Translations under genes and position numbers: made by a program
Origin: an uncultured Gammaproteobacteria bacterium
GTDB taxonomy: Bacteria; Pseudomonadota; Gammaproteobacteria; Arenicellales; JAANXG01
Assembly (NCBI GenBank): GCA_947259955.1
Contig: CAMYOI010000019.1
Span: forward strand, 1-45,254
Direction of reading: 5' to 3'
Length of the DNA stretch: 45,254 nucleotides
Shown here: positions 1-45,254 of the stretch, one piece after another
Numbering within the stretch: position 1 is the stretch's first letter
Layout of the letters: the number at the start of each line of letters is the position of its first letter
Notes under the pieces: generated by a model
What the model saw: the letters and a program-made list of their open reading frames with translations, nothing else
What the model was told of the DNA's origin: nothing
Database searches by the model: none

Positions 1-2
1 TT

Positions 3-821
3 CGGGGTACGAAACTGACCGGCCGGGGCGATTATGTTGTCGTGTTCGACGACATCACCGATCTCATCCAGGCGCAGCGGGACGCGGCGTGGGGAGAAGT
101 TGCCCGGCGCTTGGCGCACGAGATCAAGAATCCCCTGACCCCGATCCAGTTGTCTGCCGAACGGATAAGGCGCAAGTATCTGGGACTGCTGACGGGTGCT
201 GATCGCGCAACGCTGGACCGCGCGACCCGGACCATCGTACAACAGGTACAGTCGATGGAGGAAATGGTCAACGCTTTCTCGAGTTACGCACAGCCGGTGC
301 GTATGGAATTGAAGGAAGTCAATCTGAATAACCTGATTACGGACGTTTCCGAGCTGTACAAGCGGGATGATCGCGGGATTGGCTTTACCTATGATCTGGA
401 CACTCAATTGCCCCGCATAACAGCCGACGCGGGCCGGTTGCGGCAGGTGCTCAACAACCTGTTGATCAACGCTCAGGATGCGCTGGTAAATACGGAAGCT
501 CCGGCCATCGTGCTATCTACCCGGACCGTGGAAACGGGAGACAACAGCTACGTCGAGCTGGTGGTTCGCGACAACGGGCCCGGCATCCCCGAGGAAATGA
601 TGAGCAAGTTATTCGAGCCTTACGCCACGTCGAAGGAAAAAGGCACCGGGCTTGGACTGGCGATCGTAAAAAGGATCGTTGAGGAACATGGCGGCGGGGT
701 CTGGGTGGACAGCCGGCCGGGCGAGGGCACCAGGACCACGATCAGATTGCCCCAGACGAACTATCGATCGAATTCCGTGACTGAGTTCGCCAAGGTCGGG
801 TCCACCGGGGAGAAAGCATGA
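3..821 (+). CDS. ntrY: NtrY-type sensor histidine kinase, C-terminal part (5' end outside window)
   Basis: Open frame runs from the window edge; HAMP/PAS-end then 'ARRLAHEIKNPLTPIQLSAERIRRKY' H-box, N box, 'DNGPGIPEEM', 'GTGLGLAIVKRIVEEHGG'; overlaps the ntrX start. Confidence 0.9.
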   Translation, partial: RGTKLTGRGDYVVVFDDITDLIQAQRDAAWGEVARRLAHEIKNPLTPIQLSAERIRRKYLGLLTGADRATLDRATRTIVQQVQSMEEMVNAFSSYAQPVRMELKEVNLNNLITDVSELYKRDDRGIGFTYDLDTQLPRITADAGRLRQVLNNLLINAQDALVNTEAPAIVLSTRTVETGDNSYVELVVRDNGPGIPEEMMSKLFEPYATSKEKGTGLGLAIVKRIVEEHGGGVWVDSRPGEGTRTTIRLPQTNYRSNSVTEFAKVGSTGEKA

Positions 822-2197
822 GCGGACAAACAATCCTGATCGTCGATGATGAACCCGATATCAGACAGGTCGTGCAGGACGTTCTGGAAGACGAAGGGTA
901 TGGGGTCCTGACAGCGGAAGGCGGCGACAGCGCCAGACGGCTCCGAAAAGAGCACAAGTTCGATCTGGTACTGCTCGACATCTGGATGCCGGGGACGGAC
1001 GGCATTTCGCTGCTCAAGGAATGGTCGAAAGATGATGCGCTCAGAGCGCCCACTATCATGATTTCGGGGCATGGCAATGTAGAGACGGCGGTCGAGGCGA
1101 TCCGCTACGGGGCCTATGATTTTCTGGAGAAACCGCTGTCGACAGCCAAGCTGTTGATCACCGTGAATCGGGCGCTGCAGAGCGAGAAGCTGCGGCTGGA
1201 AAACCTCAATCTCAAGGATCGGCTGCAGCCCAGTGCCGAACTGATTGGCAAAAGCGAACAGATCAGCAGACTCAAGGATCTCATAACCCGGACAGCCGCC
1301 ACCGACAGCTGGGTGCTGGTAACCGGAGATCCGGGAAGTGGCAAGAGGGTGGCTGCACGGATGCTGCACCAACTTAGCAAAAGAGCGGCGAATCAGCTGG
1401 TGGAAATCAGCGTCGCCGCCATACCAGGAGAAAACCTGGCGGTGCAATTGTTCGGTAGCGAACAGAACGGCCACATAGGGCGCGGCCGTTTCGAGGAAGC
1501 GCAGGGGGGTACGCTGGTGTTGGACCAGATTACCGACGCGAACCTCGAGGTGCAGGCGAGACTGCTGAGCGCGCTCGAAGACGGCACCTTTGTGCGGGTT
1601 GGGGGACAGAAGAACATCGATATGGATGTCCGTATCATCGCGACTACCAACAGGGATCTGCCGGTTCTGGTACGCGAGGGGAGGTTCAGGGAGGATCTGT
1701 ATTACCGTTTGAACGTCGTGCCGATTCACGTGCCTCCCTTGCGCGAACATATCGAAGATATCCCTGAATTGACCGAGTTCTATCTCAACTGGATGGTCGA
1801 GAAGGAACAGCTGCCTTACCGAAAATTTTCAACCGGGGCGCTAAATGCCATGCGACACTACGCCTGGCCGGGGAACGTCCGCGAGCTCAGGAACGTTATT
1901 CAACGCGTTCTGATTTTGAACAAGGAAGTCGATGTCAGTGCCGAGGAGATTGAAGATGCCCTCGGCATGAAAAAGCAGAGCGCCGATCATCAGTGGTTTT
2001 CGGAATCAATGCTGGACCTGCCGCTGCGGGAAGCAAGGGATATGTTCGAAAGATCGTATCTGATTCAAAGACTGCGCGAGGTGCGCGGCAGTGTCAGCGA
2101 GCTTGCGCCCCTGGTCGGCATCGAACGGACCCATCTGTATCGGAAGCTGAAGTCACTGGATATCGATCCAAAATCGATAAAGAAGTCGAATAAATAA
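818..2197 (+). CDS. ntrX: NtrX-like response regulator (REC + AAA+ + Fis HTH), degenerate AAA+ motifs
   Basis: REC domain 'ILIVDDEPDIRQ...LVLLDIWMPG'; AAA+ 'TGDPGSGK'; C-terminal 'ELAPLVGIERTHLYRKLKSLDI'; follows ntrY and precedes trkA. Confidence 0.9.
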   Translation: MSGQTILIVDDEPDIRQVVQDVLEDEGYGVLTAEGGDSARRLRKEHKFDLVLLDIWMPGTDGISLLKEWSKDDALRAPTIMISGHGNVETAVEAIRYGAYDFLEKPLSTAKLLITVNRALQSEKLRLENLNLKDRLQPSAELIGKSEQISRLKDLITRTAATDSWVLVTGDPGSGKRVAARMLHQLSKRAANQLVEISVAAIPGENLAVQLFGSEQNGHIGRGRFEEAQGGTLVLDQITDANLEVQARLLSALEDGTFVRVGGQKNIDMDVRIIATTNRDLPVLVREGRFREDLYYRLNVVPIHVPPLREHIEDIPELTEFYLNWMVEKEQLPYRKFSTGALNAMRHYAWPGNVRELRNVIQRVLILNKEVDVSAEEIEDALGMKKQSADHQWFSESMLDLPLREARDMFERSYLIQRLREVRGSVSELAPLVGIERTHLYRKLKSLDIDPKSIKKSNK

Positions 2198-2209
2198 CAA
2201 AACTTCGAT

Positions 2210-3586
2210 ATGAAGATCATCATTCTAGGCGCCGGCCAGGTCGGCGCGTCAACCGCCGAAGTGCTGTCTGGGGAAGCGAACGATATAACGCTGATCGACA
2301 TCGATGCCAATGCATTGCGTCAGCTGCAGGATCGGCTCGATATCAGAACGGTTGCCGGGAACGCCGCATATCCTAGTGTGCTGAGCCGCGCCGGAGCCGA
2401 AGATGCAGATCTTTTGCTGGCGGTTACCAACAGTGATGAGATCAACATGGTGGCATGCACCATAGCCGCCACCATGTTCGATACGCCTACCAAGATGGCG
2501 CGCATTCGGGCACCGGAATATCTCACCTGCCAGGAGATTTTTGACACTGACGCATTCCCCGTCGATGTATTGATCAGCCCGGAGCAGATACTGACCAACC
2601 ATATAATGCGCCTGGTCGAATATCCGAGTGCCATACAGGTGCTGGACTTTGCCGGTGGCAGGATACAGCTGGCCGGAGTGCGCGCAGACCATGACGGCCC
2701 CATGGTCGGGTGTCCACTATCGGAACTGAGGGACCACGTGCCAAACGTGGATGCCCGTGTTGCGGCGATCTACCGCTCGGAGAAAGTCATTTCACCCGAA
2801 GCCGACACCATCATCAAACTCGAGGATGAGGTGTTTTTCGTGGCGGCGCGTGAAAACATCAACGACGTGATGAGAGAAATGCGCAAAGTGGACCGCTTGG
2901 TGAATCGTGTAATGCTGGCTGGCGGTGGAAATATCGGGTTTGGTCTGGCCACGAATCTCGAGGAAAAGGGTTACTCGGTCAAGGTCATCGAGTGTAACCC
3001 GGCATCTGCCGAAAGCGTGGCAGACCGTTTGAACAACACGGTGGTTCTACTTGGGGACGCGGCGGACGAGGAATTGTTACGCCAGGAAAACATCGACAGC
3101 ATGGACGTGTTTTGCGCGGTAACGAACAACGACGAGGCAAACATATTATCGGCAATGCTGGCCAAACGACTCGGTGCACACCGGGTGATGGCGCTGATCA
3201 ACCGCGCCGTTTATGTGGATCTGTTCGAGCACAGCGAACTGGATGTCGTGATCTCCCCCAGGCTGGCCACCGTGGGTAGCATACTGGCGCATATCCGCCG
3301 CGGAGACATCGTGGCGGTGCACTCTTTGAAACACGGCAGCGCGGAGGCAATAGAAGCTATCGCGCACGGTGACCGAAATTCATCACGAGTCGTGGGGCGT
3401 GGCGTCCGCGATCTGCCGCTGCCGGCGGGTACTGGTATCGGCGCCATCCTCAGGAACGATGAAGTGCTGATTGCCCATAAAGACACCGTCATCGAATCCG
3501 AGGATCACATCATTCTCTTCGTCGTGGACAAGAAGTACATCCCGGAGGTCGAAAGATTGTTTCAGGTCGACGTCATGTATCTGTGA
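2210..3586 (+). CDS. trkA: Trk system potassium transporter TrkA
   Basis: 458 aa, two RCK-N/RCK-C repeats, 'MKIIILGAGQVGASTAEVLSGEANDITLID'. Confidence 0.95.
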   Translation: MKIIILGAGQVGASTAEVLSGEANDITLIDIDANALRQLQDRLDIRTVAGNAAYPSVLSRAGAEDADLLLAVTNSDEINMVACTIAATMFDTPTKMARIRAPEYLTCQEIFDTDAFPVDVLISPEQILTNHIMRLVEYPSAIQVLDFAGGRIQLAGVRADHDGPMVGCPLSELRDHVPNVDARVAAIYRSEKVISPEADTIIKLEDEVFFVAARENINDVMREMRKVDRLVNRVMLAGGGNIGFGLATNLEEKGYSVKVIECNPASAESVADRLNNTVVLLGDAADEELLRQENIDSMDVFCAVTNNDEANILSAMLAKRLGAHRVMALINRAVYVDLFEHSELDVVISPRLATVGSILAHIRRGDIVAVHSLKHGSAEAIEAIAHGDRNSSRVVGRGVRDLPLPAGTGIGAILRNDEVLIAHKDTVIESEDHIILFVVDKKYIPEVERLFQVDVMYL

Positions 3587-3641
3587 TGTTCATCGCTTTC
3601 ATGAATCATCATCCGCGATCTTGGTGAAAAATTCGAGCTAG

Positions 3642-5093
3642 ATGCAATACCAGGTCGTCTTGAAGATCGTGGGAGTGCTGCTGATTATCTTCAGCACCTC
3701 GCTGATCCCACCGATACTGCTCTCGTATTTATACGACGACGGTGCAACGGGCCCCTTCGCCATCGCCTTCTTCGTCACGCTGCTCACCGGGGCGGGGTTG
3801 TGGCTGTTCAACAATCACGTGAGCAAGGACATGCGCTACCGCGATGGTTTCATGGTGGTCGTGTTGTTCTGGACCGTGCTGGCACTCTACGGGGCGATCC
3901 CGCTATACCTGGTCCATAAGCCACTGCTTTCTTTCACCGATGCCGTATTCGAGTCGATGTCCGGGTTGACCACGACGGGCGCCACGGTGCTGGAGGGTAT
4001 CGATCACCTGCCCCAATCGGTAAGGTATTACCGTCAGCAGCTCCAGTGGCTGGGTGGGATGGGCATCATCGTGCTGGCTGTGGCGGTAATGCCGATGCTT
4101 GGTGTGGGCGGTATGCAGCTGTTTCGGGCGGAAACGCCCGGGCCGATGAAGGACACCAAGTTGACTCCAAGGATTACGGAGACCGCGAAAGCGCTCTGGT
4201 ATATCTATCTTGGCTTGACCGTGGTCTGCGCTGTGAGCTACCGGCTGGCCGGTATGACATGGTTTGACGCGGTCGGGCACAGCTTCTCCACCGTTGCGAT
4301 AGGTGGTTTTTCGACCCACGACGCGAGCCTGGGCTATTTCGACAGCATGGCGGTTGACCTGGTCGCCATTGTTTTCATGTTGATTGCCGGAGTGAACTTC
4401 GCGCTGCATTTCCTGGCGTGGCAGTCGAAAAGCCTGGTTGCCTATGTGCAGGACAACGAAGTCATGGTGTTTCTCGTCGGTGTGCTCGCGGCTGCCGTCT
4501 TCGTGATCGGTGTACTCGCTGGCTATCAGACTTTCGCGGAGCCGAGCGAGTTGATCCGGCAGGGGCTGCTTCAGACCGTATCGATTGCGACGACCACGGG
4601 ATTTACTACCGGAGGTTATCACTGGTGGCCTACTTTTCTACCGGTATTCCTGGTTTTGCTGAGTTTTATAGGCGGCTGTGCGGGGTCTACCGCGGGCGGC
4701 ATAAAAGTGCTCCGTATCGTATTGCTTTACCGCCAGTGGCGCCGCGAAATCGTTAGGCTCATTCATCCCAACGCCATGTTACCGCTCAAGCTTGGCGGTA
4801 AACCGGTCTCTGACAGCGTTAGCAACGCCGTTTGGGGCTTTTTCTCTCTGTATATGCTCAGTTTCGCGGTGCTCGGCGTGGTCATGTCCGCGACCGGGGA
4901 GGACTGGGTAACGGCCTTTTCAGCAGTTGCGGCGTGTTTGAACAACCTTGGGCCCGGCCTGGGAGAGGTTGCCCAAAACTACTCCGGTATCAGCATGTCG
5001 GGAAAATGGGTGCTGTGTTTCAGCATGCTTTTAGGGAGACTGGAACTATTTACCCTGCTGGTGTTGTTCAGCGGTGCATTCTGGCGCAGTTAG
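3642..5093 (+). CDS. trkH: Trk system potassium transporter TrkH
   Basis: 483 aa polytopic; 'ESMSGLTTTGATVL', 'GGMGIIVLAVAVMPMLGVGGMQLF', 'CAGSTAGGIKVLRI'. Confidence 0.95.
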   Translation: MQYQVVLKIVGVLLIIFSTSLIPPILLSYLYDDGATGPFAIAFFVTLLTGAGLWLFNNHVSKDMRYRDGFMVVVLFWTVLALYGAIPLYLVHKPLLSFTDAVFESMSGLTTTGATVLEGIDHLPQSVRYYRQQLQWLGGMGIIVLAVAVMPMLGVGGMQLFRAETPGPMKDTKLTPRITETAKALWYIYLGLTVVCAVSYRLAGMTWFDAVGHSFSTVAIGGFSTHDASLGYFDSMAVDLVAIVFMLIAGVNFALHFLAWQSKSLVAYVQDNEVMVFLVGVLAAAVFVIGVLAGYQTFAEPSELIRQGLLQTVSIATTTGFTTGGYHWWPTFLPVFLVLLSFIGGCAGSTAGGIKVLRIVLLYRQWRREIVRLIHPNAMLPLKLGGKPVSDSVSNAVWGFFSLYMLSFAVLGVVMSATGEDWVTAFSAVAACLNNLGPGLGEVAQNYSGISMSGKWVLCFSMLLGRLELFTLLVLFSGAFWRS

Positions 5094-5256
5094 CGTATGA
5101 TCCACACGCATCAGCGCAATCCGCAGCCCTGACATGGGGCATGGTGTACCCGGCGGGGGACCACAGTTGCAGTCGTATCGGATTTTCGTAACCACCATGG
5201 GTAGCATTCGTTCGCGGTCTGCGTGCGCACGGACGCAGGCTGGCAGCAAGGAGTAA

Positions 5257-7332
5257 TTGTTGGGAGAGCGAGTAGCAAGATGGGCGATACGCTGGCGTTA
5301 CCTGATCGTCGGTTTGACCCTCGTTGCCACTATTGTTGCGGGAAGTGGCGTCCGCTATTTGCATTTCGATACCGATTATCGAATATGGTTCAGCGATGAC
5401 AACCCGCAGCTGCAGGCATTCGAAACGATTCAGAACACATACACGAAGTACGACAATTTATTATTCGTGCTCTCGCCCGCAAGCGGCGATGTATTCACCC
5501 GCTCGACGCTGGAAGCCGTCGAGTGGTTGACTGAACAGGCCTGGCAGATTCCCTATTCCATCCGCGTCGATTCTCTCTCGAACTTTCAGCACACGCGGGG
5601 AGAGGGTGATGATCTTATCGTGCAGGATATGTATACCAATGCGAAATCACTTACGGATTCGGAACTTGATTCACTACGTGAAATCGCGTTATCGGAACCC
5701 TTGTTGCGTAACAGGCTGGTTTCCGGCAGGGGCCATGTCACCGGGATAAACGTGACGGTCCAGCCTCCCGGTGTCCGAACCGATCTGGAAGTACCGGAGA
5801 TCGTGGATTTCGCACGTTCCCTGAAATCCGCGTTGATCGAACGGTTTCCCGATATCGACCTGCGAATGACCGGTATTGTGATGATGAACAACGCATTTCC
5901 GGAAGCGTCTCAACATGACATACAGACCCTGATACCGATCATGTTCGCGGTGGTCGTGCTGGTCCTGGGATTTTTGACTCGCTCGCTGGTCGGCACCGTG
6001 GGCACGGTCCTGTTGATCGCATTCACGGTGGTGATCACCATGGGTTTGGCCGGCTGGGCAGGTATCAAGTTGACCGGCGCGTCGGCAATCGCGCCGACGA
6101 TTATATTGACCCTTGCGGTGGCCGACTGTGTTCACATCCTGGTCAATTTTATCCACGCAATGCGCAATGGTGCCGATAAGTATTCGGCGCTCGGTGAAAG
6201 CCTGAGGTTGAATCTGCAACCGGTTTTCCTGACCAGCATAACCACGGCAATCGGGTTTCTGAGTATGAACCTGGGCGATGTCCCGCCCTTCAGAGACATG
6301 GGAAATCTTGTCGCCCTCGGGGTGATGCTGGCCTTCGTCCTGTCTGTTACGGACTACACGACCGAAAACCTGACCGGAATCTATACCATTCAGTATTCAC
6401 TGTACGCTGGTGAATCCAGCGGCATCTCGAATCCCGAGTTCCTGGCAACAATCGAACGATTTGCGCAGTGGTTCAGGCAGCAGCCTCGTGTGATACACGT
6501 CAACACGATTACCGATACGCTCAAACGACTGAATAAAAACCTTCATGAGGATGCCGATGAATGGTACCGGGTCCCGCAGCAGCGGGATCTAGCTGCCCAG
6601 TATCTTCTTCTCTATGAAATGTCGCTGCCGTACGGTCTGGACCTCAATGACCAGATAAATATCGACAAATCTGCAACACGGTTCATAGTCACCACGGAGA
6701 GTCTGTCCACCAAAGATACTTTGGACATGGTCGAGAGGGCGCGCGAATGGATTCGGGCCAATGGTCTCAACAGATCCGGAGATGTCAAGGGATCGAGTCC
6801 CAACATCATGTTCGCCCACATCACGGGAAGGAATATCAAGAGCATGTTGGTGGGGACCACGGCCGCGCTGGTGCTGATTTCGTTGATTCTGATAGTCGCC
6901 CTGCGATCCTTGAAGCTGGGCTTGATAAGCATGGTGCCCAACCTGGTGCCCGCGGCACTGGCCTTCGGGCTGTGGGGCATCGTGGTCGGGCAAATTGGGT
7001 TGGCCATATCCGTTGTGAGTGCCATGAGCCTTGGCATCATCGTGGACGACACCGTGCACTTTCTGACGAAATATGAACGTGCCCGACGTGAGCAGGGCAT
7101 GGATGCCCAGGATGCGGTGCGCTATGCGTTCTCAACGGTGGGTATGGCGTTGTGGGTCACATCCCTTGTCCTGGTCGCGGGATTCCTCGTTTTGTCGCAA
7201 TCTGCGTTTCAGGTCAACTCCGGTATGGGGTTGTTGACCGCCATCGTAATCGTATTTGCGTTGATCGCAGATTTTTTGTTCCTACCGCCACTGCTGATTA
7301 GACTGAGCGCGAACCACGGCGCGAAATGCTGA
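5257..7332 (+). CDS. RND/MMPL-family exporter, apparently internally deleted
   Basis: TTG start after GGAG; RND repeats with 'TLAVADCVHILVNF' and 'IIVDDTVHFLTKY'; the abrupt 'MLAFVLSVT|DYTTENLTGIYTIQYSL' joint suggests loss of the TM6/TM7 region. Confidence 0.85.
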   Translation: MLGERVARWAIRWRYLIVGLTLVATIVAGSGVRYLHFDTDYRIWFSDDNPQLQAFETIQNTYTKYDNLLFVLSPASGDVFTRSTLEAVEWLTEQAWQIPYSIRVDSLSNFQHTRGEGDDLIVQDMYTNAKSLTDSELDSLREIALSEPLLRNRLVSGRGHVTGINVTVQPPGVRTDLEVPEIVDFARSLKSALIERFPDIDLRMTGIVMMNNAFPEASQHDIQTLIPIMFAVVVLVLGFLTRSLVGTVGTVLLIAFTVVITMGLAGWAGIKLTGASAIAPTIILTLAVADCVHILVNFIHAMRNGADKYSALGESLRLNLQPVFLTSITTAIGFLSMNLGDVPPFRDMGNLVALGVMLAFVLSVTDYTTENLTGIYTIQYSLYAGESSGISNPEFLATIERFAQWFRQQPRVIHVNTITDTLKRLNKNLHEDADEWYRVPQQRDLAAQYLLLYEMSLPYGLDLNDQINIDKSATRFIVTTESLSTKDTLDMVERAREWIRANGLNRSGDVKGSSPNIMFAHITGRNIKSMLVGTTAALVLISLILIVALRSLKLGLISMVPNLVPAALAFGLWGIVVGQIGLAISVVSAMSLGIIVDDTVHFLTKYERARREQGMDAQDAVRYAFSTVGMALWVTSLVLVAGFLVLSQSAFQVNSGMGLLTAIVIVFALIADFLFLPPLLIRLSANHGAKC

Positions 7333-7416
7333 TAAACCCGCATATTGCACCAGACCGGCGCTCAGCCAAACCTATCCTGCGTCATCGCTCGGGATACTGG
7401 TGCAATGTGCGGTTTA
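7333..7416. repeat. MITE-like inverted-repeat element (copy E1)
   Basis: Left arm TAAACCCGCATATTGCACCAG (7333-7353) and right arm CTGGTGCAATGTGCGGTTTA (7397-7416) are near-perfect inverted repeats; the internal/right half resembles sequence at 14428-14477 (opposite orientation). Confidence 0.6.
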
Positions 7417-7588
7417 AGCAAATGTTATTCCCACCATAGCCAATAAGTAAGGATATTTATATAACATATTACCCACATATGGAAAAATGGAAGAATATGT
7501 TTAGGCTAGCGTCTATTTTTAATAGAAGTGTCAAAAATATATATTATTTTCCAATAATAGAAAGTATTGTGGGGAGAGCACGCATATT

Positions 7589-8230
7589 TTATAGGCTCCA
7601 TGGTTTCAGTATTGGTACCTGATCTGCCAAGGCGACGAGATCTCGATAGTCGTCGATGTCCCGCAACGTGTCGAGTACAGTGAATTCAATGCCCAGTGCC
7701 GCTGCGAGCTCCATCGTTTTGGGGAACACATCCACACCACCCCAACTTATTCCGGAAAACAAGCCCGGCTGGCAATTCTGCAGTCCAATCAGGTAGTAGC
7801 CTCCATCCGTGCCCGGTCCGATTACGTTGCGTCCCGCTTTAAGTGATTCACCCGCCAGTTGAAGCTGACAAGGTGGGCAATGCGGAATATCACATCCCAT
7901 TACGGCGGCGGGAATCCCTCTGGCCGTATGGCTGCAAATGGCGCCGCTGATTTTTTCTCCAAGGCTTCCCTCGATCTGGACGCCGAGCTGAATACGGGTG
8001 CTTTCAGCAAGATCATTGAACACGTCATGTTCCAGGTCCGGCCAGCCGAGTAGGTAGACCGGCCCGGTCCAGGCGTGGACGGCGAGTCGAACGGACGCCC
8101 TGATGAGCGCGGCAGCCACCTCCGCTGCATCATGTGCGCTAAGCTCGGGCATCAGCCTCGTTTTGACCTGCCCGGGTACCGGGCTCTTGGCGAGGAGTAT
8201 CAGTGCGGGAGCGGGGCCGTCAGCGGGCAT
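7589..8230 (-). CDS. TIGR04282-like (DUF2064) glycosyltransferase
   Basis: 'LILLAKSPVPGQVKTRLMPELS', 'AAVMGCDIPHCP', 'VIGPGTDGGYYLIGL'; overlaps the partner glycosyltransferase. Confidence 0.8.
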   Translation of the reverse strand: MPADGPAPALILLAKSPVPGQVKTRLMPELSAHDAAEVAAALIRASVRLAVHAWTGPVYLLGWPDLEHDVFNDLAESTRIQLGVQIEGSLGEKISGAICSHTARGIPAAVMGCDIPHCPPCQLQLAGESLKAGRNVIGPGTDGGYYLIGLQNCQPGLFSGISWGGVDVFPKTMELAAALGIEFTVLDTLRDIDDYRDLVALADQVPILKPWSL

Positions 8231-8915
8231 GCCCGTATCGCTCCGCCAGTTCGCCAGGGGAAACGCCGGTCCAATACAGTATGCGCAGCCACCACATGGT
8301 GCCTACGGTCCGGAATACCCCGTTCTTTCTCCATCGGCGGCTGGCTGTAACGACCGGTGCCCGGATCCTGATTGGCCAACCGGTTCTTCTGAGCCGCTTA
8401 GAGAGTTCGATATCTTCCATCAGCGGGATTTCCGGATACCCGCCCGCGGCTTCGAACACGCGGGCGGTGGTGAAAATGGCCTGATCACCGGTGCATATCC
8501 CGGTTAGTATCGAGCGGTGGTTCATGAACCGGGCAATGGTGTTCATTGCTGGCGAGTTATCATCGAACGTAACGTCGAATCGGCCCCACTCCGAAGACAT
8601 TCTTGCAAGCGCGTCCGTGGCCAGGTTGATTCCATCCGACGGCAGCATCGTATCCGCGTGCAGGAACAGCAGGCATGTCGTTTCCGCGAGCGAAGCGCCG
8701 AAGTTCATTTGCCGGGCCCGGCCGGTTTCTGTTTGCACCACCCGGACATTCGCTGCCGCCATGGTGCACAGGTCCGAATAGGTCCTATCCGTGCTTCCGC
8801 CGTCGACGACGATAACGGGGCAGGGCAGGGAATTTAGGTGCGAGCAGAGTGACGGAACGCGCGTCGATTCATCGAGCACGGGAACTATTACGGTAAGGTC
8901 CCGTGTATCCATCAA
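8220..8915 (-). CDS. TIGR04283-like family 2 glycosyltransferase
   Basis: '[39 protein letters not shown]', '[10 protein letters not shown]', '[11 protein letters not shown]', 'GDQAIF'. Confidence 0.82.
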
Positions 8916-10138
8916 ACAGGCATTTTGCCGCCCGCATTCCTCATCTTGCCGGCAAGCCGGAGACGCAGGGCGTTTAGCTTGATAAAGCCTTCCGCATCGG
9001 ACTGATTGTATGCGCCCTCGTCGTCTTCGAAAGTCACGATTTTCTCATCGAACAGGGAATCGGCGTCCGACCGTCGCCCGGTGACAATCACGTTGCCCTT
9101 GTATAAAGACAATCGGACGAAGCCGTTGACGACCCTCTGTGAAGCATCGATCATCGTCTGCATCATTTCCCGTTCGGGGCTCCACCAGTAACCGTTGTAG
9201 ATGAGCGTCGCATATCGCGGCATGAGTTCATCCTTGAGGTGTCCGACCTCCCGGTCAAGCGTTATCGACTCCAGCGCACGGTGGGCTTTCAACAGGATCG
9301 TCCCGCCCGGTGTCTCATAACAGCCGCGGTTCTTCATGCCGACGTAGCGGTTTTCGACGATATCGGCACGTCCTATACCGTGACGGCCACCAAGTGCGTT
9401 CAGTGTCTCCATGACCCCCGCCGGCGACAGTGGTTCGCCACAGACCGCCACGACATCGCCCTGTCGGAATTCGAGTTCGACTGATTCGCCCTGGTCCGGC
9501 GCATCCTGGGGAGAGACGGTGAGCTTCCACATCTCATCGTCCGGTTCATGCCAGGGATCTTCAAGGCTGCCGCCTTCATAAGATATATGCAGTGCATTGG
9601 CATCCGTTGAATACGAGGAACTGCCGTCGGCTTTTTTCTCCACCGGAATGCCATGTTGATCGGCATAGGCCACGAGCTTTTCTCGAGAGTTGAGGTCCCA
9701 CTCCCTCCAGGGGGCTATGATCTTGATTTCCGGATTCAGAGCATAAGCACCGAGTTCGAATCGCACCTGATCATTGCCTTTGCCGGTAGCGCCGTGTGAT
9801 ATGGCATCTGCACCGGTGGTCGCGGCGATTTCCACCAGACGCTTTGCAATCAGGGGACGTGCGATCGAGGTCCCCAACAGGTATTCTCCCTCGTACACGG
9901 TGTTGGCGCGGAACATTGGAAAGATGAAATTCCGGGCGAATTCCTCCCGCAGGTCTTCGATGTAAATTTCACTTATGCCAAGTTGCTGTGCCTTCAACCG
10001 GGCCGGTTCCAGTTCCTCGCCTTGACCGATGTCGGCGGTAAACGTGACGATCTCGCAGTTGTACTGTTCCTTAAGCCACTTCAGGATCACCGACGTATCG
10101 AGTCCTCCGGAATAGGCCAATACTACCTTCTTTATCAT
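8912..10138 (-). CDS. argG: Argininosuccinate synthase
   Basis: 408 aa, '[22 protein letters not shown]', '[17 protein letters not shown]'. Confidence 0.97.
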
Positions 10139-10267
10139 GATTGCGTCCGTGGTGGGAAAAACTCGGTATCTTCATCTGTTTGCAAACAAGACTCAAGTAC
10201 TGCTTGAAATTCGTTTGCAGGTTGGCATAGTCTACCGACCAATCATAAAAGCCGCTGCGGAGCAAAC

Positions 10268-10363
10268 ATGAAAAATCCACTGGATTCGATTACCGGCACG
10301 ATCACCTCTGGTGTGGTGCTTACACTGGTGCTCTACGTATTCGTAAAAGGCTTTCTGGTTTAG
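10268..10363 (+). CDS. Small single-TM protein (31 aa), not in the supplied ORF track
   Basis: ATG preceded by 'cggag'; translates to MKNPLDSITGTITSGVVLTLVLYVFVKGFLV*; 16 bp before the next membrane-protein ORF. Confidence 0.5.
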   Translation: MKNPLDSITGTITSGVVLTLVLYVFVKGFLV

Positions 10364-10379
10364 TGCTTGTGGGAGGATC

Positions 10380-10901
10380 GTGATGGACCCTTTGTTTCTG
10401 GCTATAGAGAGATGGCTCCATGTGCTGGCCGGGATTACCTGGCTCGGATTGCTTTACTATTTCAATTTCGTCCAGGTTCCGGGACTTGCCGGCGCAAAGG
10501 CGGACGGGACTGCCGCTGGGATCACCAAACACATCGCTCCCCGCGCGTTGTTGTGGTTCCGGTGGGCTGCGGTGGCAACCTGGTTGACAGGTGCGGCGTA
10601 TCTGATGCTCGGTCACGGCACTGGTGAGATGAACGGCGTGGCGCGGGCATTCATGCTGCAGGGCTCCGCCGCACCCATTGGGGTGGGTGCCTGGCTGGGT
10701 ACCATAATGCTGTTCAACGTATGGGCATTGATCTGGCCAAATCAGAAGAAACTGCTGGGCCTGGTCGAGGCCAGCGACGAAGATAAAGTAAAGGGTGCGC
10801 GTGTCGCCCTACTGGCATCGCGCACGAATACGATGCTTTCGATCCCAATGCTGTTTTTCATGATCACCGGTTCACCGGCACACGGCGGTGGACTCTTTTA
10901 G
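10380..10901 (+). CDS. Urate hydroxylase PuuD N-terminal-like (DUF989-type) membrane protein
   Basis: 'LAIERWLHVLAGITWLGLLYYFNFVQVPG', 'PRALLWFRWAAVATWLTGAAYL', 'WLGTIMLFNVWALIWPNQKKLLG'. Confidence 0.75.
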   Translation: MMDPLFLAIERWLHVLAGITWLGLLYYFNFVQVPGLAGAKADGTAAGITKHIAPRALLWFRWAAVATWLTGAAYLMLGHGTGEMNGVARAFMLQGSAAPIGVGAWLGTIMLFNVWALIWPNQKKLLGLVEASDEDKVKGARVALLASRTNTMLSIPMLFFMITGSPAHGGGLF

Positions 10902-10948
10902 ACCGGCGGATCGCACGACGCCTATCCGGCGCTATCTTTTTTTCCTCT

Positions 10949-12127
10949 ATGAATGAAGCCGGCACTAACCTGATGCAGACTTACCAGAGGCTGCCGCTGG
11001 CTTTTGTTCGTGGCAAAGGCGCCTGGCTATGGGATGAGAAGGGTAACGCTTATCTGGACGCCCTTAGCGGCATTGCGGTGGTAGCTCTGGGCCATGGCAA
11101 CGATGTGTTGGCGGATGCGCTCGGCGATCAGGCACGGAACCTGATCCACACTTCGAATCTCTATCGCATCCCGCTGCAAGAGGAATTGGGCCGCAAGCTG
11201 TGTGATTTGAGCGGAATGTCCAGCGCTTTTTTCTGCAATTCGGGTGCCGAGGCCAATGAAGCCGCGATAAAGATTGCGCGGCGCTACGGCCATGGCAAGA
11301 AAGTCCGGTTACCGAGCATTATGGTCACGGAGGGCAGTTTCCACGGCCGTACCATGGCGACGCTCACGGCAACCGGTAATCGCAAAGCCCATGCGGGATT
11401 CGAGCCCCTGGTAACCGGCTTCAAGAGGGTGCCTTACAACGATCTCGATGCGGTTTCTCAGTTAGCGGAAAGTGATCCGGATATCGTGGCGGTGCTGGTC
11501 GAGCCAATCCAGGGTGAAGGAGGCGTCAACATTCCGGACAAGAATTATCTTGCCGGGTTGAGAGATCACTGTGACCGGCGGGGTTGGCTTTTGATGGTCG
11601 ATGAAATTCAGACCGGCATGGGCAGGACGGGAAAATGGTTTGCGTTTCAGCATGAAGGCATTCAACCGGATGTGGTCACCGTGGCGAAAGCCCTTGGTAA
11701 TGGCGTGCCAGTAGGGGCATGTCTGGGAGCGGGCACCGCGAGCGGATTGCTTACGGCTGGCAGCCATGGTACGACTTTCGGAGGAAGTCCATTTGCATGC
11801 CGTGCCGCGCTTACCGTCGTCGGTGAAATCGAACGCAACGATCTGGTCAATCGGGCAGGCGAATTGGGAACGCGGATACTGAGGGATCTAAGTAATCGTT
11901 TGGCTTCTGATCAAAGAATTCGTTCTATCAGGGGCATGGGCCTGATGATAGCGCTTGAGTTCGATAAACCGTGCCCGGATCTTGTTTCATTGTGCCTGAA
12001 TCAGAGATTGCTGATCAACGTAACGGCGGGGAACGTTGTGCGTTTGCTGCCCCCTCTTGTCCTGGACGATGAAGAAGCGAATTTGCTGGTGGACAGGCTC
12101 GTGGCAGCCATCCGGGTGTATAGTTGA
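10949..12127 (+). CDS. argD: Acetylornithine aminotransferase
   Basis: 392 aa class III aminotransferase, 'FFCNSGAEANEAAIKIARRYG', 'LLMVDEIQTGMGRTGKWFAFQHEGIQPDVVTVAKALGNGVPVGA'. Confidence 0.93.
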   Translation: MNEAGTNLMQTYQRLPLAFVRGKGAWLWDEKGNAYLDALSGIAVVALGHGNDVLADALGDQARNLIHTSNLYRIPLQEELGRKLCDLSGMSSAFFCNSGAEANEAAIKIARRYGHGKKVRLPSIMVTEGSFHGRTMATLTATGNRKAHAGFEPLVTGFKRVPYNDLDAVSQLAESDPDIVAVLVEPIQGEGGVNIPDKNYLAGLRDHCDRRGWLLMVDEIQTGMGRTGKWFAFQHEGIQPDVVTVAKALGNGVPVGACLGAGTASGLLTAGSHGTTFGGSPFACRAALTVVGEIERNDLVNRAGELGTRILRDLSNRLASDQRIRSIRGMGLMIALEFDKPCPDLVSLCLNQRLLINVTAGNVVRLLPPLVLDDEEANLLVDRLVAAIRVYS

Positions 12128-12200
12128 AATCGCATCTGCCCGCCGTCTGACCATGGGGTACATCCTCAACGAACAAGCCGGGCTCTGAAAATTCGCCACG

Positions 12201-13241
12201 ATGAAGCTTCTGGATATCAAATCGATAGTCTGTAAGCATGATGCGCATGCCACCGTAAAGGACTTATCGTTTGAAGTAAGCCAGGGATCCCTGGCTTGTC
12301 TACTTGGCCCGAGCGGCTGCGGCAAGACCACGGTGTTGAGAGCCATCGCCGGTTTCCACCCCCTCTCCCAGGGTGAAATACGCATCCGGGGCCGCACCGT
12401 GTCGAGGCCGGGATTCGGTGTCGCACCCGAACAGCGAAAGGTTGGCATGGTTTTTCAAGACAGCGCTCTGTTCCCCCACCTGACGGTTCAGGACAACGTT
12501 GGATTTGGGCTCAAAACCCTCGACTCCGACCAGAGGAAGCAACAAGTCCGGCGTCTGCTGCAGCGGGTTGGCCTGCTGGAGATGGATAAGCGTTATCCGC
12601 ACGAGTTGTCTGGGGGGCAGCAGCAAAGAGTGGCGCTGGCGCGGGCCCTCGCACCCAAGCCCGACCTTATCCTGATGGATGAGCCGTTTTCCAATCTCGA
12701 CGTCGAAACCCGGGAACGGCTGGGTCACGAGGTCCGGGATATCTTCAAGGAGCAGGGAACGACATGCGTGCTGGTTACTCACGACCAGAATGATGCTTTT
12801 TCCCTTTGCGACTACGTCGGAGTAATGCAGGAAGGCCGGATACTGCAGTGGGACAAGCCTTATAATTTGTATCATGAACCGGCGACCCGGTTCGTCGCGG
12901 ATTTCATTGGAGACGGTGTGTTCCTTCCAGGAGAGATCGTTGAAACCGGAATCGTAGAAACGGGGATTGGCAGAATCACAGGTAAATCTACGGGCAAGGG
13001 CGCGCGTGGTGACGTCATGGATGTGTTGATCCGACCGGATGATGTCGTACCAGCAGATTCCGACGGCATTGTCGCCACTGTGATACGCAAGGTTTTCAAG
13101 GGAGCGGACGTTCTGTATACGCTGCGTACGAGCAACGGCAGCCAGGTACTGTCCTTGTTTCCCAGTGATGCGAATTTCGAACTGGGCGACGCGGTAAAGG
13201 TACGATTACAGGCCACGCATCTGGTGGCTTTTCCGCAATGA
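12201..13241 (+). CDS. ABC transporter ATP-binding protein (FbpC/PotA-like), no adjacent permease
   Basis: Walker A 'GPSGCGKTT', signature 'LSGGQQQRVALARAL', Walker B 'LILMDEPFSNLD', C-terminal TOBE-like region. Confidence 0.9.
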   Translation: MKLLDIKSIVCKHDAHATVKDLSFEVSQGSLACLLGPSGCGKTTVLRAIAGFHPLSQGEIRIRGRTVSRPGFGVAPEQRKVGMVFQDSALFPHLTVQDNVGFGLKTLDSDQRKQQVRRLLQRVGLLEMDKRYPHELSGGQQQRVALARALAPKPDLILMDEPFSNLDVETRERLGHEVRDIFKEQGTTCVLVTHDQNDAFSLCDYVGVMQEGRILQWDKPYNLYHEPATRFVADFIGDGVFLPGEIVETGIVETGIGRITGKSTGKGARGDVMDVLIRPDDVVPADSDGIVATVIRKVFKGADVLYTLRTSNGSQVLSLFPSDANFELGDAVKVRLQATHLVAFPQ

Positions 13242-13903
13242 GGAATGAACTCGGAATATCGATTCGATTAGCCGCCGCCATTCTCGGGGTTTTCGTCATG
13301 CTGCAAGTTGCTGCAGATGGTACGAATATGCAGAAGGCCCACAGCGCCATGGAGATAGCAAGATCGTACAAGGGTCAGGGGGACCTGCGCAAAGCCGAGC
13401 ATATGTTTCGCGTGGTAATGGAAAACTCGCCGGCAGAAAGCAATATACATCATGAAGCGAAGGATGAACTGGAGTACTACATGCCGTTGATCCGCATCCA
13501 GCGATTGTTGTGGGACGGCAAGGTGCGGGCGGTGGAGCAGGAACTTTTTGCGCTTCAGCAGGCGTTCGAAGATCAACCGTTGCGGCTCCAGGAGATCAAC
13601 CGGATACTCAATGGCCTGCAAGCCGCTGCCGCGGACAGCAAAGCACAGCCCGATTCCAAAGTCGATGAAAAACACGTTTTGCGCGAAGCTAGGATGAACC
13701 TGGATAACTACTACCGGCAAAACAATCGCTACCCAACAAGCCGTTCCACATTGGCGGATGTGTTGGATTTCGCCGCGTCGCCACTGAACGCTTTCGAGAT
13801 CGAACGCTACTCCAGCAACGGCCTCGGATACCTCCTGGTATTGCGGAAAAAGGAAGATAAAAACCAGACTATCACTCTGCAGAACACGGGACTGTTGCAG
13901 TAA
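13238..13903 (+). CDS. Secreted/anchored helical (TPR-like) protein with pseudopilin-like C-terminal segment; unknown function
   Basis: N-terminal hydrophobic segment; TPR-like helices; 'ARMNLDNYYRQNNRYPTSRSTLADVL...FEIERYSSNGLGYLLVLRKK' resembles a type IV pilin/pseudopilin globular domain. Confidence 0.6.
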   Translation: MRNELGISIRLAAAILGVFVMLQVAADGTNMQKAHSAMEIARSYKGQGDLRKAEHMFRVVMENSPAESNIHHEAKDELEYYMPLIRIQRLLWDGKVRAVEQELFALQQAFEDQPLRLQEINRILNGLQAAAADSKAQPDSKVDEKHVLREARMNLDNYYRQNNRYPTSRSTLADVLDFAASPLNAFEIERYSSNGLGYLLVLRKKEDKNQTITLQNTGLLQ

Positions 13904-13964
13904 TCCGGCCAACCTCATTCCGTGTTCCCGCGCTGTGCCTTGATAGCGGATTTGGAGTATATTA

Positions 13965-14402
13965 TTGGCCGCAAAGGCTACTCCGAACGACGGGCTGAGA
14001 GACCGCGGGCAATTGATTCCAAACGTACAAACCATCGTGGCGGCCGCTATGCGCAGCCGACGGCGTCTGAAAGTGCACTACGACAGGCGCGTGGCTCCCC
14101 GGGTTCTGGAACCGCATTTGATATTTCTGTCCGAGGAGAAATCGCTGAACCTGCTCGCTTATCAGGTCCGCGGATACCACTCGTCCAAGCGGCAGGGACC
14201 TTTCTGGAGACCTTTCCAGCTACGCAAGATCGACCATATCTCGGTCATGGATGAACTGTTCGAACCCCGTATCGAGGCGGGATTCTTTAAGGTCGTAGCT
14301 ATGGTGAAAGGTGAAATACTGCTCAGGGTCGAGGAGGCAGGCGACTACACTTACTTCAACACAGAGATTTACGGTCCGCCGTCACCAAGGCAAGTGGATT
14401 AG
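13965..14402 (+). CDS. Stand-alone WYL-domain-like protein
   Basis: 'RSRRRLKVHYDRRVAPRVLEPHLIFLSEEKSLNLLAYQVRGYH...WRPFQLRKIDHISVMDELFEPR'; no HTH visible. Start (TTG) uncertain. Confidence 0.6.
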   Translation: MAAKATPNDGLRDRGQLIPNVQTIVAAAMRSRRRLKVHYDRRVAPRVLEPHLIFLSEEKSLNLLAYQVRGYHSSKRQGPFWRPFQLRKIDHISVMDELFEPRIEAGFFKVVAMVKGEILLRVEEAGDYTYFNTEIYGPPSPRQVD

Positions 14403-14427
14403 CCCGCGCATTGCAGTTGTTCGCCCG

Positions 14428-14477
14428 GCTTACCCGCATTTCTCACCAGCATCCCGAGCGATTGCGCAGGACAGGTG
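14428..14477 (-). repeat. Dispersed repeat copy E2 (related to E1 at 7369-7419)
   Basis: Reverse complement CACCTGTCCTGCGCAATCGCTCGGGATGCTGGTGAGAAATGCGGGTAAGC shares ATCGCTCGGGAT, CTGGTG, TGCGG, TAAGC in order with E1. An inverted repeat CCGATGCAC/GTGCATCGG lies just beyond. Confidence 0.55.
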
Positions 14478-14516
14478 CCGATGCACGCCGGGCTGGAGTG
14501 AGAGGCATAGCCGGTG

Positions 14517-15305
14517 CTATGGATCGAATGAAGCCCAAGTGCATCGGGGCCTGGACCAGCCAGCGCCGGGATAGGCATTGCCGTCTTGACTCCGCTCGTC
14601 GAGTACGGTTATCGCCTGATGCAACCGCAAGTTCATCACTTCCTCTTCATCAGCTTTCGCGATCAGGCGTTCGGGATTGTACTGAAGATCCGGTAAATAG
14701 CTAGCCGGCGCGGTGTATTCCTCATCGGAGTCATCGCCGTCGAACGACAGGTCCAGCCCGGACATTCGCGCTTCCATTTCCCGCACGGTATCACGCGGCA
14801 CATCAAGGTTTTCGGCAATCCGCTCAATTTCATTCTCGCGAAGCCAGCCAAGACGGACCTTTGATTTGCGCAGATTGAAGAAAAGTTTCCTCTGCGCCTT
14901 GGTCGTTGCCATTTTTACGATTCGCCAGTTGCGGAGAACGTAGTCGTAGATCTCAGCCTTGATCCAGTGCACAGCAAAGGAAACCAGGCGGACACCCCGC
15001 TCCGGATCGAAGTTTTTAACGGCTTTCATCAGCCCAATGTTGCCTTCCTGTATAAGGTCGGCCAGAGGCAGTCCATAGCCGGAAAAACCTCTCGCAACAC
15101 GGACGACGTGGCGCAATTGCGACAATACCAGTTCCCGCGCGGCATCCAGATCGTTATCCTGACCATAGCGGATAGCGAGCTCACGTTCCTGATCTGCGGT
15201 CAGGACGGGCGCAGTGTTCACCGCTTGAATGTAGGACGCGAGGCCCTGACCATTCGGGATGTCAATCGGAATAGGTAAGGTTTGAGACATATTGAACTCC
15301 TGCAA
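14517..15305 (-). pseudogene. rpoH: RNA polymerase sigma-32 (RpoH), 3'-truncated: region 4 missing
   Basis: RpoH N-terminal/region 2-3 intact ('YIQAVNTAPVLTADQE', 'LIQEGNIGLMKAVKNFDPERGVRLVSFAVHWIKAEIYDYVLRNWRIVKMATTKAQRKLFFNLRK'); after 'LDERSQD' it continues with unrelated 'GNAYPGAGWSRPRCTWASFDP*'. Confidence 0.85.
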
Positions 15306-15444
15306 TCGAATTGACGGTATTTTAGCACTCAGTAAGTTGGAGTGCTAATTACAGAAAAAGTTGCATAGAAATCAATGGGATCAACCTCGAAATGAATCAG
15401 GGCTACCCCGCGGAGGGGCGATATGCGGGCCAGTTCGAAAACAT

Positions 15445-16359
15445 TTACTGAGGTTCGATACGGCGCAGGTGGCGTCCGACGGCGGTTCGCGCCGCCAGCC
15501 AGCCCAGGACGCCGCCGGCCACTAGCAGCATTGAAATCGTTCTCGGGTTTATCCCCGACATTGCAAATCCGCCGTGATAGAGCGCCAGCAATTCAGCGAT
15601 CGGACCGTCCAGGAGGCTTAAGCATACTGACACGATCATAATCGCGCACACCGCGCCCAGCACGCCTTGGATCACGCCCCCATAGAGAAACGGGCGCCGG
15701 ATGAAACCATCGGTAGCGCCGATGAGTTTCATTGTCTCGATTTCATCTCTGCGATTCAGGATGGCGAGGCGGCTGGTGTTGCTCACGATAATGATCACGG
15801 CCAATCCCAGGAGGGCCGCCAGCACGATCACGGCCCTTTGAACGAGCTTCAGAATAACATGGAGTCTCTTGACCCAAGCGAGGTCCCATTGAGCCAGGTC
15901 CACTTCCGGGCGGGTCTCGATGTCTCTTACCAGGGCTTCGATAACCGCCGGATCGCCCGCGTCGTCGCTGATATGTATGACGATCGAGGCAGGCAGCGGA
16001 TTCTCCGACAGTATGTCCAGTGCCTGCCCGAATCCCGAACGGGTTTTGAATTCTTCCAGGGCCTCGTCCGACGTTATCAGTTCTATGCTTTCTGTCTCGG
16101 GTCTTCGAGCCAGCTCCTGCTGCAGCGATAGCACATCCTGTTCCGCTACATTTTGTTTCAGAAAAACGGAAACCTGAGGGCGTCCCTGCCAGTTTCTAAT
16201 GACGCTTTTGGTGTTATCGACGAGGAGATAGAGCATGGCCGGCAAGGCCAGGGTGATACCGATGACGCAGACCGTCATCAGGGTAGAGCCGGGCGCACGC
16301 GCCAATTGGCCAAAACTGGCCAGCAGCACCTGGACATGCCTCAGCAGGTACTCTGTCAA
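15445..16359 (-). CDS. ftsX: Cell division protein FtsX
   Basis: 304 aa permease, 'NRRDEIETMKLIGATDGFIRRPFLYGGVIQG'; adjacent to ftsE. Confidence 0.93.
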   Translation of the reverse strand: MTEYLLRHVQVLLASFGQLARAPGSTLMTVCVIGITLALPAMLYLLVDNTKSVIRNWQGRPQVSVFLKQNVAEQDVLSLQQELARRPETESIELITSDEALEEFKTRSGFGQALDILSENPLPASIVIHISDDAGDPAVIEALVRDIETRPEVDLAQWDLAWVKRLHVILKLVQRAVIVLAALLGLAVIIIVSNTSRLAILNRRDEIETMKLIGATDGFIRRPFLYGGVIQGVLGAVCAIMIVSVCLSLLDGPIAELLALYHGGFAMSGINPRTISMLLVAGGVLGWLAARTAVGRHLRRIEPQ

Positions 16360-17030
16360 CCGTGCTCCTCGCTTGCACCCCTGACAAGCCGTCCGTTGTC
16401 GAGCTCCAGTACCCTCTTCCTGAGTCGGTCTATATGCCGATACTCGTGAGTTGCAACGAGCACGGTGACTCCGAATTGGTTGAACTGGTGGAAAATGTCC
16501 ATGATCTCGTCGGATAGCAACGGGTCCAGGTTTCCGGTAGGTTCATCCGCCAGCAGGACCGGCGGGCGATTGACCACGGCCCGGGCAATACCGACGCGTT
16601 GCTGCTCTCCCCCGGACAACATAATTGGGTAGAGCCGCTCCTTGCTGAGCAGATCTACCTTGTCGAGTGCGGCACGGACACGACGGCCGATCTCCCGGTG
16701 CCCCACCCCCGACACCACGAGAGGCAGGGCCACATTGTCGAATACCGTTCGGTCGTGCAGCAGTCTGTGGTTCTGGAATACGACACCGATTTCGCGACGC
16801 AACCGCGGAATGTGCCGATCCTTCATCCGGGTAATGTTGCGTTCATTCACGATGAGCTGCCCGTGGGTCACATTTTCGACGCGAATGATCAATTTGAGCA
16901 GAGTGCTCTTTCCCGCTCCAGATCGCCCGATTAGAAATGCCATCTCCCGCTTCTCCAGGAAAAAACTGACGTTTCTCAGGGCCTCGTGGCCGCTCTCATA
17001 ACGCTTCGAAACCTGCGCAAACTGGATCAT
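16356..17030 (-). CDS. ftsE: Cell division ATP-binding protein FtsE
   Basis: '[23 protein letters not shown]', '[14 protein letters not shown]', '[32 protein letters not shown]'. Confidence 0.95.
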
Positions 17031-17062
17031 GACTGCCGCCCAGAGCCGAGTTCAGATCAGGC

Positions 17063-17971
17063 TCATTGTTCCTGAACCAGTGCGTCGACAAAGGACCGGG
17101 CATCGAAGGGCTGCAGATCGTCGAACCCCTCCCCGGTACCGACGTAGCGGATCGGAAGTTGGAACTCGTGTGATATCGCAAGGACTATCCCTCCTTTGGC
17201 GGTTCCGTCGAGTTTGGTGAGGCACAGAGTGTCGACGGAAACGGCGTCGTTGAAATGCCGCAGTTGCGACAACGCATTCTGGCCGGTTGTGGCATCCAGT
17301 ACCTGCATGATTTCATGGGGTGCGCCCTCGTACACTTTGTTCAAGACGCGCTTTATTTTCCTGAGCTGTTCCATGAGGTCACTATGCGTATGCTGACGAC
17401 CGGCGGTGTCGATGACAAGGATGTCCACGTTCTTTGACAGTGCCGAACTGAGTGCGTCGTGAGCCACCGCCGCCGCGTCTGCGCCCTGGTGCTGTGCGAC
17501 GATCGGGATATCGAGTCTGCAGGCCCAGGTCTGCAGCTGCTCCACCGCGGCGGCGCGGAACGTATCGGCTGCGGCGAGCATGACCGATTTTCCCTCCTGT
17601 TTGAAGCGGTTGGCGATCTTTGCGACCGAAGTCGTTTTTCCTACACCATTCACCCCAACCACCAGCAGCACGTAAGGTCTGCAGGTCAATTCTGGCGGCG
17701 CGCCAGTTTGCTCGAGCGTCGACACCATGGCCTCACGAATCAGTTCGTTCAGAGCCGCTACGTCCGATACTCTGTGTGATTTGGCGGACACCCTCAGCCT
17801 CTCGACAATGCGTTCGCTCACGGCAACGCCGACATCTGCACTAATGAGGATATCTTCCAGATCATCGAAATCGCTGTCTTCGAGCTTCGTCGCACCAAAA
17901 AGCTGGGACAAACCACGGGAGAGCGAGAGCCTCGATTTGCTCAATCGCTTGTGGAGTTTACTGGCGCCCAT
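17063..17971 (-). CDS. ftsY: Signal recognition particle receptor FtsY
   Basis: 'VVGVNGVGKTTSVAKIANRFK', 'AADTFRAAAVEQLQTW', 'IDTAGRQHTHSDLMEQL', 'LTKLDGTAKGG'. Confidence 0.95.
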   Translation of the reverse strand: MGASKLHKRLSKSRLSLSRGLSQLFGATKLEDSDFDDLEDILISADVGVAVSERIVERLRVSAKSHRVSDVAALNELIREAMVSTLEQTGAPPELTCRPYVLLVVGVNGVGKTTSVAKIANRFKQEGKSVMLAAADTFRAAAVEQLQTWACRLDIPIVAQHQGADAAAVAHDALSSALSKNVDILVIDTAGRQHTHSDLMEQLRKIKRVLNKVYEGAPHEIMQVLDATTGQNALSQLRHFNDAVSVDTLCLTKLDGTAKGGIVLAISHEFQLPIRYVGTGEGFDDLQPFDARSFVDALVQEQ

Positions 17972-18243
17972 TCTGTTTCACTTCTGATTTAGGCGAGGCT
18001 CCGATCAATTCCGCGTATTTCCATCAAAAATGACGCTCCAGCGTCGTTCGCAATCAACGGTTTGCCAGGTTGCGCCACAGGGCTCAAGGGCACGGCCTGA
18101 TTGATCGGGGCTCGACCGCGTGATGATGTTACGGTACGTCGATTTTCTGTATCCTACCATGTTCTTTTGAACTTGCCCGATTCATCCTGGTCTTGAATCT
18201 GGACCGGTGAAGCAATTCCGCTACTAATTGAGAACATCGTGAA

Positions 18244-19599
18244 ATGAAAAAAAGTTTGGTCCTACTTTGCCTGTTCAGCGTGGTTGCGGCGTGTGCCACT
18301 GAAAGCGCACGAAAGCCGGCAGCGCCTGATGCCTACGAGAAAGTGCTAGACAATGGACTGAAGGTGCTGGTCAAGCCCGATACCCGCGCGCCCATCGTGG
18401 TATCTCAGATCTGGTACAAGGTCGGCGGCAGCTACGAGCCGGATGGCAAGACCGGGGTATCCCACGTTCTGGAGCACATGATGTTCAAGGGCACGAGCAC
18501 CACGGCGCCTAACGAGTTTTCACGAATCATTTCGGCGCTCGGTGGACGGGAGAATGCTTTTACCGGTCGCGACTATACGGCTTATTTCCAGACCCTCGAA
18601 AAGTCGCACCTGGAGACCGCATTCAGGCTCGAATCCGGGCGAATGCATGATTTGGTTTTCGATACGGCGGAGTTTGAAAAAGAAGTCGAGGTCGTAAAGG
18701 AAGAACGGCGCTCGCGCACGGATGACAGTCCTGAGGCAGTAACCTATGAACGGTTCATGGCCGCGGCATACACGGATTCCAGTTACCGCAATCCGATAGT
18801 GGGCTGGCCCTCGGATCTCGAGGCGATGCGGGTGGAAGATCTGAAAAGCTGGTATTCCAGCTACTACGCACCGAACAATGCAACACTGGTCGTTGTGGGC
18901 GACGTCGAACCCGTTGAGGTATTTGAATTGGCCGAAAAATACTTTGGCGGGATACCAGCGCGTGATATACCGGGCATCGCGGATCGTGGCGAACGGCCTC
19001 AGTCTGCGAGCCGCCGGATCGAAGTCAGGGCTCCGGCCAAGGTACCGTATCTCCTGCTCGGGTATCACGTTCCGGTGATCGCAACGACCAAAGACATGGA
19101 GGACTGGACGCCCTACGCACTCGAGGTGGCTGCGTATCTGCTGGACGGTGGCAAAAGCGCCCGGCTACATTCCGAACTCGTGCGCAAGCAGGGAATCGCT
19201 TCTTCCACTGGCGTCAGCTACGACCCGCTGGCACGTAAAGCCACGATATTTTTGTTCAGCGCGAATCCATCGCAAGGTGAAACGGTCGCTGCGGTGGAGT
19301 CCGCAATTAAAGAGCAGATCCGGATAATGAGTGAAGAAACTGTATCTGATGAGGAGCTGGAAAGGGTCAAAGCACAAATCGTCGCCGGCAAGGTCTACCA
19401 GCAGGATTCCAGTTTCTATCAGGGCATGCGTCTGGGGCTTCTCGAGACCAACGGGTTGGCGTGGCAGTTGGGCGAAGAAATTCACGACCGCCTGCGTGCC
19501 GTAACCGCTGAGCAGGTACGCGAAGTCGTGAAGCGGTATCTGAGGGAGAGCAATTCAACGGTGGCGGTACTGACCCCAGAAACGGACGCGGAGGGATAG
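18244..19599 (+). CDS. M16 family zinc peptidase (catalytic member)
   Basis: Lipoprotein-like signal 'VVAACATE'; 'GVSHVLEHMMFKGTSTTAPNEFS' HxxEH motif. Confidence 0.9.
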   Translation: MKKSLVLLCLFSVVAACATESARKPAAPDAYEKVLDNGLKVLVKPDTRAPIVVSQIWYKVGGSYEPDGKTGVSHVLEHMMFKGTSTTAPNEFSRIISALGGRENAFTGRDYTAYFQTLEKSHLETAFRLESGRMHDLVFDTAEFEKEVEVVKEERRSRTDDSPEAVTYERFMAAAYTDSSYRNPIVGWPSDLEAMRVEDLKSWYSSYYAPNNATLVVVGDVEPVEVFELAEKYFGGIPARDIPGIADRGERPQSASRRIEVRAPAKVPYLLLGYHVPVIATTKDMEDWTPYALEVAAYLLDGGKSARLHSELVRKQGIASSTGVSYDPLARKATIFLFSANPSQGETVAAVESAIKEQIRIMSEETVSDEELERVKAQIVAGKVYQQDSSFYQGMRLGLLETNGLAWQLGEEIHDRLRAVTAEQVREVVKRYLRESNSTVAVLTPETDAEG

Positions 19600-19602
19600 A
19601 TC

Positions 19603-20913
19603 ATGGTGCAAATGCGGGTTAACGGCCTGTTATTCTTATTGCTTGCTACCATCGGCGCGGAAGCGCTTGCATTCTCACAAATTCAGCACTGGATCACGGA
19701 CAACGGCGCCAGGGTATATTTCGTCGAAACGCATCAGATTCCCATGGTGCAATTCGTGGTCGGATTTGACGCAGGCAGTGCAAGAGACCCAGCCGACCTG
19801 AAAGGCTTGTCGAATATCGTAAAGGGTATGGTCGAGGAGGGTACGTCGAGCATGGACGGCGATATGATTTCGACCAGTTTTGAATCCGTTGGGGCGGAAT
19901 ACTCTGCCGGCAGCGGGCGTGACATCGCGGTATTCGAGCTGCGCAGTCTCAGCGACGAAGCAATTCTGGACGGTGCAATCGACGTGTTTGGCGAAGTCAT
20001 TAGCCAACCCTCGTTCCCGGAAGATGCTATGGAACGCGTGAGGCAACGGGTTTTGATCGGGTTGAAGAGGAGAGATCAATCTCCCGGGAGTGTCGCATCA
20101 CGGGTTTTTTACAACAGATTGTACGCAGACCACCCCTACAGCCATTCTCCCCTTGGAGAGGAGCAGACAGTCTCGCAGATAAGCAGACAGGATCTGGTTG
20201 ATTTCCACGAAGAGTTTTACGTGGGAGCGAATGCGGTGCTCGTGATCGTCGGTGATCTAAGCCCCGGACAGGCGCGAATCCGGGCCGGGCAAATCGTTGA
20301 CGGATTGCCGCGGGGAGCGAATCCGGCTCCCATCCCCGAGGTCCGGGGCCTGAACGAATCCGTGGTATTGAATGTCAGCTTCCCATCCAGCCAGACCCAC
20401 CTGCTGATGGGTCAGGCCGGTATCGCGAGCAACGACCCTGATTATTTCCCGCTGTATGTGGGTAACCATATACTTGGAGGCAACGGTCTGATCTCCAGGC
20501 TAGCCACGGACATAAGAGAAGAAAGGGGTCTGGCATACAGTGTTTACAGCACTTTTAGCCCGATGAAAGAGCCCGGCCCCTTTATCGTCAATCTGCAAAC
20601 GCGCAGCGACCAGGCGGGACTGGCGGAAGGGCTGTCCATGGAAACAGTACGCCAATTCGTCGAGCAGGGTCCGGACCAGGATGAGCTGGAAGCGGCCAAA
20701 AGCAATATCATCGGCGGATTTCCACTGCGTGTCAGCAGCAACGGCAAGATCGCCGACATTGTACTTAGCATTGCGTTTTACGGCCTTCCGCTCGACCATC
20801 TGGCGACTTTTTCCGAGCGCATCAAAGACGTCAGGGTAGACCAGGTCAAAGGGGCATTCCAAAGACGGGTTTTACCGGGCAAATTTTTGCGCGTGCGGGT
20901 CGGAAGTGGCTGA
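19603..20913 (+). CDS. M16 family peptidase-like protein (no HxxEH; non-catalytic partner)
   Basis: M16 fold sequence with 'LKGLSNIVKGMVEEGTSSMDGD' in place of HxxEH; directly follows the catalytic member. Confidence 0.87.
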   Translation: MVQMRVNGLLFLLLATIGAEALAFSQIQHWITDNGARVYFVETHQIPMVQFVVGFDAGSARDPADLKGLSNIVKGMVEEGTSSMDGDMISTSFESVGAEYSAGSGRDIAVFELRSLSDEAILDGAIDVFGEVISQPSFPEDAMERVRQRVLIGLKRRDQSPGSVASRVFYNRLYADHPYSHSPLGEEQTVSQISRQDLVDFHEEFYVGANAVLVIVGDLSPGQARIRAGQIVDGLPRGANPAPIPEVRGLNESVVLNVSFPSSQTHLLMGQAGIASNDPDYFPLYVGNHILGGNGLISRLATDIREERGLAYSVYSTFSPMKEPGPFIVNLQTRSDQAGLAEGLSMETVRQFVEQGPDQDELEAAKSNIIGGFPLRVSSNGKIADIVLSIAFYGLPLDHLATFSERIKDVRVDQVKGAFQRRVLPGKFLRVRVGSG

Positions 20914-20948
20914 TATTCCTCCCTTTCCGGATATGCCGCTGCCGCAAA

Positions 20949-21518
20949 TTGCCCGGCAAGTATAAAAGCGGCGTCCGCGTTATCGGAGGGCGGTGGAAGG
21001 GCACTAAGATTATTGCGCCCTCCGCCGCGGGGTTGCGTCCGACATCGGACCGGATTCGGGAAACGCTCTTCAATTGGCTGCAACCGCGCATCATGGGTGC
21101 GAAATGCCTGGACCTTTTTGCGGGAAGCGGTGTTCTATCGCTAGAGGCGCTGTCCAGGGGTGCGTCTCATGCGCTCGCCGTGGATTGTCAGCTCCGTTCA
21201 GTTGAGGCCATGTCCAGCGTATGCAACAGGCTGAAAGCCTGCGGTCTTGAGGTGCGGCTCGACAGGGCGGAAAATTTTCTCGAAAGACCCCACGAAGATG
21301 TATTCGACATCGTATTCGTTGACCCTCCGTTCGATCTCGGGATCCAGCAGTCGATATGCGCGAAGCTTCAGAAGTTCAGGTGGCTGTCGCCTGATGCCCT
21401 GATCTATGTCGAGAAGGCCGGGAAGAATGGATTCATTTGCCCGCCCGGCTGGCTTGAGTTGAAACGCAAGCACACCGGCAATGTCACATACATGCTGTTC
21501 CAGGTACCGGGCAGTTGA
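20949..21518 (+). CDS. rsmD: 16S rRNA (guanine(966)-N(2))-methyltransferase RsmD
   Basis: 'VRVIGGRWKGTKI', 'RPTSDRIRETLFNWL', 'CLDLFAGSGVLSLEALSRGA', 'IVFVDPPF'. TTG start as in the track. Confidence 0.93.
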   Translation: MPGKYKSGVRVIGGRWKGTKIIAPSAAGLRPTSDRIRETLFNWLQPRIMGAKCLDLFAGSGVLSLEALSRGASHALAVDCQLRSVEAMSSVCNRLKACGLEVRLDRAENFLERPHEDVFDIVFVDPPFDLGIQQSICAKLQKFRWLSPDALIYVEKAGKNGFICPPGWLELKRKHTGNVTYMLFQVPGS

Positions 21519-21569
21519 CAGTCCAATGATTTTGTCAGTACGCTGCGCGCACGATGAATTGGAGTATTC

Positions 21570-24017
<2,448 letters not shown>

Positions 24018-24018
24018 T

Positions 24019-25977
24019 TCAGGCAGTCCGGCCCATCTGTTCGAGACTATGTACGTCCACCACCACATCGATTGCCTTGCTCAACGACTGTATCTGGTTG
24101 TATTGAGTGCTTATACCGTCACGTACGTGCTCCAGTTCGGCCAGCCTATCCTCCAGTGTGTCACTGGCCGTATGGATTCGCTTGATGCTTTCGAGTCGAC
24201 GCCGCAGCTGAACCTGGTGCTCCCTGACCTGTGACTCCATAGGCGACATCATCGTCCGCAGCCAGTCGTCAGCGTCGCGGTTGGCCCGTTCAAACGTATG
24301 TTTGATCTTGGCGACAACGGAATCGTAGAAGCGCCGCGTCAACACCATTTGTTCTGTCATAACCATTGACAATCCTCTGATGAAATGGTCGTGGCGCTCG
24401 ATCAGGCGCTTGATCTCCCTCTGGTATTTGTTGACCGAGAAACGCCTCGGTCTGATATTGGCCAGACTGTGCTCCTGCTGGAATTTGCGATAGACACCCT
24501 CCATCAGTTCCTGGATTTCCGTACCTTGTGCAGCGGCTTCGTCCAGGGTTTCAGTGACATTCGAGAAAAACCGGACCATCGACGTCCTCAATCCGCCTGT
24601 TGTCAGGCTGATGGACATGTCCTTCTTGTTTTCGGCAATAAGTAGCTCCAGCTTTTGCAGACTGAGAGACTCGTAGAGTTTCGCGGTCTGCCTGGCGAAA
24701 ATCGAGCGTGTAACCTGGAAACGCTGCAGGTTGCGCTCCAGATGATTCTTGTCGCTCCTGACCTTGTGCATCATGTCTTCGACGACTTCTATGTTTTTAT
24801 GGCTGAGCTGTTGTAAATCCGAGATATGTTCGGTTACGTCGTCCAGGCGCTGTTTGTTGATCGCCGATACGGTGTCTACTATGTCTTTGAGCTCCCCGCG
24901 GACATTTCCGCTCACTATCTCACGCCTGGCTGGGATCAGAACATTGGCCAAGGCATCTTCGAATTCGCTGATGCGGCTGCTGATGGTCGTCTTTTCATCC
25001 CTCCTGATTTTTCCCAGCAGCGCTTTCTGGGCTGACAGGGGATATATCCGGGATGGGTCGACACCGAGCGTATGTGCCGTGCTCTGAATCTGTCTGTCGA
25101 GCTCGTTTTCCACTTCAAAACCATCCTTGAGCTCATCCCACAATACGTCGATCTTGTTGAGAACGACGAGCTGCCCTTTGTTGTTGCCATTGATATTGAT
25201 ATGATCCCGCCACAACGCCATGTCTGATTTGGTGACGCCCGCGTCCGCCGACAGTATGAAAACGACGGCGTGGGCGTTGGCCAGCAGACTGAGCGTGAGT
25301 TCCGGTTCGGAACCCAGGGCGTTCAGCCCGGGAGTGTCCAGAATGACCAGTCCCTGTTCGAGTAGAGGATGAGGATAATTCACAATGGCGTGCCGCCATT
25401 TTGGTATCTCCACCTCTCCAGATTCGGTGATCTGCATCCCGTCCTCGTGCGCCGTGTCTTCGGTGACGGGCAAGCCGAGGTCCTCTGCCTCCTGCCGGCT
25501 AACCAGTTTGACCTCGGTCAATTGTCTTAGCAGCTCTGCGATTGACTGGGTATTACTGGGATCCAGAGGCAGGTTGTCCCATTCTTCCGGGTACTGTTTG
25601 TATTCGTGTACCGTGGTTTCCTGGCTGCGTGTTTCGATGGGCAGGAGCTTGAGACAAGGTTCCCAGTCATCGCGGTAAAGCAATTCGGTGGGACACATGG
25701 TAGTTCTACCGGCACCGGATGGCATTACCCGCTGTTCCATGTCACCGAAGAAAATGGCGTTGATCAGTTCTGATTTTCCGCGCGAAAACTCCGCGACGAA
25801 AGCCACGTATAGCCGGTCATCGGACAGATTGGAAACGAGCTGCCCGAGGCGCTGATCGACATCATCATTGGCCAAGTTCTGCTGGTTTAGCCAACCCTGA
25901 TAGTCCCTGATGCGCTGTTGCACGACGTGTCGCCAGCTGCTGTATGCATCCAGTTCGTGTTCGATTCGCGTAGTCAT
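24019..25977 (-). CDS. Dynamin-family large GTPase
   Basis: 652 aa; 'VAEFSRGKSELINAIFFG' P-loop, 'ILDTPGLNALG', 'VLNKIDVLWDEL', long helical C-terminal region. Confidence 0.85.
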   Translation of the reverse strand: MTTRIEHELDAYSSWRHVVQQRIRDYQGWLNQQNLANDDVDQRLGQLVSNLSDDRLYVAFVAEFSRGKSELINAIFFGDMEQRVMPSGAGRTTMCPTELLYRDDWEPCLKLLPIETRSQETTVHEYKQYPEEWDNLPLDPSNTQSIAELLRQLTEVKLVSRQEAEDLGLPVTEDTAHEDGMQITESGEVEIPKWRHAIVNYPHPLLEQGLVILDTPGLNALGSEPELTLSLLANAHAVVFILSADAGVTKSDMALWRDHININGNNKGQLVVLNKIDVLWDELKDGFEVENELDRQIQSTAHTLGVDPSRIYPLSAQKALLGKIRRDEKTTISSRISEFEDALANVLIPARREIVSGNVRGELKDIVDTVSAINKQRLDDVTEHISDLQQLSHKNIEVVEDMMHKVRSDKNHLERNLQRFQVTRSIFARQTAKLYESLSLQKLELLIAENKKDMSISLTTGGLRTSMVRFFSNVTETLDEAAAQGTEIQELMEGVYRKFQQEHSLANIRPRRFSVNKYQREIKRLIERHDHFIRGLSMVMTEQMVLTRRFYDSVVAKIKHTFERANRDADDWLRTMMSPMESQVREHQVQLRRRLESIKRIHTASDTLEDRLAELEHVRDGISTQYNQIQSLSKAIDVVVDVHSLEQMGRTA

Positions 25978-26208
25978 GTTTATCAGGATGTGAACGGCCG
26001 GCGCCAGTCAAGGTATAGATTCGTACTCTTCCTAATCTATATACCAAGAATTAGGAAATTGCAAAAAAGCAACAGACAATCAATAACTTTCCCCCGTAGG
26101 CTAGAAAACACTTTAAGAACACCTCCCCAGATCCACATTTCTTCTCAGGTTAGCCGTATTTCGCACCTGGCCAACGGCTCAGCCCTGGCCAGACGAACGG
26201 GACTCGGA

Positions 26209-27005
26209 TCACCGCTGGCATTGAACGCAATAGTAGGTAGAACGCTGTTGCGTCATCCTGCGCCGGATTGGCCGTGAGCACGATGGGCAGGGTTCGCCCT
26301 CTCTGCCATAGATCTGAAGTGACAATCCGAAGTAACCTGGGTTGCCATCGGCTTTCTGAAAGTCTCGCAGGGTTGTGCCTCCCGCACTGATTGCGTTACT
26401 CAAGACCCGTTTAACTTCCTCCGCCAGTCGCTGGTAACGCTCTACGCTGATTCTGTTTGCGGATCGCAGGGGATGTATGCCGGCCGAAAACAGCGCTTCG
26501 TTTGCGTAGATGTTACCAATGCCGCTGACCAACCCGGCGTTCATGAGAAGGTGCTTCACCGGTCCTGGCCGACGGTAGGCCACCCGGTGCAGGTATGCGC
26601 CGTCGAATTCGTCGCCCAGCGGTTCCGGCCCCAGGTGTCGCAGCAGCCTGTGGTGCAGCGGATGTCGTGACCAAAGTATGCATCCGAACCTTCGTGGATC
26701 CCGGTAGCGAAGACAAATACCTCCGTCGAACACGATATCGACGTGATCGTGTTGGTGCGGTGGCACATTCTGATTTAGTATTCGAAGGCTTCCCGACATA
26801 CCGAGATGGATGATTATGCTGCCGCTGCCGGTAGCCAGCAGGAGATACTTGGCGCGTCGCTCCACCAGTTCAACCTCGAGACCCTTCACGTACGAGGCTA
26901 ACCGAGTCGGGATCCGCCAACGTCGATGAAGTCCGTAATCCTGCGATCGATTATGTGGGGGGCGATGCCTCTTTTGGTAATCTCGACTTCGGGGAGTTCA
27001 GGCAT
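26209..27005 (-). pseudogene. mutM: Formamidopyrimidine-DNA glycosylase (MutM/Fpg), frameshifted near 26917-26926
   Basis: Frame from ATG 27005: MPELPEVEITKRGIAPHIIDRRITDFI(DVGGSRLG*); the other frame resumes RRWRIPTRLASYVKGLEVELVERRAKYLLL...; ends with zinc finger 'CPSCSRPIRRRMTQQRSTYYCVQCQR'. Confidence 0.85.
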
Positions 27006-27073
27006 TTTTTTCGATTGGATTTGAACGCTTGTGTGGCAATGACGAATATCGGACAGGTTGTATAGGTCAATTT

Positions 27074-28099
27074 ATGGTTTTTCAAGTAAAACTCTACAAG
27101 AGCGGCAATGAGTTCAGTGTGGATGAATCGGAGACCGTGCTGGACGCGGCTCTCAAGCACGGGTACGTTATTCCCTACAGTTGCAGGTCTGGAAGTTGCG
27201 GAGCATGCAAAGCCAGGATCGTGTCTGGGAGCGTGGACTATGGCGACTACGCGGGCGATACACTGACCGATGCGGATCATGCCAAAGGCATTGCACTGCT
27301 TTGCCAGGCCCGGCCGATAGAAGATCTGGTGGTGGATGCACGAGAGGTTGCGGTATCTCAGGAGATCGAGATCAAAATGCTCCCGTGCCGGGTCTCCCGT
27401 CTCGAAAAACTAAATCATGACGTAATGCTAATGACACTGAAACTGCCGGCGAACCAACAGTTTACCTACCTGGCGGGACAATACATCGACATTCTGCTGC
27501 GCGACGGCAGACGCCGTAGCTTTTCCCTGGCCAGCGCTCCGCGGGATGGAGGCGAACTCGAACTCCACGTGCGCCGGGTCCCGGGCGGGTTCTTTACCAA
27601 CCAGATTTTCAACACCATGAAGGAAAGGGACCTGTTTCGTTTTCAGGGGCCGCTGGGAACGTTTTTCCTGCGTCAGGATTCGGAAAAGCCGGTGATACTC
27701 GTGGCCGGCGGTACCGGATTCGCCCCGATCAAGGCGATAGTTGAAATGGCCATCGAGGAGCAAAATATGCGTCCCATCCATCTGTTCTGGGGCGTGCGTG
27801 CCGAACCGGACCTGTATATGAACGACCTGGCCGGACAATGGTCAGAACGCTACGACCACATCGAATATACCCCGGTGCTGTCGGAGGTGAATGCGGATTC
27901 AGGCTGGACCGGAAAGATGGGATGGGTGCACGAGGCCGTGGTAGAACAATATCCGGATCTCGGCGAATATGAGGTTTACATGTCGGGGCCGCCACCGATG
28001 ATCGAGGCAGGTAGTGCCGCGTTTCTCGAACACGGTTTGTCGGACCAGTGCCTGTTTTTCGATTCCTTCGAGTTTGCGTCCGACGTGCCACAGGGCTGA
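27074..28099 (+). CDS. 2Fe-2S ferredoxin-type NAD(P)H-flavin reductase (AscD / CDP-6-deoxy-delta-3,4-glucoseen reductase-like)
   Basis: 'IPYSCRSGSCGACKARIVSG' 2Fe-2S; 'RRSFSLASAP' flavin; 'VAGGTGFAPIKAIVE' NAD(P). Start MVFQVKLYK preferred over the longer 27029 ORF. Confidence 0.88.
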   Translation: MVFQVKLYKSGNEFSVDESETVLDAALKHGYVIPYSCRSGSCGACKARIVSGSVDYGDYAGDTLTDADHAKGIALLCQARPIEDLVVDAREVAVSQEIEIKMLPCRVSRLEKLNHDVMLMTLKLPANQQFTYLAGQYIDILLRDGRRRSFSLASAPRDGGELELHVRRVPGGFFTNQIFNTMKERDLFRFQGPLGTFFLRQDSEKPVILVAGGTGFAPIKAIVEMAIEEQNMRPIHLFWGVRAEPDLYMNDLAGQWSERYDHIEYTPVLSEVNADSGWTGKMGWVHEAVVEQYPDLGEYEVYMSGPPPMIEAGSAAFLEHGLSDQCLFFDSFEFASDVPQG

Positions 28100-28133
28100 C
28101 CTGCAACACGACCTCAGCGGGACGAATCAAGCC

Positions 28134-29399
28134 TTACCTCGCCTCGCTGTCCGGCAAAATATCCGCCTCGCCCTCACCGCTGTCCTGGTCGTCCGTCATG
28201 ACCGGCGCAGGCACGGGCGTTACATCCCGCGGCGTGGCCTGTTCGATTCCGCGTCTATAGAGGTCCAGCGCCTTCTCCTTCTCATCGAGTTGCTCGAGCA
28301 GGTGACCGAGCTCACGGTAGGCCTCAACCGTTCCACCGCAATCGATGCAGGCTTCGAGATATTCCCTGGCCTTGCCCCACAGCTCGTTGTTAAGCGCTAT
28401 CTGTGCCAGGCTAAGCATCAGCTCCGGGCTGTCCTTGTGGCCCGCGGCCCATTTTTCCGCATATTTGAGCTGTAGCGCAGGCTTTTCCGTCCGGATCCGT
28501 CCATACATCCTTACCAGGTTCGGGTCCCAGTTGCGTTGGATCGATTTGCGGACAAGCTCTTCCGCCTGCTGATTTTGACCCTGGTCGATCAGGCGCTGCG
28601 CATACGTGGCGAGCAGCTCAGGATTGTTACGTTCATCCCGGGAAAGCGACCGCCAGGTCTTTTTTAGCGTATCTTCCTGCGTGGAATCGGTTAGTAAACG
28701 GCGGCTCGACAGTTTCTGGAGGCGATCGATCTCTTCTTCCGGCGCCGCTCTCTGTTTACGAACACCGGGCAATAAATTGTGTAGGGTTGGCCAATCCTGA
28801 GTTTGTTCGAGAACTTTGACGCTCAAGCCCAGTACCCGTTTATTTCTCGGCGCCCGGATGCGGAGCCGCTCCAGGGTCTTTCCTGCCTGATCGTACTGGC
28901 CAGAGCGATACTGCAGGGTGGCTTCGGTCAGGCCGATCGCAACGGCCTGGTCTGGGTCGCGTTTCAAAGCCTGGTTCAAATACTCATCACGCTTCTTGAA
29001 ATCGCCCCGCCCCTGTGCGGCATGGGCTGCACCGAGGTAGTTCAACGCCGGGGTATCGGTTTCGCTGACGTAGTTCAATAGCTGGCGTTCGGCTTGTTCC
29101 CAGTCACCCTCGATGACCCGCATGATTCCCTGTGTCTGCAGTCGCCGCGCCTTGTCATGCTTGCGCCCCGTGCGCCAAGTGTTCACTGCGCGTGGCGAAT
29201 GCCATAGCCTGGCCAGGAACCGCACGAGTAAATAAACGATCGCAAAAATCAACAACAGCAGCAGAAGGAACAAGGCCAGAGACATCTCAATGTTCCAAGG
29301 TGGAATGGTAATCAGAACGTAGCCGGGATCATCCATTACCATGGCCACGAAGCCGGCCGCCAGCGCCAGTGCGATGAAAATTAGAAACAGGGATGTCAT
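28134..29399 (-). CDS. hemY: HemY-like TPR membrane protein of the heme operon
   Basis: Two N-terminal TMs, TPRs, hemC-D-X-Y synteny; 'IEMSLALFLLLLLLIFAIVYLLVRFLARLWHSP'. Confidence 0.88.
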   Translation of the reverse strand: MTSLFLIFIALALAAGFVAMVMDDPGYVLITIPPWNIEMSLALFLLLLLLIFAIVYLLVRFLARLWHSPRAVNTWRTGRKHDKARRLQTQGIMRVIEGDWEQAERQLLNYVSETDTPALNYLGAAHAAQGRGDFKKRDEYLNQALKRDPDQAVAIGLTEATLQYRSGQYDQAGKTLERLRIRAPRNKRVLGLSVKVLEQTQDWPTLHNLLPGVRKQRAAPEEEIDRLQKLSSRRLLTDSTQEDTLKKTWRSLSRDERNNPELLATYAQRLIDQGQNQQAEELVRKSIQRNWDPNLVRMYGRIRTEKPALQLKYAEKWAAGHKDSPELMLSLAQIALNNELWGKAREYLEACIDCGGTVEAYRELGHLLEQLDEKEKALDLYRRGIEQATPRDVTPVPAPVMTDDQDSGEGEADILPDSEAR

Positions 29400-30622
29400 T
29401 GCGGCGTCACCTTTGGCTTGATCTCCTGCAGTTTCGCAATGGAGCCGGAAACGTTCGGCCGTTCGGTGGCTAGAGTTTCGCCGGACATCTCATCCAATTC
29501 CGCAAGAATGGATTTGACCGATTGCTCTCCGGTATCGAAATAGTCCTTGAGGATTTGTGAGGCCTGTTCGAGATTGGCCTTGAAGGTGTTGTTATCCGCG
29601 CGCAACACCGCGATCTGGGCCCCCGATAGCAGCAGGCGCAGGTTGCCGGTGAGGAAATAGCGCTGTTCGGGCGCCAGGAGCGGTTTCGCGGGTTCCGCGG
29701 TGTTCTGGATCCGCACCAGGCCCTTGAGATCGTCGAGAAGCTCAGAACCCGCCTTCATCCACATGTTTTCCTCTTCGGTGAGACCGGTGTCGCTCTGTTC
29801 GCCCGCACCGGGTCGGGTCGGCTTGTTAACCAGGGGCAGCTGATCCACCGTGGAAATGATAGCGGCCAGTCTGAATGCGAGGCCAGGCAGATCAACTTGG
29901 TCCAGAGACTTGAGTTGGCCAATTTCCTCCGCAATCAGTCGCCTCACCTCGAGCAACTCGGGATTGCCAAGTTCGGCCAGCCGTTTATCGGCATAGTCGA
30001 ACGCGATGATGCCGGTTGCGATGTCCCCGGCCAGGCTGACGCTGTTATTGGCCATGCGCAGCAACTGATCGACTTCCTCCAATGCCCAGGAGTCGATGCT
30101 TCTGTCCATTGATTCATACATCTTGCTGACCGAACCGGTGAGCGCTTCCTGTTGCTTCTGCAGCGTATTCACGCTGCTTTCCAGTTCTTCCTTGATCGAG
30201 GTGGCCAGGTCATCCTGTCGGGCAACAAGCTTGTCCTGATCCGCGGACAGCCTGTCCTGCTGTTTCTCAAGTGCACGTATACCCTCCGTGACGCCTCTCA
30301 ATTCACCGGTCAGGTTGGCGGCGGTAAGCTCCTGCTGGTGCCGGCCCTGTACTTCCTGCCTGTACCAAGAGTATGCCGTTGCGATACAGGCGACCAGAGC
30401 GAGTATAAGCGCGACAATTCCAATCCCGCGGCCGGGTTTTGCCGCTGCGGGTGGCGGAGCGGGGGTGCCCGGCTTGGAATCCTCCGTGCTGCTGTCGGTT
30501 ACCTCCTCATCCGTGGGCGCCGAGCCCTGTGCCTTCTCCGATTCGCTGTCCGGCAAAGTGTCTTTCCCGCCATCCGTTTCATTGGCAGCGTCGCTGGCGG
30601 CTTTATCTTTATCTGGATCCAT
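29396..30622 (-). CDS. hemX: HemX-like membrane protein
   Basis: Acidic N-terminus, one TM, coiled coil; 'WALEEVDQLLRMANNSVSLAGDIATGIIAFDYADKRLAEL'; synteny. Confidence 0.88.
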   Translation of the reverse strand: MDPDKDKAASDAANETDGGKDTLPDSESEKAQGSAPTDEEVTDSSTEDSKPGTPAPPPAAAKPGRGIGIVALILALVACIATAYSWYRQEVQGRHQQELTAANLTGELRGVTEGIRALEKQQDRLSADQDKLVARQDDLATSIKEELESSVNTLQKQQEALTGSVSKMYESMDRSIDSWALEEVDQLLRMANNSVSLAGDIATGIIAFDYADKRLAELGNPELLEVRRLIAEEIGQLKSLDQVDLPGLAFRLAAIISTVDQLPLVNKPTRPGAGEQSDTGLTEEENMWMKAGSELLDDLKGLVRIQNTAEPAKPLLAPEQRYFLTGNLRLLLSGAQIAVLRADNNTFKANLEQASQILKDYFDTGEQSVKSILAELDEMSGETLATERPNVSGSIAKLQEIKPKVTPQ

Positions 30623-30737
30623 GGTTTGTTCTTTGCATCAAGTGGATGGTTTGCGTGACTTTACCATAGGAGCCGATAAAATCTGAGCGCAAACGATTGG
30701 AATATTCGGCTGAACCGGCAGATCAGCCACGGTCGGG

Positions 30738-31541
30738 CTAGGCGGCGGTCAACTCACTGAGTTTCTCCAAAATGGCAATGTTTCCGGCGTCACGAGCTGC
30801 CGCTACCGCGCCCCTCCAGCCCATTCGCCTCGCCTCCCGGAGCTGCCGGTCCCCGGCTACGACGAGCCTCGAATCCATCAGGTTTTCGTGCGAATGCCGT
30901 CTGAGCATTTTTATCAGGTTTTCGAGGCCGTAGACGCTGGTGGTTACTATCACGACGGCCCGTTCGTGGTCGAAAGTCTTCAGTATGGGATCGACGGGCA
31001 CCTCGGGACAGCGGCGCTCATAGCATTCGACATATTCAACCTCGGCGCCGCGTTTCCGCAGTGTGCTGCCCAAAAGTTCCCTGCCACCCGTACCTCTTAT
31101 GATAAACATGGTTTTGCCTCTGACATTGCCCATTTCCGGTGTCGACAGGAGGGATTCACTGCCTGGGGGAGGCGGGCATTCCAGAGTGACGCTTTCACCC
31201 GCATGGATAAGTGCCTGCGTGGTCGCAGCACCAATACTCGCTATGCGGATCTTGTCCAGGCTGACGCCCGCCAAGCGGGCGCATTGCAGGCCAAACCTTA
31301 CGGCATAGATGCTGATGAAAATAACCCAGTCAGCGGATTTGAGGCCCTGCACCTGTCCTGACATAAGATCGGTGAACCGCCTTGAGCCGATCTCGATCGT
31401 TGGAAAGATCAACGTCCGGCCGCCCGATCGCTCGATCAAAGCCGCCAGTTCGCCCGCTTGTTCAACCGGGCGTGTCACGATGACGCTAAGGCCGTTCAGT
31501 CCGGTTTTCGCTGAAGACTTCACGCAGAATGTCTTGCGCAC
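30738..31541 (-). CDS. hemD: Uroporphyrinogen-III synthase (start uncertain; annotated start overlaps hemC)
   Basis: '[24 protein letters not shown]', '[16 protein letters not shown]'; synteny. Confidence 0.87.
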
Positions 31542-32484
31542 CTCGCCTGATCAACTCGTCCGCGGCCCGTTTACCCAGCCGGATAGGTTCATCAGCTGTG
31601 CCCTCGATGCGGGTCCTGATGAGGTGACTTCCGTCGACGCTGCCGACCAGGCCTTCCAGCAGCATGCGGTCACCCGAGATTTGCGCGTATGCGCCTATCG
31701 GGACCTGGCAGCCACCTTCCAGTTTTTCGTTCATTGCCCGCTCCGCTTCCACGCACCGCCGGGTGGGAAGATGATCCAGCGGTTTCAGAAGATCCTGCAC
31801 CGCGCTGTCGCTGCGTCGGGATTCAATTCCGACCGCTCCCTGTCCGACGGCGGGAAGGGACACGTCGGTGTTTAGCGCGTGTCGGATCCGGTCTGACAGG
31901 TCAAGGCGCTTCAGGCCCGCGGCGGCCAGGATGATGGCATCGAATTCACCTGCGTCGAGTTTGCTCAGGCGGGAATTTACGTTACCTCGCAGGTTTTCGA
32001 ACCGCAGCGAAGGGTACGCCGATCGCAGTTGGGCCTGGCGTCTCAGGCTGCAGGTGCCGACCCTTCCGCCGTCCGGCAGATGGTCCAAAGCTGAATACTC
32101 ATTGGAGACAAACGCGTCGTGAGGGTCTTCTCTTTCACAGATCGCGCTGATGATGAATTGATCAGGCAGGTGCACAACGACGTCTTTCATGGAATGCACC
32201 GCGATATCCGCGCGTCCCCGTAGCAGGCTTACCTCCAGTTCCTTCATGAACAGGCCTTTGCCTCCGACATTGGCGAGAGGTGCGTCCAGCATTCGGTCCC
32301 CCGTGGTCGTCACTTCGACAAGCTCCACGGCCAGACCGGGGTGATGCATGGATAGCCGTGATTGAACAAATCTTGCCTGCCACAAGGCCAAAGGGCTCCT
32401 ACGGGTGGCGATTCGAAGCGTCCCCATTCCGCGTATTTCGATCAGTGTCGACGCGGCAGAAGGCGATACGCAGGCATTCGGCAA
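31486..32484 (-). CDS. hemC: Hydroxymethylbilane synthase (porphobilinogen deaminase)
   Basis: '[15 protein letters not shown]', '[28 protein letters not shown]', '[12 protein letters not shown]'; true start likely the internal MGTLRIATR. Confidence 0.95.
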
Positions 32485-32485
32485 A

Positions 32486-33217
32486 TCAACGCCTGGTCCA
32501 GCGGCGAACCTCGGGTGTGTGCCGCCTGCTTACGTCGAGTTTGTCGTCAATCTCCCTGAGCAGAACGCGCCAGCGCCCCGACGGTTGTTTTTCTATACCC
32601 CGGATGTAGTCGACAGCCACGAGTGCGTTGCGGTGAATTCGAAGGAAGCGCTCCGAGAATTCTTCCTCCAGACTGACTAGAGAATCCTCGATGAGGTGCT
32701 GCTCGCTGGTGGTGCGCACCGTGACGTATTTATTGTCCGCCATGAAGTACACGATGTCCTGAACCGGAATCAATGTGATCTGACCTCGCATGTGCACACT
32801 GATATGGCTCCGTGAGTTGGAATCGTTCTGGGCTTTGCTGACCTCGCGCAGCTGCTTCGTGCTGACCTGCTTCGCTTTCTGCAGAGCGGCTGACAGACGA
32901 TCCTTGCGGATGGGCTTGAGCAGATAATCGATTGCGTTGACCTCAAACGCTTCCAGGGCATGCTGATCATAAGCCGTGGTAAAGATTACTGCAGGGGGTA
33001 TTTCCATCGATTGCAGGTGCATGGCCGCTTCCAGTCCGTCCATTACCGGCATGCGGATATCCATGAGCAGGCACTCCGGCTTGAGTTCCATGGTTTTCTC
33101 GATCGCCTCATTGCCATTCATGGCTTCTCCGACGATCAGGTGTTCACCTTCTTTTTCGATCAACTCGCGCATCCGGGCACGCGCAAGCTTCTCGTCATCA
33201 ACGACCAGAATCTTCAT
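32486..33217 (-). CDS. algR: LytTR-family response regulator, AlgR-like
   Basis: REC '[19 protein letters not shown]...[12 protein letters not shown]' plus LytTR '[15 protein letters not shown]'; upstream of hemC as in pseudomonads. Confidence 0.9.
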
Positions 33218-34347
33218 AGTGTTACACCTCCAAAGGCCGGGTGTTTTATTTCGACCGAAAAATGCTGCTGCGTCTGTTCGATATTGATGCTCGCATCATC
33301 TCCATACAGATCTTTAAGTCTCAATCGGATATTGTCCAGTGATACCTCCCGTTCCTGGTCTCGCCCAGTTTTTTCGGAAAGCACGGGATTTCGCACAAAT
33401 ATCCGCAGGTTTTTATCTTCCATGCTGATTTCGATATCAATTTCTCCACCCTCCTGGAGATGCTCGATGCCGTGTCGAATGGCATTCTCCAGCAATAGTT
33501 GCAGCATGAGCACAGGCGTTTTCGCCTGACGCGTTACTCCACTTACGTTCCAGTTCGTGTTCAATCTTTGTTCCAGACGAAGCTTTTCCAGCTTGAGGTA
33601 CTTCCTGGCGACTTTAACCTCGTTTTGAACGGGCACCAGATCTTTCCGCTCATCCAGCATCAACCTGAACAGGTCGGCCATATCCTCGATCGCGGCTTCG
33701 GCTTTTACCGGTGCACGTTGGGTCAGGCTGGCAATGATATTCATGCTGTTGAACAGAAAGTGAGGCCGTATTCTATGCTTCAGGATCTGGGCACGCGCCC
33801 GCTCCGTAGCCAATGTCGTCTTGCGAAGCTGATCGCGCGCCACGAAGTAGCGGAGCGCCATGGCGTTGATGATGGCGCTTACGATCAGGTTCCGCGCATG
33901 AAAATTCAGGTACCATTCGGGTCGATATGCGAACACATAGTCGAACGCGGCCAGGAGCCACAAGGAGAGCTCACCTACAAGCCATGTTATACACAACAGC
34001 ATGGCGTAGGTGAATAATAGTGCACGATTGCCCGGAAGGCGATTCAAATGTGGCCTTGCCAGGCATAGCGCGCAGACGCTGAGCAGCGCGATCCACTGCA
34101 TAAACAGCGAAATCAGCAACAAATCGTGGAAGATGTTGGCGGTTATCGGCGGAATGACGATTGTAAATATGATTGCCAGGAATTCCGCAAGCACCGCGGT
34201 GTTCAACACCATTTCCCCCCGGCAAAAATCCGGCAGCAAGCCTGAATCCGGAAGGGAGTTCCCCCAGTCGATATTCCTCTTAGGTCCCTCTCTCTTTGTC
34301 GCCCGGTGAAGATTCAATATGGATTGCATAGTTTGCGACTCAACCAC
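33214..34347 (-). CDS. AlgZ/FimS/LytS-type sensor histidine kinase (copy 1)
   Basis: 'HRIRPHFLFNSMNIIASL', 'LMLQLLLENAIRHGIEHL'; overlaps algR. Confidence 0.88.
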   Translation of the reverse strand: MVESQTMQSILNLHRATKREGPKRNIDWGNSLPDSGLLPDFCRGEMVLNTAVLAEFLAIIFTIVIPPITANIFHDLLLISLFMQWIALLSVCALCLARPHLNRLPGNRALLFTYAMLLCITWLVGELSLWLLAAFDYVFAYRPEWYLNFHARNLIVSAIINAMALRYFVARDQLRKTTLATERARAQILKHRIRPHFLFNSMNIIASLTQRAPVKAEAAIEDMADLFRLMLDERKDLVPVQNEVKVARKYLKLEKLRLEQRLNTNWNVSGVTRQAKTPVLMLQLLLENAIRHGIEHLQEGGEIDIEISMEDKNLRIFVRNPVLSEKTGRDQEREVSLDNIRLRLKDLYGDDASINIEQTQQHFSVEIKHPAFGGVTL

Positions 34348-35425
34348 GGACGATGGGCATTCTGATTTTTACGTAGTAGTTCCCCTGCTGCTCCAGGTTT
34401 TGCAACGTTGCCCTTCCCCCGAAGTGCCGGGACAGCCTTTCACGGACGTTGTCCATAGCGATGCGGTTTCCCCTCCTGTTATGGTTTGGATTAGCGACTT
34501 TCGGTACTGGATTGCTGATCATGATATTCAGGTCCTCGCCCTCGGACCATAGCTGGATATCCACGGTGCCTCCGGCAAAACTCGGTTCGATTCCGTGGTA
34601 AACGGCGTTTTCCAGTAGTGGTTGTAATGTCAGAGAGGGTATCAGCGCGCTGCGGGGGACGTTGGACGCCGTCCACTTGACCTGCAGGCGCTCCCCGAGA
34701 CGCAACTTCTCGATGTCGAGATACTGCCTGGCCAGTTCCCCCTCCGCCGTAATGGGGACCATTTTTCGCGCATCGGCGAGCAGCACGCGGAAAACGTCAG
34801 CCAGGTCCTGCAGTGCCTTCTCGGCCAGATCCGGATCGGATCGAATCAGACTGGCGACGCTGTTCATGCTGTTGAACAGAAAATGGGGTCGAATGCGGGA
34901 CTGCAGGGCCTGCAAGCGATCCTGCTGTTGTGATTCACTCCTGGTCTGAGCTCGCTGGTGGATGAATATGTATCTGAGGGTCATCGCGATGATCAGGACG
35001 CCGATGATGATCAGGCGAGCCAGGGTCGTATCGTGGTCGGGGGGCCATCGCTGTGCAGTGATCTCAGTGAGGTATAGGATGAATAGTATACCTTCGTAAA
35101 CGCCTACCACGATAAGCAGTAATACGACGAAGGTAACGGCTGTTTTGGGCACTACACCAAGGTTTGGCAGAGCGTTAGCGATGATTTTCAGCGCGACGAT
35201 GCTGAGCAGCGCCACCGTCTGGGTGAATGCGGTCAGAAGCAGGAAATCGTTCCAGGCTCCAGGGTTCAGATCGTCGTTGCGTGCTACCGCAAGGATGGTA
35301 GCGATAACCTGGGCGCCTATGAAGAAGCGTAACGTAATCGACGGGCTGGACAGGTCCAGGGAGAATCGTTCTTGGGGCCGTCGGTTTTCTCGCATATATG
35401 AATAGCCAAGCGTAGTCGACGTCAA
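34340..35425 (-). CDS. AlgZ/FimS/LytS-type sensor histidine kinase (copy 2)
   Basis: 'SRIRPHFLFNSMNSVASLI', 'LTLQPLLENAVYHGIEPSFAGG', 'RIAMDNVRERLSRHFGG'; overlaps copy 1. Confidence 0.88.
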   Translation of the reverse strand: MTSTTLGYSYMRENRRPQERFSLDLSSPSITLRFFIGAQVIATILAVARNDDLNPGAWNDFLLLTAFTQTVALLSIVALKIIANALPNLGVVPKTAVTFVVLLLIVVGVYEGILFILYLTEITAQRWPPDHDTTLARLIIIGVLIIAMTLRYIFIHQRAQTRSESQQQDRLQALQSRIRPHFLFNSMNSVASLIRSDPDLAEKALQDLADVFRVLLADARKMVPITAEGELARQYLDIEKLRLGERLQVKWTASNVPRSALIPSLTLQPLLENAVYHGIEPSFAGGTVDIQLWSEGEDLNIMISNPVPKVANPNHNRRGNRIAMDNVRERLSRHFGGRATLQNLEQQGNYYVKIRMPIVRG

Positions 35426-35508
35426 TGATAACCCGTCGGGATTCTGGGGCGCACTCCGGCCAAGTGTATCAGTATTGGTAATTCGCCCCGATTTTCGGGG
35501 AGCGGCGC

Positions 35509-35536
35509 AAAAAAAACCCCCCGGTAAACGGGGGGT
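35509..35536 (-). terminator. Intrinsic terminator, minus-strand
   Basis: Minus strand ACCCCCCGTTTACCGGGGGGTTTTTTTT: 7-bp G/C stem followed by a U tract. Confidence 0.85.
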
Positions 35537-35600
35537 CAGGTAACCTGATTCGGATACAGGTGGGGGTGTCTGAGGAAGGTGTCCCGAATCAGGGTATTCT
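35509..35600 (-). ncRNA. Candidate small regulatory RNA with C-rich loop
   Basis: Minus strand CCTGATTCGGGACA-[CCTTCCTCAGACACCCCCACC]-TGTATCCGAATCAGG stem-loop followed 14 nt later by the intrinsic terminator; no ORF accounts for it. 5' end not determined. Confidence 0.55.
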
Positions 35601-35766
35601 TTAGACGCTCAAATCAGTGTTATGGATCGTTGGAAGTTAGTCTAGGTCAGCCGTCGCGGAGGTGCAATGCGCCGTAGATAAGCGGGTTGCGGTGGCGGAT
35701 AAACGGCCGCTTCTGGTGCAAATTGCAGGCTAAGTTATACTGCCGATTTTTCAGAAGGTTGAGCCG

Positions 35767-37155
35767 ATGGTAACGACGAAACCCTGGGGAGGGAGGTTCT
35801 CCGAGCCCACCCACGAACTGGTCGAGCGATTCACCCAATCCTTGGATTGGGACCGTAGACTATACAAGTATGACATCATCGGCTCAATCGCGCATGCCCG
35901 TATGCTGGCGAGATCCGAAATTCTGAGCGTCGATGAATGTGATTCCATCGTGGCAGGCCTCGAGTCGATCGAGGCGGAGATCGATGATGGTGGCTTTTCA
36001 TGGTCGTCGGAGCTGGAAGACGTCCACATGAACATCGAAGCCGAGCTCACCGCGAAAATTGGCGAGCCTGGAAAGAAGCTCCATACCGGCCGATCCAGAA
36101 ATGACCAGGTTGCAACGGATATGAGGTTGTTTCTCAGAGATGCCGTCGATGAACAAATGCATCTGCTGCTGGTGCTACAGGGTCTATTGCTGGATGTCGC
36201 GGAGCGCGAGGCGGAAACGCCGATGCCCGGAGTGACTCATCTGCAGGTCGCCCAACCCGTAACCTTTGGTCATCATATGATGGCGTGGTTCCAGATGCTG
36301 GACAGGGACCGGCAACGATTGGCCGATGCACGCCGCCGGATCAACATCTCACCTCTGGGGTCGGCGGCCCTTGCCGGAACGTCTTTTGGGATAGACCGGG
36401 AGTTTACCGCGCGGGAACTCGGTTTCGATGCTCCGAGCGAAAATTCCCTGGACGCCGTTTCCGACAGGGATTTCGTCATCGAATACTGCAGCCACGCGGC
36501 ATTGTTGGCGGTGCATCTTTCCAGGATGGCCGAAGAGCTCATATTGTGGGCGTCGGAGCGTTACCGTTTCATCGAAATCGGAGACGCGTTCTGCACGGGG
36601 TCTTCCATCATGCCGCAGAAAAAAAATCCTGACGTGGCGGAACTGATCCGGGGCAAAAGCGGGGGCGTAGTCGGAAATCTGGTCAGTATGCTGGTTCTTG
36701 TGAAGGCACAGCCGTTGGCCTATAACCGCGACAATCAGGAGGACAAATCGCCCATGTTCGACACCGTCGATGCGGTTACCGGGAGCTTGCAGATATTCAG
36801 CGCCATGCTCCCGACCATAGAGGTCGATAGGGAACAAATGCGAAGCGCCGTGGAGAACGGATTTGCCACGGCCACGGATCTGGCGGAGTATCTTGTTGGC
36901 AAGGGTGTTCCGTTTCGGGATGCTCATGAAATCGTTGGCAAATCGGTCCGCTATTGTATCGACAACGATTTACGGCTCGGCGATCTGTCTATGCATCAAT
37001 TTCGGGAGTTCAGCGACGAAATTGGGGATGATGTGTATTCGGTATTGACCGTTGAGGGATCGATCCGGGCGCGCAATCATATCGGCGGCACCTCTCCGAT
37101 GCAGGTCCGGGCCGCTATCAGCCGTGCACGTGAACGGCTGGAAGCGAGTAAATAA
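35767..37155 (+). CDS. argH: Argininosuccinate lyase
   Basis: '[33 protein letters not shown]', '[28 protein letters not shown]'. Confidence 0.97.
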
Positions 37156-37225
37156 ATGGAGCGATCTGCACGGCAACGGGTTAAACTGTGCGGGCTTCCG
37201 GGGAATATTTTGAGGGTTAACTGGT

Positions 37226-37453
37226 ATGTTTGTTCGTTGTCGTAGTTTGATGTTCAACTTGGCGTTGCTGGGTGGTGTAATGCTTGCGATCTCCGGCTGT
37301 GGTCAAAAAGGACCGCTTTATCTTACCGATGAGATGGGCCAGGATCCCCAACCGCTGGAGGTAAGCGAGCAGGAGCTGCGAGATATACAGGATGAGGAAG
37401 CGCTGCAAGCTCAGCCCTACGACGGTAGCCTGATTCCTTCTTCCAGAAGGTGA
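37226..37453 (+). CDS. lptM: LptM (YifL-like) small lipoprotein
   Basis: Lipobox 'AISGCGQKGPLYL', between argH and lysA. Confidence 0.85.
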   Translation: MFVRCRSLMFNLALLGGVMLAISGCGQKGPLYLTDEMGQDPQPLEVSEQELRDIQDEEALQAQPYDGSLIPSSRR

Positions 37454-37478
37454 GCGTCGCGGATCAGGCGGCGAAATC

Positions 37479-38741
37479 GTGGTGGATGCTTTCAGCAGGC
37501 AGGGCTCCGAGCTGTACGCTGAAGACGTTGCGCTCAGCGCCATAGCGACACAGGTAGGAACGCCCTGCTATGTCTACTCCCGCGCGATAATCGAGTCGAA
37601 CTGGCGCGAATACGACCTCGGATTTGGCGGTCATCCTCATGCGATCTGCTATGCCGTCAAGGCCAATTCCAATCTCGAGGTGCTGCGGCTTCTAGCTGAT
37701 CTGGGTTCGTGGTTTGACATCGTATCCGGTGGGGAGCTGGAACGGGTGTTGCTGGCCGGAGGCTCTGCCGGCCGGGTTGTTTTTTCCGGGGTAGCGAAGA
37801 CCGCTGAAGAAATGGAAAGGGCGATTGGCGTCGGCATCCATTGCTTTGATGTCGAGTCGGTCGCCGAGCTAGAGAGGCTGAGCCGTATTGCGGTGCGACT
37901 TGGAAAAGTTGCACCGGTTGCGCTCAGAATCAATCCGGACGTCGACGCCGGAACCCATCCGTATATCGCTACCGGGCTGAAAGAGACCAAGTTTGGGATA
38001 GCTATCGACGACGCCATCACGACCTACCGCATGGCTGCTGATACGGCCAATATACGGATCACCGGCATCGCGGCGCATATCGGATCACAGATTACCGAAT
38101 CAGGCCCGTTCATCGATGCACTCGTGCGGATGTTGGAACTGATCGGGGAACTGGAAAATGAAGGCATCACCATCCGACACCTGGATATCGGCGGTGGTTT
38201 GGGTATCCGCTACCGGGACGAGTCACCCCCGGGAGCGCGGGAATTTATCGAGACGCTCGTTGATCGGGTGCGGGATCACCGCGCAGATCTCAAGTTGTAT
38301 ATAGAACCCGGGCGATCCATCGTGGGTAACGCCGGTGTCTTGCTCACCGGGGTGGAATATCTGAAATCCAACGGCGACACGCATTTCGCGGTGGTCGATG
38401 CCGGTCTGAACGACATCCTTCGTCCGGCACTCTACAATGCGTGGCAAAACATCGTTCCGGTGCAGGACAACCCCGGTTTGCGCTCCTGTGTTTATGATGT
38501 GGTGGGTCCGGTTTGCGAAACCGGAGACCGGCTTGGATCTCAGCGTGAGCTCGCTATCGAGGCCGGAGACGTTCTGGCAATCATGGACGCGGGTGCGTAC
38601 GGGCATGTCATGAGTTCCAACTACAACAGCCGGCCCCGGCCTCCGGAGGTTCTGGTGGATGGCGTCGAATTTCATATCGTCCGCAGGAGGGAAACCATCT
38701 CGGATATGACCGCTGCTGAATCCGCCCCACCGCAGGATTAG
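37479..38741 (+). CDS. lysA: Diaminopimelate decarboxylase
   Basis: GTG start; 'ICYAVKANSNLEVLRLLADLGSWFDIVSGGEL', 'HIGSQITE', 'LDIGGGLGIRY', 'EPGRSIVGNAG', 'DAGAYGHVMSSNYNSRPRPPEVLVDG'. Confidence 0.97.
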   Translation: MVDAFSRQGSELYAEDVALSAIATQVGTPCYVYSRAIIESNWREYDLGFGGHPHAICYAVKANSNLEVLRLLADLGSWFDIVSGGELERVLLAGGSAGRVVFSGVAKTAEEMERAIGVGIHCFDVESVAELERLSRIAVRLGKVAPVALRINPDVDAGTHPYIATGLKETKFGIAIDDAITTYRMAADTANIRITGIAAHIGSQITESGPFIDALVRMLELIGELENEGITIRHLDIGGGLGIRYRDESPPGAREFIETLVDRVRDHRADLKLYIEPGRSIVGNAGVLLTGVEYLKSNGDTHFAVVDAGLNDILRPALYNAWQNIVPVQDNPGLRSCVYDVVGPVCETGDRLGSQRELAIEAGDVLAIMDAGAYGHVMSSNYNSRPRPPEVLVDGVEFHIVRRRETISDMTAAESAPPQD

Positions 38742-38754
38742 CCCGCATTTCGAT

Positions 38755-40029
38755 ATGCTGTTCCTGGTTTTGCAGTTGACGGAATTATTGCTGCCTAAAC
38801 GTAGTTTCCGGTTACTGTTTTCCGGGCTGTTGATGTTTACCTCAACTGGCCATGCATTCGACTACGAAGATCTGGTCGACCTAATCAGCTCGAAAAACAT
38901 CACCGCCATAGAACAGGTGCTGCCGAACCTGCCCGACGAGTATCTGGAAAGTTACACCCTCGTTCATCACAGCCGCAGTCTGCACGGCGCCTCCCATGAT
39001 TTCCCGCGCGCCATACTTTTTGGAAAGGATGCAAAATTGATGCTCACCTTCAACGGGAGTGCTGGCCAGCGCAGATACAACGATCTCGAGATCATGCAGT
39101 TCAGGGACGAAGCATCGGTTTTCGAGCTGCGTTCCGTATCTTTCGAAAACGGGGTCAGGTTTTCACAAAGGAATCCCGCGCTGTGTCTGGGGTGCCACGG
39201 AGCCGATCCGCGGCCAATATGGAGCAGCTATGAATACTCAGAGGACAAGGGGGTGGTTCACTGGCCGGGCTTCTATGGGTCCACCCACGATGCGCCGGTG
39301 CTGAACGGGGACGAAAAAGCCGCGTTCGACCGTTTCCGTGCACGTGCAAGGACGCACCCGAGGTATCGATTTCTGAAACTCCGGCATCCGGGGTCGCAGT
39401 GGTATCCCTACGGCGCCGGTCCCTTCAAACACCAGTTCAGACCCAACAACAGGCTGGGTAATCTGCTGGCTCGACTCAATGCCAAAAGACTGGCACGCCA
39501 TCTTCGAAGAGGTGCGTTCTATGGTGATTATCCCAGCTTGTCGATGTTGTGGGTACTGCAGTGTCCTGAGATCTCGAACGATCCCTTCATGGTTTTCATA
39601 GAAGATCGATTTCGCCAGCAGTATCCCAACCTTGGAAATGTCCTGGAGCGCCTGACCGGAGCACGGGAGCGCGTCGCATTCATGCTCGAGAAACTGCTGT
39701 TGGGTCCGACGGTGTTTACATGGAATATGAGTCTCGAGCCGACCATCGATGAACCCCGTTTTTTTACCGGCATAGTGCATATCGACGAACTGGTCGCGGC
39801 CGAGCTGCTGGGCGGTATGCCCAGGGATCACTGGTTGCGGGATTTTTATACACCGTGGACCCAGCGCGAGCTGTACGACACCTTCAAACCCGGTTACTAC
39901 GACGCAAATGTGGCGCCGGGCGGCGTCGGTGAGGATTACGATTCAGTCGGCGTATTCTACGACCGCGATCACGCTCGAGGGGCATGCCAGGAGCTGCTGC
40001 GACAAGCCTCGTCGGAAATCGATTACTGA
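38755..40029 (+). CDS. Exported protein of unknown function with single CxxCH heme-binding motif
   Basis: N-terminal hydrophobic signal; 'NPALCLGCHGADPRPIWSSYEYSEDKGVVHWPGFYGSTHD'; otherwise no domain recognised. Confidence 0.75.
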   Translation: MLFLVLQLTELLLPKRSFRLLFSGLLMFTSTGHAFDYEDLVDLISSKNITAIEQVLPNLPDEYLESYTLVHHSRSLHGASHDFPRAILFGKDAKLMLTFNGSAGQRRYNDLEIMQFRDEASVFELRSVSFENGVRFSQRNPALCLGCHGADPRPIWSSYEYSEDKGVVHWPGFYGSTHDAPVLNGDEKAAFDRFRARARTHPRYRFLKLRHPGSQWYPYGAGPFKHQFRPNNRLGNLLARLNAKRLARHLRRGAFYGDYPSLSMLWVLQCPEISNDPFMVFIEDRFRQQYPNLGNVLERLTGARERVAFMLEKLLLGPTVFTWNMSLEPTIDEPRFFTGIVHIDELVAAELLGGMPRDHWLRDFYTPWTQRELYDTFKPGYYDANVAPGGVGEDYDSVGVFYDRDHARGACQELLRQASSEIDY

Positions 40030-40038
40030 GCGCGGAAG

Positions 40039-40890
40039 ATGTCCGATATCTTCGATTTCGACAGACCGCCACCGCTGTACGCGGTGATGGGAAATCCGGT
40101 TGAACACAGCAGGTCGCCTGAAATTCATCAGATGTTTGCACGACAGTGCTCGCTTCAAATCGACTACACGAAAATCCATGTTGAAGTCGGTGGGTTCCCG
40201 CAGGCGGTGAGCAGTTTCCAGGCCAGCGGGGGACGTGGGCTGAACGTTACGGTTCCCTTCAAGATGGAAGCACGCAGATTGTGCGATGTGTGCAGTGACC
40301 GGGCGGCGCTTGCCGGCGCGGTTAACACGCTGTGGTTCGATGACGCCGTAATTCACGGCGACAACACGGACGGCATTGGAATTTGCAACGATATCACCTT
40401 GAATATCGGTCAAACCATCACCGGCAGTCGCTTGTTGCTGCTGGGTGCCGGTGGCGCCGTGCGCGGGGTGCTGGGACAGATACTGGGCCAGCGCCCATCA
40501 TGCGTGGTGGTCGCAAATCGCACCGTGGATAAGGCGATAGAACTGACCAATCATTATCAGGCTCATGGCGAAATCCGCGGATGCGGGTTCGATGAGCTGG
40601 AAGGTTCGTCCTTCGATATCGTGATCAATGGCACCGCGGCAAGCCTGTACGGAGACATCCCCGATTTACCGGCCATGGGTCTTGCCGAAGAAACCCTGGC
40701 TTACGATATGATGTATTCCGACGAGGCCACCGTATTCATGAACTGGGCGTTGGAGCGCGGCATGACGCGAGTCTGCGATGGTCTCGGGATGCTGGTAGAG
40801 CAGGCGGCGGAATCGTTTGCTATCTGGCACGGGGTTCGGCCGGAAACCGGGCCGGTGATTCACTCGATGAGGAAGCCGGGCACGGACTGA
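40039..40890 (+). CDS. aroE: Shikimate dehydrogenase
   Basis: 'YAVMGNPVEHSRSPEIHQMFARQ', 'GLNVTVPFKMEA', 'LLLLGAGGAVRGVLG', 'YDMMYS'. Confidence 0.95.
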   Translation: MSDIFDFDRPPPLYAVMGNPVEHSRSPEIHQMFARQCSLQIDYTKIHVEVGGFPQAVSSFQASGGRGLNVTVPFKMEARRLCDVCSDRAALAGAVNTLWFDDAVIHGDNTDGIGICNDITLNIGQTITGSRLLLLGAGGAVRGVLGQILGQRPSCVVVANRTVDKAIELTNHYQAHGEIRGCGFDELEGSSFDIVINGTAASLYGDIPDLPAMGLAEETLAYDMMYSDEATVFMNWALERGMTRVCDGLGMLVEQAAESFAIWHGVRPETGPVIHSMRKPGTD

Positions 40891-40896
40891 GATCGA

Positions 40897-42249
40897 CTAT
40901 CCCAACGTGACCAGCTCTTCCGCTGCTGTCGGGTGTATCGCCACGGTGTTGTCGAAGTCGGCCTTGGTCGCACCCATTTTCACCGCGACCGAGAAACCCT
41001 GGATGATCTCGTCCGCGAATTCACCGGCGATATGGCAGCCGACTATCTTCTCCTCCGCGCCCGTAGTCACGAGTTTGGCCACCGTGGGCACCTTGTGCTC
41101 CAGGGTAGCGTAGTACATGTTGACGAACTGACTGCGGTATACACGCACCGAGTCCCTGCCAAACTTTTCGATAGCCTCGTTTTCCGTTAGACCGACTGTG
41201 CCGATTGGTGGATGGCTGAATACCACACTCGCCACGTTGTCGTAATCGAGACGGGCGCGCGGCTCGCCGTTGAACAGTCTGTCGGCGAGGCGTCTTCCGG
41301 CGGCGATGGCGACCGGGGTAAGTTCGATGCGGCCGGATACATCGCCCAGGGCGTAGACATTTTCGACGTTCGTGTTCTGAAACGGATCGGTTGCGATATA
41401 GCCCCGGTCATCCAGGGAGATACCCGCACGATCTAGGCCGAGACCGGAGGTGTTCGGCTCGCGTCCGACCGCCCAAATAACACAGTCGAGCCGTTCGATG
41501 CGGCGGCCGTCCTTCGCGTGCAGCGCCAGAGAACCGCAGTCGTCCCGGCTCAAGGCACTGACCAGGAATCGGGTTTCGAAATGCACTCCGGATAATTCCA
41601 TCTGCTGCATTACCAGCTCATGCAGGTCGTGGTCGAACGGTCTCAAGACCTTGTCCTTCCGAAGAACCTGCACGACTTCGCTGCCGAGGGCGTTCATGAC
41701 GCCGCTGAACTCGGTTGCAATGTAGCCCGCGCCGACTATGGCGAGCCGCCGTGGCTGCTCTTCAAGCTCGAAAAAGCCGTCGCTGTCGATGGCAAGCTCC
41801 CCGCCTGGAACGACCGCGACGACGGGGTGACCTCCGGTTGCGATCAGGACGTGGTCGGCCCGATAAGATGTCCCGTCCACCTCGACCGTGTCGGCCGCGG
41901 TGAATTGGCCATGGCCGATGATTTTGTCGATCCCCGAAGCATCGAGATTGCGGTGGTAGATGCCGTTAAGGCGTAAGACATAGGCGTCCCGGGCTTTCTT
42001 GATAGTCTTCCAGTCAAATCCCTTCAGTTCGACGTCGAAGCCGTAGCCTTTGGCATGATGGAGCACTTCGCCGATCCTGGACGCGTTCCACATGACCTTC
42101 TTGGGGACACAGCCCACGTTGACGCAGGTGCCGCCCATACGGTTGCCTTCGATCAATGCGACACTGGCGCCGTGTTTTGCGGCGCGCCGGGCCGAGGCAA
42201 TGCCGCCGCTGCCGCCTCCGATCACGAGATAGTCGTAGCGCTTGGTCAT
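40897..42249 (-). CDS. gor: Glutathione-disulfide reductase
   Basis: '[49 protein letters not shown]', C-terminal '[14 protein letters not shown]'. Confidence 0.93.
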
Positions 42250-42306
42250 CTTGTTTCAATCGTGGTGGGGTGCGGAACTGTACAGCATAACTCGTATCCG
42301 TGATAC

Positions 42307-44436
42307 TTGACGGATTCCTCCAACCACGCCCGATCCCGATGCCTCCCGATGGTTAGAATCCGAAACCCATTACTCGATATGAAGCGCCTGCCGGTGTTCA
42401 GCGAGATCAGGCCTGAACATATTCAGCCCGCGATCGATTGCGTGCTCCTCGAGAACCGGCGGTGTATAGAAAAGCTGCAGTCAAAATCAGGTAAGGCGAC
42501 CTGGGATTCTTTTGTTCGGCCCCTGGAAGAGCTCGAGGATCGATTGTCCAAAACCTGGTCACCGGTATCTCACCTTAACTCGGTCAAGGACAGCGAGGCG
42601 CTCCGCCGGGAGTACGAGGCGTGCTTGCCCAAGCTGGCCGCATACGAAACGGAACTCGGCCAGAATCAAAAAATATTCGCGGGATTTAAAGCTATCAAGG
42701 CCGGCCCCGAATTCGAGTCTCTGGATCAGGCCCAGCGGATGACCGTTGACCACGCCTTGCGAGACTTCCATTTGTCGGGCGTGGATCTGCCGACGCGGAA
42801 GAAACTGCGATTCAAGGAGATTCAAGAGCGACTGTCCATCCTCGGCAATCAGTTCGAGCGCAACCTGCTGGATGCCACCCATGCTTGGCAGCTGGATATC
42901 CGCGATAGCGGGGATCTTCGTGGTATTCCCCCAACGTCGCTGGATATGGCTCGGCAAATGGCGCGGGAAAACGAGCAGGAAGGTTGGCGATTTACACTCG
43001 ACATGCCTTCTTACCTGGCGTTCATGACTTATGCGGACGACTCCTCCCTGCGCCAGACGATGTACGAGGCCTTCGTCACGAGGGCAAGCGAACAGGGCCC
43101 CGACGGCGGTAAGTACGACAATGCCGACGGCATGGTCGAAATCTTGGAATTGCGTCGGGAAATGTCACGTTTGCTTGGATTTGAAAATTACGCCGAGGTT
43201 TCGATGGCGACGAAAATGGCTCATTCCCCTGGTCAGACGATCGAATTCCTGCTGGACCTCGCCCGGCGCGCCCGGCCCATGGCCGAACTGGAGATCGAGG
43301 AATTGCGTAGATTTGCGGCTGACGAACTGGGTATCACGCGGCTAGAAGCGTGGGATGTTCTGTATGTGTCCGAAAAACAGAAACAGTCGCTATACGATTT
43401 TACCGAAGAAGAAATCCGGCCTTATTTCCCCGTGGACCGTGTGTTGAACGGCATGTTCAGCGTCGTCAGCCGATTGTACGGGCTGGAAATCGAGCGCATA
43501 CCGAATGTGGATGTGTGGGACCCGGAGGTTCGGTTCTATCAGATTCAGGATTCCAAGGGTGAGGTACGCGGCCAGTTCTATGTCGATCTCCATGTACGTT
43601 CGAACAAGCGCGGCGGCGCATGGATGGACGCGTTTGCGAACCGGAAGCGGATTGGCAACGCGGTGCAGATTCCGGTTGCCTATCTGACCTGCAATTTCAC
43701 CATTCCCACGGTCGACAAACCCGCCCTGCTGACCCATGAGGATGTGATCACGCTGTTTCATGAGTTCGGCCATGGTCTGCACCACCTGCTGACCAGGGTA
43801 GACTACCTCAGCGTCTCGGGTATCAATGGTGTCGCATGGGATGCGGTTGAGCTGCCGAGTCAGTTCATGGAGAACTGGTGCTGGCAGAGCGAGGCCCTCG
43901 AGCTGATCGGCAGCCATTATGAGAGCGGTGAATCGTTACCGGATGATCTGTTGGCAAAAATGAAACAGGCCCGGAACTTTCAGTCCGGAATGCAGTTATT
44001 GAGGCAAATCGAGTTCGCGCTGTTCGACATGCGGCTGCACTCGGATTTCGGAGGCCGGGATAGCAGCGACATGCAGGCGCTGCTCGACGAGATACGGGGC
44101 GAAATCGCCGTGATCGTGCCGCCCGCTTACAACAGATTCCAGAACAGCTTTTCGCATATATTCGCCGGCGGGTATGCGGCGGGCTACTACAGCTATAAAT
44201 GGGCGGAAGTGCTCTCGGCCGACGCATTCAGCCTGTTCGAGGAACGGGGAATTTTCGACCGGGCGACCGGGCAGTCGTTTCTGTCCAAAATCCTCGAGAC
44301 GGGTGGTTCGGTGGACCCGCTCGACGCATTCATTTCGTTTCGCGGTCGCGGGCCGAAGGTTGATGCCCTGTTGCGCCACAGCGGGCGGGCTGGGGGGCGC
44401 CGGCGTGCCCGAAAATCAGGCCGCAAGGTGAGGTAA
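42307..44436 (+). CDS. prlC: Oligopeptidase A (M3 family); start may be internal
   Basis: 'NPLLDMKRLPVFSEIRPEHIQPAID', zinc motif 'LFHEFGHGLHHLLT'. Confidence 0.93.
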   Translation: MTDSSNHARSRCLPMVRIRNPLLDMKRLPVFSEIRPEHIQPAIDCVLLENRRCIEKLQSKSGKATWDSFVRPLEELEDRLSKTWSPVSHLNSVKDSEALRREYEACLPKLAAYETELGQNQKIFAGFKAIKAGPEFESLDQAQRMTVDHALRDFHLSGVDLPTRKKLRFKEIQERLSILGNQFERNLLDATHAWQLDIRDSGDLRGIPPTSLDMARQMARENEQEGWRFTLDMPSYLAFMTYADDSSLRQTMYEAFVTRASEQGPDGGKYDNADGMVEILELRREMSRLLGFENYAEVSMATKMAHSPGQTIEFLLDLARRARPMAELEIEELRRFAADELGITRLEAWDVLYVSEKQKQSLYDFTEEEIRPYFPVDRVLNGMFSVVSRLYGLEIERIPNVDVWDPEVRFYQIQDSKGEVRGQFYVDLHVRSNKRGGAWMDAFANRKRIGNAVQIPVAYLTCNFTIPTVDKPALLTHEDVITLFHEFGHGLHHLLTRVDYLSVSGINGVAWDAVELPSQFMENWCWQSEALELIGSHYESGESLPDDLLAKMKQARNFQSGMQLLRQIEFALFDMRLHSDFGGRDSSDMQALLDEIRGEIAVIVPPAYNRFQNSFSHIFAGGYAAGYYSYKWAEVLSADAFSLFEERGIFDRATGQSFLSKILETGGSVDPLDAFISFRGRGPKVDALLRHSGRAGGRRRARKSGRKVR

Positions 44437-44463
44437 CCCGGAGTTTCGTCTATACTTAGCCCG

Positions 44464-45111
44464 ATGAACAGATTCGCGATATTGGTGTTCAGCACGATTC
44501 TCGTGGCGGCCTCGGCGCAGGCCCAGAATTTGTACAAGTGGGTGGACGAGGACGGAAACATCACCTACCAGGACAGCCCCCCGCCCGGGGCGTCTGATGA
44601 TGCAAAACCATACGCCGAGGATGCGGAGGTGGCCGCAGAACGCTCCGATGCCGCGGGCCCCGATGTATCGGTAACGCTGTATACGGTGCCCGTTTGCGAT
44701 GCCTGCGATCTGGTGCGCAACCTGCTTGAAAAAAACAGGATTCCATTCGAGGAAAAAGACGCCGGCAGCAGCGTATCCGTGCAAGACGAACTCATGGAAC
44801 GTGCCGGCCAGTTGTCGGTTCCGATGCTGGCGATCGGTGACGGCCTGGTCAGTGGTTACAGCTCGAACGCGATTAATACCGCGCTAAGCAGCGCGGGATT
44901 CATTCTCGGTGGCAGTGCATCCATAGACGATGATGCGGAGCCGCCGTCGGGTGCCGCACTGTCCGAGGACGAAGTCACGCAGCAGGCCGCGGACGCGGCT
45001 GCCGAGCTCACCGCGGACCTGGAAGAGCTGGGTAACGATCCCGGCCTCATCGAAGATGTCGTCGAGGAGATCCCCGAGGAAGAGCAGATCAAGGTCCGAG
45101 TCGGCGAGTAG
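44464..45111 (+). CDS. Exported DUF4124 + glutaredoxin-like protein with acidic tail
   Basis: Signal peptide, '[20 protein letters not shown]' (DUF4124), '[31 protein letters not shown]' (Grx CxxC). Confidence 0.85.
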
Positions 45112-45179
45112 CTGTTCGAAGCGCGCCTCGTTCGAGCCTGGCGGGAAGCAGGTTTCACAGTTCCCAACCTCCGCACCGG

Positions 45180-45254
45180 ATGAAAATAGCAACCTGGAAC
45201 GTCAATTCGCTGAGGGTGAGGCTGCCTCATGTGCTGGATTGGGTAGCCGATAAC
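45180..45254 (+). CDS. xthA: Exodeoxyribonuclease III, N-terminal fragment (runs off window)
   Basis: [25 protein letters not shown], the Exo III N-terminus. Confidence 0.85.

Follow-up and report, generated by a model that had tools for sequence, protein, structure and literature searches.

AlgZR and PilSR both control type IV pili. The CcsR molecules ("cuckoo RNA") of Rhodobacter are multicopy small RNAs with a C-rich, anti-SD-like loop; they are alphaproteobacterial, their loop is of the CCUCCUCCC type, and their genomic setting is another one. In Xanthomonas, sX13 uses its C-rich loops to repress algR and genes of the type IV pilus (PMC3771888). The sequences bound by P. aeruginosa AlgR are the consensus CCGTTCGTC and the variant CCGTTTGTC (PMC4064291). 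LytTR regulators recognize 9-bp direct repeats that are separated from each other by 12 bp and from the downstream −35 element by about 10 bp, and the operons that encode them are often autoregulated (PMC6193735). The algZ promoter of P. aeruginosa is described as Vfr-dependent and as lying 23 bp upstream of algZ (PMC8787478). Within the literature covered, which was incomplete, we found no paper on a small RNA at argH–algZ.

The stretch of DNA analyzed here (the window, 45,254 nucleotides in full) contains the gene of a previously unnamed small RNA between argH and algZ/algR. The divergent neighbor, argH, occupies 35767..37155 on the plus strand (TIGR00838, 614 bits, above the cut-off). On the minus strand, two AlgZ-like sensor kinases, both assigned to PF06580, lie at 34340..35425 (His_kinase; in relatives, tblastn places matches to it next to the RNA) and at 33214..34347. 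They are followed by an AlgR-like response regulator at 32486..33217 (minus strand), which combines a receiver domain (PF00072) with a LytTR domain (PF04397) and which we propose as the activator; the gene order is algZ-algR-hemC. The tandem pair of AlgZ-like kinases before algR (window 33214-35425) recurs in families f1, f6, f12, f94, and f122.

The original prediction had placed a separate small RNA with a C-rich loop here, divergent from argH, and the structure, the conservation, and the compensatory changes described below support this view. The stem it described holds in detail: on the minus strand, CCTGATTCGG (35593-35584) and CCGAATCAGG (35553-35544) form a perfect 10-bp helix, which G-U, A-U, and C-G pairs lengthen around one bulged base, and the loop is indeed 21 nt, CCTTCCTCAGACACCCCCACC, with a single G. 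The same is true of the terminator, in which CCCCCCG (35535-35529), TTTAC, and CGGGGGG (35523-35517) are followed by 8 T (35516-35509); terminator-like sites were detected on the minus strand only, as had been claimed. The proposed span of 35500-35610 located the hairpin and the terminator correctly and was too short, the probable promoter and operator reaching to 35706. Folding of a 131-nt stretch, a check suggested at that stage, gave −43.1 kcal/mol with z = −4.65, and none of 200 dinucleotide-preserving shuffles was equally stable.

The display hairpin thus has its 5′ arm at 35584..35593 and its 3′ arm at 35544..35553 (both on the minus strand), and two-sided changes affect both arms, in 12 of the 13 pairs of helix 1 among 33 distinct sequences. 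Between the arms lies the C-rich pairing segment CACCTTCCTCAGACACCCCCACC (35559..35581, minus strand), which is antisense to the pilA leader discussed below. The intrinsic terminator, CCCCCCG-TTTAC-CGGGGGG-T8 (35509..35535, minus strand), has a fully (100%) paired helix in which 5 of 7 pairs show two-sided changes. From the promoter position and the terminator, we predict a small RNA of about 124 nt (35509..35632, minus strand), whose 5′ end is estimated near 35632, give or take a few nucleotides. It folds at −35.9 kcal/mol and scores 101 bits against the covariance model described below. The predicted RNA contains no ORF, its sole start-like codon, TTG, meeting a stop after 3 codons. The whole case for the RNA is comparative, and the transcript itself is a prediction from sequence.

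Sixty relatives were searched for the element. It is present in all f1 genomes except the small and incomplete G007, and also in f6 and f12, and several genomes hold additional copies whose flanking sequences are unrelated. Across 22 aligned f1 and f6 copies, the 23-nt loop hardly varies. A covariance model, R1, was built from the aligned f1/f6 copies; all 13 argH-linked f1/f6 copies align, and R1 finds matches in 12 f1 genomes. It also finds matches in f7, where the loop reads CCTTCCTCAAAGCACCCCCAC, weaker ones in f8, and, outside the order of the window, matches in f94 (G417 and G190, about 50 bits) and f122 (36 bits). In a model-guided alignment of 33 distinct sequences, two-sided changes occur in 17 of 20 base pairs, and 97.5% of the cells are paired; this alignment was fitted to R1, so the counts are biased toward the model, but the margin is wide nonetheless. 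The covariation score is 0.370 versus 0.121 in shuffles, none of 500 shuffles scoring as high, and a one-base shift of the partner strand lowers the paired cells from 97.5% to 55-61%. A lack of compensatory changes in homologous regions had been named beforehand as grounds for abandoning the small RNA; such changes were found in these 17 of 20 pairs. This conservation (0.370 versus 0.121, 0/500) rules out a chance origin, and the comparative evidence establishes the element as a real RNA gene.

A scan for the loop across 84,980 species returned 46 stretches, comprising uncultured gammaproteobacterial records and scattered matches in other phyla. The latter stand without the hairpin and look like chance. 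The loop gave no match in viral contigs, so there is no sign of a phage origin. The genomes compared are largely metagenome assemblies, and the genome of the window (G000) has an estimated contamination of 7.5%.

One copy of the RNA adjoins argH in seven families (f1, f6, f7, f8, f12, f94, and f122), usually between argH and algZ. According to tblastn with the window's own proteins, this copy is divergent from argH in f1, f6, f7, f8, f94, and f122; the f12 contig stops at the RNA, with algZ-algR-hemC on the opposite side. An algZ homologue lies on the far side of the RNA in f1, f6, f12, f94, f122, and one f8 genome (tblastn). No algZ match was found beside the argH-linked copy in f7 and in two f8 genomes, where some contigs stop near the RNA. 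Many genomes carry further copies unlinked to argH. Two of these (L034 3259-3354 and L043 4369-4461) precede, in the same orientation, a PilZ-domain gene and a GGDEF gene; such neighbors hint at a link to c-di-GMP signaling.

Several copies deviate from the usual arrangement. In G009:C31 (L048 / L203 2191-2340), the display hairpin is tandemly doubled ahead of one terminator, giving two identical C-rich loops. In G001:C137 (L045 4328-4346), the loop motif recurs alone and unchanged inside another hairpin (CAGAAAG...CTTTCTG), and the usual terminator is absent; it may be another RNA or, read from the opposite strand, a target. G012:C83 (L042 5333-5405) holds two decayed loop copies about 400 bp from an intact RNA copy, near a purA-like gene; these extra loop matches were considered as targets and rejected, being decayed copies of the RNA. 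In f7, a second and weaker R1 match adjoins a DSBA-domain gene and is without an AlgR-type operator (L246 1943-2035, L247 1916-2003, L248 2026-2111).

Upstream of the RNA and ahead of a predicted sigma-70-like promoter, the minus strand carries a tandem LytTR/AlgR-type operator whose first half, CCGTTTATC, lies at 35698..35706 and whose second half, CCGCTTATC, follows 12 bp later at 35677..35685, in the 9-12-9 geometry of LytTR operators. A predicted −35 element, TTGCAC (35662..35667, minus strand), starts 9 bp past the operator; it was picked by eye, and a consensus promoter scan did not return it. TTGC is kept at this position in all aligned argH-linked f1/f6 copies. After a 17-bp spacer comes a putative −10 element, TAGACT (35639..35644, minus strand), which appears as CCTAGACT or close variants in the argH-linked copies. 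The full arrangement, CCGTTTATC-12-CCGCTTATC, 9 bp, TTGCAC-17-TAGACT, fits the LytTR operator geometry. An upstream alignment of 13 argH-linked copies shows the conserved blocks CCGTTTGTC/CCGTTTATC and CCGCCCATC/CCGCTTATC, 21 bp from start to start, together with TTGC at the −35 position and a CTAGACT-like sequence at the −10 position.

The tandem site upstream of the RNA is the sole zero-mismatch one in the 45-kb window. Tandem CCGYYYRTC sites precede most argH-linked copies, with 1-2 mismatches in f94 and f122, 2 in f7, and 3 in f8. An operator-like site is also present at seven unlinked copies; its 2-3 mismatches fall mainly in the first half, and several unlinked copies have CCGCCCATC or a close variant as the second half. 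The operator is absent at three group-3 copies, at the G012:C132 and G006:C4 copies, and at the second f7 copies. Its presence at seven unlinked copies ties the site to the RNA, and not to argH or algZ. We infer that the AlgR-like regulator of the window binds the tandem site.

The C-rich loop has a counterpart in the leader of pilA. When the genome of the window was searched with TTCCTCAGACACCCCCACC, allowing up to 3 mismatches, exactly two places were found: the RNA itself and the opposite strand of G000:C77:1060-1078. There, 19 consecutive nucleotides of the pilA leader match the complement of the loop exactly, the leader carrying GGUGGGGGUGUCUGAGGAA. The gene that follows encodes a PF00114 pilin and stands beside genes for a sigma-54 activator and a PilS-type kinase (pilR/pilS-like). 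Complementary pilA leaders occur in 11 genomes, G000 included, with the site just past a sigma-54-type promoter. Duplex energies range from −42.9 to −26.4 kcal/mol for these 11 leaders. By comparison, another 15 pilin leaders from these genomes give −22.7 to −11.4 kcal/mol. A duplex of −26.4 kcal/mol or better was obtained in 0.4% of 6000 random 140-nt windows, and one of −30.6 kcal/mol or better in 0.1%. In most pilA leaders, the site lies about 24-57 nt from the predicted transcription start; in the two weakest it lies up to about 80 nt in, or 106 nt with a looped-out stretch. Between the pilA promoter and the gene, it is chiefly the pairing site that is conserved across genera. A single changed base in G001 and G002 still gives a U-G pair, one C/A mismatch persists in the leaders of genus g3, and pairing is only partial in G004 and G023. 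The target site is mostly paired in the predicted fold of the pilA leader.

The loop had originally been credited with pairing to purine-rich ribosome-binding sites. That claim found no support in this form: the sole conserved long complementarity detected is to the pilA leader, 59-122 nt before the start codon, and searches of 14 genomes with each half of the loop yielded no further conserved long site. Direct blocking of the pilA ribosome-binding site was rejected as well, as constraining the site to be unpaired left the modeled accessibility nearly unchanged across the 11 leaders. Two other readings of the loop matches were rejected: sites with the loop only are the complement in pilA leaders and not a second RNA family, and a leader ORF overlapping the G000 site is not conserved. 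The original reading was right about the small RNA and missed two things, the operator of the AlgR type and pilA as a target.

The complementarity has clear limits. No recognized pilA site was found in G003, G006, and G012 despite the presence of the RNA, two of these three being incomplete assemblies. In f7 and f94, where the loop differs, searches allowing up to 3 mismatches gave no target, and duplexes with the pilin leaders found in f7, f8, f94, and f122 are not above chance. There is no loop-target co-variation within f1/f6, where the loop barely varies. By sequence comparison, the pilA pairing is a property of the f1/f6/f12 lineages and not a general one of the RNA, the RNA locus being older.

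We propose, as the probable explanation, that the locus encodes an AlgR-controlled, trans-acting small RNA that base-pairs with the pilA leader, alters the stability or processing of the mRNA 5′ end, and so adjusts pilin supply. The gene would yield an RNA of about 90-125 nt made of the display hairpin, with its C-rich loop, and, directly after it, the RNA's own terminator. AlgZ/AlgR would most likely switch on its transcription via the tandem LytTR-type site, and the exposed loop would pair with a G-rich stretch of the pilA 5′ leader, about 24-80 nt from its beginning. Most likely, pilA mRNA would be altered in its stability or in the processing of its 5′ end, through cleavage or protection of the duplex; we favor this over blocking of the ribosome-binding site because the pairing site lies well away from the start codon and the modeled accessibility of the ribosome-binding site is nearly unchanged. 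Overall, AlgZR would adjust the major pilin supply. By analogy with sX13, repression is slightly favored over activation.

A different origin of the short RNA has to be weighed against this proposal. If AlgR autoregulated algZR from the same promoter, the RNA could be a prematurely ended transcript of an attenuator in the algZ leader. It shares its strand with algZ, whose start is about 80 nt further downstream, the operator and promoter precede both, and autoregulation is common in LytTR operons (PMC6193735). However, the same hairpin and terminator recur in unlinked copies, an operator-like site accompanies seven of these copies, and no alternative antiterminator fold was seen. Attenuation of the kinase leader, which had been raised as an alternative from the start, therefore does not suffice as the whole story, given copies away from algZ and argH-linked ones, in f7 and two f8 genomes, without a downstream algZ match (some contigs stopping nearby). 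It would also leave the complementarity of the loop to pilA unexplained, and we regard it as unlikely.

The choice of target can be questioned in two further ways. The RNA may be a broad anti-Shine-Dalgarno regulator resembling sX13, which would use short seeds on many G-rich ribosome-binding sites and count pilA as one member of its regulon. The C-rich loop is also found in distant families with differing loops, and the 4C/5C loops of sX13 act on G-rich motifs and repress type IV pilus genes and algR (PMC3771888). Yet a near-invariant 23-nt loop facing a 19-20-nt site in one gene exceeds what short seeds need, and the search of 14 genomes with each loop half, which addressed long sites, returned no other conserved one; such a role seems improbable, although the RNA may have additional targets. 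Conversely, the effect could run in the opposite direction, with an abundant pilA leader serving as a sponge that titrates the RNA away from real targets elsewhere. The position of the pairing site, in the leader and away from the ribosome-binding site, and the greater age of the RNA relative to the pilA match would suit this idea, but no other conserved long target was found in the 14 genomes, and we consider it very unlikely.

More tentatively, and with somewhat less than even confidence, the argH-algZ small RNA, present in at least three gammaproteobacterial orders, could be an AlgR-induced RNA arm of AlgZR whose loop is retuned in each lineage to a different surface-behavior mRNA (pilA in the lineage of the window), with extra copies carrying the AlgR operator along. 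If the regulation of pilA proposed above is true, it would connect AlgZR directly to the major pilin through RNA, in a mostly uncultured gammaproteobacterial group, and one regulator of surface behavior would also tune pilus production via RNA. The loop and the pilA leader site allow predictions at the level of single bases, which are open to reporter tests.

With respect to known RNA families, the statement that no named family is recognizable here agrees with the search of Rfam 15, which gave no match at the gathering threshold; the analysis yields a covariance model for an RNA family missing from that release. Matches at relaxed thresholds (such as anti-hemB, Phe leader, and asX2) were rejected as sub-threshold and of low confidence. 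The anti-hemB family (RF02837, Burkholderia RNA 7) resembles the present RNA in having a hairpin with a C-rich loop followed by a terminator. However, the score of 23.7 bits against a gathering cut-off of 49.5 means that the RNA is not a member, and the extra hairpin of that family is not properly formed in its alignment. True Rfam anti-hemB matches occur in f7 genomes about 1.5 kb from the argH-linked RNA (L016 2541-2642, minus strand, 50.6 bits; L167 2505-2604, plus strand, 54.1 bits). GGA motifs of a CsrA/RsmA sponge (RsmY/RsmZ type) are absent from the display loop and the terminator loop. CcsR shares the multicopy character and the C-rich loop, and is set apart here by its description.

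In P. aeruginosa, AlgZ/AlgR likewise lie by argH and hemC, operators are of the CCGTTCGTC type, and type IV pili are under their control (PMC4064291, PMC8787478). AlgR acts there on the fimU minor-pilin operon, unlike the major-pilin leader proposed here (PMC4064291, PMC8787478). The P. aeruginosa argH-algZ region enters this comparison through published papers only, and the parts of the source that describe it mention no small RNA (PMC8787478). A close functional parallel is sX13, which presents C-rich loops on stems, acts on G-rich motifs, and is linked to type IV pili (PMC3771888); here that link takes the form of complementarity to the pilA leader. The RNA may well work like sX13, a parallel in mode of action. 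In contrast to the three C-rich stem-loops of sX13, this RNA has one C-rich hairpin and a terminator; sX13 uses short 4C/5C motifs near translation starts, whereas the match here is long and far upstream of the start codon; and, unlike sX13, this RNA adjoins algZR.
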